64,000 nucleotides of DNA from Dethiobacter alkaliphilus AHT 1 (GTDB lineage Bacteria; Bacillota; Dethiobacteria; Dethiobacterales; Dethiobacteraceae). The number at the start of each line of letters is the position of its first letter. Position 1 is the first letter of the stretch. The notes below the pieces were generated by a model, which made no database searches, was not told the origin of the DNA, and worked only from the letters and a program-made list of their open reading frames with translations. Position numbers and translations under genes: made by a program. The stretch covers positions 1 to 64,000 of the forward strand of contig NZ_ACJM01000009.1 in the NCBI RefSeq assembly GCF_000174415.1. The letters run 5' to 3'. Shown piece by piece: positions 1 through 64,000 of this stretch.

Positions 1-1128
1 CTTGACCTTACCCGGTTGTATCCCGGCCCCTTTTGTACTATGATGCTAGCCGATATGGGGGCCGACGTCATAAAGGTGGAGAGTCCCGGAGAGGGAGATT
101 ATTTTCGGAAAATGGGACCCATGGAAGGTGAGGACAGTCATTATTTTCGCCTGCTAAACCGTAACAAAAAAAGTATCACACTAAATCTGAAAGATCCGAA
201 AGGGATTGAGATTTTTTTGCGCCTGGCAGCGGACGCCGATGTGGTGGTGGAGGGTTTTCGCCCCGGAGTGGTGGACTCTTTGGGCATTGGTTATGACCAG
301 GTGCGCCGAATTAATGAGAAGATTATCTACTGTTCCATTACAGGTTACGGGCAAGACGGCCCACTGCGGGACCGGGCAGGTCATGACTTAAACTACATTG
401 CTTTGTCCGGAATTCTGGATATAACAGGTCAGGCGGGAGGCCCGCCGGTAATACCGGGAGTTCAGATTGGCGATGTGGGCGGTGGAACACAGATGGCCTT
501 ATCGGCAATTCTGGCAGCTCTTTTTGCCCGGGAAAGGGGCAGGGGCGGTACATACATAGATGTGGCCATGTTGGACGGCCTTGTATCCTGGCTGCCTATC
601 TCCATGGCGGAAGTGTTTGCCGGCAATGAAATAAAGCGGGGAGAAGCGGAGCTAAATGGCGGTCTGGCCTGCTATTCGGTATATAAAACGGCCGATGGAG
701 GTTATATGGCTCTGGGAGCTCTGGAAAAAAAGTTCTGGCTGAGTTTCTGTGCTGCTGTTGGACGCAATGATTTGCGAGACGTGCAGTATCAGCAGGATCA
801 GGCTGGCTTAAAGAAGGAGTTGGCCGGTATTTTCGGGCAAAAAAACCGCCGGCAGTGGGAAGAAATCTTCGCTGGGGTGGATGCCTGTTGTGAGCCGGTA
901 CTATCTTTGCCTGAGGTTAAAGAGCACCCGCAGGTGAAGGCGCGGGAAATGGTGACCGGTAAATCATTGAACTTTCCTGTCAGGTTTAAGGATGGTGCAT
1001 CTGTGCAGAGCGGGCCTGCTCCGGCCATAGGGGAGCATACTGAAGAAGTGCTGCTTACCGCAGGGCTAACCGACGAAGATATTCTAAAATTAAGGCAGGA
1101 AGGGGTTCTAGGCTCCCGCGGCTGCTAG
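1..1128 (+). CDS. CaiB/BaiF family CoA transferase (5' end outside window)
   Basis: Class III CoA transferase, which moves CoA between carboxylic acids through an enzyme-bound aspartyl-CoA intermediate. The reading frame is open from base 1, and the residues before the first possible start (LDLTRLYPGPFCTMMLADMG) are the typical family N-terminus, so the gene begins just upstream. About 375 residues are present, and the usual length is about 380-400, so only a few residues are missing. The conserved block GADVIKVESPGEGDYFRK follows, with NRNKKSITLNLK and the GYGQDGP segment downstream. The substrate cannot be told from the sequence. It ends about 300 bp before the symporter genes and probably belongs to an upstream operon. 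Confidence 0.93.
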   Translation, partial: LDLTRLYPGPFCTMMLADMGADVIKVESPGEGDYFRKMGPMEGEDSHYFRLLNRNKKSITLNLKDPKGIEIFLRLAADADVVVEGFRPGVVDSLGIGYDQVRRINEKIIYCSITGYGQDGPLRDRAGHDLNYIALSGILDITGQAGGPPVIPGVQIGDVGGGTQMALSAILAALFARERGRGGTYIDVAMLDGLVSWLPISMAEVFAGNEIKRGEAELNGGLACYSVYKTADGGYMALGALEKKFWLSFCAAVGRNDLRDVQYQQDQAGLKKELAGIFGQKNRRQWEEIFAGVDACCEPVLSLPEVKEHPQVKAREMVTGKSLNFPVRFKDGASVQSGPAPAIGEHTEEVLLTAGLTDEDILKLRQEGVLGSRGC

Positions 1129-1202
1129 CTGCGGGAGAGGTTTGTGTAAAGCTTAACAGAATCTGAATAGTATAAATAATCAGAAAATTCTAAAATTGGC
1201 TC

Positions 1203-1231
1203 TTGCATCACCTGCCATGCGGTGGTATAAT
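1203..1231 (+). promoter_or_regulatory. Probable sigma-A promoter for the symporter genes
   Basis: TTGCAT and TATAAT are separated by 17 bp. This is the only good promoter in the 299-bp gap before the DUF4212/symporter pair. Transcription would start near 1238, leaving a leader of about 190 nt that contains the small frames at 1261-1383. Confidence 0.5.
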
Positions 1232-1260
1232 TCATATTATAAATTGTAGCTATCGAAGAA

Positions 1261-1383
1261 ATGACGGTTGCAGATATCGAACGTAGCACTAATATCCAGA
1301 ATATTCTAAACAGTCTGACCATTGTCTCTGAAAATGCGTACAGGAGGTGACAGATGAGAGAGAGCCAGATTAGTCGGTGGTAA
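1261..1383 (+). other. Two short in-frame ORFs in the symporter leader (29 and 9 codons)
   Basis: An ATG at 1261 opens a 29-codon frame that ends in TGA at 1348-1350. Inside its end lies a strong AGGAGG, followed by an ATG at 1354 that opens a 9-codon frame ending in TAA at 1381-1383. Both are in the same frame and lie downstream of the promoter at 1203-1231. They could be leader peptides coupled to the symporter genes, or the remnant of a decayed small gene. I recognise no family. Confidence 0.25.
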
Positions 1384-1427
1384 CGTGATATCATTCTTGG
1401 GGCGATGTAAGAAAAGGAGGTAAGAGC

Positions 1428-1706
1428 ATGACCGAAGAGTTAAAATACACTGCGGTGGATCAGGAAACGGCGGATGCCCACTGGAAGGACAATGCAAGAC
1501 TGGTAATGACGCTGCTGGCAGTATGGTTTGTAATTACCTGGGTAGGGGCGTTATTAGCTGGTAGCTTAAATGAAATTCAGATTGCAGGTTTTCCTGTAGG
1601 CTATACACTGGGTTCATTGGTTACGCTGATTGTTTACGTTTGGATGATTTTCTTTTATGCGAAGAAGATGGATGCAATTGATGAAAAGTACGGTATGAAA
1701 GAATAG
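1428..1706 (+). CDS. Na+:solute symporter small subunit (DUF4212-like)
   Basis: 92-residue membrane protein with two transmembrane helices (about residues 24-44 and 58-78) and charged ends. The N-terminal HWKDNARLV block, the two helices and the AGFPVGY linker match the small subunit that accompanies VC_2705-type sodium:solute symporters. An AAGGAGG site lies just upstream of the ATG. The large subunit follows 49 bp later, so the two are cotranscribed and probably form one carrier complex in the membrane. The partner function is known mainly from conserved pairing, so its exact role is inferred. Confidence 0.85.
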   Translation: MTEELKYTAVDQETADAHWKDNARLVMTLLAVWFVITWVGALLAGSLNEIQIAGFPVGYTLGSLVTLIVYVWMIFFYAKKMDAIDEKYGMKE

Positions 1707-1755
1707 GTTCTCTAAATAGAAGGGGCAAATACAGAAGTGAGTGAGGAGGAGGCAT

Positions 1756-3489
1756 ATGAAAGACAGTCAATGGACTAAGTTTGCTTTAGGCGTAATCGGG
1801 TCAGTTTTACTGCTTACGGCTATCTTTAGTTTTATGGAAGGGCAGGGCGCGCTGCAGCCCAGGACAATCGGTCTGATATTCTTCTTTGGTACGGTTTTGT
1901 TGTATGCTGTTGTAGGTGTTTTAAGTTCGGCCCGCAAGGTTGCCGATTATTATGTGGCCGGTCGGGATATTCCGGCACTCTATAACGGGATGGCCGGCGC
2001 GGCCAACTGGATGAGTGCTGCTTCCGTTATCGGGATGGCCGGTACTATCTATATGTTAGGTTATGACGGCCTGGCCTATATCATGGGCTGGACCGGAGGA
2101 TATGTGCTGTTGGCTCTTTTGATTGCACCATACGTGCGCAAAATGAGGGCCTACACAGTACCGGACTTTATGGCTGCCCGCTATGGCGGGAATGTGGCCC
2201 GGGGCGTATCGGTTTTCTCCGCCGTGGCCATGAATATTGTTTATCTGATTCCGCAGTTTATGGGTGTGGGCATGATTGCCAGCCGCTTTTTGGGCTTACC
2301 CTTTGAATGGGGCGTGTTTGTGGCCCTGGCGGTAATCCTTTTGACCACTTTCTCCGGCGGAATGCGCGGTGTTACCTGGGTGTCTGTGGCCCAGTATCTG
2401 ATTGCCTTAACCGCTTATGTTGTACCTTTGGTACTGCTGTCAATTCGTCTTACCGGCAGTCCTATCCCCTGGCTTTCTTATGGTCAGGCGCTGTCTGAAA
2501 TTACCGCTTTTGAAGCGGCCAACAACATGACCAGCTATATTCAGCCATTTACCAACATGAGTATGCTTAACACTTTGGGGCTTATTTTCTGCCTGATGGT
2601 GGGAACCGTGGGACTGCCCCACGTTTTAACCCGGTTCTACACCGTTAAGTCCGTAAGGGAATCCCGCATCAGTGTTGGTTGGTGTCTGCTGTTTATCGTA
2701 TTGATTTACGCCTCTGCTCCCGCCATGGCGGCTCTGGTAAGAAACGACATTTACCAGAACCTGGTGGGGACCCCCATCGCCGATATGCCGGCCTGGGTTG
2801 AGTCCTGGGGCGAGCAGGATATGGTTACTGTAAATGATGTGAACAATGACGGTATTCTGGCTTATGAAGGCCTTGAATTACATCCGGATATGATTGTAAC
2901 CGGGGCTCCGGAAATTGCTAACATGCCCTATACAGTCTCCGGTCTGATCGGCGCCGGCGGTATGGCGGCGGCGGTATCCACCTCGCTTGGCCTCTTGATG
3001 GTGCTGGCTGCCGGTGTGGCCCACGATATTTATAAGAAGATGATTAACCCTGATGCATCAGAGGGAGCCGTTCTCTTCTGGTCGCGGGCGGTGTTGGTAG
3101 TGGTAGCTGCCCTGTGTGCCCTGGCGGCGCTCTCCAGACCGGCCCTGATTGTAGCCATGGTGGCCTGGGCGTTCTCCATTGCTGCGGCATCTTTCTTCCC
3201 GGCAATCTTTTTGGGAATCTGGTGGCGGCGTGCCAATGCCACCGGTGCTGTAGCAGGTATGATTGTGGGTCTGACTGTTACAATCACCTACATTATAATC
3301 TCCCACTTCTATGGCATCCAGATCTTTGGCATCCTGCCTGTTAACGCCGGACTGTTTGGTGTACCCGCCAACTTCCTGGTAACCTACTTTGTCTCCATGG
3401 CCACAGAAGCACCGCCTGAGGACATTCAGGATCTGGTTACCGAGCTTCGTTACCCCAGAGCTACCCGTGAAATCGGTGAAGGTAACTAG
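1756..3489 (+). CDS. Sodium:solute symporter large subunit (SSS family, VC_2705/ActP-like)
   Basis: 577-residue carrier of the SSS family with about 13 predicted membrane helices, expected to take up a small organic acid such as acetate with Na+. The ATG at 1756 is chosen over the upstream GTG because GAGGAGG sits just before it. The family segment VADYYVAGRDIP and the GANWMSAASVIGMAG helix are visible. Between helices near residues 355-380 lies an extracytoplasmic insert with a DVNNDG loop resembling an EF-hand or dockerin Ca2+ site. Acetyl-CoA synthetase follows after about 220 bp, which fits an acetate uptake and activation role; the substrate is inferred. Confidence 0.88.
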   Translation: MKDSQWTKFALGVIGSVLLLTAIFSFMEGQGALQPRTIGLIFFFGTVLLYAVVGVLSSARKVADYYVAGRDIPALYNGMAGAANWMSAASVIGMAGTIYMLGYDGLAYIMGWTGGYVLLALLIAPYVRKMRAYTVPDFMAARYGGNVARGVSVFSAVAMNIVYLIPQFMGVGMIASRFLGLPFEWGVFVALAVILLTTFSGGMRGVTWVSVAQYLIALTAYVVPLVLLSIRLTGSPIPWLSYGQALSEITAFEAANNMTSYIQPFTNMSMLNTLGLIFCLMVGTVGLPHVLTRFYTVKSVRESRISVGWCLLFIVLIYASAPAMAALVRNDIYQNLVGTPIADMPAWVESWGEQDMVTVNDVNNDGILAYEGLELHPDMIVTGAPEIANMPYTVSGLIGAGGMAAAVSTSLGLLMVLAAGVAHDIYKKMINPDASEGAVLFWSRAVLVVVAALCALAALSRPALIVAMVAWAFSIAAASFFPAIFLGIWWRRANATGAVAGMIVGLTVTITYIIISHFYGIQIFGILPVNAGLFGVPANFLVTYFVSMATEAPPEDIQDLVTELRYPRATREIGEGN

Positions 3490-3561
3490 GCATGTCCTAA
3501 GATTAAGTAAATTGAGCAAATAAAATATTTTGAATAAATTCAGAACATTCCAATAAATATC

Positions 3562-3590
3562 TTGTAATTCTATTTCGCAAATGCTATAAT
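3562..3590 (+). promoter_or_regulatory. Probable sigma-A promoter of acs
   Basis: TTGTAA and a perfect TATAAT are separated by 17 bp. Transcription would begin near 3597, leaving a leader of about 115 nt that holds a 17-nt inverted repeat (3615-3631) and a terminator-like hairpin before the acs start. Confidence 0.6.
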
Positions 3591-3614
3591 GTGTTTAGGA
3601 TTTGCTCATGGGCT

Positions 3615-3631
3615 ACTGCTATAATAGCAGT
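3615..3631 (+). promoter_or_regulatory. 17-nt inverted repeat in the acs leader
   Basis: ACTGCTAT-A-ATAGCAGT is a perfect 8-bp inverted repeat with a one-base centre, about 20 bp after the probable transcription start. It could be an operator or the first hairpin of the leader. I do not recognise the cognate regulator. Confidence 0.4.
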
Positions 3632-3652
3632 GAAAATGTAGGTTGTGTTTGC

Positions 3653-3685
3653 GGGGGGCCGGGCGATAACCCCGGCCCCCTTTTT
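3653..3685 (+). terminator. Terminator-like hairpin in the acs leader
   Basis: A 10-bp stem GGGGGCCGGG/CCCGGCCCCC with a 7-nt loop is followed by TTTTT, only 28 bp before the acs start. It lies after the acs promoter, so it either ends symporter transcripts or acts as an attenuator for acs. Confidence 0.8.
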
Positions 3686-3713
3686 AGTAAGGAAAAATTG
3701 GAGGAGGGGTACG

Positions 3714-5687
3714 ATGACTGAAAAAGGAAACGAAACAATTGTTGAACAAGGAAATGCATATGCGCCACCGGAGAGCTTTAAGCAAAACGCGCATATCAAA
3801 AGCATGGAAGAGTACCAAAAGATGTACCAGAGTTCCATCAACGATCCCGATAGTTTTTGGTCCGATTTGGCAGGTGAACTGTTGGACTGGTTCAAGCCAT
3901 GGGATAAAGTGGTGGATTTCGACTTCAAGAAAGCAGACATCAAATGGTTCCAGGGCGGAAAACTGAATGTCTCCTATAACTGCTTAGACCGTCACCTCAC
4001 AACCTGGCGTAAGAACAAAGCTGCCATTATCTGGGAAGGCGACGCTCCCGGTGAAAGCCGGACTTATACGTATCATGAACTGTACCGGGAAGTAAACCGC
4101 TTTGCCAATGTGCTGAAGAAAAAAGGTGTTAAAAGAGGCGATCGCGTAGCGCTTTACATGCCCATGATTCCCCAATTGGCCATTTCTATGCTGGCCTGCA
4201 CCCGCATTGGTGCTATTCATAGCATTGTCTTCGGCGGATTCAGTGCGGAAGCCCTGCGTGACCGGATTAACGACAGCGAATGTAAGTTGCTGGTCACAGC
4301 TGATGCCGGCCTGCGTGGCGGAAAAACTGTTAAGCTGAAGGATATTGCCGACGAAGCTCTAAGTGATGCACCTTCCGTGGAAAACGTTATTGTATATCGT
4401 CGTGCAGGTAATGAAGTGAATATGAAGGATGGCCGTGACACCTGGTGGGATGATGAAGTTGCGGCGACAGATATTGAAAAATACTGCCAGCCCGAAGAGA
4501 TGGATGCGGAAGATCCCCTGTTCATTCTCTACACCAGCGGTAGTACCGGAAAGCCCAAAGGGGTTTTGCATACCACCGGTGGCTATCTGACCCATGTTGC
4601 TGCCACCACCAAATATATCTTTGACATTAAAGACGAAGACACCTACTGGTGCACCGCCGATATCGGCTGGGTTACCGGCCACAGCTATATTGTGTATGGC
4701 CCCCTTGCCAACGGCGCAACCAGTGTAATGTTTGAAGGAATTCCTAACTACCCGAACCCGGATCGTTTCTGGGACGTGGTGGAAAAGTATGAAGTCAACA
4801 TTTTCTATACCGCACCCACAGCCATCCGTGCCATGATGCGTGACGGCGATGAGTGGCCCAACCGCCATGATTTAAGCAGCCTGCGTCTGCTGGGTTCAGT
4901 GGGTGAGCCCATCAACCCGGAAGCCTGGAAATGGTATCATAGGGTGATTGGTAAGGAGCGCTGCCCCATTGTGGATACCTGGTGGCAGACAGAAACCGGC
5001 GGCATTCTCATTGCCCCCATTCCAGGAGCAGTACCCACCAAGCCCGGTGCCGCAACGACTCCCTTCTTTGGCGTTGACGCCGCTGTCATCCGTCAGGACG
5101 GCAGCGAGGCCGACGTGGATGAGCCCGGCTACCTGGTAATCCGTAGAGCCTGGCCCGGTATGATGCGGACTGTTTACGGCGACCATGAACGCTTCTTCAA
5201 CACCTACTTCTCCCAGTATGAAGGTTACTACTTCACCGGAGACGGTGCCCGCAAAGATGAGGACGGTTATTTCTGGCTGATGGGCCGGGTGGATGATGTT
5301 ATCAATATCTCCGGTCACCGCCTGGGAACTGCCGAAGTGGAAAGCGCACTGGTGGCGCATGACGCTGTGGCTGAAGCTGCGGTTGTCGGCTTCCCCCATG
5401 ATATTAAGGGTGAAGGTATCTACTCCTACGTAATCCTCAGAGAAGGGTTTACCGCCAGTGATGAACTGCGTAAAGAACTGGTGAAGCATGTCCGTAAAGT
5501 AATCGGACCCATTGCTACACCGGACCATATCCAATTCTCCCCTGCCCTGCCTAAAACCAGGAGCGGGAAAATCATGCGCCGTATTTTGCGCAAGATTGCC
5601 CACGGCGAAGAGGATGGTATCGGCGATACCTCCACACTGGCTGACCCCAGCATTGTGGATACCCTGGTTAAGGATCGCGTCAGCTAA
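3714..5687 (+). CDS. acs: Acetyl-CoA synthetase (AMP-forming)
   Basis: 657-residue cytosolic enzyme that makes acetyl-CoA from acetate, ATP and CoA through acetyl-AMP. The ATG at 3714 is preceded by GGAGGAGGGG; the longer upstream frame runs through the leader hairpin and is rejected. Visible motifs are the N-terminal [16 protein letters not shown] block, the AMP-binding loop [11 protein letters not shown], the [11 protein letters not shown] core and the C-terminal [11 protein letters not shown]. In that last motif Lys619 is the catalytic lysine that is acetylated in other bacteria. The length matches the ~650-residue family. An AcuC-like deacetylase and two AcuB-like proteins elsewhere in the window suggest control by lysine acetylation. 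Confidence 0.97.
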
Positions 5688-5701
5688 AACAAAAAATCAG
5701 G

Positions 5702-5732
5702 AAAGAGGGACAGCTTGCCTGTCCCTCTTTTT
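5702..5732 (+). terminator. Rho-independent terminator after acs
   Basis: AAAGAGGGACAG pairs with CTGTCCCTCTTT around a 5-nt loop and runs into TTTTT, 15 bp after the acs stop codon. Confidence 0.9.
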
Positions 5733-5839
5733 ATACCGGAAATTATAACGCTTTGCAGTTAGCAAAGCTGCAGCAGAAACCGGTACTGAAACCTGCAAAG
5801 CGCGCGCTGAGGAAGCCGAATAAGCGCGCCTTTCTTGTG
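5733..5839 (+). repeat. Structured intergenic repeat, copy A
   Basis: First of four related elements. Stem P1 is TACCGG (5734-5739) with CCGGTA (5780-5785). Inside it, P2 is GCTTTGC (5750-5756) with GCAAAGC (5762-5768). P3 is GCGCGCT (5802-5808) with AGCGCGC (5823-5829), around a GAGGAAGCCGAA loop, then CTTTCTTG. Compared with the other copies P1 and P2 differ by paired, compensatory changes, so the structure rather than the letters is conserved. It fills much of the 304-bp gap between acs and the Lon-like gene. Confidence 0.8.
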
Positions 5840-5991
5840 CCTAAAATTGGTAAATTGCCGAAAAGCTTGCAACATTCCATTAATGGTTTCAGTAATCCGG
5901 TATGATAAGATAAAAGATGAATAACTTTGTGGCCAGGGAGGATTAGATTCGTAAAGAAAAGCAATCTTAAATAACAAAAGGGGGAAAAGGT

Positions 5992-8430
5992 ATGGAGTTT
6001 AGAACGCTAAAACCTGAAGAGTTAAGGTACATATGTGATCCGTCACAATTTGAGTTTGAAACCACCGAATCGGTTCCGCCGCTGGAGGGTATCATTGGGC
6101 AGGAGCGGGCCGTACGGGCCATGGAATTTGGCCTGGCCATAAAAAGGCATGGCTATAACATTTTTATGACAGGCCGGACCGGTACGGGTAAAATATCCTA
6201 TGCCCAGACACTTGTTAATGATGTGGCTGCCAAAGAAAAGGCTCCCGATGACTGGTGTTATGTTTATAATTTTGACAGCCCCAGTCATCCCATGGCACTG
6301 CGCTTGCCCTGTGGACAAGGCTCCCGTTTTGCCAAGGATATGGAAGAGTTGGTGGATTCCCTGAAGTTGGAGATTCCCAAAGCATTTGATGCCGATGATT
6401 ATGAGCGGGAAAAAGCGGAACTATTTAAAAAGTTCCAGGAAACAAGGTCAGAATTGTTTGAAGAGCTGACAAACAAGGCCAAAGAAGAGGGGTTTGTGCT
6501 CAAGCGCGAGAGCACCGGGTTTGTCAGTGTGCCTATTATTGACGGCAAAGAAATTACCGGCGAGGAGTTTGAGGCTCTTCCCGCTGAGAAAAAGGCAGAG
6601 TTTGAGGAAAAGAGCAATGAAATTCAGCTAAAGGCCATTCAGGTGATGCGGCGCATTCAAGCTGCTGAGCGCGAAATGAAGGAGGCCATTAAAGAGCTGG
6701 AAAATAAAATCGGCTTATTTGCTGTTGGCTATTTAATTGATGATTTAAAGGAGCGCTATGCCCAGGAAGAATCTGTGGTGAAATATCTGGGAGAGGTGCA
6801 AAACGACGTCCTGGAAAATCTGGATGATTTTCGCTCCAGCGAAGAAGGAGAAGGGGCACCGTTTCCCTGGATGAAAAAAAAGGGTGACCCGGGACACAAA
6901 TACCAGGTAAACCTGGTGGTGGATAACAAGGACACCGAAGGTGCACCGGTGATCATTGAAACCAATCCCACTTACTACAATCTGGTGGGCCGGGTGGAGT
7001 ATGAAAATAAAATGGGTATGGTCACCACCGACTATACCATGATTAAGGCCGGTTCACTGCTCAAAGCCAACGGTGGTTACCTGATTCTGCAGGTAAGGGA
7101 TGTTTTAACAAACCCCGGCGCCTGGGAAGGTATGAAACGAATTTTAAAAACCAGGGAAGCCTGCATGGAGAATCTGGGGGAACAGTTTGGGGTGCTGGCC
7201 ATGGCATCGCTCAGGCCGCAGGCAATTCCGGTTAATGTTAAAGTTATACTTATGGGCAATCCCTTCTTGTATCAGGCACTGTACCATTATGAAGAGGATT
7301 TTTCCAAGCTTTTCAAAGTAAAAGCAGATTTTGATACAGAAATGGATGCCAATCGAGATAATATGACGGAAATGGCCAGCTTTATTGCCACCCATTCACA
7401 GCGGGAAGGAGTCAAGCATTTTGACCGCACCGGGGTTGCCAGTCTGGTGGAGTACAGCTCCCGCCTGGCCGATCATCAGCAGAAATTAAGCACCCGTTTC
7501 AATGAAATTGTGGAGATAATTTTTGAAGCGGATGCCTGGGCCCAAATGGCCAATGCGGAAGTTGTAAATGGCGAGCATGTTAAGAAAGCCATTGAGGAGA
7601 AAAATTACCGTTCAGATACGTACGAGCAAAAGCTGCAGGAAATGCTGGACGAAGGAACAATCCTTTTGGACATGGACGGAGAAAAGGTGGGACAGGTAAA
7701 CGGTCTTTCTGTTTTAAACAGCGGAGATTATGTTTTCGGCCGACCTTCCCGCATTACTGCGGTGACCTATTTGGGTAAGCAGGGCATCATTAATATTGAG
7801 CGGGAAACTAAAATGAGCGGCCGCATCCATGATAAAGGCTTGCTTACACTATCCGGCTACCTTGCCGCCATTTTTGCCCAGAAAATTCCGCTGTCAATTT
7901 CTGCCAGCCTGACATTTGAACAATTATATTCCGGTGTAGAAGGAGACAGTGCTTCCAGCACCGAGCTTTATGCCATCTTGTCCAGTCTGTCCGAGCTGCC
8001 GTTGCGCCAGGACATTGCGGTGACAGGCTCTGTGAACCAGCTGGGGCAGATCCAGCCCATTGGCGGAGCCACACATAAGGTTGAAGGTTTCTTTAAAGCC
8101 TGTAAGCTAAAGGGCCTTACAGGAAAACAAGGGGTCATGCTGCCGGTGCAGAATATTAAAAACCTGAACCTCTCGGATGAAGTGGTGGACGCGGTGCGGG
8201 AGGGTAAATTCCATATCTACCCCGTTACCACCATTGAAGAAGGCATTGAAATCCTCACCGGTGTGCCCGCCGGTAAAACCGATGAAGAGGGTAATTACCC
8301 GGAAGACACTGTTTTTGGTAAGGTAGCAGCCAAGCTGACCAGATACAATGAACTGCTGCAAAAGTCCCGGGAGGACGGGGAAGAGAAAAAAGATGACCAT
8401 GACCCGGGTTGTGCCGGTGATTGTCACTGA
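5992..8430 (+). CDS. Lon-like ATP-binding serine protease (COG1067, AAA_32 type)
   Basis: 812-residue protein with an N-terminal AAA_32 domain, a long charged helical insert (about 130-280) and a C-terminal Lon protease domain. The catalytic dyad is visible as Ser653 in EGDSASSTE and Lys696 in THKVEGFF, with the same 43-residue spacing as in E. coli Lon. The P-loop at 61-69 reads GRTGTGKIS, with Ile where Thr or Ser normally binds Mg2+. Degenerate P-loops are known in this family, so ATP use is uncertain. A GGGGGAAAAGG ribosome site precedes the ATG. It is probably a soluble protease for damaged or regulatory proteins. It is separated from acs by a terminator and repeat A. Confidence 0.88.
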   Translation: MEFRTLKPEELRYICDPSQFEFETTESVPPLEGIIGQERAVRAMEFGLAIKRHGYNIFMTGRTGTGKISYAQTLVNDVAAKEKAPDDWCYVYNFDSPSHPMALRLPCGQGSRFAKDMEELVDSLKLEIPKAFDADDYEREKAELFKKFQETRSELFEELTNKAKEEGFVLKRESTGFVSVPIIDGKEITGEEFEALPAEKKAEFEEKSNEIQLKAIQVMRRIQAAEREMKEAIKELENKIGLFAVGYLIDDLKERYAQEESVVKYLGEVQNDVLENLDDFRSSEEGEGAPFPWMKKKGDPGHKYQVNLVVDNKDTEGAPVIIETNPTYYNLVGRVEYENKMGMVTTDYTMIKAGSLLKANGGYLILQVRDVLTNPGAWEGMKRILKTREACMENLGEQFGVLAMASLRPQAIPVNVKVILMGNPFLYQALYHYEEDFSKLFKVKADFDTEMDANRDNMTEMASFIATHSQREGVKHFDRTGVASLVEYSSRLADHQQKLSTRFNEIVEIIFEADAWAQMANAEVVNGEHVKKAIEEKNYRSDTYEQKLQEMLDEGTILLDMDGEKVGQVNGLSVLNSGDYVFGRPSRITAVTYLGKQGIINIERETKMSGRIHDKGLLTLSGYLAAIFAQKIPLSISASLTFEQLYSGVEGDSASSTELYAILSSLSELPLRQDIAVTGSVNQLGQIQPIGGATHKVEGFFKACKLKGLTGKQGVMLPVQNIKNLNLSDEVVDAVREGKFHIYPVTTIEEGIEILTGVPAGKTDEEGNYPEDTVFGKVAAKLTRYNELLQKSREDGEEKKDDHDPGCAGDCH

Positions 8431-8431
8431 C

Positions 8432-8460
8432 TTGAGTTAACGCGATTAATCGGGTACAAT
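8432..8460 (+). promoter_or_regulatory. Probable sigma-A promoter of the mnmH operon
   Basis: TTGAGT and TACAAT are separated by 17 bp immediately after the Lon-like stop codon. The start point would lie near 8467, which excludes the ATG at 8463 and supports the GTG at 8490 as the mnmH start. Confidence 0.6.
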
Positions 8461-8489
8461 AGATGCAGAAAAAGGGAAGGACTGGGACC

Positions 8490-9554
8490 GTGAAATCGCT
8501 ACTCACAGTGGAGCAGTTTATAAAGAACAGAGAGCAGTATTTACTTGTCGATGTGCGCTCTCCCGGGGAGTTTTCACTGGCTCATATTCCGGGGGCAGTG
8601 AATATTCCGCTATTTTCTGATGAGGAGCGGGCGCTTGTCGGCACCACATACTGGAAGGAAGGGACCGACCGGGCCAAACTGGTCGGTCTTTCTCTGGTGG
8701 GGCCCCGTCTGCCAGGTATGGTGGAGGAAATGCTGGAGAGTGCGGCGGGTCGTGATATTGTCCTCTACTGCTGGCGCGGCGGAATGCGCAGCGGCAGTGT
8801 GTTCTCGGTGATGGAGGCGCTGGGTTATCCGGCCTGGCAACTGGTGGGAGGCTATAAAGCGTTTCGCCGCCATGTTGTGCGCTATCTGAAGAGCGCCAAA
8901 ATAAAGATGCCGGTTTTTGTTCTAAACGGCCTTACCGGAGTGGGCAAAACCTTAGTAATAAAGGAGTTGCAGCGCAAAGGAGCCCCCACCATCGATTTGG
9001 AGCGGCTGGCAAATCATCGCGGATCGGCATTTGGCGGCATAGGACTGGGAAAACCACGCACCCAGAAAGATTTTGAGGCCCATCTGTTCTTCGCCCTAAA
9101 AGAAATAGAAAATGCGCCGTATGTCCTTCTAGAAGGGGAAGGAAAAAAGGTAGGGCCTGTGGTTCTGCCGGATTTTCTCTACAGCGCCATGCATCAGGGA
9201 GAGCATATCCTGCTGGAAGCAGACCTGGAGATCCGGGTAGACCGGATTATAAAAGAGTATCACGGAATAGACGAAAGTGTTGAGCCGTTGGCCGATGCCG
9301 CACTGATGCTGCAGAAAAAATTAGGTCAAAAAAAATGTTCGGCGCTGGCTACCCAGATCCGTCAGGGGGAGCTGCGCCCTGCGGCAATGGCCCTTTGCTC
9401 CGAGTATTACGATCAGTACTACCGTGATTCGCAGCAGAATAAAGGTCATTATCTCGCTGTGGTAGATGTAAATGACATTCAAAGGGGCGCCGCAGTAATA
9501 TTGGCGGTGGTTACAGAATACCTGCAAAAAGGAGAAAGCAGTGGTTCAATATAG
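8490..9554 (+). CDS. mnmH: tRNA 2-selenouridine synthase
   Basis: 354-residue enzyme (also called SelU or YbbB) that replaces sulfur by selenium in 2-thiouridine at the wobble position of Lys, Glu and Gln tRNAs, using selenophosphate. An N-terminal rhodanese domain carries the catalytic Cys94 in YCWRGGMRSG. A P-loop domain follows, with GLTGVGKT near residues 150-157. The GTG at 8490 is chosen because GGGAAGGA lies 8 nt upstream and the promoter excludes the earlier ATG. The last 14 nt overlap the methyltransferase gene. Its presence implies that the organism makes selenophosphate, which supports reading in-frame UGA as selenocysteine in this window. Confidence 0.93.
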   Translation: MKSLLTVEQFIKNREQYLLVDVRSPGEFSLAHIPGAVNIPLFSDEERALVGTTYWKEGTDRAKLVGLSLVGPRLPGMVEEMLESAAGRDIVLYCWRGGMRSGSVFSVMEALGYPAWQLVGGYKAFRRHVVRYLKSAKIKMPVFVLNGLTGVGKTLVIKELQRKGAPTIDLERLANHRGSAFGGIGLGKPRTQKDFEAHLFFALKEIENAPYVLLEGEGKKVGPVVLPDFLYSAMHQGEHILLEADLEIRVDRIIKEYHGIDESVEPLADAALMLQKKLGQKKCSALATQIRQGELRPAAMALCSEYYDQYYRDSQQNKGHYLAVVDVNDIQRGAAVILAVVTEYLQKGESSGSI

Positions 9555-10287
9555 TGGACTGGCAGTTATTTATGATCAGTTGATGCAAAGTGTGGATTAC
9601 GATGAATGGGCAGAGTACATCGGAGAATTAACGCACCGCCATGGCGGCATCCCCCGGCAAAATGTACTGGATGTGGCCTGCGGTACCGGAACCACCACGC
9701 TGGCCCTGGCCCGGGCCGGCTACCCTGTGACCGGACTGGATTTATCGGCTGAGATGCTGTCCTTTGCCCGGGAAAAAGCAGAGTCCCAGGGGACCGAGGC
9801 AGCTTTTATGCAGGCAGATATGCGTACATTTTCCCTGGCTGAACCGGTGGGTCTGGTGGTATCATTTCAGGATGGAATAAATTATCTTTTAACAGCAGAG
9901 GATTTGACACAAACCTTTAGCGCCGTCGGTAAGGCGCTTTTGCCTGAAGGGTTGTTTATCTTCGATGTTAACCGGGTGGACAAACTGCAGGATACCAAGA
10001 CGGAAACATCCTGGGTAGACTGCGATGATTTTACACTGATTTGGGAAACCCGGTTTGTAGAGCAGGATATCTGGGAAATAGCTGTAACCGGTTTTACCAA
10101 ACTTAAAGACGGTAATTATCAGAAATTCAGTGAAGTACATAAAGAACGGGTGATTTCTGAGGAAGAAGTGCAAAGGTCCCTGCACCATGCCGGCTTGGAG
10201 TTGGTGGGCAGGTATGCTGCTTTCAGCCTGGATGAGCCTGACTTTGGAACGCGCCGTGTATTCTATGTGGCACGAAAGGAGCGGTAG
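9541..10287 (+). CDS. Class I SAM-dependent methyltransferase
   Basis: 248-residue soluble methyltransferase with a Rossmann fold. SAM motif I is VLDVACGTGTTTLALA at about 41-56, the acidic GLDLSAEML strand follows, and MQADMRTF forms motif II. The GTG start has AAAGGAG upstream and overlaps the end of mnmH by 14 nt, so translation is probably coupled. It lies between two tRNA wobble-position enzymes (mnmH and trmL), which makes a tRNA substrate possible. The family is broad and the true substrate is unknown. Confidence 0.85.
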   Translation: MVQYSGLAVIYDQLMQSVDYDEWAEYIGELTHRHGGIPRQNVLDVACGTGTTTLALARAGYPVTGLDLSAEMLSFAREKAESQGTEAAFMQADMRTFSLAEPVGLVVSFQDGINYLLTAEDLTQTFSAVGKALLPEGLFIFDVNRVDKLQDTKTETSWVDCDDFTLIWETRFVEQDIWEIAVTGFTKLKDGNYQKFSEVHKERVISEEEVQRSLHHAGLELVGRYAAFSLDEPDFGTRRVFYVARKER

Positions 10288-10289
10288 CG

Positions 10290-10748
10290 GTGCATATAGT
10301 TCTGGTTGAACCGGAGATCCCTCCCAATACCGGAAATGTATCCCGAACCTGTGCGGTGACGGGGACAACGCTACATTTGGTGGAACCCATGGGTTTTTCC
10401 ATTGAAGAGCGGCAGTTAAAAAGGGCGGGACTTGATTATTGGCAGCATCTAAACCTCCAGGTACATGAAAGTCTGGAGCATTTTCTAGACTATGCTACTG
10501 ACAGGAATTGTTGGTTTTTGTCCACCAAGGGTAAGCAGTCATATACCGACATTAAATATCATAAGGACGACCTGCTGGTATTTGGTCGGGAAACCGCCGG
10601 TCTGCCGGATTGGCTGTTGGCCCGATATCCCCAAAAGTGCGTGAGGATTCCCATGGGACCAGATGTTCGTTCCCTGAATCTGTCTAATTCGGTAGCCATA
10701 GTTTTGTATGAAGCCCTGCGCCAGCAGGGTTTTCCGGGATTATCCTGA
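10290..10748 (+). CDS. trmL: tRNA (cytidine/uridine-2'-O-)-methyltransferase TrmL
   Basis: 152-residue SPOUT enzyme that methylates the 2'-OH of the wobble base 34 in tRNA-Leu isoacceptors. The family start HIVLVEPEIPPNTGNVSRTC, the central FGRETAGLP knot motif and the C-terminal RSLNLSNSVAIVLYEALRQ block are all present at usual spacing. The GTG start lies 2 bp after the preceding stop codon, so the three genes form one operon. The length is normal. Confidence 0.95.
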   Translation: MHIVLVEPEIPPNTGNVSRTCAVTGTTLHLVEPMGFSIEERQLKRAGLDYWQHLNLQVHESLEHFLDYATDRNCWFLSTKGKQSYTDIKYHKDDLLVFGRETAGLPDWLLARYPQKCVRIPMGPDVRSLNLSNSVAIVLYEALRQQGFPGLS

Positions 10749-10762
10749 TTTTGTGCCAGGGG

Positions 10763-10791
10763 TTGACACAGCAGAATAAAAAGTGTATTCT
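10763..10791 (+). promoter_or_regulatory. csoR promoter
   Basis: A perfect TTGACA lies 17 bp from TATTCT, right after the trmL stop codon. The G/C-rich inverted repeat at 10797-10816 covers the expected start site, as in autorepressed csoR genes. Confidence 0.7.
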
Positions 10792-10796
10792 ATACA

Positions 10797-10816
10797 TATC
10801 CCCCCGGAGGGGGGTG
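10797..10816 (+). promoter_or_regulatory. Probable CsoR operator
   Basis: TATCCCCCC-GGA-GGGGGGTG is an inverted repeat of six C and six G around a 3-nt centre. It lies between the -10 box and the ribosome site. CsoR operators are G/C-rich inverted repeats of this kind at their own promoters. Confidence 0.6.
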
Positions 10817-10827
10817 GGAGGTGTTAT

Positions 10828-11094
10828 ATGCAGGGGCAGAAAAAAATGGACACAATCCGAAGGATTAAGACGGCAAGCGGCCACCTGAAAGCTGTGGAGC
10901 GCATGGTTGATGAGGACAAGTATTGTGCTGATGTCCTTCTACAGCTGCAGGCAGTTATCTCCTCCTTGGAGAAAATCAGTAATATCATTTTGGAGAATCA
11001 CCTGGAAACGTGTATGCGCTCTGCCATACTCCGCGGTGAGGACGAAGAGATTATCAGAGAGTTAAAAACGTTTATGAAGTATAAACGCGGCTAA
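10828..11094 (+). CDS. csoR: CsoR-type copper-sensing repressor
   Basis: 88-residue all-helical DUF156 repressor that leaves DNA when it binds Cu(I). The Cu ligands are visible as Cys33, His58 and Cys62, with the C-x24-H-x3-C spacing of known CsoR proteins. The ATG at 10828 is chosen because GGGAGGTG lies 6 nt upstream; the longer frame would run through the operator. A copper chaperone follows about 90 bp later. A copper ATPase, the usual third member, is not in the window. Confidence 0.9.
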   Translation: MQGQKKMDTIRRIKTASGHLKAVERMVDEDKYCADVLLQLQAVISSLEKISNIILENHLETCMRSAILRGEDEEIIRELKTFMKYKRG

Positions 11095-11186
11095 TTTTAA
11101 GTTTATATTAAATTTGTTCTGAGGGCATCTTAGTTTTAGCGGAACTTTGGATGTCGATAAAAAAAAATTTGAACAGGAGGATGGGT

Positions 11187-11396
11187 ATGTCTGATAAGCT
11201 CACACTAAACATTGGCGGCATGACTTGTAACCATTGTAAAATGAAGGTGGAAAAAGCTTTAAAAACACTGGACGGTGTCCAGGATGTACAGATTAACCTG
11301 GAAGCGGGTCAGGCTGATGTCAGCTACGACGGCAGCAAGATCAGCGAAAGCGATTTAAAAGCAGTGGTAGGAGATGCAGGTTACGAAGTAAAATAA
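11187..11396 (+). CDS. copZ: CopZ-like copper chaperone (HMA domain)
   Basis: 69-residue heavy-metal-associated domain protein with the ferredoxin-like fold. The Cu(I) site is GGMTCNHC at residues 9-16. The length is that of free CopZ. The ATG at 11187 has AGGAGG 7 nt upstream, whereas the longer frame from 11151 has none. It is placed after csoR and likely carries Cu(I) to CsoR and to an exporter encoded elsewhere. The product of the frame ends in GYEVK, as is usual for the family. Confidence 0.9.
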   Translation: MSDKLTLNIGGMTCNHCKMKVEKALKTLDGVQDVQINLEAGQADVSYDGSKISESDLKAVVGDAGYEVK

Positions 11397-11412
11397 TGTT
11401 GTTCCATATTTT

Positions 11413-11449
11413 AAAGCGCGCCATAGGGAAACCTTTTGGCGCGCTTTTT
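11413..11449 (+). terminator. Terminator after copZ
   Basis: AAAGCGCGCC pairs with GGCGCGCTTT around a 15-nt loop and ends in a run of five T, 16 bp after the copZ stop. Confidence 0.85.
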
Positions 11450-11452
11450 CAC

Positions 11453-11482
11453 TTGACAAACATCGGACAAATCCAATATAGT
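11453..11482 (+). promoter_or_regulatory. Probable promoter of the PerR-like gene
   Basis: A perfect TTGACA is followed after 18 bp by TATAGT. The sequence just downstream contains two TAGCTA units (about 11486-11514) that could be part of an operator, but no clear PerR or Fur box was seen. Confidence 0.55.
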
Positions 11483-11526
11483 AAAACTAGCTATATATAA
11501 TCGTAGCTACTGTTGGAAACGAGGCG

Positions 11527-11928
11527 ATGAAAATGACTAACCGACCCCGCATCCACAGAATGACAAAACAGCGTCAAATGATTTTGGAAGTACTTCAAAA
11601 CACAAAAGCCCATCCTACCGCGGACTGGATTTACGAACAGGTGCGGCAAGCGGTCCCCCGTATCAGCCTGGGGACTGTCTATCGCAATCTGCGTGTGTTA
11701 AAGGAAATGGGCGACATTCAGGAACTCAATTACGGAAGCACCTACAGCCGTTTCGACGGCAATCCGGCCCCTCATTATCACTTTGTCTGCCAGGATTGCG
11801 GCAAAGTTATGGACATCGACCTGCCGTTATTGACAGACTACGATGAGCAGGTGGCGGGTACCGTTGGTGGCCAGGTTGATTTTCACCGTATGGAGTTCTA
11901 CGGCAACTGCAGTGACTGTCTGACATAA
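11527..11928 (+). CDS. perR: PerR-like Fur-family repressor
   Basis: 133-residue metalloregulator with an N-terminal winged helix and a C-terminal dimerisation domain. All metal ligands of B. subtilis PerR are present with a constant offset of 8. The regulatory site is His29, Asp77, His83, His85 and Asp96, and the structural zinc site is Cys88, Cys91, Cys128 and Cys131. Asp rather than Glu at position 96 favours peroxide-sensing PerR over Fur. It is flanked by its own promoter and terminator. A second ATG two codons in is an equally possible start. Confidence 0.85.
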   Translation: MKMTNRPRIHRMTKQRQMILEVLQNTKAHPTADWIYEQVRQAVPRISLGTVYRNLRVLKEMGDIQELNYGSTYSRFDGNPAPHYHFVCQDCGKVMDIDLPLLTDYDEQVAGTVGGQVDFHRMEFYGNCSDCLT

Positions 11929-11933
11929 ATATT

Positions 11934-11970
11934 AAATCCCTCTCAGAAATATCAGAGAGGGATTTTTTTT
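11934..11970 (+). terminator. Terminator after the PerR-like gene
   Basis: AAATCCCTCTC pairs perfectly with GAGAGGGATTT over 11 bp around a 10-nt loop and is followed by a run of T. Confidence 0.9.
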
Positions 11971-11997
11971 GCACTGCCAGGAAATTATGGTTAGGGG

Positions 11998-13050
11998 CTA
12001 GAGTTTTAGGATTTGGTCTTCTTTGAGGTAGTAGTGGTAGATAATGACTTTTATGGTGGCGGCCACGGGGATGGCTAATAGGAAGCCGATTACACCCAAC
12101 AGGGTTCCGCCGATGAGTAGGCTGATTATGACGGTAAAGGGCCTCAGGTCCACAGCTTTGCCCAGTAAATTCGGAGTCAGAAGAAAGGCATCCACAGCCT
12201 GTACCGTCACATAGAGGACAACAATCAAAATGGGGTGCGGAGTATTGGGTGTTAATGCTAATAACACCGCTGGAATGCCGGCCAGGTATGGCCCGATGTA
12301 GACAATGATATTTAAAATTCCCGCCAGGATACCCAGCATCAGGGCAAAAGGCATGCCGACAATGGCCAGGGCAATGCCGGTGATGATACCCACCGCTGTG
12401 CAGCGGAGCAGGTTGCCCCGCAGGTACGCCCCCACTTTCAGGTCAATGATTTGCAGCACATGGGTGGATTCTTTGCGCCAGGCCGGGGGAAATAAGCGGA
12501 CAATACCCCTTTTTACATGGGAGAGGTCTCGCAGCATGTAGTACACAAGAAAAAGTACTATCAACACTTCTGTAAGGCCGGAGAAGATGCTGCCAGTCAC
12601 CAGGGTCATGGTAAAGACAGCCTGCTGTAACATGTTGGGCAGGTTTTGGGCCACATCCTGTAGGGCCTGATGAATATTTTCACTGGCCATTAGCTGGTCT
12701 ATCTGCAGCAGGATTTCTGGTAAAAGATAGCTGTAATCTGTGGCCAGGTAACGGGCCAAGGCCCGCATTTCATTGGTCAGGGTGGGAATCAACAGATAAA
12801 AAAACAAAAAAGCCGAGAACAAAAGGAGCAGATAAACGGATAAAACAGAGACAGAGTGCGGGACACCTTTGCGGGTCAGGTAGTTCGATAAAGGCGAAAT
12901 GCTGTAGACTATCATGGTTGAAACAACTAAGATTCCTATTACCCAGGATATTTTGTGCACAAACCAAAGTACAGCAATTATGGTTAAAATAACTGCTAAC
13001 GTTCTAACTATCAGTGGCCAGAGAGACTGAGGCCAGCTACGATCTTCCAT
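11998..13050 (-). CDS. AI-2E family transporter (PerM/YtvI-like membrane protein)
   Basis: 350-residue membrane protein with about eight helices, arranged as two N-terminal helices, a central soluble stretch (about 70-150) and a C-terminal helix cluster with the conserved GMPFALMLGILAGILNIIVY and LGKAVDLRP segments. The family exports small molecules or ions; some members are Na+/H+ antiporters, and the substrate here is unknown. The ATG at 13050 has GAAGGAGTG upstream. It is a single gene, convergent with the PerR-like gene. Confidence 0.88.
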   Translation of the reverse strand: MEDRSWPQSLWPLIVRTLAVILTIIAVLWFVHKISWVIGILVVSTMIVYSISPLSNYLTRKGVPHSVSVLSVYLLLLFSAFLFFYLLIPTLTNEMRALARYLATDYSYLLPEILLQIDQLMASENIHQALQDVAQNLPNMLQQAVFTMTLVTGSIFSGLTEVLIVLFLVYYMLRDLSHVKRGIVRLFPPAWRKESTHVLQIIDLKVGAYLRGNLLRCTAVGIITGIALAIVGMPFALMLGILAGILNIIVYIGPYLAGIPAVLLALTPNTPHPILIVVLYVTVQAVDAFLLTPNLLGKAVDLRPFTVIISLLIGGTLLGVIGFLLAIPVAATIKVIIYHYYLKEDQILKL

Positions 13051-13158
13051 CCGTCACACTCCTTCCATTCCCATTATAAATGGGAATTGATATTGTTACA
13101 ATACGCAGTGCTAAATTTCCAGCAATAAGCGTATATTGGAACAAAGGGGGTGGATGGT

Positions 13159-13413
13159 ATGACCCTGTTGAAACTGGGTTTGGCCTGTATTCTGTTGGCT
13201 CTGGGTATGATGCTGTTGCCTCCGCTTAGTGCGGAAGGGGTGGCCGGTGTAGCAACCCGCAGCTGGCTGGCTCTTGGCTTGTTGGTTTTTTGCGGCAATT
13301 ACCTTTACTATCTGGAAGAAGGAGAGAAGGCGGCCAAAAAGCAGGAGATTGCCGAGTTTAGGGCTCGCTATCGCGCTGTTCCGTTTGCTCAGCGTAGTCG
13401 AGCACGTAGGTAA
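13159..13413 (+). CDS. Small two-helix membrane protein of unknown function
   Basis: 84 residues with two membrane helices (about 5-24 and 34-52) and a basic, charged C-terminal tail. The ATG at 13159 has AAAGGGGG 8 nt upstream. Its last 56 bp overlap the 3' end of the convergent ytrI gene. Its place beside ytrI recalls B. subtilis ytpI, but the orientation differs and the resemblance is weak. I do not recognise the family. Confidence 0.55.
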   Translation: MTLLKLGLACILLALGMMLLPPLSAEGVAGVATRSWLALGLLVFCGNYLYYLEEGEKAAKKQEIAEFRARYRAVPFAQRSRARR

Positions 13414-13819
13414 CCTTTGGCGCCACAATTATCATTTCTGCCTGCAGCCGGTAACGCTTTCCTTCCACATCCACAATGCGCTGATCAATGAGGTGCCTGA
13501 GAAGGGCGTGAGGTACTTTTTCCACTTCCTCACCAATCAAATCCTGAGTAAGGCGGGAAACCGCTTCGCGCAGCTTTACCGCTAAAAACTGATCTTTTTC
13601 TTCCCGTACAAACTGAATTTCTACCTCCTGAATAACCAGGGCCTGGTGGTTTTGCCACTGGGCCTCGATTTTTTTCAGGCGCTCTTCAGTTTCGTAAAGT
13701 TCCACCCGCAGTGTTTCATGCCGGATGTATAGTTCGTCCATGCGGCGGCTGAGGTAGGTATTCATGGCAGCGGCACCGATAATTACACCCAGAATTATCA
13801 AAGCCAGCGCTTTTTTCAT
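13358..13819 (-). CDS. ytrI: YtrI-like sporulation membrane protein
   Basis: 153 residues: one N-terminal membrane helix (about 5-22), a coiled-coil-like stretch (about 24-60) and a C-terminal soluble domain. In B. subtilis ytrH and ytrI lie together beside dnaE and act in sporulation. The same gene order here, the small size and the single anchor support the assignment more than sequence motifs do. The ATG overlaps the ytrH stop as ATGA, so the two are translationally coupled. No catalytic motif is visible. Confidence 0.65.
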   Translation of the reverse strand: MKKALALIILGVIIGAAAMNTYLSRRMDELYIRHETLRVELYETEERLKKIEAQWQNHQALVIQEVEIQFVREEKDQFLAVKLREAVSRLTQDLIGEEVEKVPHALLRHLIDQRIVDVEGKRYRLQAEMIIVAPKVTYVLDYAEQTEQRDSEP

Positions 13820-14145
13820 TGCGGACGGCCGCCTGTCAGGTATAATATGAGTAGGTACCCTGTATGCGCACCTAGAAAGGCTGCCAGAATCATCAGCACC
13901 TGTTTGGCTACGGTGTTAATCTGCAGTCCCAAAAAACCGGTTTCGATGGCTCTCAGGGCATCAAAAGTTCCTCCCAGGGCGCTGACCAAAGCCCAGATTT
14001 TTAGTTTATCCGCCAATTCAATCATGGTGTGGCCCGGGGCCTGGCCTGTAAAAACTGCACCAAGGGAGCCAATCAGGGTGCCCCCCAGAATTACCCCAAA
14101 TGAAATAAACGCGTTGATGGTTAACGTATCCAATAGTTGTGTCAT
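13816..14145 (-). CDS. ytrH: YtrH sporulation membrane protein
   Basis: 109-residue membrane protein with three hydrophobic segments (about 10-32, 45-62, 75-100). The Gly-rich helix ISFGVILGGTLIGSL and the IETGFLGLQ segment are typical of the YtrH family (B. subtilis form 113 residues). The ATG at 14145 has GGAGGG upstream; the longer frame reaching 14289 would overlap dnaE and is rejected. It lies head to head with dnaE, as in Bacillus. It is expected to act in the membranes of the developing spore. Confidence 0.8.
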   Translation of the reverse strand: MTQLLDTLTINAFISFGVILGGTLIGSLGAVFTGQAPGHTMIELADKLKIWALVSALGGTFDALRAIETGFLGLQINTVAKQVLMILAAFLGAHTGYLLILYLTGGRPQ

Positions 14146-14265
14146 GATGCATCCCTCCACATTCATATCTATGGCGCAAAAGAATCTTTTAGACATCCGA
14201 TGTTGAAAAAGGAAAATTAACGTAAAAAAAGAAATATGTAAGTAGAATGTCAACGAGGTGAAAAC

Positions 14266-17200
14266 ATGGTAAGCTCCAATTTTGTTCATTTACACGTGCA
14301 TACAGAATACTCTTTGCTGGACGGTGCCAGTAAAATTAAAAATACCGTGGCCCGCGCGGCGGAGTTGGACATGCCTGCTTTGGCCATCACCGACCATGGT
14401 GTGATGTATGGCGTGATAGATTTTTATAAAGCCGCCAAAGATGCGGGGATCAAACCGGTAATCGGGTGTGAGGTTTATGTGGCGCCACGCACGCGGCATG
14501 ACCGAGATTCACGGCGGGACAGCAAGCAACACCATTTAGTCCTTTTAGCCCAGGACCAGACCGGCTATGCCAATCTGATGGAGTTGGTGAGCCGTGGTTT
14601 CAGTGAAGGGTTCTATTATAAGCCGCGGGTCGACCATGAATTACTGCAGCGCTACAATAAAGGGCTTACGGTGCTTTCGGCCTGTCTGGCCGGCGAAATT
14701 CCTGTGGCTCTTTTGGAAGGGCGCCAGGAGGATGCCCGGAAGCTGGTTTCTTTTTATAAAGAAACCTTTGGCAGTGAAAACTTCTTTTTGGAACTGCAGG
14801 ATCATGGCCTGCAGGAACAAAAGGAGCTAAGCCCGCTTCTGATAGATCTGGCCAAAGATACCCAAACACCCATGGTGGTAAGCAATGATTTGCACTATAC
14901 CCACCGGGAAGATGCCCACGCCCATGATGCGCTGCTGTGTATCCAGACGGGCAAAACCCTGGATGATGAAAACCGCATGCGTTTTTCCACAGAAGAGTTT
15001 TATTTAAAAACTGCGGAGGAGATGGGCTCACTTTATCCGGACCTGCCGGAGTTATTGGATAATACGGTACACATTGCTGAGAACTGCAATGTGGATTTTG
15101 ATTTCAGCACAACCTATCTGCCCGGCTATGAGGTGCCGCCGGCTCATGATGAGCGCAGCTACCTGCGGGAGCTGTGTGTGCAGGGCACAAAAGAACGCTA
15201 CGGAGAGGAATTGCCGCCGCATGTACAAGAGCGGCTGGATTATGAGTTGAGTGTTATTGCCCAGATGGGTTATGACTCGTACTTTCTTATTACCTGGGAT
15301 TTTGTAAATTACGCCCATGAAAACGGCATTCTGGTTGGCCCGGGGCGGGGCTCCGCTGCCGGCAGCCTGGTTGCCTATGCGTTGGGTATCACAAATATTG
15401 ATCCACTTAAATACGGACTGCTTTTTGAGCGCTTTCTTAATCCGGAGCGGGTAACCATGCCCGATATCGATATCGACTTCTGCTATGAAAACCGGGAGAA
15501 AGTTATTGATTATGTGGTGGAGAAATACGGAGAAGAATGTGTGGCCCAGATTATTACCTTTGGTACCATGGCGGCTCGCGCCGCTGTCCGCGATGTGGGG
15601 CGGGTCTTAAACGTGCCTTATGCCGATGTGGATCGCATCGCCAAGCTTATCCCTGCGGAGCTTAATATCTCCATAGCCGACGGACTGGAAAAATCCCCTG
15701 ATTTAAAAGAATTATATGATAAAGATGAAAAGATCCGACAGCTTTTGGATTTGAGTATGGCTGTAGAAGGCCTGCCCAGGCACGCCTCCACCCATGCTGC
15801 CGGCGTGGTCATCTCCAAGGATCCGCTGGTAAACTACGTGCCGCTGCAAAAAGCCGGTGAAGACGGTATGGTTACCCAGTTTCCCATGGGAACTCTGGAG
15901 GAGCTGGGCCTTTTGAAAATGGACTTTTTGGGGCTGCGCACGCTGACCATTATGGGTGAAGCGGTGCGGCTGATTAAAAAGTCTACCGGTGTTGAGGTGG
16001 ATCTAAACGAGCTGCCCTTAGATGATAAAAATACTTTCCATATGCTGTCGCAGGGGGATACCTCGGGAATCTTTCAGCTGGAATCCGGCGGCATGCGTGG
16101 TATTCTGCGGGAGATGAAACCGGACGTTTTTGAGGATATCATTGCGGTGGTTGCTCTCTACCGCCCCGGCCCCATGGAGCAAATTCCCACCTTTATTCAG
16201 AGTAAGCACGGGCATATTCCCATTAAATATCTCCATTCGGATTTGGAACCTATCCTGAAAGAAACTTACGGCATCATGGTTTACCAGGAGCAGATTATGC
16301 AGGTGGCCTCAGCCATGGCCGGCTTTTCTCTGGGCGAATCAGACCTTTTGCGCCGGGCCATCGGTAAAAAGAAGCTGGAGGTTTTAAACCAGCAGCGCGA
16401 GCTGTTTGTCAACGGTTGTGTGGCCAAAGGCCATAAAAAAGAAATGGCCAACGAGCTCTACGATTTGATTGTTAAGTTCGCCTCCTACGGCTTTAACAAG
16501 TCCCACGCCGCAGCTTACGCCCTGGTGGCTTACCAGACCGCTTATCTGAAAGCCAATTACCCCACACAGTTTATGGCGGCACAGTTGACCGGTGTGATGG
16601 GCACCACGGAGAAGGTGGCGGGCTACATTGCCAACTGCAAGCAGATGGGTATCTCGGTGCTGCCGCCGGATGTTAATTTAAGTGAAAAGAATTTTACCGT
16701 TACCGATGCCAAAGTTATCCGCTACGGTATGGCGGCGGTAAAAAACGTGGGACTGGGAGCCATAGAATCCATTATCGCCGCCCGTAAAGAGCAGGGCGAC
16801 TTTACTTCACTGCGGGATTTTTGCGCTCGGGTTGATTTGCGCAGCTGCAATAAAAAGGTGATGGAAAGCCTGATAAAAGCCGGCGCCTTTGACTGTCTTG
16901 GCGCTAACCGCAATCAATTGCTGGCCATTTTGGATGAGACGGTGTCTGCTGCGCAAACTATGCACAAAGAACGGCAAAACGGGCAGATGTGTATGTTTGA
17001 GGTGGTGGAAGAGGATGAAGAAGACTGCCAGTGGGTCAATCTGCAGGACGACCTGCCGGACATACCGGCACCTCTGCCCAGGGAGAGGCTCAACATGGAG
17101 AAAGACACGCTGGGTCTCTACATTACCGGCCATCCGCTGGAGGAATACGAAAATGTGTTAAATATCTATCCCGACCTGGCACGAACCGATACGCTGCAGA

Positions 17201-17700
17201 AAGCTCCCGATAACAAATCAGTGGTGATTGCGGGAATGATTAACGGGTTGAAGCCGATTATTACCAAAAAAGGAAAGCCCATGGCTTTCTTCACTCTGGA
17301 AGATCTTGCCGGAGGGCTGGAAGTGGTGGTTTTCCCTACAGTCCATGAAACGGCTAAGCCTTTTTTGGAAAATGACCAGGTGGTAATTGTCCATGGCCGG
17401 ACAAGCCATAAGGAAGAGGAAGACGTAAAAATCATGGCCGATAGCATTTCTCCGCTGCCGGTGGAGCCGCGGGAAGTGGTGATTCGCTGCCGGGAGGACG
17501 AGACTTTGGGCAAGCTATTGTCATTGCAGAAAGTGCTGGCGGGCCAACGTGGCACCATGCCGGTATACATCCAGTTTCCCCAGGCGGGAAAAAGGGTTTT
17601 GCTGGCCCAGGATTACTGGTTGCCTGATGAGGCTCCGCAAATTACCGAGATAGAAAAGCTCTTCGGTGATGGGGCGGTGACGGTGCAAAGAGCAGGATAA
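14266..17700 (+). CDS. dnaE: DNA polymerase III alpha subunit
   Basis: 1144-residue replicative polymerase. The order is a PHP domain (HLHVHTEYSLLDGA at residues 5-18, ITDHGVMYG), palm and fingers with the catalytic MPDIDIDF motif near residue 400 and the FNKSHAAAYA segment, a helix-hairpin-helix region, and an OB fold near 980-1060. The length is normal for DnaE of Firmicutes. The ATG has GAGGTG upstream. pfkA follows after 69 bp, giving the order dnaE-pfkA-pyk that is common in Firmicutes, here without accDA between. Confidence 0.97.
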   Translation: MVSSNFVHLHVHTEYSLLDGASKIKNTVARAAELDMPALAITDHGVMYGVIDFYKAAKDAGIKPVIGCEVYVAPRTRHDRDSRRDSKQHHLVLLAQDQTGYANLMELVSRGFSEGFYYKPRVDHELLQRYNKGLTVLSACLAGEIPVALLEGRQEDARKLVSFYKETFGSENFFLELQDHGLQEQKELSPLLIDLAKDTQTPMVVSNDLHYTHREDAHAHDALLCIQTGKTLDDENRMRFSTEEFYLKTAEEMGSLYPDLPELLDNTVHIAENCNVDFDFSTTYLPGYEVPPAHDERSYLRELCVQGTKERYGEELPPHVQERLDYELSVIAQMGYDSYFLITWDFVNYAHENGILVGPGRGSAAGSLVAYALGITNIDPLKYGLLFERFLNPERVTMPDIDIDFCYENREKVIDYVVEKYGEECVAQIITFGTMAARAAVRDVGRVLNVPYADVDRIAKLIPAELNISIADGLEKSPDLKELYDKDEKIRQLLDLSMAVEGLPRHASTHAAGVVISKDPLVNYVPLQKAGEDGMVTQFPMGTLEELGLLKMDFLGLRTLTIMGEAVRLIKKSTGVEVDLNELPLDDKNTFHMLSQGDTSGIFQLESGGMRGILREMKPDVFEDIIAVVALYRPGPMEQIPTFIQSKHGHIPIKYLHSDLEPILKETYGIMVYQEQIMQVASAMAGFSLGESDLLRRAIGKKKLEVLNQQRELFVNGCVAKGHKKEMANELYDLIVKFASYGFNKSHAAAYALVAYQTAYLKANYPTQFMAAQLTGVMGTTEKVAGYIANCKQMGISVLPPDVNLSEKNFTVTDAKVIRYGMAAVKNVGLGAIESIIAARKEQGDFTSLRDFCARVDLRSCNKKVMESLIKAGAFDCLGANRNQLLAILDETVSAAQTMHKERQNGQMCMFEVVEEDEEDCQWVNLQDDLPDIPAPLPRERLNMEKDTLGLYITGHPLEEYENVLNIYPDLARTDTLQKAPDNKSVVIAGMINGLKPIITKKGKPMAFFTLEDLAGGLEVVVFPTVHETAKPFLENDQVVIVHGRTSHKEEEDVKIMADSISPLPVEPREVVIRCREDETLGKLLSLQKVLAGQRGTMPVYIQFPQAGKRVLLAQDYWLPDEAPQITEIEKLFGDGAVTVQRAG

Positions 17701-17769
17701 CAGGGCCGGGACGCGGGTAAATTAAGTGAGATGCTTCTTCTAAAACCAGCGTTAGGAGACTGATAACAT

Positions 17770-18729
17770 ATGCGAAGAATCGGCGTTTTAACTTCAGGTG
17801 GAGATGCTCCGGGAATGAACGCTGCTGTTCGGGCTGTGGTCCGCAAAGCTATTTATCATGGCCTGGAAGTGGTGGGTTTTCGTCGCGGCTATCATGGTTT
17901 GGTATATGGTGAATACTCTTTTATGCAGTTAGGCTCCGTTGCCGACATTATTCACCGCGGAGGAACGGTGTTATTGACGGCCAGAGCTCCTGAATTTTTA
18001 GAACCTGAAGGGCGGCAAAAGGCGCTGGGGATAATTCGGGAAAGCGGTATTGATGCCCTGGTTGTTATCGGCGGAGACGGCTCATTTCGCGGGGCCATGG
18101 CTCTGGAGAAAGCGGGATTCCCCGCCGTGGGGATTCCCGGCACCATTGACAATGATATAGACCGTACCGACTACAGTGTGGGCTTTGATACGGCAGTCAA
18201 TAACGCCACCGATGCCATTAATAAAGTGAGGGATACAGCCACATCCCACGAACGGGTTTACGTAATGGAGGTCATGGGCCGCACCGCAGGTCATATAGCT
18301 TTGGCTGCCGGGCTGGCCGGTGGTGCCGAATCTATTCTGGTGCCGGAAGTGCCCTTTGATCTTGATGAGGTTTGTGAGCGGCTGCAGCGCGGTGTGAAGC
18401 GCGGCAAGCTGCACAGTATAATTCTGGTGGCAGAAGGGGCGGCCAGCGGTCTGAAAGTTGCTGAAGAGATAAAGGAACGGACTGAAATGGATACCAGAGT
18501 CACAATTTTAGGGCATCTACAGCGTGGTGGTACGCCCACAGCTTTTGACCGGATGCTGGCCAGCCGCCTGGGTGCGGCGGCAGTGGATTTGCTTTTGTCC
18601 GGTTGTCACGGACAAATGGTTGGTTTTGTGGACAACACGGTGAAAAGCACCACTTTCAGCGAGGCACTGGCTAAACAGAAGCCTTTTCCGGAGGATTTAT
18701 ATCGACTGGCCACTATTTTGGCTATTTAG
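17770..18729 (+). CDS. pfkA: 6-phosphofructokinase
   Basis: 319-residue ATP-dependent phosphofructokinase (fructose 6-phosphate to fructose 1,6-bisphosphate), the committed step of glycolysis. The start [18 protein letters not shown] is typical. GGDGSFRGA marks ATP rather than PPi use, and the catalytic loop [19 protein letters not shown] contains the base Asp. The size equals the Bacillus allosteric enzyme. Pyruvate kinase starts 11 bp after the stop. Confidence 0.97.
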
Positions 18730-18740
18730 GGGGGATACAG

Positions 18741-20489
18741 ATGCGCAGGACAAAAATCGTATGTACTTTGGGTCCCGCCAGCAGCAGTGTGGCGATGCTG
18801 AAAAAACTGCTTGACACAGGAATGAATGTGGCTCGGCTGAACTTTTCGCATGGTACCCATGACCAACATGCGGTTACCATAGCTGCGGCCCGTCAGGCTG
18901 CCGCCGAAAATCAGCAGGATCTGGCCCTGCTTTTGGATACAAAGGGGCCGGAAATCCGCATCGGTACCTTTGCCGACGGCAAAGTCCGTTTAGAAGAAGG
19001 GCAAGTTTTTACACTGACCACAGCCGAAGTGGCAGGGACAGATAAAATGGTAAGTGTTAACTACCCGGGTATTGTAAACGATGTAGAGACCGGCATGAAG
19101 ATACTGTTGGATGACGGCTTGATTGTAATGGAAGCGGAAGAAGTGACTGAAACTGAGGTGCGCTGCCGGGTCATTACCGGCGGGGATCTTTCAGATCGCA
19201 AAGGGGTAAATATCCCCGGAGCCAGACTGAATTTGCCGGCAATCTCTGAGAAAGACCGGGAAGACATTTTATTTGCCATTAAAAGTGATTTGGACTTTAT
19301 TGCCGCTTCTTTTGTGCGCAAAGCAGATGATGTTATTGCTATCCGGTCTATCCTGGAAGCCCATCGTTCCACAATCCACATCATTGCCAAGATTGAAAGC
19401 CAGGAAGGCGTGGATAACATTGATAAAATTCTGGAGGCTGCCGACGGTATTATGGTGGCCCGCGGTGATTTAGGGGTAGAAATTCCCGCCGAAGAGGTGC
19501 CGTTGGTACAGAAAATGATCATTTCCAAGTGCAACGCGGCGGGAAAACCGGTGATTACCGCCACGCAGATGCTGGATTCAATGATTCGTAATCCACGGCC
19601 AACCAGGGCGGAAGCCAGTGATGTGGCCAACGCCATCTTTGATGGCACAGATGCGGTGATGCTTTCCGGCGAGACTGCGGTGGGCAAGTACCCGTTGGAG
19701 ACGGTGCAGACCATGAGCCGAATTGCGGAGCGTACCGAAACCGCCCTGCACTATGCCCGCATCCTGGAAAGCTTTGACCCTCCTGCGGAGCGCAGTGTAA
19801 CCGATGCCATCTCTTATGCCACATGCCATGCGGCACAGGAACTGGGCGCTTCTGCCATTATCACCGCCACCCAGTCCGGTTTTACCGCCCGCAATGTCTC
19901 AAAATATAAGCCTAAGTCCCGTATCATTGCCGTTACACCCCGCAAACATGTGGTCAGAAAGTTAGCGCTGACCTGGGGTGTGTTTCCGGTAATGTGCCGG
20001 CCCACCACTTCCACAGATGAAATGTTTTCAGCAGCCATAGAAGCCTCTTTGGTCAGCGGCTATATTGAAAACGGTGATTTAATTCTTATCACCGCCGGTG
20101 TGCCGGTGGGGGTCAGCGGCTCAACAAACCTACTGAGGGTCCATACAGTGGGAGATATTGTGCTGCAGGGTACAGGTCTGGGGAAAAATCCTGTTACCGC
20201 CCGGGCCCGCATAGCCGCCACCGGTGCCGAAGCTGCCAAGCTGGAAGAGGGAGAGATCCTGGTAGCGCCGGCCACCGACAGCAGCTTTGTTCCCTATCTG
20301 GAAAAAGCAGCAGGAGTCCTGGTGGAAGAAGGAGGCCTGACCTCCCATGCCGCCGTGGTGGCACTGCATATGGGTTTACCGGTGATTGTGGGTGCCGCCG
20401 GTGCCACCAGCCGGCTCAGGGATGGAGACCTGCTGACCCTGGATACGGTCCGCGGCTTAGTTTACCGGGGTAAGGCCACTATATTTTAG
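18741..20489 (+). CDS. pyk: Pyruvate kinase with C-terminal PEP-utiliser domain
   Basis: 582-residue enzyme converting phosphoenolpyruvate and ADP to pyruvate and ATP. The barrel begins RRTKIVCTLGPASS, the active-site helix reads MVARGDLGVEIP, and the MLSGETAVGKYP segment is normal. After about residue 475 comes the extra domain seen in Bacillus-type enzymes, with the GLTSHAAVV motif near residue 535 resembling the phospho-His region of PEP synthase. It is part of the dnaE-pfkA-pyk run, with a GGGGGG ribosome site. Confidence 0.97.
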   Translation: MRRTKIVCTLGPASSSVAMLKKLLDTGMNVARLNFSHGTHDQHAVTIAAARQAAAENQQDLALLLDTKGPEIRIGTFADGKVRLEEGQVFTLTTAEVAGTDKMVSVNYPGIVNDVETGMKILLDDGLIVMEAEEVTETEVRCRVITGGDLSDRKGVNIPGARLNLPAISEKDREDILFAIKSDLDFIAASFVRKADDVIAIRSILEAHRSTIHIIAKIESQEGVDNIDKILEAADGIMVARGDLGVEIPAEEVPLVQKMIISKCNAAGKPVITATQMLDSMIRNPRPTRAEASDVANAIFDGTDAVMLSGETAVGKYPLETVQTMSRIAERTETALHYARILESFDPPAERSVTDAISYATCHAAQELGASAIITATQSGFTARNVSKYKPKSRIIAVTPRKHVVRKLALTWGVFPVMCRPTTSTDEMFSAAIEASLVSGYIENGDLILITAGVPVGVSGSTNLLRVHTVGDIVLQGTGLGKNPVTARARIAATGAEAAKLEEGEILVAPATDSSFVPYLEKAAGVLVEEGGLTSHAAVVALHMGLPVIVGAAGATSRLRDGDLLTLDTVRGLVYRGKATIF

Positions 20490-20499
20490 GAGTGATCCG

Positions 20500-20928
20500 A
20501 TGAAACACGGGGAGACGTTAATCCGGGTCCGCTACGCGGAAACGGATCAGATGGGAGTAGTTTATTATGCCAATTATCTGGCCTGGCTGGAGGTTGGTAG
20601 AACTGAATATTTTCGCGAGTTGGGCATGCCTTACAGTGAGGTGGAAAAAAACGATATACTTCTGCCAGTAACCAAAGCTTTTTGTCAGTATAAATCCCCG
20701 GCACGTTATGATGATGAGGTTCGTGTGGTAACCAGCATAGCTTCCCTGCAGGAAGTGCGGATTCTGTTTAAGTATGAACTATTTCGCCGGCAAACAAATG
20801 AGCTTTTGGCCATAGGCGAGACAGAACATGCATTTGTTAACCGCCAGGGCCGGCCGGTGGTGCTGAAAAAATATAATCCGTTCCTCTGGAAGCGCCTGCA
20901 GGAAGCTTCCGGGGAACATGCGGAGTAG
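20500..20928 (+). CDS. Acyl-CoA thioesterase, YbgC/4HBT family
   Basis: 142-residue single hot-dog-fold protein that hydrolyses acyl-CoA thioesters. The family signature is present at the N-terminus: RYAETDQMGVVYYANYLAWL, with the catalytic Asp in ETDQMG, followed by EVGRTEYFRELG. The ATG has AGGAG upstream, 10 bp after pyk. The natural acyl chain is not evident. It is probably cotranscribed with pyk and fxsA. Confidence 0.9.
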   Translation: MKHGETLIRVRYAETDQMGVVYYANYLAWLEVGRTEYFRELGMPYSEVEKNDILLPVTKAFCQYKSPARYDDEVRVVTSIASLQEVRILFKYELFRRQTNELLAIGETEHAFVNRQGRPVVLKKYNPFLWKRLQEASGEHAE

Positions 20929-20932
20929 AATA

Positions 20933-21325
20933 ATGTTTGCTAAACTATTACTGCTGTTTACATTAGGACCGTTAATTGAACTGTATCTGTTAATAGAACT
21001 GGGCAAGCGGGTGGGCACCGCTCCCACCATAATTTTGGTGCTGGCCACCGGTTTCTTCGGTGTGTTTTTGGCCAAAGCGCAGGGTTTCCTCGTTTTACGC
21101 CGCATCAGTGAAGCGCTGCGTTTTGGTCAGCTGCCCGCCGATGAACTGTTAGACGGCGTGCTGGTATTGGTAGGTGCTGCATTTCTTTTGACGCCGGGGC
21201 TGATTTCGGATACCGCAGGTTTTCTTTTTCTTATTCCCGGCACAAGAAAAAGCATAAAAGCAGTGATACGTCGCAAACTGAAAAAAGCTCTGGAGGATGG
21301 CTCATTACAAATATTTTGGCGTTAG
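20933..21325 (+). CDS. fxsA: FxsA family membrane protein
   Basis: 130-residue membrane protein of the FxsA (YtzA) family. It has three hydrophobic segments (about 3-23, 28-48, 75-97), with the typical PLIELYLLIELG start and TPGLISDTAGFLFLIPGTR motif, and then a basic tail. In E. coli FxsA affects exclusion of phage T7; the general role is unknown. The ATG at 20933 fits family alignments best; an in-frame ATG at 20918 overlaps the preceding gene and is possible. Confidence 0.88.
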   Translation: MFAKLLLLFTLGPLIELYLLIELGKRVGTAPTIILVLATGFFGVFLAKAQGFLVLRRISEALRFGQLPADELLDGVLVLVGAAFLLTPGLISDTAGFLFLIPGTRKSIKAVIRRKLKKALEDGSLQIFWR

Positions 21326-21343
21326 TGCAAGGAGTGAACCGTT

Positions 21344-22380
21344 TTGACAAAAAAGACCGGTATTGTATATCACCCCAATTATTTTTTGCATACCCGTGAC
21401 ACACATCCGGAAAAAAAGAACGCTTGCAGGCAATCCTTACCTTGTTGAAGCAGCAGAATCTGTTTGACAAACTGGAACAGTTGGCGCCAATGCCGGCCTC
21501 TGTTGATGAGGTGGCCAAAGTCCATACCCGGCAGCATATTGATTATGTACACAAGCTTTGCCAACAGCACAAACCGCAGCTGGATCCCGATACATATCTA
21601 ACGCCGGAGTCATATGACGTGGGCCTGTTATCCGCCGGCGGAGCCCTGACAGCCATGCGTGCCGTAATGCGCGGCAATCTGGATGTGGCCTTTTCCTTTG
21701 GCCGCCCCCCTGGGCACCATGCCGAGCCACACCGAGCCATGGGGTTTTGTCTGTTTAATAATATGGCCATTGCCGCCCGCCATGCTCAGGAAGAATTCGG
21801 TCTCTCCCGGATTATGATTCTGGATTGGGATGTCCATCACGGCAACGGCACCCAAAAAGCGTTTTACCATGATCCCGGGGTGCTCTTTGTTTCACCGCAT
21901 CAGAGCCCGTTATTTCCCGGCACCGGCCATCTTAAGGAAAAGGGCGAGGGAGCAGGGGAGGGGTATAACGTTAATATTCCGCTGCCTCCCGGTTGCGGAG
22001 ATGAAGTGTACAGCCAGGTATTTACCGAAATTATCCGCCCCCTGGCAGACCGTTTTCGTCCTGAATTATTAATGGTCTCCGCCGGTCAGGACAGTTATCA
22101 CAACGATCCGGTGGCTTCCATGAACCTGAGTTTTGCCGGCTTTGCCATGATGGCCCGTCATGCACGACAAATAGCAGAGGAGTACTGTGACGGTAAAGTG
22201 GTGCTTACGCTGGAAGGCGGCTATCACTTAGGCGGCCTGGCAGAAGCGGTGGTAACCATCCTCAGTGAATTGAGCGGCTGGGACCGACCCTTAAACCATG
22301 AACCGGCCCCGCCGGCAGAACCCATCTACGATGACCCTTTCCGCATCATTGGGGAAGTTAAAGCCTTCCATAATATTTAA
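21344..22380 (+). pseudogene. AcuC-like histone deacetylase family protein, frameshifted near its N-terminus
   Basis: Zn2+-dependent deacetylase fold, related to AcuC which deacetylates acetyl-CoA synthetase in Bacillus. Translation should begin at the TTG at 21344 (AAGGAG upstream), giving TGIVYHPNYFLHTRDTHPE. The frame then breaks in a run of seven A at 21411-21417: eight A would restore HPEKKERLQAIL and join the long frame from 21424. The rest is intact, with GRPPGHHAEPH and the zinc-binding DWDVHHGNGTQ. SAGQDSYHNDP stands where SAGFDAH is usual. It may be a sequencing error or a real lesion. Confidence 0.85.
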
Positions 22381-22385
22381 AGAAA

Positions 22386-22409
22386 AAAGGAGCGCACAGC
22401 GCTCCTTTT
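22386..22409 (+). terminator. Terminator after the deacetylase gene
   Basis: GGAGCG pairs with CGCTCC around a 5-nt loop, flanked by A and T runs, directly after the stop codon and just before repeat B. Confidence 0.85.
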
Positions 22410-22410
22410 G

Positions 22411-22514
22411 CATACTGCTAGAAAATATAACGCTTCGCAGATAGCGAAGCTGCTAATGTGCGCAGTACTGAAAAGCGCGCGCTGAGGAAACCGAAAGAGC
22501 GCGCCTTTCTTGTG
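22411..22514 (+). repeat. Structured intergenic repeat, copy B
   Basis: P1 is TACTGC (22413-22418) with GCAGTA (22462-22467). P2 is GCTTCGC (22432-22438) with GCGAAGC (22444-22450). P3 is GCGCGCT (22477-22483) with AGCGCGC (22498-22504), around GAGGAAACCGAAAG, then CTTTCTTG. It lies between convergent genes. It shares long identical stretches with copies C and D and keeps the stems of copy A with compensatory changes. Confidence 0.85.
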
Positions 22515-22541
22515 GGTTCGGTTCATAGCCGGTTTATATAC

Positions 22542-23867
22542 TTATTTTACGGTGAAATCGTTAATCACCAGTCCGGTGATTAACTTGGGGTAGAAGTAGG
22601 TGGATTTCTGGGGCATTTTATCACCGGCGGCAGCCACTTCCGTCACTTCCCGCACCAATGTGGGGTTCATAAAGATTACCGCCTGAAAATCTCCGCTATC
22701 CACTTTGTCCAGGGCGCCCACTTCCTCCCTGGTATAGGCCAGGTTGACTCCGCCTGTGCGTGCTTCCTGATCGATACCTAATATATCTTCAAGGATAAGG
22801 CACTGCAGCACAGCCACGTCAAGATTACGCCAAGCCGGTGACTTGCTGCCGCAACGGTGGGCCATTACATGGTTGTCCACGTCACGGGGAAAAGTAAGCT
22901 CGTATAGCTTACCGTCTCCCACATAGGCCAAAAAGGCATGCTGGTTGTCAATTTTGTTCTCCATGTTTTGTAAAGCGGTGCTTAAATTTTCAGCCCGATT
23001 GGCAGCGGGCAGCTCCAACTCTTTTATGGTAAAGACTTTGGATAGCTCTTCAGTGAAAGTATCTTTGTTGAAGTTTTGCACATTTTTAATCATTCTGTGG
23101 GTGGGGTAGATGACCAGTCCCGGATCATGGAGGTTCACCAGGGTCATCAGGCAGAAACCAAAATCATTTTTACCCTGTGCCTGCATCTCTTTATGGAAGT
23201 TCAAGGCCGTTTCGTAACGGTGATGACCGTCGGCAATGTAGACTTTTTGCGGAGTAAAAAAGCTCTGAATGGTTTGCAGGTCTTCTTTGTCACTTACAAT
23301 CCACAGGCGGTGGGTTTCGCCGCCTTCATCGGTAAACATCAAATCGGGCAGTTCCTGTTTGTAACGGGCGGCAATGTTTTCCACCGTCAGTGCCGGATCA
23401 TCGTAGAGTCCGAAAATGGGGCTGAAGTTGGCGTGACAATGGCGCAATAATTCCAGACGGTCGGCCTTGGCTTTGGACAGGGTTTCCTCATGGGGGAGAA
23501 TTTTTCCCGTTTCATAATCCTCCACGCCCACTCCGGCGATGAACCCACTGCGGGTCAGACGAGTATCTCCTGCGGTAAATTCCTGTTCGTAAAGGTATAT
23601 GGAAGAATTCTCGTCGTGGATAAGAATTTCTTCTTCCAGCCAGGAAGTAAAAAATTCCCGGGCACGGGTGTAACGGTTTTCCTGTTGGTGGTCGGTGGAC
23701 TGAACTTCACCGTATTCCAGCCTAATCACATTATAATCATTTTTTTCATAGAAGCGGCGCTGTTCAGCTTCGTCAATAACATCATAGGGGGGGGTGACCA
23801 GATCAGCCATTTCTCCCGCCTTTTCAGGATTGTAACGAACGCCGCGAATAGGCACAATTTTTGCCAT
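22542..23867 (-). CDS. DUF1015 family protein
   Basis: 441-residue soluble protein of the DUF1015 family, clearly recognised by the N-terminal VTPPYDVIDEAEQRRFYEKN block, the NVIRLEYGE strand, the ADGHHRYETAL motif in the middle and the AHRCGSKSPAWRNLDVAVLQ segment. The biochemical role of the family is not established. In many anaerobes it sits beside serine or phosphoglycerate metabolism genes, but no such neighbour is seen here. The ATG has GGAGGG upstream. It is convergent with the deacetylase gene. Confidence 0.9.
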   Translation of the reverse strand: MAKIVPIRGVRYNPEKAGEMADLVTPPYDVIDEAEQRRFYEKNDYNVIRLEYGEVQSTDHQQENRYTRAREFFTSWLEEEILIHDENSSIYLYEQEFTAGDTRLTRSGFIAGVGVEDYETGKILPHEETLSKAKADRLELLRHCHANFSPIFGLYDDPALTVENIAARYKQELPDLMFTDEGGETHRLWIVSDKEDLQTIQSFFTPQKVYIADGHHRYETALNFHKEMQAQGKNDFGFCLMTLVNLHDPGLVIYPTHRMIKNVQNFNKDTFTEELSKVFTIKELELPAANRAENLSTALQNMENKIDNQHAFLAYVGDGKLYELTFPRDVDNHVMAHRCGSKSPAWRNLDVAVLQCLILEDILGIDQEARTGGVNLAYTREEVGALDKVDSGDFQAVIFMNPTLVREVTEVAAAGDKMPQKSTYFYPKLITGLVINDFTVK

Positions 23868-23917
23868 TAAATTCCCTCCTCCGGTAAACTGTTTTGATTT
23901 TATCGCAATTTAGCACA

Positions 23918-23956
23918 GAATGCAACGGCTCCGGAAAATCCGGAGCCGTTGCATTC
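23918..23956 (-). terminator. Long perfect hairpin between DUF1015 and the exonuclease gene
   Basis: GAATGCAACGGCTCCGG pairs over 17 bp with its complement around a 5-nt A/T loop. It lies downstream of the exonuclease gene and upstream of DUF1015. A T run is weak, so it may be a terminator or an mRNA-stabilising hairpin. Confidence 0.65.
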
Positions 23957-24005
23957 TTATACTGAAATTTGCATAGTTTTGACAGTTGATAAAATTGGCA
24001 AAATA

Positions 24006-24824
24006 TCAGGTGCAGAAGGCCAAATTATCTTTTAGGTGCAGATAGTAATATAACTGTTTCAGAGTGGTGATTTCCTCTTTTTCCAGCTTTTTAAGATAGT
24101 CGAGGAAAATTTCTGCGGTCATTAAAGAATCACCTAAAGCTGTATGACGGGGGCGCTCTTTTACCCGGTGATGCCTGATGAGTGTGTCCAGATCATGCGA
24201 CAAAAGTTGCGGATAGAGGGCGCGGCCCAGCTTATATGTGTCAATGACAGGATTGTAAATTTCTGTTTGGGTGTACCAGTTTAGTTTGATGTTTAAAAAA
24301 GCCAGGTCAAACTCTGCGTTGTGGGCAACCAACACAGAATCACCGATAAAATCTAAAAAGTCGCTGAGTACACTGCAGATGCCGCATTTGTCCGCAACCA
24401 TATCATCGGTGATACCTGTCAGATCACAGACAGCCTGTGGAATGCTGCGGTGCGGATTTACCAGTTCATCAAAGATTTGGTCTTCCTTAATTTCACCGTT
24501 TTCAATCACCACTGCGGCAATATTAATGATTTCATCACCCTGATAGGGGTAAAAGCCGGTGGTTTCCGTGTCAAAAATAATATAGCGGCTGTCTTTTAGC
24601 GGTACATCCCAGTCTGCCCGTTCTTTTAGCTGCAGTGATTTTTCTGCCAGAGCCGAGGTCACCGTAGGTTCCGGTTCATAGTCGTTATGAAAGCCTTTGC
24701 GTTCGGCACGCAGTTTAAAATACCAGTAAAACAGGCGGTTGGCAAGCATCTGCAGCTTTGACGGACGAGCTTCCATTACAGGTACATCCCTGTTTAAGTT
24801 CGTGAAAGGCAGCATTTCACTCAC
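24006..24824 (-). CDS. DnaQ-like 3'-5' exonuclease
   Basis: 272-residue DEDDh exonuclease. Motif Exo I is FDTETTGF at about residues 79-86, Exo II is LVAHNAEFDLAFL, and Exo III has RHTALGDSLMTAEIF with the His-x4-Asp pair. An N-terminal extension of about 70 residues precedes the catalytic domain. It starts 9 bp after the cNMP/CBS/DUF294 gene. This pairing is recurrent in bacteria, where the exonuclease is thought to work with the signalling protein rather than with the replisome. Confidence 0.88.
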   Translation of the reverse strand: MSEMLPFTNLNRDVPVMEARPSKLQMLANRLFYWYFKLRAERKGFHNDYEPEPTVTSALAEKSLQLKERADWDVPLKDSRYIIFDTETTGFYPYQGDEIINIAAVVIENGEIKEDQIFDELVNPHRSIPQAVCDLTGITDDMVADKCGICSVLSDFLDFIGDSVLVAHNAEFDLAFLNIKLNWYTQTEIYNPVIDTYKLGRALYPQLLSHDLDTLIRHHRVKERPRHTALGDSLMTAEIFLDYLKKLEKEEITTLKQLYYYLHLKDNLAFCT

Positions 24825-24833
24825 TCCTTGCTG

Positions 24834-26768
24834 TTAACCGACGAATGCGTAGAAAGCATGCCCGGTCAGATTCTGTAGGCGGTCCACCGCCAAAAATGCT
24901 TCCCGCAGAGCTGCTTTGTCCTTTTTTGACAACTCATTGGGGTTGATATAATTATCCGGCTGTTTACCGATACTCAACTGGTACAGGCTTTGCCGGATAC
25001 GAAACATCATCAGCGTTTCATACGCGGAGGCAAACATTTCGGTGTCGTCAGGGGAAAAGACCCTTCTTTTGGCCAGCTGTTCCAGCCGGCTAAAGCTGTT
25101 GGTATCCACGATTCCTTCGCGCAGGGAAAAGATTCGTAAACAATCTACCATGTGCACGCAGGCCGCACCTTTTAAGTTTACCATATTTCGATGCTCTTTT
25201 GATTTCTCGGTGATGATTTGTTTGAAAAAATTTAGCGGTACCCGGTGATTCAGGTCATCTTTAGCCAGAAACAGTAAGACGGTGGAAGATTTCTGGAAAC
25301 TGCGGGTCACAAAGTTCCTCAGCAGGTCACAAAGGCTTTTTTTGCCGTATACATGGCGAAAGTCAAGGAAAATGGTCATCATGCGGACATTTTCTGAGTC
25401 CAGTTTATTAAGCCATTCAGTAATAACTTCTCGCCAGTTTTTAAAGGAGCGGCACCAAAACGGATTTGAGGCCATCACGTTTCCCTTGCATTTGGCAAAT
25501 CCACATTGATAAAGGCCTTCTACCACTTTTTCGGCAAAAACATGAAAATATTGAGCCACTTCTTCTTCTTTGTCGTCCGGCACATTTTCATAAATAATGC
25601 CGTTATCCTGATCCGTTTTTACGAACTGTTCCTGACGACCACTGCTGCCCATGGTAATCCAACTGTAAGCAACAGGGGGGGCGCCGTGGCCCTCTTTAAT
25701 CATTTCACGCTCACAAACCTGAATTACTTTACGGGTGAGCCGATCGAAAAACTCGGTAATAATCTTCAGGATTTCCCTGCTGGTGGCATTTTCAGAAACC
25801 AGAGCCTGCAGTACCTTGTCGATTTCTTTACTGGCTTTGGCCAGGCCTTCAATGGTAGTTTGTTCTTCGATGCTGTTAACGATGGAGAGAGCGCCGGTGC
25901 TGCGGGAAATCATTAAATCCCGGATGGTGACGATGCCCACCAGTTTGTTATTATCTATAACCACCAGGTGCTTTACTTTATTGCGCACCATGATCAGCAA
26001 AGCTTCATAGTAAAACGCACCGGGTGCCACCGTCAACAGTTTTGTACTCATTATGGTGGAAGCGGTGATGCGTTTAAGAAAATCGCCCCGGGCCAGGATT
26101 TTACCTACCAAATCCTTTTCTGTAATGATACCCAGCGGTTTTCCGTCCTTGTCGACCACCACCACTGAAGAAACTCCTCCGGAGGTCATTTTTTCAGCAA
26201 TGGCCTGTATCTCGTCTTCAGGAGCGCAGGTTACAGGAGGGGCAGACATTAAGTTGGCCACACGTTTGCGCATTGGCTGCTCTATGGGGGTATGGCCAGG
26301 CTCATTCTCGGTAATCAGCGCAAAATAAACATTGCGCATACGGTCAGCCAGAATGCGGCTGAAGGAACTGGTAAAGTCGGCGTTATGTGACAATATGTTT
26401 TCAAAAATTTCGTTGGGGATTACAATGCAGGTCAAATCCTCTGCGGCCCGCACGCATGCGGAGTACGGTTCTTCCGAGAGAAATACAGTTTCGCCAAAAA
26501 AGTCCAGCTCGTTTCGGCGTCCCACCACAACTTCTCTATCCTGCTCGTTTAAAACCGTTACCTCTGCAGAGCCGGAAACGATGACAAACAGGGTTTGCAA
26601 AGAGGGGTCGCCCTGGCGAAAAACATAGGAGCCCTTTGGGAACTCACGGATTTCTGCTTTTTCTATTATAGTGTCAATAACTTTGGTATCCAGCAGATGA
26701 AATGGTGTGACTTTTCTAAGAATGCTGGTGACATCGGTCGACTGGCCGTTGTGCAATAAGAGCTTCAT
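24834..26768 (-). CDS. cNMP-binding / CBS / DUF294 nucleotidyltransferase-like signalling protein
   Basis: 644 residues: a cyclic-nucleotide-binding domain (about 20-135, with the FPKGSYVFRQGDPS and FFGETVFLSEEPYSACVRA blocks), two CBS motifs (about 170-290), then a GlnD-like nucleotidyltransferase domain with MGSSGRQEQFVKTDQDNGI near residue 370 and a helical DUF294 C-terminal domain. Such proteins combine small-ligand sensing with a nucleotidyltransferase-like fold and often accompany acetate/solute symporters and a DnaQ-like exonuclease. Here the exonuclease follows directly and the symporter is 20 kb away. The ligand and target are unknown. Confidence 0.9.
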   Translation of the reverse strand: MKLLLHNGQSTDVTSILRKVTPFHLLDTKVIDTIIEKAEIREFPKGSYVFRQGDPSLQTLFVIVSGSAEVTVLNEQDREVVVGRRNELDFFGETVFLSEEPYSACVRAAEDLTCIVIPNEIFENILSHNADFTSSFSRILADRMRNVYFALITENEPGHTPIEQPMRKRVANLMSAPPVTCAPEDEIQAIAEKMTSGGVSSVVVVDKDGKPLGIITEKDLVGKILARGDFLKRITASTIMSTKLLTVAPGAFYYEALLIMVRNKVKHLVVIDNNKLVGIVTIRDLMISRSTGALSIVNSIEEQTTIEGLAKASKEIDKVLQALVSENATSREILKIITEFFDRLTRKVIQVCEREMIKEGHGAPPVAYSWITMGSSGRQEQFVKTDQDNGIIYENVPDDKEEEVAQYFHVFAEKVVEGLYQCGFAKCKGNVMASNPFWCRSFKNWREVITEWLNKLDSENVRMMTIFLDFRHVYGKKSLCDLLRNFVTRSFQKSSTVLLFLAKDDLNHRVPLNFFKQIITEKSKEHRNMVNLKGAACVHMVDCLRIFSLREGIVDTNSFSRLEQLAKRRVFSPDDTEMFASAYETLMMFRIRQSLYQLSIGKQPDNYINPNELSKKDKAALREAFLAVDRLQNLTGHAFYAFVG

Positions 26769-26822
26769 CTATGACACCTGCTCCCGATATATATTTTTCA
26801 GAAAATTTCTACTACTTAGTCC

Positions 26823-26851
26823 ATTATATAATAACTTTGGCTTATCTGCAA
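26823..26851 (-). promoter_or_regulatory. Promoter of the DUF294-exonuclease operon
   Basis: On the minus strand TTGCAG and a perfect TATAAT are separated by 17 bp, about 55 bp upstream of the ATG at 26768. Confidence 0.65.
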
Positions 26852-26937
26852 CAGGTCAATCAAAAAACAGTCTGTTTTTCCGAATACCGGTAAAGAAGGA
26901 AATTAAGGGGGCGAATGCGAATTAATTTAGTGTGCTT

Positions 26938-27276
26938 TTAGTCGTGTTCCTGCTGCTCCTGGCGTATTTCCCAGTGAATGATGAAATTAAGGGCGGCACG
27001 CAAAAGAATAACGGCACCCAGGATAGCGATTTCATTGAAAGTGCGCACAACCATGGTGCGAAGTATTTCTCCTGCCAGCTTAAATTCCAGGCCAAAAACC
27101 AGGTAGCGGGCAAAGTCCAGGCGAGCTTCCCGACCATCTTTACTTTTTTGCAGAAAACGCAGGAAAGTTCCGGTGCCGGCATACAGAATAATTATGGCTC
27201 CGAAAATTTCCAGCATATGGACTAAAACCAAGGTAACATCGGTTAACATTTCTTCCATCAGATGAATGAAGTCCAA
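26938..27276 (-). CDS. DUF1622 family membrane protein
   Basis: 112-residue inner-membrane protein with three hydrophobic segments (about 7-28, 50-70, 80-100), with the family segments LEIFGAIIILYAG and LDFARYLVFGLEFKLAGEIL. The TTG at 27276 is chosen because GGGGGG lies 7 nt upstream; the longer frame to 27468 crosses the divergent gene. It is divergent from the GGDEF gene with only 36 bp between. The role of the family is unknown. Confidence 0.82.
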   Translation of the reverse strand: MDFIHLMEEMLTDVTLVLVHMLEIFGAIIILYAGTGTFLRFLQKSKDGREARLDFARYLVFGLEFKLAGEILRTMVVRTFNEIAILGAVILLRAALNFIIHWEIRQEQQEHD

Positions 27277-27312
27277 AGTATATCCCCCCAATGAAAAATA
27301 ACGAGGTGCTTT

Positions 27313-28219
27313 ATGAAAAGTAAGCAAAATGCAGCAACAAACCGGTTTCCTGATGCCGACTTGCTGCCAAAGCAGCGCAGACTTCCCAGCGCCATGGGAG
27401 AAGTGCTGTTGGCACTTTATTTTATTCCCCCGCTGGCGGAGTATTTTTTTCTCACCCCGGGAGAGCATCTGGCAGTGCGGATACTGGTGTATTCTCTCTG
27501 GCTGATACCCGCAATTATTCTTTGTTTTTATCTGGGGCAGCGAGGCACAATGATTGCGGCGCTGGGTATTTCCCCTTTTCTAATCTGGTACGGCAGGGCG
27601 TATCTGGCCGAACCATCGGACTATTACGGTGTGTTGGCCGCTTTTTTTGCATCAGCACTTATTTTTGCTTTTTTTGCCGGCTTGTTGGCTGAAAAACTTA
27701 AGCGCCGCGAAGAAACTTTGCAGAAAACCACAGCCACCGATCCGGTGAGCGGTATGTTTAATCAACGCTTTTTTTTTGCGTACCCTGGAGCGGGAAATGG
27801 ACAGAGCCCGGCGTTACAAAGAACCTTTATCATTGGTTCTGCTGAACTTAAATGATTTTAAAAAGTATAACAAGACCTGGGGGGTGACCCAGGGTGACCG
27901 GGCGTTGCTGGCCACAGCTGAGGTTTTAGAGGATTGTCTGCGTACAACAGATATTATTTCCCGCTCTGGCGGGGGGCAATTCGCTATTATTCTGCCCCAT
28001 ACAGATTTGATTCACGCCAAACTGGTCTGCCAGAGAATATCAGCCGCCCTTGAGGCTACACCCATAGACTCGCCAGATGGCGGCACCCCACCCCTTAGTG
28101 CTTCATTTGGAACAGCTCTCTACGAAACGGGGAAGTCGGCTTCCCAGCTTATAGAAGAAGCTTCCCGTGTTTTATATTTTGCCAAGATGCAAAGAGAAGA
28201 GCAGAGCAGTATAAAATAA
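27313..28219 (+). pseudogene. Membrane GGDEF-type protein, frameshifted at a T9 run, degenerate active site
   Basis: N-terminal hydrophobic region with about five membrane helices (residues 30-145), a short coiled coil and a GGDEF domain. The frame breaks in nine T at 27769-27777: eight T would give NQRFFLRTLEREMDRARRY and join the frame that runs to 28219. The signature reads RSGGGQF instead of GGDEF, so diguanylate cyclase activity is unlikely even if the frame is restored. It may be a c-di-GMP receptor, a slippage-regulated gene, a pseudogene or a sequencing error. Confidence 0.8.
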
Positions 28220-28266
28220 AATCATCCCCGCATATACTAATAAAAAAGGTATGGGGATGATTTTTT
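28218..28266 (+). terminator. Terminator after the GGDEF gene
   Basis: AAAATCATCCCC pairs with GGGGATGATTTT, with an inner ATAC/GTAT pairing, and ends in six T. Confidence 0.88.
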
Positions 28267-28291
28267 GTTTTATAATTTGGGAGGACAGTCG

Positions 28292-28660
28292 GTGTCTGTG
28301 GTGCGGGGGGATGCGGCCAAGGCATTGGCGCAGCGCACCATTTTCTCCGCCCGGCGTGTTTTGCCTGAATTCAAAGATGTGCTCTCCCCCGTGGCGGTGG
28401 CAAGATGTGCCCATTTACTGCGCAGCACACTGGGGGAACCCAGCTATGTTGTAATAAGGCCGCAAAGCGGCCCTGTGGAGGTCTGGGTGGTCTCCCTGAA
28501 AAATAATAACGGAGTATTGTCATTTGAACTGTGGCAGCATGCAGACATGCCAAGGTACTATATTTTTGCCGATAGATCTTCACCGGTACTGGCAAAACTC
28601 TTAAAACGTCTGCGACGCCATTTGTATACCCCTGTGGTGGAAGTGCTGTCGGGAAAGTAG
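28292..28660 (+). CDS. Hypothetical protein
   Basis: 122-residue soluble alpha/beta protein with no signal peptide or membrane segment. The GTG at 28292 has GGGAGGAC upstream. A Cys (ARCAHLL) and the strand-rich centre (YVVIRP, VWVVSLKN) are the only marks. I do not recognise a family. It stands alone between two terminators, which suggests a real independent gene. Confidence 0.6.
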   Translation: MSVVRGDAAKALAQRTIFSARRVLPEFKDVLSPVAVARCAHLLRSTLGEPSYVVIRPQSGPVEVWVVSLKNNNGVLSFELWQHADMPRYYIFADRSSPVLAKLLKRLRRHLYTPVVEVLSGK

Positions 28661-28693
28661 AGTTAATTAATGCCGGACTGTGTTATCTTGACA

Positions 28694-28738
28694 ACAAACG
28701 GGATACCCTGAACAATAAGGGCTGTCCTGTTTTTTTCT
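28694..28738 (+). terminator. Terminator after the hypothetical gene
   Basis: CGGGATACCCT and AGGGCTGTCCTG form an interrupted stem around an A-rich loop, followed by seven T. Confidence 0.7.
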
Positions 28739-28778
28739 TTTGTACAGGCAATCAGGGCAGTCGTTTCTTATGGAAAAG

Positions 28779-29735
28779 CTAATTTACAGTGTTAAGAGGT
28801 TTTCCCTGCTTAAAGGCATTAATGTTTTGCGCCAGAAGGTTAACCAATCTTTGCCTTGACTCAATGGTCTGCCAGCCGATATGGGGGGTTAGGATTACAT
28901 TATCCATGGTAAACAGTGGGTTATCCGGCCTGGGAGGTTCGGGATCCTGGACATCCAGGGCGGCACCGGCTATTTCACCGTTTTGCAAGGCAGGGATAAG
29001 GTCTTCTTCCTTAATAATTGCGCCTCTGGCGGTATTAATCAAGAATGCAGTGGGTTTCATTAATTTTAATTTACTTCTGTCTATCAAATACTTTGTTTCA
29101 GTGGTCAGGGGCGAATGGATACTGACAAAATCACTTTGCTGAAGCAATTCTTCAAGGCTTACAGACTGCACTGCCGGGTCATCCCAACGTTTAGGTGTCC
29201 TGGAATAAGTAAGAACGTTCATACCAAAAGCGCGGGCTATTTTAATGACCTGCCTGCCAATGCTGCCGGCTCCGAGAATGCCCAGTGTTTTGTTTTGCAT
29301 TTCAACGTGTGGGACCTGCAGGTGCTTTGAAAAATTACTCAGGTTCCCATCTTTAATCATGTATTGCTGCTGAATCAGCGAAGAGCAGAAATTGAGCATA
29401 AATGTGATTGCCAGTTGAGCAACGGCTTCTGTACTATAACCGGGAACATTGCAGACGGTAATTCCTTTTTCTGTGGCAGCGGCAATATCAATGTTATTGA
29501 AACCAGTGCCTGCTTCGCAGATTAGTTTTACATCCGGCAAAAACTGCCTGAGAAGTTCTCCCGGCAATGGCAGCTCCTTTGTGATAACAACTTGATGACC
29601 CTTTACACGCTCTAAAATTTCATCATGGTTACTGTGGTCAAAAAGTGTGATTTCTGTGATAGATTCCAGCGGGGAAAAGTTCAAGTTCCCATCAAAGTTG
29701 ATCTTTGCAGCATTAAGAAATACCGTTTTATGCAT
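28779..29735 (-). CDS. D-2-hydroxyacid dehydrogenase (NAD-dependent)
   Basis: 318-residue Rossmann enzyme that interconverts D-2-hydroxy and 2-keto acids. The NAD loop is LGILGAGSIGRQV near residues 150-162. The catalytic set is visible as Arg in INTARGAII, Glu in DVQDPEPPRP and His in LTPHIGW. The length is standard for glycerate or hydroxypyruvate reductase-like members. The ATG at 29735 has AGGAG 8 nt upstream. The substrate is not determined; a GlcD-like oxidase lies 700 bp away. Confidence 0.92.
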   Translation of the reverse strand: MHKTVFLNAAKINFDGNLNFSPLESITEITLFDHSNHDEILERVKGHQVVITKELPLPGELLRQFLPDVKLICEAGTGFNNIDIAAATEKGITVCNVPGYSTEAVAQLAITFMLNFCSSLIQQQYMIKDGNLSNFSKHLQVPHVEMQNKTLGILGAGSIGRQVIKIARAFGMNVLTYSRTPKRWDDPAVQSVSLEELLQQSDFVSIHSPLTTETKYLIDRSKLKLMKPTAFLINTARGAIIKEEDLIPALQNGEIAGAALDVQDPEPPRPDNPLFTMDNVILTPHIGWQTIESRQRLVNLLAQNINAFKQGKPLNTVN

Positions 29736-29877
29736 AAGCACTTCTCCTTTCTTGTTATTTATTCTTCTGGAAAGGCCAATTCATCCCAGAAGAGAAAAAT
29801 GGCAACCTATTTGACTTTATACTAACACTCAGGGCGGGGTTTGTACAATTGAACACCTGGTACATAATTATAAAAAT

Positions 29878-29918
29878 AATAGATAGACATGCATAGAAAA
29901 TTATGCAGTCTATCTATT
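29878..29918 (-). terminator. Terminator after the YtxJ/BrxC-like gene
   Basis: On the minus strand AATAGATAGAC and GTCTATCTATT pair, with an inner TGCATA pairing, and are followed by ATTTTTA, 39 bp after the stop codon. Confidence 0.8.
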
Positions 29919-29956
29919 AAGCTAGTCTGGTTAACTAAAGGTTGCTTGCTTTTTTG

Positions 29957-30295
29957 TTATTCTGTGGCCTGGGCCAATTTATTTTTCGTTATGCTGCGGT
30001 GCGATGTATTCCAGATGCATTGTCCGTTTCTGATTAAAAGTACTTGTGGTGATTCATGACGGACACCGGTTTTTTCCGCCACCGCCTGTGAAACATCGCG
30101 CGCCTTTTGGACCACTATACGACAAACCTTAACTGTGGCAGGCTCGCCGGCAATAAATTTGTCCACCTCCTGGTGGGCATTGCGGCTCACCGGTCAGGTG
30201 GCGCTATGCTTGAAAATAAGAACATCTTTTTCTGCCGAAGATTTTAATACTTCCTCCAGCGCAGTCAAATCCTCCAACGTAATAAGCTCGGACAT
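29957..30295 (-). CDS. YtxJ/BrxC-like thioredoxin-fold selenoprotein (in-frame UGA = Sec34)
   Basis: 112 residues if the TGA at 30194-30196 is read as selenocysteine. The ATG at 30295 has AAGGAGGG upstream, and the N-terminus ISSLEDL-type segment leads to IFKHSAT-U-PVSRNAHQEV. This is the YtxJ/BrxC (DUF2847) bacillithiol-disulfide reductase motif with Sec in place of the active-site Cys. Without readthrough the gene would lack its whole N-terminus and active site. Just after the UGA, CCACC-AGGA-GGTGG (30176-30163) forms a hairpin with its loop 22 nt from the UGA and G at loop position 2, as bacterial SECIS elements require. It probably reduces mixed disulfides of low-molecular-weight thiols. 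MnmH in this window shows that selenophosphate is made. Confidence 0.88.
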
Positions 30296-30429
30296 AGGTA
30301 ATCCCTCCTTGTGGGAAGATATTTCTCTTTTTTAAACTAAATCCCTCCTGTTTAAGCTCAGGGCAACGTAAAATCATTTTCTGTTAATAAACGGGCCGGA
30401 GAAATCAGGTATTTTAGTAACAGGAGGAA

Positions 30430-31839
30430 TTAAGGCAGGACTTTACCGGGATTGAGGATGCCGCGAGGGTCAAAAGCCTTTTTTAGCCTGTGCATTAACT
30501 CTATTTCTGCGCTGCCCATAACTTCCGGCAGGTACATACGCTTCTTGGCGCCGATACCATGCTCACCGCTGATGGTGCCGCCCACCGCTGCAGCGTGTCG
30601 GTATGCTTCCTTAAGTAGCAGGGGCAGCTGTATTTCCCATTCATCCTGGGACTGATCGGTTCGTTTCAGGAAGCGGGCATGAATATTGCCGTCGGCGGCA
30701 TGCCCGTAACTTACCACCTGGCAATTAAATCGTTGGGCCAGCTGATGCAGAAAGGTTACAAAGGCGGAGACCTGAGACACAGGAACAACAATGTCTTCAT
30801 TGCTTTGTACAGGATATTTTGCTTTTACTGCCTCAGCTATAATTTCTCTGATCTGCCAGAGCTTTTTGCGCGTAGCGGCATCATTGGCGATGTAGATTTC
30901 CAGAACCTCCATTGTTTCTGCCAGCTCACCCAGTGTTTCGCAGGCTGTTAGCAGTTCGTTTTCTGTTGCACCGTCCAGCTGCACCAGCAAAAGAGCTCCG
31001 GCTTGGTGGGGCAGTGTTTCCTGTAAATATTGGCAGGCCAACTCCACAGCAAAATGGTCCATAAATTCCACCGCTGCCGGAATGATTTTTGCTTTGGAGG
31101 TGATGGCGGAGGAAAAGGTGGTGGCCTTTTCTATATCAGAAAATAAAAAGAGAAGATCCACCTGCGCCGGCGGCAGAGGCAGGAGTTTGAGGATAATCTT
31201 TGTTACTACGGCCAGGGTACCTTCCGACCCTACGATTAACGGTATCATGTTATAGCCGGTTACGTCTTTAACCCGTTTGCCGCCTAATTCCAGTACCTCA
31301 CCCCCGGGTAGTACAGCTTCAAGGCCCAGAACATATCGACCCGTTACGCCGTATTTCACGGCTCTGCCACCGCCGGCATTGGTGGCCACATTGCCGCCTA
31401 CGGTACAGGATTCTTTGCTCATGGGGTATCCGGGATAAAACAGGCCGTGGGACGCCAACAGATCATTAATTTTTTTGGTCAGCACACCGGGCTCCACCGT
31501 TATGGTCAGATTGTCCCGGTCCACCTCAAGGATTTTGTCCATCCGCTCAAAGGAGAGGACAATACCACCGGCCATCGGCACTGCCGCCCCGGAAAGACCT
31601 GTGCCGGCACCGCGTGACGTCACCGCAATTCGCCGCCGGTTGGCATGGGCCAGGATGGCAGCTACTTCATTGGTACCTTTGGGTTTAACCACCACTTCAG
31701 GATAGGCCCGATATTTTTCACCGGGCACCTCATCATGGGAATAGGGTAAAAGCTTTTCCTGCTCGGTAATGATATGTTCGGCGCCTGCAATGGACCGTAA
31801 TATTTCTAAATCGGCAGCTGTTATGCGCTGAAAAGTCAA
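30430..31839 (-). CDS. GlcD-like FAD-binding oxidase/dehydrogenase
   Basis: 469-residue flavoprotein of the glycolate oxidase GlcD / D-lactate dehydrogenase family. An FAD-binding type-4 domain covers about 35-215, with TSRGAGTGLSGAAVPMAGG, and a C-terminal substrate domain ends in GGTISGEHGIGAKKRMYLPE and the FDPRGILNPGK motif. The TTG at 31839 has TTGGAGGG upstream, giving the typical start. It oxidises D-2-hydroxyacids and usually passes electrons to an Fe-S partner (GlcF), which is absent here. It is divergent from the first CBS-ACT gene. Confidence 0.9.
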   Translation of the reverse strand: MTFQRITAADLEILRSIAGAEHIITEQEKLLPYSHDEVPGEKYRAYPEVVVKPKGTNEVAAILAHANRRRIAVTSRGAGTGLSGAAVPMAGGIVLSFERMDKILEVDRDNLTITVEPGVLTKKINDLLASHGLFYPGYPMSKESCTVGGNVATNAGGGRAVKYGVTGRYVLGLEAVLPGGEVLELGGKRVKDVTGYNMIPLIVGSEGTLAVVTKIILKLLPLPPAQVDLLFLFSDIEKATTFSSAITSKAKIIPAAVEFMDHFAVELACQYLQETLPHQAGALLLVQLDGATENELLTACETLGELAETMEVLEIYIANDAATRKKLWQIREIIAEAVKAKYPVQSNEDIVVPVSQVSAFVTFLHQLAQRFNCQVVSYGHAADGNIHARFLKRTDQSQDEWEIQLPLLLKEAYRHAAAVGGTISGEHGIGAKKRMYLPEVMGSAEIELMHRLKKAFDPRGILNPGKVLP

Positions 31840-31916
31840 AGAAATCCCTCCAATCACAGTTAATTTCTTTACCCGGAGGATAGTTCCCTGCAAAGGAAAA
31901 ATAAGGAGGTCATATA

Positions 31917-32579
31917 ATGCTTATTAAAGACAGAATGACAAAGGATGTAATTACTGTTTCGCCTGAAACAACGGTGCCGGATGCGCTCAACCTAATGGAG
32001 GAAAAGGATGTGCGGCATTTGCCCGTGGTGGAGAAAGGGCGGCTGACAGGAATTGTCTCCATGCTTGATTTGGTACGCGCCACGCCCTCTCCCGCCACCA
32101 GTTTAAGCATATGGGAATTAAACTACCTGTTGGCCAAACTCCCGGTGCAGGATATTATGACCAAAGATGTAATCAGTGTGGGGCCGGATACACCCATTGA
32201 TGATGCGGCCCTGTTGATGCGCACCAACAAAATCGGCGGCTTGCCGGTGGTAAAAGAAGAGCAGGTTGTGGGCATTGTGACGGAGACGGATATCTTTTCC
32301 GCAGTTCTGGAAATGTTTGGCGTGACCCGGGGCGGTCTGCGGCTGACTCTGGAATTGCCGGATCAACACGGCGCACTGGTAAAGGCTGCGGAAATGTTTC
32401 GCAATTTCGGGGTAAATGTGGTGAGCCTCACCGTTTTACCAAGCGATGCAGAAAAAAATGTGGGTCAGTCTGTATGGCGGCTGCAGGACTGTGAAAATGT
32501 GGATGAGCTCCTTGATTTTCTCAAAGAAAAAAGCTATCGGGTAATTCATTACAGTGAAAATGACGTTTGTGAACAGTAA
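31917..32579 (+). CDS. CBS-CBS-ACT protein (AcuB-like), copy 1
   Basis: 220 residues: two CBS motifs (about 1-60 and 75-135), then an ACT-like domain (about 140-215) with FGVTRGGLRLTLELPD. The architecture is that of B. subtilis AcuB, thought to sense adenine nucleotides in acetate/acetoin metabolism. An AAGGAGG ribosome site precedes the ATG. A linker of about 13 residues between the CBS motifs (SPATSLSIWELNY) is absent from copy 2. It is the first of two tandem paralogs separated by repeat C and a terminator, so the two are probably expressed separately. Confidence 0.87.
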   Translation: MLIKDRMTKDVITVSPETTVPDALNLMEEKDVRHLPVVEKGRLTGIVSMLDLVRATPSPATSLSIWELNYLLAKLPVQDIMTKDVISVGPDTPIDDAALLMRTNKIGGLPVVKEEQVVGIVTETDIFSAVLEMFGVTRGGLRLTLELPDQHGALVKAAEMFRNFGVNVVSLTVLPSDAEKNVGQSVWRLQDCENVDELLDFLKEKSYRVIHYSENDVCEQ

Positions 32580-32586
32580 CATACAT

Positions 32587-32667
32587 CAAGAAAGGCGCGC
32601 TCTTTTCAGTACTGCTCACATTAGCAGCTTCGCTATCTGCGAAGCGTTATAATCAGTTTAAAAGCAG
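32587..32667 (-). repeat. Structured intergenic repeat, copy C (P3 left arm missing)
   Basis: Read on the minus strand: P1 CTGCT/AGCAG (32663-32667 with 32612-32616), P2 GCTTCGC/GCGAAGC (32639-32645 with 32627-32633), then GTACTGAAAAGAGCGCGCC and TTTCTTG. The left arm and loop of P3 seen in copies A, B and D are deleted. It lies between the two CBS-ACT genes, in opposite orientation to them. Confidence 0.8.
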
Positions 32668-32697
32668 CGGCAGGCCAAAAGGTCTGCCGCTTTCTTA
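32666..32697 (+). terminator. Terminator between the CBS-ACT paralogs
   Basis: AGCGGCAGGCC pairs with GGTCTGCCGCT around AAAA and is followed by TTCTT. Confidence 0.8.
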
Positions 32698-32815
32698 ATA
32701 GGATTTGTGTCAGACAAAGTTGGGCGCGAATTGTAAAGTAATAATAAGTAAACAATAATATGTAGCACAAGCAGTAGTTAAGTGGAGGTAATGGAAAGGC
32801 AGGGAGGTTAGCAAG

Positions 32816-33439
32816 GTGATAATTAAAGAAAGTATGAACAAGGACGTAATTAACGTGGAGCCCCACACAACTGTGCCCGATGCACTGAAGCTGATGCAGG
32901 AAAAGGACATCCGTCATGTGCCGGTGCTGGATAATGAACACCTTGTGGGTATGGTTTCTCTTTTGGATGTGGTTGGTGCTGCACATACGCAGGCAACCAA
33001 AGTCAAAGATATTATGTCTGAAGATGTTATTACTGTGGAGGCGGATACTCCCCTTGATGAAGCAGCGGCTGTAATGCAAAAGAATAAGATAGGTGGTTTG
33101 CCGGTGATTCAGGACGGCGAACTGATTGGCATGATAACGGAGACCGATTTGTTTAAAGCCATGTTAATAATGTTTGGCGTAACCCGGGGAGGAATACGCC
33201 TGACCTTGGAAATGCCCTTTCAGGGGGGAGCCATTGTGGAGGCCCACCAGACATTTCGCAATTTTGGGGTTGAAGTTATCAGCCTGACTGTCCTGCCCGG
33301 TAATGAAGAACAAAATGTGGTCAAATCGGTTTGGCGTCTGCAGGGTTGCGACGATCTGGACTCGCTTTTGGATTACCTCCGGGAAAAGGGAGCACGTGTA
33401 ACCCATGTAAGCGGCCACAGTGAGTGCGTGGAAAAGTAA
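32816..33439 (+). CDS. CBS-CBS-ACT protein (AcuB-like), copy 2
   Basis: 207-residue paralog of the preceding gene with the same order: CBS (1-55), CBS (62-120), ACT-like (125-200). Shared blocks include NKIGGLPV, TETDLFKAM and FGVTRGG. The GTG has GGGAGG upstream. The pair arose by duplication; copy 2 lacks the linker between the CBS motifs. Ligand and partner are not visible, though acs and an AcuC-like deacetylase occur in the window. Confidence 0.87.
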   Translation: MIIKESMNKDVINVEPHTTVPDALKLMQEKDIRHVPVLDNEHLVGMVSLLDVVGAAHTQATKVKDIMSEDVITVEADTPLDEAAAVMQKNKIGGLPVIQDGELIGMITETDLFKAMLIMFGVTRGGIRLTLEMPFQGGAIVEAHQTFRNFGVEVISLTVLPGNEEQNVVKSVWRLQGCDDLDSLLDYLREKGARVTHVSGHSECVEK

Positions 33440-33448
33440 TTCAAAAAC

Positions 33449-33479
33449 AGCGGCATGCCTCCCGGCATGCCGCTTGTGT
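33449..33479. terminator. Bidirectional terminator between copy 2 and typA
   Basis: GCGGCATGCC and GGCATGCCGC form a perfect 10-bp stem with a TCCC loop between convergent genes, flanked by A-rich and T-rich sequence. Confidence 0.8.
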
Positions 33480-35306
33480 TTAAGCTCTGTTATTCTTCAT
33501 GGCCTGTTCTTTGTTATAGCGCTGCCGTTCATGTTTTTTGAGCAATTTCTTGCGTAAGCGGATTGATTTTGGTGTGATTTCCACCAACTCATCTTCAGCA
33601 ATAAATTCTATGGCTTCTTCCAGGCTAAGATGGCGGGGTTCCTTCAGCCGTACGGTGTCGTCGGAGGATGAGGCCCGAATGTTGGTCAGGTGCTTTTTCT
33701 TGCAGACATTGACTTCCAGATCTTCTTCCCGGTTATTTTGGCCCACAATCATTCCTTCGTAAACCTTGGTGCCTGCACCGATAAAGAGCTGGCCCCGTTC
33801 TTCTGCGGCCAGAAGCCCGTAAATTGTGGTCTCGCCATCTTCCCAGGCAATGAGTGCACCCTGATACCGGGAGGTGATTTCACCTTTATAAGGCTCATAG
33901 CCGTGGAAGATATGGTTCATTACGCCGTTGCCCCGGGTTTCGGTAAGAAACTCCGAACGGAAACCAATGAGTCCCCGCGCCGGTATGAGAAACTCCAGGC
34001 GAACTTCACCGCTGCCCACCGGGGTCATGTTAAGCATTTCGCCTTTGCGGTGACTGAGCCTTTCCATTACGCCGCCCATATACTCTTCAGGCAAATCCAA
34101 AGTGAGGTTTTCAAAGGGCTCATGTACTTTGCCGTCGATGTTTTTAAAGATAACTTCCGGCTTGCTGACCTGAAGCTCGTAACCTTCACGGCGCATGTTT
34201 TCGATGAGAATGGACAGGTGCAGCTCGCCGCGGCCTGCCACCATAAAGCAGTCGGCGCTATCTGTTTCTTCTACGCGCAGGGAAACGTTTAGGTCCAACT
34301 CACGAAAGAGCCTGTCACGCAGCTTTCTGGATGTAACATATTCGCCTTCACGACCGGCAAAGGGACTGTTGTTAACAAGGAAATTCATGGTTAGAGTAGG
34401 TTCGTCCACAGCAAGAACCGGCAGCTGATCCGGATGTTCCGGATCGGTTACTGTTCCCCCGATGTTAGCGTTTTCCAGCCCGGACAGGGCCACGATTTCC
34501 CCGGTTTGGGCCAGATTGACTTCCGTTCTGCCCAGACCCTCAAATACATAAATCTTATTTGTTTTGGCCCTCTCCACTGTGCCGTCGGCATGGATAACCG
34601 CCACCGGATCCCCCGGCGTCAGTGAGCCCCGCAGGACACGGCCGATGGCATATTTGCCCACATAGTTGTCATAGGCCAGGTTGGCCACCAGCATCTGAAA
34701 AGGCTGTGCCGGGTCACCGGCGGGAGAAGGAACATGCTTTACAATTATTTCAAAGAGCGGTTCCAATGTATCGGTCAGCTCTTCCGGTTCCGGTCCGGAG
34801 ACACCATCCCGGGCCGAAGCATAAATCACCGGAAAATCCAGCTGTTCATCATCGGCACCCAGTTCAGCAAACAAATCAAAAGCCATGTCCACCACTTCCA
34901 GCGGGCGGGCATCGCTTCTGTCAACCTTATTAACCACCACAATGGGGCGCAGTCCCAACTCCAGCGCTTTGCGCAGCACAAAACGGGTTTGCGGCATGGG
35001 CCCTTCAAAGGCATCCACCACTAATAGGACACCGTCCACCATAGACAGGGCCCGTTCAACTTCCCCGCCAAAGTCCGCATGACCCGGTGTATCAACGATG
35101 TTAATCTTTACTCCTTTATAATTAACTGCAGTGTTTTTGGCGAGAATGGTAATACCACGCTCCCTCTCCAGGTCATTGGAGTCCATGACCCGCTCCACCA
35201 CTTCTTCATTACTGCGAAAAATTCCGCTTTGCTTTAACATGCTGTCCACCAGTGTGGTTTTGCCATGATCAACGTGGGCGATAATGGCCAGATTGCGAAT
35301 TTCCAT
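33480..35306 (-). CDS. typA: Translational GTPase TypA/BipA
   Basis: 608-residue ribosome-binding GTPase. The G1 loop is [12 protein letters not shown] near residues 11-22, G3 is [12 protein letters not shown], and G4 is NKVDR. EF-G-like domains II, III and V follow, then the TypA-specific C-terminal domain ending in a basic tail. The ATG at 35306 has GGGAGGAAAG upstream and gives the family start EIRNLAII. It assists ribosome assembly and stress or cold adaptation. It is divergent from the ABC-F gene. Confidence 0.96.
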
Positions 35307-35445
35307 TTTCTTTCCTCCCAAAATGCATATCTTTTAAAGTATATCAGTTAGGAAGATAACACACAAGAAATATTTTGCCCAGGCAGGAAAGCCCTGTGTT
35401 TTGGGGAATTATACGGAAGAGACAGGATAAACACGGAGGCCTTTC

Positions 35446-37371
35446 ATGACAGTACTTACCTTAAATCAGATATCTAAAGCTTACGGTGCCGAGGTGATTT
35501 GTGAGCGCGTCTCGTTTCAGCTGCACCAGGGGGAGCGGGTAGGACTTGTGGGCCCCAACGGTGCCGGAAAAACTACACTACTTCGGATTATTACCGGACA
35601 GGAGTCTGCCGATGGGGGCACCATAACCCTGGCTCGCGGTACTACGGTGGGTTATCTGGAGCAGGGCACCAGCGCTGTGGTTCAGGGAACCATGGAGGAA
35701 GAACTGCGGCGTGCCTTTGGTACACTGGAGCAGTTGGCAGAGCGTATAAGGATTCTGGAAGAAAAGATGAGCAGCTCTCACAATGAAGGAAGCCCCGCAG
35801 AGTTGGAGTCGGTGATGGAAGAGTACGGCACGCTCAGGCAGCAATACGAGGCCCTGGGTGGTTATAGTGCCGAATCCCGGCTGCGGGCTGTTACTGTGGG
35901 CCTTGGCTTTGATGCCGATGACTTAAAAAGGCCGGTGGAGACTTTTTCCGGCGGGGAGCGTACCCGTCTGCGCCTGGGACGGCTGCTTCTGGAAGAACCG
36001 GATTTGCTGTTATTGGATGAGCCCACAAACCATCTGGATATGGCAGCGGTGGAATGGTTGGAACGGTACCTGACAGAGTGGCGCGGCTGTGTTTTGGTGG
36101 TTTCTCACGACCGTTATTTTCTGGACCGCGTGGCGCGCAGGATTTTGGCTCTGGAAAATCAACAACTAAAAAGCTACAACGGTAATTATTCCGCCTATAT
36201 CTCCCAGCGGGAAGTGGAGAAGGTGACCCAGGAGAAGGCCTTTCGCAAACAGCAGGATTATATCACCAAAGAAGCGGCATATATCCGCACCATGGGTACC
36301 GGTGAGCGGGAAAAAAGACAGGCCAAGAGCCGGCAAAAGCGCCTGGATAAACTGGAAGTGGTGGATAAGCCTCAACAGGGCAAATCCATGGCCTTGGATT
36401 TCGGATTTTCCGGACGCAGCGGTGATATTGCGGTGCGGCTTGAACATGTAGCCAAGCGCTTTGAAAATAATACGGTGTTTAGTGATGTAAATGTGGAATT
36501 GCGCTGGGGGCGCCGTGTGGCGCTTGTGGGCCCAAACGGGGCCGGCAAGTCCACTCTTTTGAAAATCATTGCCGGGGAACTTCAGCCCGATGAGGGTTCT
36601 GTGTGGCTGGGACCCAGCGTGCAAATGATTTATTTTGATCAGCATCAGCAGGATGTGGCTCCGCAGAAAACTCCGTTGGATGAAATCATGGATGCTTCCG
36701 GCATGACGCTTGCCGAGGCCCGCAACTATCTGGGGCGCTTTTTATTTAGCGGTGACGATGTTTTTAAGCGCAATGCCGATTTAAGCGGCGGGGAGCGCAG
36801 CCGGTTGGCCCTGGCCAAACTGGGTCTGGATGCAGGTAATTTTCTGGTGCTGGACGAGCCCACCAACCATCTGGATATTCGCGGTGTGGAGGAGCTGGAA
36901 AGTGCTTTGGAGCATTTTCCGGGAACTCTGTTGGTGGTAACCCATGACCGCTATTTTATCAAGCGAACCACCGAACATATACTGGATGTCCGTGACGGCA
37001 GCGTACGTTATTATAAAATGCCCTACCAGGAGTATGTGGAAAAGCGGGATCAGGAAGAGCAAAGTATTGAACAACCACAAAAAGATGACAAGCGCCTCCG
37101 CCAGGAAGCTCAGAAACAAAAGCGGGAAGAGGAGTTGGCTAAACGCCGCAGGCGGCGGAAACTGGAGCAGTCTATTCTGGAAACTGAGGAAGAAATAAGC
37201 CGGGTGGAAGAGCGCATTAATGAGCTGGAAGCTGAACTGGCCTGTCCGGAAGTGTTTGAGGATTACAAACTGGCCTCAGAAAAGGGGCAGGAAATGGAAG
37301 AGTTAAAAGCCATGCTGGAAAAACTGTTTGCTTCCTGGGAAGAGTATACCATCCTGTTGGAAGAAGGGTAA
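35446..37371 (+). CDS. ABC-F family ATPase with C-terminal coiled coil (Uup/YdiF-like)
   Basis: 641 residues with two nucleotide-binding domains and no membrane segment. Walker A motifs are GPNGAGKTT (near 34) and GPNGAGKST (near 363); signature motifs are SGGERTRL and SGGERSRL; both Walker B motifs read LLDEPTNHLD or VLDEPTNHLD. The linker with RTMGTGEREKRQAKSRQKRL lies between them, and a charged coiled coil (about 545-635) ends the protein. ABC-F proteins act on the ribosome; Uup-like members are housekeeping rather than resistance factors. The ATG has a GGAGG site. Confidence 0.93.
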   Translation: MTVLTLNQISKAYGAEVICERVSFQLHQGERVGLVGPNGAGKTTLLRIITGQESADGGTITLARGTTVGYLEQGTSAVVQGTMEEELRRAFGTLEQLAERIRILEEKMSSSHNEGSPAELESVMEEYGTLRQQYEALGGYSAESRLRAVTVGLGFDADDLKRPVETFSGGERTRLRLGRLLLEEPDLLLLDEPTNHLDMAAVEWLERYLTEWRGCVLVVSHDRYFLDRVARRILALENQQLKSYNGNYSAYISQREVEKVTQEKAFRKQQDYITKEAAYIRTMGTGEREKRQAKSRQKRLDKLEVVDKPQQGKSMALDFGFSGRSGDIAVRLEHVAKRFENNTVFSDVNVELRWGRRVALVGPNGAGKSTLLKIIAGELQPDEGSVWLGPSVQMIYFDQHQQDVAPQKTPLDEIMDASGMTLAEARNYLGRFLFSGDDVFKRNADLSGGERSRLALAKLGLDAGNFLVLDEPTNHLDIRGVEELESALEHFPGTLLVVTHDRYFIKRTTEHILDVRDGSVRYYKMPYQEYVEKRDQEEQSIEQPQKDDKRLRQEAQKQKREEELAKRRRRRKLEQSILETEEEISRVEERINELEAELACPEVFEDYKLASEKGQEMEELKAMLEKLFASWEEYTILLEEG

Positions 37372-37400
37372 AAAACCGGGCTCACAATGAGCCCGGTTTT
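37372..37400. terminator. Bidirectional terminator
   Basis: AAAACCGGGCTC pairs perfectly with GAGCCCGGTTTT around a 5-nt loop, between the convergent ABC-F and octaheme cytochrome genes. Confidence 0.9.
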
Positions 37401-37402
37401 CG

Positions 37403-38833
37403 TTAGCGTCGTTTGATAAAGTAAATGATGGCGCCGGCCACAATGGCTAATCCCACTAAAAAGGGAAGAACGGGGAAGCGGTCTTCTGCCGGCACATCAT
37501 CAGCCGGTGGAGCGCCATTGGGCGGCTGCCCGTCCTGGGCCGCCACCGCCAGATCCCGGGCATCCTCAGCATAAGCCAGGGCTCGCTCCAGCGTCTCCTG
37601 TGCTTCTGAGGAATTGTGGAATCCTGCGCTGTTTTCCGCGGCATACCATTCCCAGAACAGATGGGCCTGAAAATAGTTTTCCCGTGCCTCGGCTAAAGTG
37701 TCTTCATTTACTCCCGCCGCTTCACCGGCGGCAGCCAGGCTGTCCAATGCGCCGTCCATGGTGGACATTACAGTTTGGTTTAAGCTATAAACTGTTTCCT
37801 GCACTTCTCTGACCCGCGCTTCCAGTTCCTCTTCCGATTCATTATGGCAGCCCAGGCAGGATGGTTCCAGGTGATTTAATGGGCTGGCAAGCCAGTGCAG
37901 GGTAAAAGTCTGGCCGTTTTCAGTTGTTTTCGGCATATGGCAATCGGCACAGCTTAAGCCCAGGTTGTGATGGATGCTGTCCCAATACATTTCCGTTTCC
38001 GGATGCTGGACTTTGTAGAGCATGGTGCCGGCATCCGGGTGTTCCCAGCCGCCTGTACCCGTTTCCCGCCAGATATCGGTGGAAGCAATGTAGTCGGGCA
38101 TTTCCGCTACTTTAACATAGGGAAACTCAACGCTCTGGGCGCCCGGATTAAAGTTGTAGTTGACGTGGCACTGAGCGCACACCAGCGTCTGCAGCGGGTC
38201 TTCTTTTCCCGGATGTTCCTCGGGCATTCGCTCCAGCGCTTCTGTTAATGCAGGCTGCACAACCCTCAGTTCGGCTGTGTGGGGATTATGGCACTGGACA
38301 CAGGTGATGGGATTTACAATGACACCTGCATCCATCAATTCGCCGGTATTACTCTCATAAGAGATGGTATCCTGCCACTGCCAGTACACATCACTGCTTT
38401 TGCAAAACATGCACAAAGCGGAGCGGGGCCGGCTTGTTTCCACGAAATCGGTGAGCATGTTAATGTGGGAGCGCGGTTCCCTGTAATCCTCGGCAAAAGG
38501 GTGCCCGGCCAACAGCCGCCTAAGCAGCGGGTATTGCTCCTGTTTCTGCGGAGTCTGATCCGCATCTTCACCGGTTACATAGGTGTTATACTGCGGCTCA
38601 TGGCAATCTCCGCAGATTTCTGCCTCCACGCTGACTCCCGGTGCTTCCGCCGGACTTGCCGCGTGAGCTTCACCGTTTTCGTGACAAAGGCTGCAGTCCA
38701 TATCGCTGTGAGGCCCTTGTTGGTAAGGACCGGCTACATCATCATGGCATTGTGTGCAGTTTTCTCCCTGGGCAAAGGCCGGTGCTGCAAATAAAAACAT
38801 AAAAAGTACTACAGTTGCAATTCTGGTACCCAT
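37403..38833 (-). CDS. Octaheme nitrite reductase-like cytochrome c, C-terminally membrane anchored
   Basis: 476 residues: signal peptide (1-21), eight heme sites, and a C-terminal membrane helix (about 452-472) ending in KRR. Heme motifs are at 26, 47, 74, 141, 178, 219, 295 and 326. The fourth is CMFCK, with Lys145 as the expected ligand of the catalytic heme; the others are CxxCH. Active-site residues of NrfA are present: Arg121, Tyr226 and KVQH with His277; the calcium ligand Glu is Asn225. Seven CxxCH with CxxCK at position four is the pattern of octaheme nitrite reductase (TvNiR). It should reduce nitrite, and perhaps sulfite, to ammonia or sulfide outside the membrane. The ATG at 38833 follows AGGAGG. 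Confidence 0.88.
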   Translation of the reverse strand: MGTRIATVVLFMFLFAAPAFAQGENCTQCHDDVAGPYQQGPHSDMDCSLCHENGEAHAASPAEAPGVSVEAEICGDCHEPQYNTYVTGEDADQTPQKQEQYPLLRRLLAGHPFAEDYREPRSHINMLTDFVETSRPRSALCMFCKSSDVYWQWQDTISYESNTGELMDAGVIVNPITCVQCHNPHTAELRVVQPALTEALERMPEEHPGKEDPLQTLVCAQCHVNYNFNPGAQSVEFPYVKVAEMPDYIASTDIWRETGTGGWEHPDAGTMLYKVQHPETEMYWDSIHHNLGLSCADCHMPKTTENGQTFTLHWLASPLNHLEPSCLGCHNESEEELEARVREVQETVYSLNQTVMSTMDGALDSLAAAGEAAGVNEDTLAEARENYFQAHLFWEWYAAENSAGFHNSSEAQETLERALAYAEDARDLAVAAQDGQPPNGAPPADDVPAEDRFPVLPFLVGLAIVAGAIIYFIKRR

Positions 38834-38985
38834 AAAACTGAACCTCCTGTGGTGGAATACTGATATTTTTATCCCAAAACCTGCAGGAGATACATTGTTT
38901 GTCATTTTTATCTGTCGGTGGACGAAAGCGGGGAAAGTATTATACAATGTTAGCATATGCATACAGACAGAAAGGAGGATGCGCT

Positions 38986-39567
38986 ATGGCAAAAGTATTA
39001 CTTATCTCCGGCAGCCCGAAAAAGGAAGGCAACACCATGCAGACTCTGCAAAAGTGTGCTGCTAAGATCGAGGCGTTGGGGTTGGAGCCGGAAATAATTT
39101 CACTGGCCGGCCGTAAAATAGAGGCCTGCATCGCCTGTGGTAAATGTATCGGCAAAGGGGTCTGCGTCTTAAATGACGACCTAAATGAGGTTGCCGATAA
39201 GGTTAGGGAGGCCCGCGGACTGATTTTGGGTTCACCGGTTTATTTCGGAACTGCCCGCGGAGATTTAATGAATCTTCTGCAGCGGGTGGGGATGCTTTCC
39301 TACAACGGCGACCGGTTCCTGTCCTACAAAGTTGGCGGGCCCATCGCCATTAACCGCCGTGGTGGAGCCACCGCCACCATTCAGGAGATGCTGATGTTCT
39401 TCTTTATCAATGAAATGATCGTTCCCGGCTCCACTTACTGGAACATAATGTTTGGTAAAAAGCCGGGAGAGGCCATGGATGATGAAGAAGGCGTACGAAC
39501 AGCTGAGAGGTTTGCAGAAAATGTGGCCCATGTGATTTTACAGATGAAGGAACAACGGCCCGAATAA
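38986..39567 (+). CDS. Flavodoxin-like NADPH-dependent FMN reductase / iron-sulfur flavoprotein
   Basis: 193-residue flavodoxin-fold protein. The FMN phosphate loop is SGSPKKEGNT at residues 8-17, and the Cys cluster CIACGKCIGKGVC (about 46-58) resembles the compact [4Fe-4S] site of iron-sulfur flavoproteins. GSPVYFGTARGDLMNLLQR is the second family block. The ATG at 38986 has AAAGGAGG upstream. It is divergent from the octaheme cytochrome, which may or may not be functionally meaningful. It is likely an electron carrier or quinone/metal reductase; the substrate is unknown. Confidence 0.85.
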   Translation: MAKVLLISGSPKKEGNTMQTLQKCAAKIEALGLEPEIISLAGRKIEACIACGKCIGKGVCVLNDDLNEVADKVREARGLILGSPVYFGTARGDLMNLLQRVGMLSYNGDRFLSYKVGGPIAINRRGGATATIQEMLMFFFINEMIVPGSTYWNIMFGKKPGEAMDDEEGVRTAERFAENVAHVILQMKEQRPE

Positions 39568-39588
39568 ATATATTGTAAGAATAGGTTA

Positions 39589-39620
39589 CGCCCGGCAGAA
39601 ATGCCGGGCGCAGTTATTTT
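39589..39620. terminator. Bidirectional terminator
   Basis: CGCCCGGCA and TGCCGGGCG pair around GAAA, followed by T-rich sequence, between the flavoprotein gene and the convergent ABC permease. Confidence 0.75.
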
Positions 39621-40399
39621 ATAAGTCTTTTTTGCATCAAGTGCTGAGGAAGCGGAAAAATAACGATAATGAACGTCACCAGCCAAAGCGCATGAATCAA
39701 GAGCGCGGCGGAGACAGCTCCCATGGTCAGGCTGCGCAAAAGTACCACGATATGATACAAAGGCAGCAGCCAGGCCGCTGCCTGAACCGCCTCCGGCAGG
39801 GCATCTATGGGAAAGAAAACGCCGGAGAAGAGAAACATGGGTGTTACAACCAAAGTAAAGAAGTAGGAAAAGGAATCAATCTTTGGGACAATGCCTGTCC
39901 AAATCATTCCCAGCTGGGCAAATACAAAGCCGCACAGCACCAGGACCAGGGGAATCAAAACAGCAAAAAAAGAAGGAACCAGACCCAGCACGGCAATAAC
40001 CAGCAATATTACGCTACCGTACAGTACACTTTTAAATACTCCGGTTAACAACTCGCCGGTTACCACCTCATCCAGGTTGATGGGAGTAGCAGTGATGGCA
40101 TGGAAAATCTTCTGGTAATGCATACGCACATACGATTCATAGGTGCATTCCGCCGAGGCTGCCCACATGGCAGAAGAGGCAATAATCCCCGGCGCGATAA
40201 ACTGCATATAGGACATGCCGTCAATCTCACCTACAAACGCACCCAGGCCCCAGCCCATGGCGGCCAGATACAACAAAGGTTCCAGGAAGTTAAAGGCAAT
40301 ATTGGTTTTCCAGGTGGAGCGAAACACCGCCAGGTTGCGGCGGAAAACGCGCAGGGCGTATCTGTTTAAAGTCCGGTACGATTGCCACAGTTTACTCAC
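39614..40399 (-). CDS. ABC-2 type transporter permease (NodJ-like)
   Basis: 261-residue membrane protein with six helices and the ABC-2 family QFIAPGIIASSAMWAASAEC and TPMFLFSGVFFPIDALP segments. The GTG at 40399 is chosen because AGGAGG lies at the proper distance; it overlaps the ATPase gene by 8 nt. It forms an exporter with the ATPase encoded just upstream. NodIJ-like and drug exporters share this layout, so the cargo is unknown. Confidence 0.88.
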   Translation of the reverse strand: MSKLWQSYRTLNRYALRVFRRNLAVFRSTWKTNIAFNFLEPLLYLAAMGWGLGAFVGEIDGMSYMQFIAPGIIASSAMWAASAECTYESYVRMHYQKIFHAITATPINLDEVVTGELLTGVFKSVLYGSVILLVIAVLGLVPSFFAVLIPLVLVLCGFVFAQLGMIWTGIVPKIDSFSYFFTLVVTPMFLFSGVFFPIDALPEAVQAAAWLLPLYHIVVLLRSLTMGAVSAALLIHALWLVTFIIVIFPLPQHLMQKRLIK

Positions 40400-41324
40400 C
40401 GCCGCCAAACCTCCTGCCCGTTAATTTCAAAAACACATCCTCCAGGTTTGCCGGCCGCTGCACCAGGGTTTCTACAGCAGGGAATTCTTTAATTACCTCC
40501 AGCAGAGTTTCCGGCTCTGCTTTGGGATGCAGATACAGTGTCTCACCAATAGACATAAAGCCGCGTATCTGTTCATCGGCCAAAGCAAGCAGCTTTGTGT
40601 GAAGCCCTGGAGACAGTCCCGCTTCAATTACCTGTTCACCGATATGTTTATTTACCAGCTCTGCCGGTATTCCTTCTTCCAGAATTTTTCCGCCGTCCAT
40701 CACAATCAGCCGGTCGCACAACTGGCTGGCTTCCTCCAGGTAGTGGGTGGTTAGGATGAGGGTGAGACCGTTTTTCTTTAAGGATTTCAAATGCTGCCAG
40801 ATATGATGCCTTGCTTCCGGGTCCAGCCCGGTGGTGGGTTCATCCAGAATAAGAATTTCGGGCTTATTCATCATGGCCCGGGCAATGGTGAGCCGCCTTT
40901 TCATCCCCCCTGACAGTGACTCCACATCCACATCTTTTTTGGCCAGCAGGCCAAAAAATTTCAACTGCTCCAGAGCTGTTGGGAGTGCCTTATCACGGGA
41001 AATGCCAAAATAGGAGGCATAAACGATTAAATTTTCTAAAACGGAAAGCTCCAAATCCAGGTTATTTTCCTGCGGAACCACGCCTAATTTTCCTTTAATC
41101 TCCCGGGCATCAACCTCTACATTGTGGTTAAGGACATGCAGGGAGCCGCCATCTACCGGAAGGAAACAGTAAATCATGGCCACGGTGGTGGTTTTTCCGG
41201 CGCCGTTTGGCCCCAGTATGCCGAAATATTCGCCCTGGGATATGACAAAATCAATGTTGTCCACTGCCCGCAGCGAACCGTAGTATTTTTGCAGTTGTTT
41301 TGCTTCCACAGCATTTGCCACCAT
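40392..41324 (-). CDS. ABC transporter ATP-binding protein (NodI/DrrA-like)
   Basis: 310 residues. Walker A is GPNGAGKTTT (near 38), the signature is LSGGMKRRL and Walker B is ILILDEPTTGLDPEARH, with a C-terminal regulatory domain as in DrrA/NodI. The ATG at 41324 has CAGGTG upstream. It is translationally coupled to the permease by an 8-nt overlap. Cargo unknown. Confidence 0.9.
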   Translation of the reverse strand: MVANAVEAKQLQKYYGSLRAVDNIDFVISQGEYFGILGPNGAGKTTTVAMIYCFLPVDGGSLHVLNHNVEVDAREIKGKLGVVPQENNLDLELSVLENLIVYASYFGISRDKALPTALEQLKFFGLLAKKDVDVESLSGGMKRRLTIARAMMNKPEILILDEPTTGLDPEARHHIWQHLKSLKKNGLTLILTTHYLEEASQLCDRLIVMDGGKILEEGIPAELVNKHIGEQVIEAGLSPGLHTKLLALADEQIRGFMSIGETLYLHPKAEPETLLEVIKEFPAVETLVQRPANLEDVFLKLTGRRFGGGE

Positions 41325-41494
41325 AATCACCTGCTTTGTCTTATCTTCTTCATAGTATAGCAAAGAAAAATTGGATGCAAGCCTACAAATTTGGCCGTTA
41401 TTGTCGATATAGGCAAACTATGCCTTGTGTTTTTGCACCAGTATTATATAAAATAGGAGAGAACACTTTTTTGTAACTTTCCAGGAGGGATAAA

Positions 41495-43483
41495 ATGAAG
41501 AATGTACAGCAGTTAGCCATTAACACAATCCGCATGCTGGCGGTGGATGCGGTGGAAGCAGCCAATTCGGGGCATCCCGGTTTGCCGATGGGGGGGGCTC
41601 CCATGGCTTATAAACTCTGGTCGGACTTTATGCAGCACAGCCCCGGTGATCCGGCCTGGCCCAACCGTGACCGGTTTGTGCTCTCTGCGGGACACGGCTC
41701 CATGCTGCTCTATGCATTGCTCCATCTTTTCGGCTATGATCTGTCGCTGGAAGAGCTAAAGAACTTCCGGCAGTGGGGCAGCAAAACTCCGGGACACCCG
41801 GAATACGGGCATACGGTGGGGGTGGAGACCACCACCGGGCCGCTGGGTCAGGGCTTTGCCAACGCTGTGGGTATGGCCATTGCCGAACGCCGTTTAGCTG
41901 CAGAATTTAACAAGCCGGACTTTCCGCTGGTAGATCACTATACTTACGTTTATACCGGTGACGGTTGTATGATGGAGGGGATTACCTCCGAGGCAGCATC
42001 TTTGGCGGGCCATCTTGGGCTGGGTCGGTTGATTTGCCTCTACGATGATAACGAAATAACCATCGATGGAGGTACGGAAGTTGCCTTCACCGAAGATGTG
42101 GCCAAGCGTTATGAAGCTTATGGCTGGCAGGTAATGAAGGTATCCGACGGTACCGATCTGGAAGCCATTGATGAAGCCATTGCGGCAGCCAAAAAAGATC
42201 AACAACGTCCGTCCCTGATTCTGGTGCGCACCGCCATTGGTCATGGCAGTCCCAATAAACAGGGGAAAGCATCGGCCCATGGCGCTCCGCTGGGTACAGA
42301 TGAAGTTAAGTTAACCAAGGAAAACCTGAACTGGCTCTTAGAACCCCCATTCCACGTACCTGACGAAGTAAAAGAACATTTTGCCGGCCTGCAAAGCGGC
42401 CTGGAAGATAACAAGCGGCAATGGGACAGGCTTTTTAGCGAATACCGCAATAAATACCCGGAAGATGCGGCCCGCTGGGATGCCTGGCATACAAGTGATG
42501 TTCCCGTTGAACTGGAAGCGGACCCGGCGCTTTGGGAATTCGATAAGCCCACTGCAACCAGGGCCGCTTCGGGCCAGATTATGCAGGTTCTGGCCAAGTA
42601 CCTGCCCAACATGGCCGGCGGTTCCGCTGATTTAAATGCTTCCACCAAAACCTATCTAAAGGGGTTGGGGGATTTTACCGCGGACAACCGGGCCGGTAAC
42701 AATATCTACTTTGGTGTGCGGGAACATGCCATGGGCGCCATTATGTCCGGCATGGCTTTGCACGGCGGCCTGCGCCCCTATGGTTCCACTTTTCTGGCAT
42801 TCTTTGATTACATGAAACCTGCGGTACGCCTGGCGGCACTGATGGGTATTCCCGTTACCTATGTGTATACACACGACAGTATCGGAGTGGGAGAAGACGG
42901 GCCTACCCATCAACCCATTGAGCATCTGGCCAATATGCGCTCCATTCCCAATCTGCACGTGCTGCGCCCGGCCGACGGAAAGGAAACAGCGGCAGCCTGG
43001 CTGCATGCTGTAAAACGCTCCGACGGTCCGGTGGCTCTGGTCCTCACCCGGCAGAACCTGCCCCAACTGGAAGGCACCGGCCTGGATGCTGTCAAGGGAG
43101 GCTATATTGTCAGTGAGGAGGAAGGCGGAGCTCCCGATTTAATCCTGATGGCCTCCGGCTCAGAAGTGTCTTTGGCGGTCAAGGCGCAAAAAGAACTGCA
43201 AAGCCAAGGTGTAAACGCCCGGGTGGTCAGTATGATGAGTTGGGAACTGTTCCAAAAGCAGCCGGAGTCCTACCGCAATGAAGTCTTGCCGCCGGCCATT
43301 ACGAAACGGTTGGCCATCGAAACCGGCCATCCCATGGGATGGGAGCGTTACACCGGTATCGAGGGAGATATCATAGCCATTGATCACTTCGGAGCCTCCG
43401 CCCCCGGTGATATCCTGATGGAGAAGTTTGGCTTTACCTTAGATAATGTGGTTCAGCGGGCATTGCGCTTGCTTGGCCGCTAA
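41495..43483 (+). CDS. tkt: Transketolase
   Basis: 662-residue thiamine-diphosphate enzyme of the pentose phosphate pathway that moves two-carbon units between sugar phosphates. Signature blocks are [19 protein letters not shown], the ThDP motif [13 protein letters not shown] near residue 154, and [15 protein letters not shown] in the pyrimidine domain; the C-terminal domain ends normally. The length is standard. The ATG has AGGAGG upstream. It stands as a single gene. Confidence 0.97.
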
Positions 43484-43488
43484 AGCTA

Positions 43489-43518
43489 TTGACATCCGGG
43501 CGGTGATGCCCTTACAAT
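43489..43518 (+). promoter_or_regulatory. Promoter of the zinc-ribbon gene
   Basis: A perfect TTGACA and TACAAT are separated by 18 bp, right after the tkt stop codon. Confidence 0.65.
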
Positions 43519-43567
43519 GATGACAGATACGCTGTGAGGGTATCTTTGCAAAAAGGAGGTCCTGCCC

Positions 43568-43777
43568 GTGCCAACTTATGAATTTATCTGCAAACAGTGT
43601 GGACACCGCTTTGAAACTCAGGTGCCCAGTGCCGATAAGAAAAAGGTGCGCTGTGCTAAGTGTGAGAGCGCTGATTTGCAGGAAAAGTTCGGTATAAATG
43701 TAAGCAAGGGGGGCGCCAAAGAGAGCCCCTGTGCACAAAGCGATTCCTGCCCGTCCAAACGCTTCGGTTTTGGCTGA
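43568..43777 (+). CDS. FmdB-type zinc ribbon protein
   Basis: 69-residue protein starting PTYEFICKQCGHRFE, with the paired CKQC and CAKC zinc-binding motifs of the FmdB family of putative regulators. Two further Cys occur near the end (SPCAQSDSC). The GTG has AAAGGAGG upstream. The function of such small ribbons is not settled; they are common in anaerobes. Confidence 0.88.
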   Translation: MPTYEFICKQCGHRFETQVPSADKKKVRCAKCESADLQEKFGINVSKGGAKESPCAQSDSCPSKRFGFG

Positions 43778-44339
43778 GGCTAACTTTCAACCTGAGTTCA
43801 GGTTGCAATCAAACAAAGACCGGACAGCTACCAGCTGTCCGGTCTTTTATTAATTCAGCTGTTCCCGTAGAAACCGGCGGCCATCTTCTCGGTACTGCTC
43901 CACTTGGTATCGTAGACGATGGTCGCTTTTTGACCGGGATTTAGCTGGTGCCTTTGCAGAGCAAAGAATAGCGGCCCGTGGCGTAATTTGTTACTGCTTA
44001 TAGTTATTTCCTGTTTAGAGGAGGTCCTTTCAAAAATTAAAAATTATCCAACATTTGTCTGTAAGGTTACAATTGTTAAAAATATGTGAAATTATTGTCG
44101 CTAAGCTATGGCGGAAATAATGTATCTGTGTTATACTTTTAACAGCCTTAAACCGCATGAATAAAGGGTTTTCAAATACAGAGTAAACATGTAGGAAAAG
44201 TATAATGGTTTAGTATATGAGTACATTGTTAATTCGTTAGTACATATATACTAAGCGAGGGAGGGATGACCCAGGGACTTGGCAGAGGACAAACCTATGT
44301 GTTTTCGGGGGAAAAATGACAACAGGAGAGGTGAAAAAA
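43778..44339 (+). other. 560-bp gap: terminator, possible minus-strand gene remnant, structured cytochrome leader
   Basis: After the zinc-ribbon gene comes a terminator (43815-43846). On the minus strand about 43852-43985 is an open frame of about 46 codons without a start, ending RRFLREQLN, perhaps a gene fragment. Around 44130-44137 is an extended -10 (TGTTATACT). Further inverted repeats are TTATACTTTT (44131-44140) with AAAAGTATAA (44196-44205), and TTAGTATAT with ATATACTAA (44210-44254). A 17-codon frame at 44266 overlaps the cytochrome start region as ATGA. No riboswitch I know fits. Confidence 0.4.
43815..43850 (+). terminator. Terminator after the zinc-ribbon gene
   Basis: AAAGACCGGACAGCT pairs with AGCTGTCCGGTCTTT around a 3-nt loop and ends in T. 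Confidence 0.9.
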
Positions 44340-45626
44340 TTGCTGAAAGATGGAGGAAAAAACTTAGTATTGCTAATGTTCTTCGCAGCGTTTGTCATTA
44401 TACTGGCAGTTGGCTGCGGTGAGCAGCAGCCTCAGGTGGAGGCTGTGGCCAGTGATGCCTGCATCACATGCCACATTGAACCGGATATTATTGACTCAAT
44501 GTATACGCCGCCACCTGCTGCCGAAGGCGGCGGAGGCGGCTGAGGTGTTGCCGGTCCGCAGTTGGCGGGCAGCGAAAAGTACTGTGTCGATGAAGCATTT
44601 TTGACTTCCACCCATGGTGAACTGGGCTGTATTGCCTGTCACGGTGGAGAAAATGTGGAAGACAAAGCTGAAGCACACGCCGGTATGATTAAGTATCCAT
44701 CTGCCGATGCGGGTGGAATTTGTCAGGAATGTCACGGAGATATCGCTTCTGATTTTGAAAAATCCATTCATTACACCATTCAGGGCATGCGCAATGCATT
44801 GGAAGACTTTACTCACCCCGGTGTACTGGATGAAGATGGCGGAATCAGGGAGGCTTTTGACAACAATTGTTACAAGTGTCACGCAACATGTGGCTCCTGC
44901 CATGTGAGCCGTCCCATAGCATACTCCGGCGGTCTCCATTCACAACACACTTTTACTAAGACACCGCCTATGGAAGACACATGTTACGGCTGTCACGGCG
45001 CTAGAAATGCCGGAGAGTTCATGGGCCGGGTGGGGTATAGCAGCGACGTCCATTATGACAACGGTATGCACTGTATAGATTGTCATCCGGTGAATAATTT
45101 CCATGGCAGCGGTGAGTTTGAGCAGAATATGTGGGAAGCCGACCTGCCTAAATGTCTTGACTGTCACGAGGAAGTCTATACCGATTCAGACATTCAGGCC
45201 CATAATGTCCATGAGCCGGATGCCATGTCCTGTCAGGTATGTCACGCTTCGGCAAATAACAATTGCTTTGACTGCCATGCTACACCACAGGAAGACGGCA
45301 GTGTGGCCGGAACATCGGATATGCGCATTATGTTTAAAATCGGCCAGAACCCCAATCCCACCGAACAGCATCCTTACAGATATATGACCATCCGTCATAT
45401 TCCCACCACTGCTGATACGTTTAGGCCCATGGGAGCGGAACTGCCAAACTTCGATGAAATCTCCAACTGGAAATATTCGCCCACCCATAACGTGCAACGC
45501 AGCACCATCCAAAATGAAAGTTGTGATTCCTGTCATGGCAACCCGTTTATTTTCCTGCGCGAAGAGGACATCCGTGAAAACGACAGCCAGGCCAGCCGGG
45601 AATGGGTTGTAACAGACATACCTTAG
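44340..45626 (+). CDS. 11-heme lipoprotein cytochrome c with in-frame UGA (probable Sec68)
   Basis: Two same-frame ORFs are separated by a single TGA at 44541-44543. Read through, they give about 428 residues: a lipoprotein signal (LAVGC, lipid Cys26), one CxxCH at 41-45, a linker ending GGGGG-U-GVAGPQ, then ten more CxxCH motifs. The downstream part alone has no signal peptide and only a TTG at 44562 with no ribosome site, so it cannot be a cytochrome by itself. A hairpin GTCCGC-AGTTG-GCGGGC (44554-44570) has its loop 16 nt after the UGA with G at position 2, matching bacterial SECIS rules. The TTG at 44340 has AGGAGAGGTG upstream; an ATG at 44316 is the alternative. It is an extracytoplasmic electron carrier or reductase, followed by a rhodanese lipoprotein. 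Confidence 0.8.
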
Positions 45627-45691
45627 ATCTTGCTTAATGCAGTGAAACTAAGAAAAGAGCAGTTAAGAAAAAAATCAAGGGGGTATGTAGA

Positions 45692-46651
45692 ATGAAAAAG
45701 ACTTTTAAGTTATTGTTGGTTTTGCTATTAGTAGGTGTGATGGCATTTGGTTTAGTAGGCTGCGGCAACGAAGAAAATAATAACAATGAGCCGGTGGATA
45801 TCGAAGATAATGACAATAATCTGGAAGAAGAAATTGCTCTTGACCCGCAGGAAGTAGTATTGGAAGCGGCCAAAGCATATTTTCCCAAAGTAGCTGATGA
45901 TAACAACATCATTAGCTCCGAAGATGTAAAAGAAGCTCTGGAGTCAAATCCTGATGCCATGTTTATTCTTGATATTCGCAGCGCTGAAGACTTTGAAGAA
46001 GGTCATATTGCAGGAGCAGTCCACAGTGGCTGGGGTAATGTGGGAGAAATTATGGACCGTCTGCCCAAAAACAGGCCGGTTGTGGTTGCCTGCTACTCAG
46101 GCCAGACTGCAGGGCAGGCCGTTGCCTTGCTTCGCATGGCCGGTTTTGACAATGCACAATCCATGCTTTACGGTATGAGGCTTGGTTGGGAAGAAGAAGG
46201 ATTTGCCAAAGAGGGCACAGGTATGGTAGCTGCTGCCGACCTGTCTGCTGTTACTTCCCCTGCCGATGAAAAAGAAGAAATTCTCTGGGAAAAAGCCCAG
46301 GCAGTATTTGCCGATATCGCAGACGGTAACCGGGCCTTGTTTGACCCGGAAGAATTGCAGGCCGGACTTGAAGAGAACCCCAATGCCTTCTATGTTCTTG
46401 ATATCCGCAGAGGCGAAGACTTTGAAGAAGGTTACATCGAGCATTCTGTGCACAGCCCCTGGGCCCAGGTGGGTGAACTTCTTGAATCCCTGCCCACCAA
46501 CCGCCCCGTAGTAGTAGGTTGCTACTCCGGTCAAACCGCCGGCCAGACCGTAGGCGTACTGCGCATGCTGGGTCTGGATGCCAGATCTCTTCTGTACGGC
46601 GTGCGTGACGGTTGGGTAGAAAGAGCAGAACTTCCTCTGGTAACTGAATAA
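45692..46651 (+). CDS. Tandem rhodanese-domain lipoprotein
   Basis: 319 residues: lipoprotein signal (LVGCG, lipid Cys24), an acidic linker rich in Asn, Glu and Asp, then two rhodanese domains (about 65-165 and 205-310). Both active loops read CYSGQTAG, so both should carry a persulfide. The domains are closely similar and arose by duplication. It is anchored outside the membrane, where it could bind and pass sulfane sulfur. It starts 65 bp after the 11-heme cytochrome with no terminator between, so the two probably form one operon. Confidence 0.9.
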   Translation: MKKTFKLLLVLLLVGVMAFGLVGCGNEENNNNEPVDIEDNDNNLEEEIALDPQEVVLEAAKAYFPKVADDNNIISSEDVKEALESNPDAMFILDIRSAEDFEEGHIAGAVHSGWGNVGEIMDRLPKNRPVVVACYSGQTAGQAVALLRMAGFDNAQSMLYGMRLGWEEEGFAKEGTGMVAAADLSAVTSPADEKEEILWEKAQAVFADIADGNRALFDPEELQAGLEENPNAFYVLDIRRGEDFEEGYIEHSVHSPWAQVGELLESLPTNRPVVVGCYSGQTAGQTVGVLRMLGLDARSLLYGVRDGWVERAELPLVTE

Positions 46652-46660
46652 TAAACACAA

Positions 46661-46693
46661 AAGAACCGGGATTTTTTAATCCCGGTTCTTTTA
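46661..46693. terminator. Terminator after the rhodanese gene
   Basis: AAAGAACCGGGA pairs with TCCCGGTTCTTT around a 7-nt T-rich loop, flanked by A and T runs. It may serve both convergent genes. Confidence 0.88.
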
Positions 46694-46707
46694 GTTGCAC
46701 TGTTATA

Positions 46708-47475
46708 TTATTTTTCTTTAAGAGCAGGTTCCTTCAGCATATGAATAAAATTCAGAACCAGCCGCAGTTGCTCGCTGTCTAATGTGCAGATGTGGCCGAT
46801 GAGCATTTGTACGCGGGGGTCAAACAGTAGTTCACGCAGTTCGGGGGTGATACCGGCAATAATCCCTTCCGCGTCTTCCTGCTCCAGTATCAGATAGCAG
46901 ACAGATACGCTTAGCGCTTTGGAAATGCGTTCAATGGTTTTTAATGAGGGCTGAACTTTTCCTGTTTCCAGTTGAGCCACAAGGCCTGGGGAAATCTGGG
47001 CTGCGTTGGCCAGCTGCTTTTGTGTCATTCCTTTGGTTTCCCGCGTCATGCGTATTTTTTTACCCGTGGCAATCAGTTTGCCCTCGGTATGGAGAAACAA
47101 GCTTATGGGAACATTGAAGTAGCGGCTGATTTTCTGCAGCGTCTGAATAGAAGGCGTTCTTTCTCCCAACTCGATTTCGCTTAAGTAGGTTACAGACAAG
47201 TCAAGGTGCCTGCCCAACTCTTCCAGGGTAAGCCCTTTTTCCTCCCTCATGGCCCGCAGTTTATCACCCATCCCGGATGTGCTAAAGTGTAAGGCCTCAA
47301 TATCTTCATCTAAGTCAAGGTTCGCAAGAAGATAATCCAGGGCTTTGCTGGTGAGCTCACGCTTTCCTTCTTCCACTTCTTTTAGGTATGCCAGAGGCAA
47401 GTTGCAGGCTTTAGATAGTTCCTCAATAGTTAATTTATTTTTAGTGCGGATTTTCTTTAGTTGTTTTTCCAGCAT
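46708..47475 (-). CDS. Transcriptional regulator with three HTH_XRE domains
   Basis: 255 residues holding three Cro/C1-type helix-turn-helix domains in a row (about 5-60, 70-125, 132-190), followed by a C-terminal helical region of about 60 residues. Key helices read TIEELSKACNLPLAYLKEVE, TLEELGRHLDLSVTYLSEIE and TQKQLANAAQISPGLVAQLE. Most XRE regulators have one such domain; three could contact an extended or repeated operator. The ATG has GGAGGGG upstream. It is divergent from the dicarboxylate symporter and convergent with the rhodanese gene, either of which may be its target. Confidence 0.88.
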   Translation of the reverse strand: MLEKQLKKIRTKNKLTIEELSKACNLPLAYLKEVEEGKRELTSKALDYLLANLDLDEDIEALHFSTSGMGDKLRAMREEKGLTLEELGRHLDLSVTYLSEIELGERTPSIQTLQKISRYFNVPISLFLHTEGKLIATGKKIRMTRETKGMTQKQLANAAQISPGLVAQLETGKVQPSLKTIERISKALSVSVCYLILEQEDAEGIIAGITPELRELLFDPRVQMLIGHICTLDSEQLRLVLNFIHMLKEPALKEK

Positions 47476-47623
47476 GGATTCCCCTCCTTATTAAAACCAA
47501 TTCCATTATAACACACACAAGGCACTTGAAAAGTCTTACATAATAATTAAGCCCCAAAAATACAGTAGGAAACACTTCTGCAAAGAGAGAAAGGATATAG
47601 AAATAAGAGAAGGAGGATAACAA

Positions 47624-48964
47624 ATGGACAATCCTTTAAATGTACTACATCCCCGTTCCTTAAAAAACCTTACTATCCACATGCATTCACTGATTAGGTC
47701 ACGTTTGTGGCTGAAGATACTGGTAGCGATGTTTTTGGGTATTATGACCGGTATTTTGTTGGGGCCTACCACCGGTTTGGTACCCAGAGAGACCGGTGCC
47801 GTTATCGGCAGTTGGCTGGCCATGCCCGGGCAAATCTTTTTGGGCATGATTCAGATGATTGTGGTGCCCTTGGTGTTTGCCTCCATCATCACCGGACTGG
47901 CCGCCAGTGAAGATATGGAGCAGTTAAGTAAAATGGGTACAAGGCTGGCCTTTTATTTTGTTGCCACCACCGTTGTGGCCATTGTGATTGGCCTGATGGT
48001 GGCGTTAACCATCCAGCCCGGACTCTTTATTGACGGCTCGACGCTGGAAGAAACCATGGGAGCCGAAACTCCCATTGACCAGGAGGAAATGGTTGATGCT
48101 CCCGATTTTGTGGGCATTCCGGAAGTTATCACCAGCATTCTGCCCCAAAACCCGCTGGGGGCCATGGTGGATCGGGAAATGTTTCAGATAGTATTGATAG
48201 CAATAATCTTTGGCATTGCCCTGATATCCACCGCCTCCACCTACGCCGAGCCCCTTTTGGAGTTGCTTGGCGCCATTCAGGAGGTCTGTATGACCATTGT
48301 CCGCTGGGCAATGCTTCTGGCCCCGTTTGCCGTCTTTGGTATGCTGGCGCAAACCACCATCACCACCGGCATTGATGCCCTGTTGGGGATGGCCATTTAT
48401 GTCCTCACGGTTCTTTTGGGCCTGTTAATTTTGCTGGGCGTCTACATGCTGCTGGTGATGGTGGTGGGGCGTAAAAATCCGCTGGAGTTTTTCCAGGCAG
48501 TGCGGGAAGTGGTGCTGCTGGCTTTTTCCACATCCAGTTCCGCTGCGGTTATGCCGTTATCCATCCAGGTGGCAGAAGAAAAACTGGGTGTGCGCCCTTC
48601 AACTTCCCAGTTTCTCATTCCTCTTGGCGCCACCATTAATATGAACGGTACCGCCCTCTATCAGGGTGTGGCCGCCATTTTCCTGGCACAGGTTTTTGCA
48701 GTTGAGCTGACCTTAGCTTCCATGCTGTTAATCATTGTGATGACCGTGGGTGCTTCCATTGGTTCATCCGCCACACCTGGTGTGGGCATGGTTATCCTGG
48801 CTTCGGTGTTGGCCAGTGTGGGGATTCCCCCCAGCGGCATTGCGCTCATCATCGGCGTGGATCGTATTCTTGATATGAGCAGAACCGCCATCAATGTGAT
48901 GGGGGACCTGACCGCCTGCCTGGTAATGGACCGCTGGGTCGGAGGTCCCAATTTGGAGCAATAG
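47624..48964 (+). CDS. Dicarboxylate/amino acid:cation symporter (DAACS family)
   Basis: 446-residue carrier of the GltP/DctA type with eight helices and two re-entrant loops. The serine-rich loop AFSTSSSAAVMPLSIQV, the NMNGTALYQGVAAIFLAQ helix and the DRILDMSRTAINVMGD segment bind substrate and cations in the family. It imports glutamate, aspartate or C4-dicarboxylates with Na+ or H+. The ATG at 47624 has AGGAGG upstream; a hydrophilic extension of about 20 residues precedes the first helix. Confidence 0.93.
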   Translation: MDNPLNVLHPRSLKNLTIHMHSLIRSRLWLKILVAMFLGIMTGILLGPTTGLVPRETGAVIGSWLAMPGQIFLGMIQMIVVPLVFASIITGLAASEDMEQLSKMGTRLAFYFVATTVVAIVIGLMVALTIQPGLFIDGSTLEETMGAETPIDQEEMVDAPDFVGIPEVITSILPQNPLGAMVDREMFQIVLIAIIFGIALISTASTYAEPLLELLGAIQEVCMTIVRWAMLLAPFAVFGMLAQTTITTGIDALLGMAIYVLTVLLGLLILLGVYMLLVMVVGRKNPLEFFQAVREVVLLAFSTSSSAAVMPLSIQVAEEKLGVRPSTSQFLIPLGATINMNGTALYQGVAAIFLAQVFAVELTLASMLLIIVMTVGASIGSSATPGVGMVILASVLASVGIPPSGIALIIGVDRILDMSRTAINVMGDLTACLVMDRWVGGPNLEQ

Positions 48965-48973
48965 AGGGAAAAC

Positions 48974-49014
48974 AAAAGGGTTATTCGCACATTGGCGCGA
49001 ATAACCCTTTTATT
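48974..49014 (+). terminator. Terminator after the symporter gene
   Basis: AAAAGGGTTATTCGC pairs perfectly over 15 bp with its complement around an 8-nt loop and ends in TTTTATT. Confidence 0.9.
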
Positions 49015-49039
49015 ATGTACAACGAACAGGGGAGTACCA

Positions 49040-49978
49040 ATGTCTGAGGAATACACCTTACATGTAAAAGAAATACATAAAAGTTTTGGGAAAACAAACG
49101 TTCTCCGGAATGTGTCGTTGCGGGTAAACAAGGGGGAGTCACTGGGTTTTTTAGGTCCCAACGGAGCCGGTAAAACCACTTTAATCCGCATCATTCTAGG
49201 GCTGGTCAGGCCTGATCGGGGCAGTATTTATCTAAACGGGTATTCGCTGCGCAGTAATTTTAAACAGGCGATTAAGCACGTAGGAGCTGTGGTGGAGAAT
49301 CCCAGGTTTTATGAAGGTCTTTCAGCTTATAAAAACCTGCAGTTAATCCATAATCTCCATCCTGAAGTTCCTGTAAAAAGAATAGGGGAAGCGCTGGAAA
49401 TGGTGGGGCTAAGCCCTCGGGCGGAAGATAAGGTAGGGACATTTTCCCTGGGGATGAAGCAGCGCCTGGGCCTGGCTCGCGCCCTTTTTACCCAACCCAC
49501 CATTGTTTTTCTTGATGAACCGCTAAATGGCCTTGACCCCCAGGGTATGATGGAAACTCGCAAGATGATTTGTAACCTGCAGAAAGAACAGGGAATCTCT
49601 TTTTTTATTACCAGTCATTTGTTAAGTGAAATAGAACAGGTATGTGACAACATCGCTGTAATTAAAGAAGGGGAGATTATCCGTCAGGGCAGCCTGGAGA
49701 AGCTGTTGGAACGTAACTATGAAATTGTGGATGTGCACACAGACGACATGGCACAAACCGTACCCGTACTACGTCAGGCAGGCTTTGTTCAGCATATTAC
49801 GGTGAAAAAGGACCACGCCACGGTGGAAATCGACTGTGGTGGTTCAGTAGAATTAAACAGACACCTTGTGAACAAAAACATACCGGTACGTTATATCGTT
49901 CCCAGAAAGACTACTTTGGAACAGCTGTTTGTGGAACTGACACAGGGGGGAGGGGAAACTGGTGAGGGGCCTGATTAA
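49040..49978 (+). CDS. ABC transporter ATP-binding protein (BcrA-like)
   Basis: 312 residues. Walker A is GPNGAGKTT (near 41), the signature is FSLGMKQRLGLA and Walker B is IVFLDEPLNGLDPQG. The ATG at 49040 has AGGGGAG upstream; the longer frame runs through the terminator. It pairs with the permease whose gene overlaps its end by 17 nt. BcrA-like ATPases often export peptide antibiotics or modify the envelope, and a two-component system lies next door. Confidence 0.9.
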   Translation: MSEEYTLHVKEIHKSFGKTNVLRNVSLRVNKGESLGFLGPNGAGKTTLIRIILGLVRPDRGSIYLNGYSLRSNFKQAIKHVGAVVENPRFYEGLSAYKNLQLIHNLHPEVPVKRIGEALEMVGLSPRAEDKVGTFSLGMKQRLGLARALFTQPTIVFLDEPLNGLDPQGMMETRKMICNLQKEQGISFFITSHLLSEIEQVCDNIAVIKEGEIIRQGSLEKLLERNYEIVDVHTDDMAQTVPVLRQAGFVQHITVKKDHATVEIDCGGSVELNRHLVNKNIPVRYIVPRKTTLEQLFVELTQGGGETGEGPD

Positions 49979-50729
49979 AAATGAAATGCTGAAATTTTTT
50001 ACAAACCGTAAGCTATATGCTTTCTTGCTCATTGTTTTTATACTGTATATGGTACCGGTGGTCATGACTTTTGTTGTGGGCATGAGGACACTGGACGGCC
50101 AGGTGTTTCCCCTGACCATGCACGGGATAGTGGTTTCCTGGGCAGTACCTGTTTTTCTAATCATGTTGGTAGCGGAAACGTTTACCGAAGAGTACAGCTC
50201 CGGTACCCTGTCGCTATCTCTTGTGCATCCGGTGTCCCGGACACAGTTTATTGTGGCCAAAATTATTTCGCTGTTTTTTATCATTTTTTTTCTGCTGTTT
50301 TTTGCCCTGATACTGGCCTACGGTTTGGGTATTCTTTTCTTTGGTTGGAGTGGACAGTTTATGCAGCAGGGAATAGCTTATACCGCCTGGCAGGGCATTT
50401 CCATCACCGTCATCTCTTTTTTGGCTCCAGTTTTTCCGCTGCTTTCTTTTGCCGCTTTTATAATCCTGGTGGCTTTATTGCTCTCCAGCAGCGCCGCGGT
50501 AGTAGGTTTATCAATGGCAGTACTGCTCTCCTATACAATGCTGGACCTTATTTTCAGCCGATTGCAACCATACCTGCTAAGCACCTATTTTATTTCTTTT
50601 GGACGACTTCTGACCTTTCCTGCAGGGGGAGAAAGTTTGCGCTTTGCCGTTATTTTTATCGGCAGCCACGGGCTTATCTTTGTCCTTGGCGCATTGCTGC
50701 ACTTTAATCGTAAAGACATCCTCAACTAA
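49962..50729 (+). CDS. ABC-2 type permease (BcrB-like)
   Basis: 255-residue membrane protein with six helices and the ABC-2 features AETFTEEYSSGTLSLSLVHP (cytoplasmic coupling segment) and a short first cytoplasmic helix. The GTG has GGGGAGGGG upstream and overlaps the ATPase gene. Together they make an exporter of unknown cargo. It is convergent with the histidine kinase gene. Confidence 0.87.
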   Translation: MRGLIKNEMLKFFTNRKLYAFLLIVFILYMVPVVMTFVVGMRTLDGQVFPLTMHGIVVSWAVPVFLIMLVAETFTEEYSSGTLSLSLVHPVSRTQFIVAKIISLFFIIFFLLFFALILAYGLGILFFGWSGQFMQQGIAYTAWQGISITVISFLAPVFPLLSFAAFIILVALLLSSSAAVVGLSMAVLLSYTMLDLIFSRLQPYLLSTYFISFGRLLTFPAGGESLRFAVIFIGSHGLIFVLGALLHFNRKDILN

Positions 50730-50735
50730 GCTATA

Positions 50736-50769
50736 GAAAAAGTCCTGATTATTAATCAGGACTTTTTTC
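50736..50769. terminator. Bidirectional terminator
   Basis: GAAAAAGTCCTGATT and AATCAGGACTTTTTTC pair around a 3-nt loop between the convergent permease and kinase genes. It overlaps the end of the kinase frame. Confidence 0.9.
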
Positions 50770-52245
50770 ATCTTCTTTTTCCTCTATGGGGATGATCACT
50801 GAAAAAGCGCTGCCTTCTCCCGGTGTACTTTTTACCGCCACTTCCCCGTTATGCATATGGACCAGTTCCCGCACGATGGCCAGTCCCAATCCTTTACCCT
50901 TGTTTGCACGGTTACGGGCTTTATCAACTTTGTAAAACCGTTCCCAGATATAAGGGATCTCTGCCAATGGAATGCCCTGGCCGTTGTCTTTGACGGTAAA
51001 GATAACTTTTTCTTTATCGTCGCTTAGCTGCGCTTCCAAAGCAATTCTTCCCTCATCTGGGGTATAGGTGATGGCATTCTCCAATAAATTGATCAATATC
51101 TGATAAAGTCGGTCTCCGTCTCCCCGTATTGCCGGCAGCCCCTCTTCATAATTGTATTCCAGTTTAATACTCTTTTCCTGGGCCTGGGGATAGACCGAAT
51201 CCAGTGCTTTTTCCGCCAAAGTATATGGATCCACATCTTCGTAACGAAGCTGCACATAGCCGCTCTCAATACTGGCCAAATCCACCAAATCATTGACCAG
51301 TCGGTTTAAATGCAGGGTGTTATTTAGTATTACACGCAGATATTTTTCCTGCTCCTCTTCCCGGATAAATCCTTCCAGCATGGCATCCACAAAGCCCTGG
51401 ATGGAAGTGAGGGGAGCACGAAATTCATGGGAAACGCTGGCCACCAGGTTTTGGCGCAGAGCTTGCAGCCTTTTTTGTTCGTGGATGGTTTTATTGGTTT
51501 CCTCCACGGCCTGATTAAATGTGGCAGCCAGTTGTCCCAGCTCTCCCTTGTCATTGATATCGATGCGGTTGCGGAAATTACCTGACTTCATGTCCATAGC
51601 CGCACTGGTCATGGCCTGCAGCGGCCTGGAGATTGTTTTAGCCAGATTAAAAGCAAAGAAACCGGCAACCAAAGTGGCAAATAGGAGGGAGTAGAGGACC
51701 AGGCTGCTGATTTGGGCTGCATTTGCCCGCAGTGACGCCAGGGGAGCATTGACAATAATGCCGCCAATTACTTCGGGATTCTCAGCCTCCCTGCCGTTCT
51801 CTCCCTTGAAAATCGGCATACCCACCAACAGATGCTGCACCGCCGGGCCATATACTTTCTTGGAGATAACATCTCCCTGCATAATAAAATCAATCTCGTC
51901 GGGGTCTAAGGTAACGCTTTCTGTGCTTTCTCCCTGGGGAGGGATGGCGGTAACTATTTCATTGCGCTGGTCATCCATAACCCGAACTTTTACATCCATG
52001 GAGACAGACAATGTCTCCGACATCTTTTCAACCTCAGTGAAGTTTCCCGCCTGGAACTCGGCAGCAAGCAATTCAGCAACCTGCTCCGCCTGAGCAGTGA
52101 GTTCCCACTCCCGGGCGCTGAAAAAATACTTGTCTACCAGATAGGAAAAGAGAAATCCAATGGTGGCCAGCGTAACCATAATCACCACCATGTGGGCAGC
52201 CAACAGCTTGGCAAATAAACTCTTGGGTCCCCATTTAATTATCAT
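50752..52245 (-). CDS. Membrane sensor histidine kinase
   Basis: 497 residues: membrane helix (about 10-34), an extracytoplasmic sensor region (35-175), a second helix (176-200), HAMP (200-250), HisKA with the phosphorylated His in SVSHEFRAPLTSIQGF, and an ATPase domain with the N box LINLLENAITYTPDEGRI and the DNGQGI and GKGLGLAIV boxes. Its start overlaps the response regulator stop by 11 nt. The stimulus is unknown; the neighbouring ABC exporter could be regulated. Confidence 0.93.
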   Translation of the reverse strand: MIIKWGPKSLFAKLLAAHMVVIMVTLATIGFLFSYLVDKYFFSAREWELTAQAEQVAELLAAEFQAGNFTEVEKMSETLSVSMDVKVRVMDDQRNEIVTAIPPQGESTESVTLDPDEIDFIMQGDVISKKVYGPAVQHLLVGMPIFKGENGREAENPEVIGGIIVNAPLASLRANAAQISSLVLYSLLFATLVAGFFAFNLAKTISRPLQAMTSAAMDMKSGNFRNRIDINDKGELGQLAATFNQAVEETNKTIHEQKRLQALRQNLVASVSHEFRAPLTSIQGFVDAMLEGFIREEEQEKYLRVILNNTLHLNRLVNDLVDLASIESGYVQLRYEDVDPYTLAEKALDSVYPQAQEKSIKLEYNYEEGLPAIRGDGDRLYQILINLLENAITYTPDEGRIALEAQLSDDKEKVIFTVKDNGQGIPLAEIPYIWERFYKVDKARNRANKGKGLGLAIVRELVHMHNGEVAVKSTPGEGSAFSVIIPIEEKEDEKSPD

Positions 52246-52948
52246 TTTCTTTCACCTCAAGTTTATAGCCCACGCCCCACACAGTCTGAACAAAAGTATA
52301 ACCGGGCTCCAGTTGAGAAATCTTTTGCCTCAGCCTTTTAATGTGTTCGTCAATTGTTCGGGTACTGCCGGGATATTCGTATCCCCACACTTGTTCCAGC
52401 AGCTGTTCACGCTTTAGTGTCCGGCCTGCATTGCGGGCCAGAATCAGCAGTAATTCAAACTCCTTCGGGGTTAAATCCACGGTTTTTTGCTCTATGAAAG
52501 CCTGATAACTTTGCGGATAAATAGTTAAAGTGCAAAAATACAGGGTGTCATCAGGCTGGTTATAGTCGGTGGTGCGCCTGAGCAGAGCGTGCACCCGGGC
52601 CAAAAACTCCCGGGGCCGAAAAGGTTTGGTAAGGTAATCATCTGCGCCAACCTGCAACCCCAGAACTTTATCCGATTCTTCATTTTTTGCTGTGAGCATA
52701 ATAATGGGGGTACTGCGAGTGGCTGCGGTATCTCGCAGACGGCGACAGATTTCCCAGCCATCCAAGGTGGGCAGCATTAAATCCAGAATTATCAGGTTAT
52801 AAGGTTTTGTTATAGCCATCTCCAACCCTTTTTGTCCGTCATGTGCCACATCCACCGCAAAATCTTCTGCCCGCAGTACAATCCGGACCAGCTCAGAAAT
52901 ATCACTATCGTCTTCAACCACCAGAGCCTGGCGTGCATTTGTTGCCAT
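52235..52948 (-). CDS. OmpR/PhoB-family response regulator
   Basis: 237 residues: a receiver domain (about 8-120) with the acidic pair EDDSD, phospho-acceptor Asp in LIILDLMLPTLDGWE, Thr in IIMLTAKNEE and Lys in DDYLTKPF; then a winged-helix DNA-binding domain (about 140-230) with the RTLKREQLLEQVWG and TRTIDEHIKRLRQKI segments. The ATG at 52948 is preferred to the GTG at 52957 because of AAAGGG spacing. It is cotranscribed with the kinase. Confidence 0.94.
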   Translation of the reverse strand: MATNARQALVVEDDSDISELVRIVLRAEDFAVDVAHDGQKGLEMAITKPYNLIILDLMLPTLDGWEICRRLRDTAATRSTPIIMLTAKNEESDKVLGLQVGADDYLTKPFRPREFLARVHALLRRTTDYNQPDDTLYFCTLTIYPQSYQAFIEQKTVDLTPKEFELLLILARNAGRTLKREQLLEQVWGYEYPGSTRTIDEHIKRLRQKISQLEPGYTFVQTVWGVGYKLEVKENDN

Positions 52949-52988
52949 AATTTTCACACCCTTTTTAGAACGCTATTCTATACTATTC

Positions 52989-53029
52989 GAAAAAAAACTG
53001 CCATAACCTCCAAAGGATTATGGCAGTTT
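52989..53029 (-). terminator. Terminator of the acyltransferase-like gene
   Basis: AAACTGCCATAA pairs with TTATGGCAGTTT around CCTTTGGAGG-type bases, with a T run on the minus strand. Confidence 0.85.
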
Positions 53030-53039
53030 CTGTATCAAT

Positions 53040-54122
53040 TTAGTTGTCAGTCCACATTCCGCTGTTACTGATCCGGGCTGAGCGAGGTTTGGGTTGCGAT
53101 AGGGAGGGCAGGGAAATTTGGGAGAGGTAACTCCAAAACCCGGCCACAATCATATCTAGCATGGCAAAAACAGTAACTTTGTTTTTCTCCCGCAGCTTTA
53201 CCATTATGCTTATCCCCACCAGCATGGAACCGGAAAAAATTACAGATGCGGTGGCGGACAAGGTGCCCATCAAACCGGTAAAAAAGAAGGGGACGAAGAA
53301 TAATGCATAATGAAATACGTAGACAAATAAAGCATCTTTGCCCATCATAGTCAGGTAGCGAAATAAGCTGAGCCGTTGTACAGGTGCATACCGGAAAATC
53401 CCCAAGAACAAAATGGCCAAGCCGATGCCAAACAATAAGAATGCGGCGGGCGCGCCGGAGCGAACAAAAACTGCGTCGTTATGCCTCAACACTAGTCCGC
53501 TGCCAATCAAGAGTGTGGCCAGGGCTATAGCCTGTAGAGTAAAACTCTTATGAGCCAGCCGTGATGCCAGGTAAAAACCTGCGATATTGATGGAAAGAAT
53601 AGCAAAAAGCGGAAACTGGCCGGAAAAAACTCTTTCAACCGCCGGATGCAGCGCATTGCTTGTAATGAGGAAATGGAGGCTTAAGGTAGCAGCCAGCAAG
53701 CCGGGAAAAAAGTATCGTGGTGGGTTTAAATCTTTTAATTTCGGCAGTGTCATTGTCAGCCAGACCAGACTCAGTAAAGTAACGGCCTGTGCCTGCAGTA
53801 CTCCCCAGGTCAGTGAGACCGTTATCCCGATAGCAAAAAGTTTACCCAAACGGACGGTGTATCGCTGACGGACCAATAACGGGTCCGGATTTTTTCTGAG
53901 TTTTGTTTGCAGAGACAGATATAAAGACAGCCCGGCAGCAAAGTAAAACATGGGCGTTGCAATATCGCCGATTGATAAAGTTTGCAGAATCACCACAATG
54001 TCAAAGGCTGTGGTATGGGCCCATTCCATGCCGTGGTTAAATACCATCAGCAGGACGGCAAGCCCTCTTAAGGCATCAATTTCACTGAAGCGTGTTTTCT
54101 TTTCCATTGGTAAGTCAGCCAT
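53040..54122 (-). CDS. DUF1624/HGSNAT-like multi-pass membrane protein
   Basis: 360-residue membrane protein with about ten helices. The N-terminal motif SEIDALRGLAVLLMVFNHG is that of the heparan-alpha-glucosaminide acetyltransferase-like (DUF1624) and acyltransferase-3-like membrane families, which move acyl groups across membranes. The ATG at 54122 has GGAGGA upstream. It is a single gene with its own terminator. The acceptor is unknown; an envelope polymer is likely. Confidence 0.75.
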   Translation of the reverse strand: MADLPMEKKTRFSEIDALRGLAVLLMVFNHGMEWAHTTAFDIVVILQTLSIGDIATPMFYFAAGLSLYLSLQTKLRKNPDPLLVRQRYTVRLGKLFAIGITVSLTWGVLQAQAVTLLSLVWLTMTLPKLKDLNPPRYFFPGLLAATLSLHFLITSNALHPAVERVFSGQFPLFAILSINIAGFYLASRLAHKSFTLQAIALATLLIGSGLVLRHNDAVFVRSGAPAAFLLFGIGLAILFLGIFRYAPVQRLSLFRYLTMMGKDALFVYVFHYALFFVPFFFTGLMGTLSATASVIFSGSMLVGISIMVKLREKNKVTVFAMLDMIVAGFWSYLSQISLPSLSQPKPRSARISNSGMWTDN

Positions 54123-54240
54123 GGCAAATCCTCCAAACATTAAATTACTTTACCAGATATACTCACCCTAACACATAAATGCAAGATGCTTTTAAACAAA
54201 AAGTAAACAAATTGTCAACTATGAGATTGCCCCGCACAAT

Positions 54241-54267
54241 AAAATACCTTCCCAAATAGGGAAGGTA
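54241..54267 (-). terminator. Terminator after the small membrane protein gene
   Basis: TACCTTCCC pairs with GGGAAGGTA around a 5-nt loop, followed on the minus strand by TTTT. Confidence 0.8.
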
Positions 54268-54268
54268 G

Positions 54269-54739
54269 TCAATAAACCGACTTGTGCAGAAAAAATCGCT
54301 GATACACCCACATTACCGTGAAATGCCAGAGGCCGTAAATCATAAGCGGTACAATAAAGCGGCCGTAGTTGGAATAAAAGAGGCCTATGTTTACCAGCAC
54401 ATTGGCAAAGAATACGGCATAAAAGGAGGCTGTCAGCGTAAACACAAAGTTCCAGGGCTTTTTTTCAGGTAGAAAATACATGAACATGATAAAGTACACA
54501 GTCCACGCTATGGGGGGGAAGAAGGGGATGCCCGCCACGCCAAAGGGCATGAAGTTAAGGTGTCCGCCCAAATCCAGTAAATGCGTTGCCATGATAATCA
54601 GTATGATATTAGTTAAGGCTCCAAAAAGAATGGCGTACACTGCAAGTTGGCGTATCTTTTCCTTCGGTACCACCACAACCAGAATCACAGCCAGGAGGAT
54701 GGTATAAATCAGGTAAATATATTCAAGAGGAACGGCCAT
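54269..54739 (-). CDS. Membrane protein of unknown function (CBO0543-like)
   Basis: 156 residues with five hydrophobic helices and few charges, with the pattern FFPPIAWTVYFIMFMYFLPE in the middle. It resembles small CBO0543-type membrane proteins of spore-forming Firmicutes, whose role is unknown. The ATG at 54739 lacks a strong ribosome site (the upstream sequence is GGGGTCATT-like). It is a single gene with its own terminator. Confidence 0.65.
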   Translation of the reverse strand: MAVPLEYIYLIYTILLAVILVVVVPKEKIRQLAVYAILFGALTNIILIIMATHLLDLGGHLNFMPFGVAGIPFFPPIAWTVYFIMFMYFLPEKKPWNFVFTLTASFYAVFFANVLVNIGLFYSNYGRFIVPLMIYGLWHFTVMWVYQRFFLHKSVY

Positions 54740-54882
54740 AATGACCCCCTTAAGCAGTTATAATACTTTATTGTGCTTTTACTGACAAATTTTATACTTT
54801 GGGGACAAAATAGGTCCTGGGTCCTACAGGAATAATGGATTAAATGTAGAATATTGTAAAAAACTTTAGAGAGGTGCAAGCC

Positions 54883-55044
54883 ATGTCTATCTTATATGAG
54901 ATTGTGGCGGAAAGAAAGAAGTTGGAACAGACAGTGGCGGTTTTTGGCCTTGGCAGTGAGATTTCGTTAGCACAAAGTCAAAAACTGGACAAGCTAATCG
55001 TGGCGCACATGCTGGAACAAAGGTATAATAAACAACAAGGATAA
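54883..55044 (+). CDS. Spo0E-like sporulation regulatory protein
   Basis: 53-residue protein. Two helices are joined by a short turn, and the second carries SLAQSQKLDKLIVAH, the S-Q-x-L-D-x-L-I signature of the Spo0E family of aspartyl phosphatases that dephosphorylate Spo0A~P. GAGAGGTG precedes the ATG. A terminator follows directly. It would delay or prevent entry into sporulation, which fits a spore-former. Confidence 0.85.
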   Translation: MSILYEIVAERKKLEQTVAVFGLGSEISLAQSQKLDKLIVAHMLEQRYNKQQG

Positions 55045-55048
55045 AAAC

Positions 55049-55088
55049 AGATCTCCCGATACCGATGGTTATTGGGAGTTTTTTTTGT
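55049..55088 (+). terminator. Terminator after the Spo0E-like gene
   Basis: CTCCCGATA pairs with TATTGGGAG around an 8-nt loop and runs into eight T. Confidence 0.85.
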
Positions 55089-55167
55089 TGACATTTGCCT
55101 GTTATAAATGCAGGATATATATAAACCCATAAATACCACACTAGTTGTTACCATAAGGAGAACAAAG

Positions 55168-56515
55168 ATGGCAAAACATGATCCATGCTTACAGAGCAAC
55201 ATTTCTGCGCCAGAGGCAGTATTAAGTAAACGCTGGATAGTCTGGCTTATTCCATGCCTGCTGTATGCCACCAGTCACTTCCACCGTGTTGCACCAACGG
55301 TTATTTTTGACGACCTGATGACCGCATTCAACACTTCAGGAGCTGCCCTGGGAGCCTTGGGTTCGATCTACTTTTATGTATATGCACTGATGCAGATTCC
55401 CTCCGGGATATTAGCCGATACCCTGGGCCCAAAGAAAACCATTACCGGCGGTGCCGTGACCGGAAGCCTGGGGGCCTTCATCTTCGGCAGTGCCACAACA
55501 TTGTGGCTGGCTTATTTGGGTACGTTTTTTTATTGGACTGGGAATGTCCCTGATTTTTATCTGTATCATGAAGCTGGTTGCCGAGTGGTTTCGTGACAAT
55601 GAGTTTGCCACCATGTCGGGACTGACTTTGTTTGGTGGTAATCTGGGTTCCATGGTGGCCACAACACCCTTATATTTATTGGTGGTTGCCATTGGCTGGC
55701 GTGCATCTTTTCATGTTATTGCCTTAATAACCGTTCTGTTTGGAGTTCTTACCTGGAACTTTGTCGCAAACCGCCCCAACTCCACCGATTCTATGGCAGA
55801 AAAACGCTCCAAAACAGAGCCGGGAAAACTTAAGCAGCAGCTGTTGGAAACTATCTTAAATAAATCTATCTGGCCTACCGTTACCATGAGTTTTGGTTTG
55901 TACGGCACCATGTTGGCCCTAAAAGGTATGTGGCTGGGCCCATATTTAACCCAGGTTTATGGGATGAGTCGGGATCAAGCTACAAACTACGTCCTCCTGT
56001 CCTTAGTTGCCGGCCTTATTGGCCCACTGATGATGGGATTTCTCTCAGACCGTATCGGGCGCAGGAAGCTGCCCATTATGCTGTTTACACCGCTGTATTT
56101 GGTAATCTGGCTGTTATTGGCGTTTTGGAACGGTGGAATGCCACCGCTGGCCGCTTTACCGTATTTACTTATTATGTTGGGCATTTTTTGTTCCCCTGCA
56201 GCGCTGACCTGGGCTTGTGCCAAGGAAGTCAGCCATCCTTCAGTGGTGGGACTGGCTACCGGTATTGCCAATATCGGCGGTTTTCTGGGAGGCGCAGTAA
56301 TGCAGTTTCTGTTTGGCTATATTCTTGATTTAAACTGGCAGGGCACCGTGGTGAATGGGCTGAGAATCTATCCTGTTGAAGCCTATCAAAGTGCTTTTCT
56401 CGTTACCGCCGGTGTGGTTTTTTTCAGTTTGCTTACCACATTTTTTATCAAAGAAACATATTGTCAGAATATCTATACAGGAAATACGGTGACGCCTGAG
56501 AAATTAGCAGAGTAA
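55168..56515 (+). pseudogene. MFS transporter, single frameshift near residue 120
   Basis: Together the two frames encode a 12-helix major facilitator protein of about 449 residues. The ATG at 55168 has AAGGAG upstream. The first frame is good to SATTLWLAYLG, the second from about 55522 continues RFFIGLGMSLIFICIMKL, the usual helix-4 motif. One extra base at 55514-55529 (either next to GGTACG or in the seven T) explains the break. Without repair no functional carrier is made. The rest has normal MFS motifs such as DRIGRRKLP. Substrate unknown; sequencing error is possible. Confidence 0.85.
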
Positions 56516-56522
56516 AAAAACA

Positions 56523-56557
56523 GCCGCTGCAACAATTGTGTAAACCGTTGCAGCGGC
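56523..56557. terminator. Hairpin after the MFS gene
   Basis: GCCGCTGCAAC and GTTGCAGCGGC form an 11-bp stem around a 13-nt loop, followed by AAAAAG; it acts with the next hairpin between convergent genes. Confidence 0.75.
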
Positions 56558-56562
56558 ATAAA

Positions 56563-56601
56563 AAGAGGATTGTCGACACATCAAGTGTCTTCAATCCTCT
56601 T
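56563..56601. terminator. Nested hairpin overlapping the 3' end of the 3D-domain gene
   Basis: AAGAGGATTG and CAATCCTCTT pair, with an inner GACAC/GTGTC stem, across the stop codon of the minus-strand gene. Confidence 0.7.
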
Positions 56602-57109
56602 CTTCTTCATCTTCAACATCTGTATCGTCACCCAGTTCAAAAATAACCAGTCGTTCCTGTATACCAAACTCCAGTGACTCTTCTCTGGATTCCACAGCCA
56701 GGTCAATGTCATTGGGGCCTATGGCGCTGCCGCGATCCTGTACCTCAAACCAACCGATACCCTCCACATAGATTCTGGTCCCGAAGGGGACATTGGGACC
56801 TGCTGCTGCAGTTTTACCCGGTATCAATTCTTCACCGCTGGCAGTAAGGGACGGATCTCCCGCAAAGTCCCATCCGGGCACAGCGTCAGGGCTTAGGGGG
56901 GCATACTTGGTAATTTTCATTAACTGTGTTTCATACTGCTCAGATTCCAGTTCCAGTCTGCGAGCGTCTCTTAATTCTTCTTCTGCTTCCTCTCTTGCTT
57001 CACTGGCTTCCCGCTGGGCCAATTGCACCTGGCCTCTTAGATCAAGGCTGTTTGCTAAGGTGACCAGCAGCACAAGTGCAGTAACAAGCAATAATTGTTT
57101 GAGAGTCAC
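56591..57109 (-). CDS. 3D-domain cell-wall protein (MltA/RlpA-like barrel)
   Basis: 172 residues: an N-terminal membrane helix (about 5-22), a charged coiled coil (25-60) and a 3D domain with ITKYAPLSPDAVPGWDF, TASGE, PFGTRIYVEGIGWFEVQDRG and NDIDLAV. The three Asp residues in the QDRG...NDIDLA region are those that name the domain. Such proteins are linked to peptidoglycan cleavage in germination and growth. The tail is very acidic. The GTG at 57109 has AAGGAG at 7 nt. Confidence 0.85.
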   Translation of the reverse strand: MTLKQLLLVTALVLLVTLANSLDLRGQVQLAQREASEAREEAEEELRDARRLELESEQYETQLMKITKYAPLSPDAVPGWDFAGDPSLTASGEELIPGKTAAAGPNVPFGTRIYVEGIGWFEVQDRGSAIGPNDIDLAVESREESLEFGIQERLVIFELGDDTDVEDEEEED

Positions 57110-57304
57110 GGTAAGTCTCCTTCCCAAGAGTGCAAAATACCTCCTCTCATATTATCTGTATTTACCAAAACATTAATTACGTAATTTTTACCAACATTAT
57201 ACCAATTTAAAAACTATATACGGAAAACAACTGATATTTCCGCAGCAAAGCTAAATTAAAGCTGAATAAATATATTTGGCATGTCCCATAGTTATAAGGC
57301 TACG

Positions 57305-57336
57305 ACAAATCCGCAAACAGCTGTTTGCGGATTTGT
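57305..57336. terminator. 32-bp perfect palindrome, probable bidirectional terminator
   Basis: ACAAATCCGCAAACAG is followed directly by its exact reverse complement, then TGTT on one side. It lies just after the SurA_N-like gene on the minus strand. Confidence 0.7.
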
Positions 57337-57343
57337 TGTTAAA

Positions 57344-58069
57344 CTACAGATTTATTTCAATTACACTGTTTTCTCTTAGCTCAGCCAGGAGGTTTTCTAT
57401 GGCCTGCTTTTCTTCTGCTTCCTGCATCTGTTGGATAATGAAGGCCACAACTTCTGCTTCTAATTCTTCCAGCGGGGGGAGGTCCATGCCTTGTGCTTCG
57501 GCCATTTGCTGTTGCTGGTCATAAACTTCATTAATCTCTTCATCCGTTATTTCATCTTCGGACACCGAAATATTTGGCACTGTTTCAGCAAAAACAGCCT
57601 GAATCAGCATATCTTCCCTGATGAGGTCGGCCAATTCCTCTATTTCAACCCCTTGGGCTGCCAAAGCCTCTTCAAACTGGCCGTCATCTTCAAAACCGGA
57701 TTTCATCTGATCGATTTGCTCATCTATTTCAGACTGAGAAATCTGAATGTCTTTATTTTCCGCTTCCTGTAACAAGAGTTGTTCATTTATCAAAACTTCA
57801 ACCGCCTGATTTTCCAAAATTGTTACAGTTTCCGGATCCTCAAGGCTCATTCCCTGCATTTGTGCCAGTTGTTCAAATTCTAATAGCTGTGCCGAAAAAT
57901 CATCATAGGTTATACCTACTCCATTAACAGTGGCTATCGCTTTGTTACCGTCAGTTTCTTCATTGCCGTCGGTTGCCTGTTCGCTGCATCCACCAAGTGC
58001 TACCAGTGAAATCAGAACACTAAATACCAACAGAGTAAAAAATACTTTTTTCGTTTTAATAATATCCAT
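57344..58069 (-). CDS. SurA_N-like extracytoplasmic chaperone lipoprotein (no PPIase domain)
   Basis: 241 residues: lipoprotein signal (VALGGC, lipid Cys28), then a helical SurA/PrsA N-terminal-type chaperone domain with NGVGITYDDFSAQL and INEQLLLQEAENK. The parvulin isomerase domain is missing. It is likely to assist folding of exported proteins. The ATG directly abuts its GGAGG, an unusually short spacing; no better start was seen. It is a single gene with a palindromic terminator. Confidence 0.85.
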   Translation of the reverse strand: MDIIKTKKVFFTLLVFSVLISLVALGGCSEQATDGNEETDGNKAIATVNGVGITYDDFSAQLLEFEQLAQMQGMSLEDPETVTILENQAVEVLINEQLLLQEAENKDIQISQSEIDEQIDQMKSGFEDDGQFEEALAAQGVEIEELADLIREDMLIQAVFAETVPNISVSEDEITDEEINEVYDQQQQMAEAQGMDLPPLEELEAEVVAFIIQQMQEAEEKQAIENLLAELRENSVIEINL

Positions 58070-58256
58070 CCTCCAATAATTAATCTAGATTTGCTTTTTT
58101 GTGCGAACCTTTTTAACGTAATTCGCACCAAAGCACATCACAGAAATAAACATTCAGTGCTAGGCTAACATATAAAAATCATGCTGTAAACAAAAGCGAC
58201 AAGTTTTTTGTTTAAATTCTGTTAACACATGGAGAGGGTTAGTACTGAAAATATGT

Positions 58257-58286
58257 AAACCAGCTTCCCTATGCAGGGAAGCTGGT
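58257..58286 (-). terminator. Terminator after the TrkA-like gene
   Basis: CCAGCTTCCCT and AGGGAAGCTGG form a perfect 11-bp stem around a 4-nt loop, followed by TTT on the minus strand. Confidence 0.85.
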
Positions 58287-58287
58287 A

Positions 58288-59630
58288 CTAGGGTCTGTAC
58301 TGGCAGGCAAAGAATTTATCCTGTTTTGTGCATACTTTTTCGGTGGAGATTACCACCAGGCGGTCATCCGGCTGCAGGATTGTATCTTTTTGAGGAACAA
58401 GAATCTGTTCGTCCCGGACTATTACTCCTATGCGGATACCTTCAGGAAGCTTAGCCTGCCCAATTGTTTTTCCGGTAACGGAGGCGGAATCGGATAGCAA
58501 GAGTTCCGTAACCTCTGCGCCGGATTCCAACAGGGATAGGGTTACCACATCTTCTTTGTGGGTATATCTTAAGATCTGTGCTGCGGTGATGGAGTGGGGG
58601 GTTATGGTGCCAGTGATGTCCACATCTTTATAGACCGAGTTATAACCAATGTTTGTTACTTCAGTGATGACTTTGGGGATTTGCATTTTCTGAGCAATGA
58701 TTGCCGCTACAATATTAATGCGATCGTCTCCGGTGACAATTACTGCAACGTCGGCTTCGTTTAGTTCTTCTCTGTTGTAGTAGGACATTTCAGTTCCGTC
58801 ACCCTGAATAATCAGGGTTTTAGTTAAAGTCCGGTTCAGCTCTTCACAGCGGTCCGGGCTTTTCTCAATCAGTTTGGTCATGAAGGAATCCTTTTTGTTT
58901 TCTTCCAGAATTGAGGCCAGGTAATAGCCAATCATACCGCCGCCCAGGATAAGCACTTTCTTAATCTGTGTTGTTCTGTGATACAATAATCTGCTTGCCT
59001 CTCTCATTGCAGCAATGCTTCCCACCAGATAAACTTTATCTCCTGTATTTATCTTTTCATTTCCTTTAGGCAGGACCAAATCGCCGTTTTGCCGTTTAAT
59101 TCCCAGAATAGAGCACTCTTTAGGCAGAGGCAGGTCTTTAACAGCGGTCCTTGTTATATCCGCTTCATCCCGGATAGTTACGCCCACCATTTTAACTTTG
59201 CCCTGGGCGAAGTACTCAATGTTTTCAGCATCGGGAAAGTGAATCATCTTAGAAATTTCCTGAGCCACCGCTTTTTCCGGGCTGATGATAATATCGATAC
59301 CTACCTGCTTTTGCGTCAGGCCACGGGTATCAATATCTACGTCGCCGGCGCTGTCGGGGTTGCGTACCCTTGCCACTGTAATGGGTACATTAAATGTTTT
59401 GGCAATCATGCAGGCGATGATGTTTGTTTCATCAGTTTCTGTTACTGCAATAACCATCTTAGCCGTTTTAATTTTAGCTTTTTCTCGATAACCAATATTC
59501 CAAGCTTCTGGCTTAGGTTTTTGACTTTTGCAGGGTCTTTGTCAATCAGCACCACGTTTTGCTTTTTGGCCGAGAGGTTAGCAGCCAGTTCTGTACCGAT
59601 ATCTCCGCCACCAATAATAATGATATTCAC
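58288..59630 (-). pseudogene. TrkA-like K+ channel/transporter regulatory protein, internal deletion and frameshift
   Basis: Two RCK_N/RCK_C units are expected (about 450 residues). The first frame starts at a GTG (59630; AGGAG upstream) with IIIIGGGDIGTELAANLS and stops at 59442; the second runs from about 59480 to 58288 and contains the rest. At the junction near 59475-59490 the usual GNG segment and about ten codons are missing, and the frame changes. Unlike a simple homopolymer slip this is a real deletion of part of the first nucleotide-binding domain. It lies downstream of an antiporter gene, which the protein would normally gate. Confidence 0.82.
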
Positions 59631-59652
59631 AGGGAAATCACTCCTCCATAAT

Positions 59653-60801
59653 CTAAGTCTTTTTCATTAAGCGGGCAACCTTTTCAGAGATAGCAGGAGC
59701 CCTGCGGAACAAATATACCCCGACAATAGCTGTAATTACAATATATATCCCCAAAAATACCCGTAGCGCCGTATCTGCTAAAGCTGCGATAACCACAGAG
59801 AACTCACCCCTCTGGCCCAGTGAAAATGCTGCCCGCAAAGATCCGCCAAAGGTCAGGCCGTAAATCCGTCCGCCCCAGAAGCCCACTATTATTTTCCCCA
59901 CAAATGCCCAGGCAATCAAAATCATCAGTAAGGACGGAGCAATTACCCCTGCACCAAAAGCAATGGATGTGCCAAACCAGAAAAAGAAAAAGGGCAGGGT
60001 AATGTCTTTAATAGGACTAATGAGATGCTCCAGTTCCTTAGATGTTCCGGTCTCTGAAAGCATAACACCGGCTAAAAATGCGCCCAACAGTTTGGACAGG
60101 TCCAAATAATAGGCAATGCCGGCGAAAATCAGAGCGATGGATATGGCAAACAAAGGTATGAAGTCTTTTGTCATATAACGTTTCAAAAACAGGTCAAGTT
60201 TGCGAAAGCCAAAATAAGCAATAATGATTGATGCTGCGGTCATCAGTACCACTTTGGCAAAAATAATGGCAACGGCCTGGGCGGTAATTTCTCCCTGCAG
60301 GCTGAGGCCAACCAGAAATGAAACCATTACCGGAGCAACCAGGTCTTCAAAAATTAACAATGCCAGTTTAAATTCACCTTCAGGAGTGGTCATGCGGTTT
60401 GTTTCTTCCATCATTTTTACTGTAATGGATGAACTGCTGGCATAGGCCACTCCGCCAATAATCAGGGCAGGCAGAAGATCAAAACCAAAGAGAACAGCCA
60501 GAAAAAAGCTGCCGCCAAAGCACAGCACCACATCCAAAACACCTGCCTGCCAGATTCTCCTGGAGATGTTGACAAGCCGGCTTAGGGGAAAGTGCAGACC
60601 AAGGAGGAAAAACAAGAGCACTATACCCATGTTGGCAATCTGCTCAATTACGTTTTGTTCCGGCTCAGTAAATAAGCCGGCTAAAGCTACGCCCAAAAAC
60701 AGATAAGCCAGCAGTGGCGGAAAATTAAAGCGTTGCGCTATATAATTGAAAATGAAAAAAATTAAAAGGATTATTCCTCCTGCCAGAAACAGATGATCCA
60801 T
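59653..60801 (-). CDS. CPA2-family cation/proton antiporter (KefB/GerN-like)
   Basis: 382-residue antiporter with about 12 helices. The family segments LLFFLLGLHFPLSRL, the acidic pair in the central helix EDLVAPVMVSFLVG and the GAFLAGVMLSETG block are present. It has no cytoplasmic RCK domain, which is supplied as the separate, damaged TrkA-like protein encoded 22 bp downstream. It likely exchanges K+ or Na+ for H+. The ATG has AGGAGG upstream. Confidence 0.9.
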   Translation of the reverse strand: MDHLFLAGGIILLIFFIFNYIAQRFNFPPLLAYLFLGVALAGLFTEPEQNVIEQIANMGIVLLFFLLGLHFPLSRLVNISRRIWQAGVLDVVLCFGGSFFLAVLFGFDLLPALIIGGVAYASSSSITVKMMEETNRMTTPEGEFKLALLIFEDLVAPVMVSFLVGLSLQGEITAQAVAIIFAKVVLMTAASIIIAYFGFRKLDLFLKRYMTKDFIPLFAISIALIFAGIAYYLDLSKLLGAFLAGVMLSETGTSKELEHLISPIKDITLPFFFFWFGTSIAFGAGVIAPSLLMILIAWAFVGKIIVGFWGGRIYGLTFGGSLRAAFSLGQRGEFSVVIAALADTALRVFLGIYIVITAIVGVYLFRRAPAISEKVARLMKKT

Positions 60802-60912
60802 ATTTCAGCCTCCTGAAGTCACAGTCAGTTTTTCTAACAATTAGATATTCCCTTTAACAAGCAATGTTACCCGAAACCTGCGAATACAGCATCCCGGTTA
60901 TGTTCATCAGTG

Positions 60913-61578
60913 TCATGGTGTTTTCCCGTATATATGCTCCATGTCCGGAAGTTCAGTGGCCCAATAATGCAACCAGACAGCTAAATAATGAAAGATGCCC
61001 ACGGCAAGGCCAATGTCCGAACGAAGGATAAGGCCGGGCAGCATAAACGCAAGTGTGCCGAAAGCGTACATGCCGTTTGGTGTATAGCGGAAAATTCCCT
61101 TGCGGACAAAAGGCATCTTGCGGTATTCAGGGAAAAAATGGTCGGCACCCAGTGCGCGTTTTATGCTAAAATATCTAAGCACACTATACTGCAGCCAGAT
61201 GAAGAAGAACAACACTATTGCTGTTACTACCAACCAAAAAACAGGGGGTAGAGGCAATGCCCCCATAGAATCCAAAGCGGCACCTGCGGCGATGCCAAAT
61301 CTGGCTAAAAGCAGAAGAGAAAACAGGGTTCCGTAAAGATAAAATCCCATTGTGCCCAAAAGACGTGTTATGTACTTTCCAAACAGTTCAAAGCGCCATA
61401 CTGTAACCACTAACCCTTGGTGAAGAAAAGCGGAAATCAAAGCAGCAAGCGACCAGATAGTATTGGCGCCGATGTTTAGGGAGAAGAAGTACAATGACAA
61501 AAACAAAAAAATTAATCCCGCTGCATGCCAACCTTGACGTGTCCATGGAGTCAGCGTGGTTGGTTTTTTGTGTGGCAT
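60913..61578 (-). CDS. PEMT/NnrU-like membrane methyltransferase-fold protein
   Basis: 221-residue membrane protein with about six helices. The C-terminal segment GIFRYTPNGMYAFGTLAF, then AVWLHYWATELPDMEHIYG, fits the phospholipid-N-methyltransferase/ICMT fold, where an Arg/Tyr-Pro-Asn loop and a distal Glu bind SAM. The ATG at 61578 has AAAGGAAGTG upstream. The methyl acceptor is unknown, with a lipid or isoprenoid tail likely. It is a single gene. Confidence 0.65.
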   Translation of the reverse strand: MPHKKPTTLTPWTRQGWHAAGLIFLFLSLYFFSLNIGANTIWSLAALISAFLHQGLVVTVWRFELFGKYITRLLGTMGFYLYGTLFSLLLLARFGIAAGAALDSMGALPLPPVFWLVVTAIVLFFFIWLQYSVLRYFSIKRALGADHFFPEYRKMPFVRKGIFRYTPNGMYAFGTLAFMLPGLILRSDIGLAVGIFHYLAVWLHYWATELPDMEHIYGKTP

Positions 61579-61749
61579 ATTTTGCACTTCCTTTCGCTTT
61601 ACGTTAGCAAAATACTTGTTCAAAGTATATCAGATAAATAAAAGCCAAATGGTTAAGGCATTATGAAATTTAAAACCATCATAGGCAAACGTCAGACTCT
61701 CTGTGTATTGATTGCAAAAGAATGTATAAGCTAAAGTTGGGTGATGTCA

Positions 61750-62199
61750 ATGAATGACCGCTTTGCTAATGGATTCTTAGCCGGGCTTATCGGTGGAGTT
61801 GTAATGACTGTTTTGAACCTGATTTCATTCTATGTGTTGGGCCTTGCTCAAATATTGTATCTGGACTGGGCATCCGTTTTGATATTCGGTTACAGATTCG
61901 CCACCACCCTGGAAGCTGTCATCGGTCAAATCGGACAATTGTTCTTTGCCGCTGTTGTGGGCGTAGTGTTTGCATATCTTCTGCCGGCAACCACCAGCCG
62001 CTATTATCTGTTCAAGGGGTGGGTGTACGGCCTTGTTGTGTGGTTTGGGTCATATGCAATAACACTCCTCTATAACGTAACTCCACTTATCCCAATAAAG
62101 GCCGACACTGTTATTTCCAACATTGTTACCGCCTCAGTATATGGACTGATGCTGGCCTGGTCTTTAAAGAAGTTATCCTTCAGGCAAAAGGTAAATTAA
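61750..62199 (+). CDS. Four-helix membrane protein of unknown function
   Basis: 149 residues with four helices (about 8-30, 55-78, 88-106, 120-140). The GxxxG-rich first helix FLAGLIGGVVMTVLNLISF recalls DUF6789/YqhR-like proteins of Firmicutes, but the match is weak. The start could be the ATG at 61750, or the ATG at 61744 two codons earlier; ribosome sites are poor for both. I do not recognise a function. Confidence 0.6.
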   Translation: MNDRFANGFLAGLIGGVVMTVLNLISFYVLGLAQILYLDWASVLIFGYRFATTLEAVIGQIGQLFFAAVVGVVFAYLLPATTSRYYLFKGWVYGLVVWFGSYAITLLYNVTPLIPIKADTVISNIVTASVYGLMLAWSLKKLSFRQKVN

Positions 62200-62240
62200 T
62201 TGAAAAAGTAATTACAGGTAAACTGAACAATGCAGATTTG

Positions 62241-62276
62241 AAGCAAAGGCCGCGTGCTCCGGGCCTTTGCTTTTTT
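62241..62276 (+). terminator. Terminator after the four-helix protein gene
   Basis: AAGCAAAGGCC pairs with GGCCTTTGCTT around a 10-nt loop and ends in six T, immediately before repeat D. Confidence 0.9.
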
Positions 62277-62376
62277 GTACTGCTATTCGCAGATAGCGAA
62301 GCTGCTAATGTCAGCAGTACTGAAACTATAGTAGCAAAAGCGCGCTCTGAGGAAACCGAAAGAGCGCGCCTTTCAT
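62277..62376 (+). repeat. Structured intergenic repeat, copy D
   Basis: P1 is GTACTGCT (62277-62284) with AGCAGTAC (62313-62320), P2 is TTCGC/GCGAA (62286-62300), and P3 is GCGCGCTCT (62340-62348) with AGAGCGCGC (62361-62369), around GAGGAAACCGAA. It is the copy with the longest perfect stems. The 'ATATAACGC'-type stretch left of P2 is deleted compared with copy B. Confidence 0.85.
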
Positions 62377-62476
62377 GTACGCTACCCCCCCAAAAACAGG
62401 GGTAGGTAACACATTTTTTACATGAAGAATAAAATAAAGCAATCTATGTTAAATAAGGGCTGCTGGAGTGATTTTG

Positions 62477-63394
62477 TTGAAGGTTTTGGTTACCGGAGGA
62501 GCGGGATTTATAGGTTCACATATTGTTGATCTGTTAATTCAAAAAGGATACGAGGTAGTGGTGGTCGACAATCTTGTAACAGGCAGCAAAAGCAATGTGA
62601 ATGCACATGCCGTCTTTTATGAAGTAGATATTTTGCATCCACAAATCGATGAAGTAATAAAAAAAGAAGCCCCTGAAGTTATCCTGCATCAGGCGGCTCT
62701 GGTTTTTGTGCAGCAATCTATAAAGGACCCTCTGGCGGACGGAACCGTTAATACCATAGGCACTCTGAATCTTTTGCGTTCTGCTCATCTAAACAATGTC
62801 GGGAGGTTTATATATGCGTCAACCTGTGCTGTTTACGGGGACGCACAGGGTCGGGTAGCAACAGAAGATGACCCTGTGTCGCCTATATCATTTTACGGTG
62901 CTTCAAAGTATATGGGCGAAATGTATGTCCGACTCTTTTATGACCTATATAAATTGGATTATACAATTTTAAGGTACGCCAATGTGTATGGCCCACGCCA
63001 ACAACCCCATGGTGAAGGTGGGGTCATCCCCATTTTCATGCAAAACATGAAAAAAGAAATTTCACCCACTATTTTTGGCACAGGTCTTCAATCCAGAGAT
63101 TTTATTTATGTTCAGGATGTGGCCACAGCAAATTTGTTGGCCATAGCAAAAGGGAAGCAACAAACTTTAAATATCGGAACAGGAGTAGCCACATCAATAT
63201 ATGACTTACATCAACATATTAATGAAATTCTGGGCCGTAATCTCCCTGCTCAATACAAGCCGGAGTTAATGGGGGATGTAAAACACATCGCATTGAATCC
63301 GGAAAGGGCTCAAAAAGAACTGAATTGGAAAACCGGTTACTCATTAAAAAAGGGCTTAGCTGAAACCGCTGCCGTTTATGACAGTATGGATTAG
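62477..63394 (+). CDS. NAD-dependent epimerase/dehydratase (UDP-glucose 4-epimerase-like)
   Basis: 305-residue short-chain dehydrogenase of the GalE family. The NAD loop is VTGGAGFIGSH at residues 4-14, the catalytic Tyr and Lys lie in the SFYGASKYMGE motif, and the RYANVYGPRQ block follows. It interconverts nucleotide-sugar epimers. The TTG at 62477 has GGAG at 8 nt; a GTG at 62468 is possible. A GT2 glycosyltransferase follows 11 bp later, so this is the start of a surface-polysaccharide operon. Confidence 0.9.
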   Translation: MKVLVTGGAGFIGSHIVDLLIQKGYEVVVVDNLVTGSKSNVNAHAVFYEVDILHPQIDEVIKKEAPEVILHQAALVFVQQSIKDPLADGTVNTIGTLNLLRSAHLNNVGRFIYASTCAVYGDAQGRVATEDDPVSPISFYGASKYMGEMYVRLFYDLYKLDYTILRYANVYGPRQQPHGEGGVIPIFMQNMKKEISPTIFGTGLQSRDFIYVQDVATANLLAIAKGKQQTLNIGTGVATSIYDLHQHINEILGRNLPAQYKPELMGDVKHIALNPERAQKELNWKTGYSLKKGLAETAAVYDSMD

Positions 63395-63405
63395 GGGGAT
63401 TCGGA

Positions 63406-64000
63406 GTGAAGGTATCGCTGGTAATGGCTGTTTATAACGGTGAAGAATTTCTAAAAGAAGCTCTGGGTGCCGCAATCTCGCAGACGTACAGTAATTTGGA
63501 AATCATTGTGGTCAATGACGGTTCCACAGACTCCACAAAAGCTATATTAGATGCGGTAACGGACAGTAAAGTAAAGGTGATTCATCTAAAAGAAAATCAG
63601 GGCGCAGCCAATGCCATGAATACAGGTATCAGCCAGGCAACAGGAGACTGGATTGCGGTACAGGATGCCGATGATAATAGCTTTCCTACAAGAATTGAGG
63701 AGCAAGTAAAACATATTCAAAAAAACCCACGGTTAGTAGGGTTGGGGACTTTCATTGAATGTATCCCGGGAAGTCCTACTGTTTCCCAGGCCAGGTTAAG
63801 ACGTTTTGCCAGGGAGAAAAACTCCTGTGTATCAAGTACTCAGATTAGAAAGGCAGTCTATCATGGGTGTCCCTTAACCCATAGTTCTGTGATGTTTTGC
63901 AAGGAAGTTTTTTTCCAGGTAGGGGGCTATAGTACGGACTTTCGCATTGCTTATGATTATGACCTGTGGCTAAAGCTGTTGGAAAAAGGCGAAATTGAGA
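63406..64000 (+). CDS. Family 2 glycosyltransferase (3' end outside window)
   Basis: At least 198 residues in the open frame to the window edge. The GT-A N-terminus VSLVMAVYNGEEFL, the VVNDGSTDSTK motif and the DXD-like AVQDADDNSFPTR site that holds the metal and UDP-sugar are present; the distal CKEVFFQVGGYSTDF block is normal. The GTG start has a GGGGGATTCGGA-type site. It adds sugars in polysaccharide or cell-surface glycan synthesis. Donor and acceptor unknown. Confidence 0.9.
   Translation, partial: MKVSLVMAVYNGEEFLKEALGAAISQTYSNLEIIVVNDGSTDSTKAILDAVTDSKVKVIHLKENQGAANAMNTGISQATGDWIAVQDADDNSFPTRIEEQVKHIQKNPRLVGLGTFIECIPGSPTVSQARLRRFAREKNSCVSSTQIRKAVYHGCPLTHSSVMFCKEVFFQVGGYSTDFRIAYDYDLWLKLLEKGEIE

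Follow-up and report, generated by a model that had tools for sequence, protein, structure and literature searches.

An 11-heme c-type cytochrome of Dethiobacter alkaliphilus with a predicted selenocysteine and an exported rhodanese partner

The window analyzed here, a stretch of 64,000 nucleotides of Dethiobacter alkaliphilus AHT 1 (contig NZ_ACJM01000009.1, positions 1 to 64,000), carries a gene for an 11-heme cytochrome in which an in-frame UGA is, judging from sequence comparisons, almost certainly decoded as selenocysteine (Sec) by means of a bSECIS-type hairpin. The best reading of the aligned sequences is that the 11-heme Sec cytochromes form a new family of predicted Sec cytochromes. 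On comparative evidence the predicted Sec cytochrome is coupled to a rhodanese, and the two are probably part of an unrecognised machine that respires sulfur compounds such as thiosulfate.

An earlier note on this DNA had described a single TGA dividing one open frame, with one CxxCH motif on its 5' side and ten on its 3' side. Both the TGA and the motif counts were confirmed, and the elements of the gene are as follows:

44340-45626, forward strand: complete frame coding for the 11-heme selenocytochrome, from the part before the UGA through the UGA to the part after it; homologs are colinear across the UGA
44324-44331, forward strand: Shine-Dalgarno-like sequence AGGAGAGG, 8 nt 5' of the TTG at 44340
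44340-44417, forward strand: signal peptide with a lipobox-like ILAVG/C (Cys codon 44415-44417), from the sequence
44460-44474, forward strand: heme-binding motif 1, CITCH, invariant among homologs
44523-44564, forward strand: codons of the linker, E-GGGGG-U-GVAGPQL; the core is invariant in seven close homologs, distant ones vary, and pLDDT is about 30
44541-44543, forward strand: in-frame TGA read as Sec; TGA in 16 loci, TCA in one
44628-45623, forward strand: ten-heme domain, with ten CxxCH

The ATG at 44316 is an alternative start for this frame. The heme layout is one CxxCH, the Sec and then ten CxxCH, giving 11 motifs in all; those of the ten-heme domain lie at residues 104, 135, 184, 191, 222, 252, 279, 305, 316 and 402 of the predicted protein. 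A frame of 354 amino acids can open 3' of the UGA from TTG 44562. When the starts from this TTG onward were checked, neither a signal peptide nor a well-placed ribosome site was found, in agreement with the earlier note; since a c-type cytochrome needs export, the missing signal peptide argues against a start after the UGA. The same note had called the product an 11-heme lipoprotein. That description holds for the window gene, with its 11 hemes and lipobox-like signal, but lipoprotein anchoring is not universal, the lipobox Cys being absent in homologs L004, L006 and L012. An extracytoplasmic, membrane-attached location of the selenocytochrome is supported.

Homologs were identified by a scan of genome contigs and by profile searches that covered 98 genomes of the class and a draw of 398 genomes from the phylum. 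The contig scan gave four close relatives with 61-68% identity, each having a single TGA at the same place. Altogether there are 16 UGA loci, the window included, which come from many genera and are 33-69% identical to the window protein (L028-L033 and L035-L037 are among them). The in-frame stop at the linker site is always TGA, never TAA or TAG, and the protein is conserved on both sides of it. Among the 17 loci that bear the linker, 16 have UGA at this position and the remaining one, L034, has TCA (Ser); no homolog terminates there, so that the alignment proposed in the earlier note, meant to show whether homologs have Cys or Sec where the window protein has GGGGG-x-GVAG, came out in favor of Sec. 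The motif surrounding the UGA takes the forms GGGGG-U-GVAGPQL, TGG-U-GAPGPQL, AGGG-U-GAPPPKL and GEGEG-U-AGPPPP, and in the distant relatives L038-L041 the whole linker is missing. A Cys form of the linker site was not found in the phylum draw of 398 genomes or in three class searches (3, 7 and 4 genomes). The lack of Cys homologs in the genomes sampled suggests a chemistry that needs selenium. A search of a plasmid collection gave no match.

In the exceptional locus (L034:1384-2304, genome G476), Ser replaces the UGA while the strong hairpin is kept. A recoded Sec tRNA was considered as the cause and was ruled out, as the tRNA-Sec of this genome has the usual tca anticodon; for that reason the Ser is either real or an assembly error, and the locus may represent a loss of Sec under way. 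In a phylogenetic tree one branch (88/82 support) has the Sec and Ser proteins on the same side; several branches are long. Because the Ser protein is nested within the Sec side, a single origin of Sec followed by one loss is the simplest reading. Another unusual copy, L018:4505-5257, ends after about five hemes with the UGA retained and adjoins genes that look spore-coat-associated; it is either a pseudogene or the result of an assembly break.

The UGA is followed by a hairpin, which the earlier note had described as SECIS-like with its loop 16 nt past the UGA:

44554-44570, forward strand: bSECIS-type hairpin GTCCGC-AGTTG-GCGGGC, starting 10 nt downstream of the UGA, with its loop 16 nt after it

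This position was borne out, and the hairpin covaries among the seven close homologs, in which 40 of the 42 pairs of the 6-bp stem are kept. Pairs with changes on both sides numbered 3, as against 1.2 in column shuffles. Base 3 of a Pro codon changes in step with base 2 of an Ala, Glu or Gly codon, so that the two form G-C, C-G, U-A or U-G. Shuffles of synonymous codons never matched the observed pairing in 20,000 trials (maximum 35, mean 26.5). The folding energy of the window hairpin taken alone, with its flanks, was unremarkable (z = -0.6), so the evidence for the hairpin is its covariation. The bSECIS model (PMC13188914) calls for a G within the first two loop positions and a loop 16-37 nt after the UGA. 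It fits strictly in 15 of the 16 loci, although in L030, L036 and L037 the hairpin is weak, with 4 bp only; the L031 hairpin fits only with one bulged base.

The genome of the host (D. alkaliphilus AHT 1, 3.11 Mb in 34 contigs) was searched for selenium genes. It has selA, selB and selD in a single cluster and a tRNA-Sec with anticodon tca. With this full machinery, UGA in 16 of 17 loci and a covarying hairpin, the proposal of the earlier note that the UGA encodes Sec is well upheld. A genome-wide reassignment of UGA was rejected, as the homolog L006 itself terminates with TGA. That the UGA is a true stop, owing to a pseudogene, a sequencing error or two separate proteins, is scarcely credible: the frame opening at TTG 44562 and the truncated L018 would fit this, but the UGA is held at one site in 16 loci of many genera, the hairpin covaries between homologs, and the post-UGA part has neither signal peptide nor ribosome site.

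Two other selenium-related genes were seen. The window encodes MnmH, the tRNA 2-selenouridine synthase, at 8463-9554, a second selenium trait of this organism. At L021 (genome contig C3:124334-124423) there is a tRNA-Cys (GCA) whose long fold resembles that of tRNA-Sec. It scores 58.5 bits, above the Rfam tRNA-Sec gathering cut-off, and looks like a selC*-type tRNA-Cys beside the true tRNA-Sec.

The known system that most invites comparison is ExtKL of Geobacter (NF040886, cyt_C_like_Sec; GSU2937-GSU2936), likewise a membrane-associated c-type cytochrome with several hemes, for which an in-frame UGA/Sec is predicted (PMC5877670, PMC6148476, PMC1914089). An exported rhodanese gene, that of ExtH, lies close by, as one does in the window cluster. 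However, ExtKL has five N-terminal hemes and a Sec in its heme-free C-terminal part (PMC1914089, PMC6148476), whereas in the window protein the predicted Sec stands between the first heme and the other ten. Neither the window protein nor the tested homologs matched NF040886 (cut-off 250 bits), nor did a genome search at the locus, and membership of ExtKL was rejected on this ground. As both have an exported rhodanese, the two may be functional analogues. Local profile similarity was found to octaheme cytochromes, namely MccA (4rkm, E 2e-4) and 4qo5 (E 3e-5), and a GenBank-annotated Otr-family protein with Sec is on record (PMC13188914). The window protein differs from the octaheme sulfite and tetrathionate reductases SirA/MccA and Otr in its 11 motifs and its Sec arm, and TIGR04315, the Otr/SirA family profile, matched neither it nor the homologs scanned. 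In the NCBIfam scan no model reached its cut-off. The best partial matches, all in the ten-heme part, were to the ExtM, DmsE-family and GSU2203-family cytochromes, at no more than about 39 bits for the window protein as against cut-offs of 192-800, and the descriptions of those models are without Sec.

The earlier note had overlooked the partner of the cytochrome, its sulfur context and the proteomic record described below. On the 3' side of the cytochrome gene the following were found:

45692-46651, forward strand: next gene and partner, encoding an exported lipoprotein; PF00581 matches it in two stretches, its two rhodanese domains with CYSGQTA sites
46708-47475, reverse strand: triple HTH (XRE-like) regulator, syntenic in L003 and L005 and nearby in L050

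Of the 13 complete loci examined, 12 have a rhodanese gene adjoining that of the cytochrome, very distant ones included (the window, L003, L005, L006, L019 and L050-L056, L004 being the one without); L018 was left out of this count because its cytochrome is truncated. The window pair is the only one of its kind among the rhodanese loci of the host genome. The triple HTH gene possibly encodes the regulator of the locus. Genes near the cytochrome include those for CcmC, CcmE, CcmF and a Sulf_transp protein in L006. A b561 cytochrome is encoded nearby in both L050 and L054, together with an Fe-S protein in L050 and with a c-type cytochrome and a two-part YeeE/YedE in L054.

Some arrangements are peculiar to single loci. 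In G030 (L012/L019) the cytochrome is fused in frame to a double rhodanese, which is followed by another double-rhodanese gene. The YeeE/YedE sulfur transporter at L054:11949-13326 is split in two, and the segment between its parts (LIGLCVPGAV) is possibly TusA-like; a UGA was looked for in the transporter and was absent. At L053:26-4220, genes for a molybdopterin oxidoreductase, an Fe-S protein and an NrfD-like protein (Psr/Phs-like by eye) lie upstream of the Sec cytochrome gene in the same orientation.

Gene order suggests that part of this cytochrome has already been recorded as DealDRAFT_1917. According to PMC5609068, DealDRAFT_1917 directly adjoins the rhodanese DealDRAFT_1918, and acetyl-CoA synthetase is DealDRAFT_1887; the window acsA at 3645-5684, some 30 genes upstream of the selenocytochrome, fits the latter. 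We infer from this order, rather than from a sequence record, that DealDRAFT_1917 corresponds to the post-UGA part of the selenocytochrome gene. Its protein was significantly more abundant on thiosulfate than on ferrihydrite, and its annotation was corrected to a multiheme cytochrome near SirA/Otr, with 22% identity to SirA (PMC10376724). The same paper labels it octaheme, yet ten CxxCH follow the UGA in the window gene. D. alkaliphilus is reported to lack DsrAB and molybdopterin sulfur reductases, and strain Z-1002, which reportedly cannot reduce sulfur, carries a near-identical cluster (PMC10376724). As a non-sulfur-reducing strain has this cluster, the selenocytochrome is not sufficient for respiration of elemental sulfur. 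In 2017 the thiosulfate/sulfur reductase of Dethiobacter could not be found (PMC5609068), and the passages located in that paper mention neither UGA nor Sec; in 2023 sulfur reduction was credited only to "non-canonical multihemes" (PMC10376724), in a text where "seleno" does not occur.

As to structure, an AlphaFold model from a 16-row alignment was poor overall (mean pLDDT 54), and the linker had pLDDT of about 30 at residues 71-80 and was of low confidence and unstructured across residues 65-82. The sequences and this model support a flexible, Gly-rich arm that bears the predicted Sec and lies between heme 1 and a compact domain of ten hemes, and they fit the exposed reactive site that the earlier note had envisaged in a flexible linker. 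Outside the CxxCH motifs nine His are invariant and ten mostly conserved. With nine invariant His for 11 hemes, the distal site of one or two hemes may be open or unusual and could bind substrate or Sec.

On balance we favor, as the overall explanation, a Sec-containing 11-heme cytochrome and a rhodanese that together relay sulfane sulfur. The adjacent exported rhodanese would take sulfane sulfur from thiosulfate, polysulfide or elemental sulfur as a persulfide and hand it to the Sec of the cytochrome arm. The Gly-rich arm would bring the resulting selenosulfide to the hemes, where reduction would release sulfide and regenerate the selenolate, and a cytochrome b561-type protein would hand on electrons from quinol. 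The gene pairing and fusion, the neighboring genes, host physiology and the reported induction by thiosulfate point to such a relay; against it stand L004, which has no rhodanese, and L034, which has Ser. As a mechanism it has perhaps a little less than an even chance of being correct. The proposal that this is a new kind of respiratory sulfane-sulfur reductase, with Sec on a swinging Gly-rich arm taking sulfur from a dedicated exported rhodanese and delivering it to the hemes for reduction to sulfide, is similarly tentative. As far as the sequence goes, the reaction may be a reduction or an oxidation, and the substrate may be a species of S, Se or Te.

SoxY has a sulfur-carrier arm with C-terminal GGCGG. 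The likeness to this arm, and to the Cys of SoxA/TsdA, lies in a nucleophilic chalcogen that sits on a flexible Gly-rich arm, or beside a heme, in sulfur chemistry. There is no homology: the window protein would have Sec for Cys, and its arm is internal and built into a cytochrome. No Sox profile was found in the Pfam and NCBIfam scans, and the likeness to SoxY is one of functional analogy only.

A different role in which the cytochrome handles oxyanions of Se or Te, reducing or detoxifying selenite or tellurite in the manner of Geobacter ExtKL with its rhodanese lipoprotein ExtH, seems unlikely. The ext cluster does likewise pair a Sec multiheme cytochrome with an exported rhodanese (PMC6148476, PMC5877670), deletion of its extI impairs reduction of both selenite and tellurite (PMC5877670), and the host has a further selenium trait in MnmH. 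However, the reported inducer is thiosulfate (PMC10376724). Moreover, NF040886 is unmatched, the position of the Sec differs, no ext-type porin was seen adjoining, and Sulf_transp and b561 proteins are among the neighbors.

Alternatively, the Sec might bind one catalytic-site heme, as its ligand or covalently, rather than act as a carrier. A catalytic Cys at the heme serves thiosulfate chemistry in SoxA/TsdA, and the count of invariant His leaves one or two hemes that may lack a distal His. Such a role is nonetheless improbable for an arm that lacks a confidently predicted structure (pLDDT about 30) and differs in length among homologs.

A simple outward relay of electrons to Fe(III) or an electrode, in which Sec would tune how the protein attaches, to minerals or metals for instance, is highly improbable: iron respiration by D. 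alkaliphilus uses many multiheme cytochromes (PMC10376724) and the N-terminus suggests membrane attachment, but the protein is more abundant on thiosulfate than on ferrihydrite (PMC10376724) and the pairing and fusion with rhodanese speak against it.

Under the favored sulfane-sulfur reading, the thiosulfate/sulfur reductase still missing in Dethiobacter has a testable candidate in the selenocytochrome. If this is true, thiosulfate or polysulfide would be respired in bacteria that lack molybdenum- or siroheme-based sulfur reductases, and the rhodanese fusion of G030, which points to a sulfur relay, could tie selenium to respiratory energy conservation. The family is well supported as one of selenoproteins, has no name in the NCBIfam models used and is undescribed in the papers found. 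It is prone to mis-annotation, because gene calls that start after the UGA drop the signal peptide, the first heme and the Sec. Elsewhere in the window, positions 37403-38962 encode a Cytochrom_C552 (NrfA-like) protein with seven CxxCH and a C-terminal membrane segment, which scores under the NrfA equivalog cut-offs.
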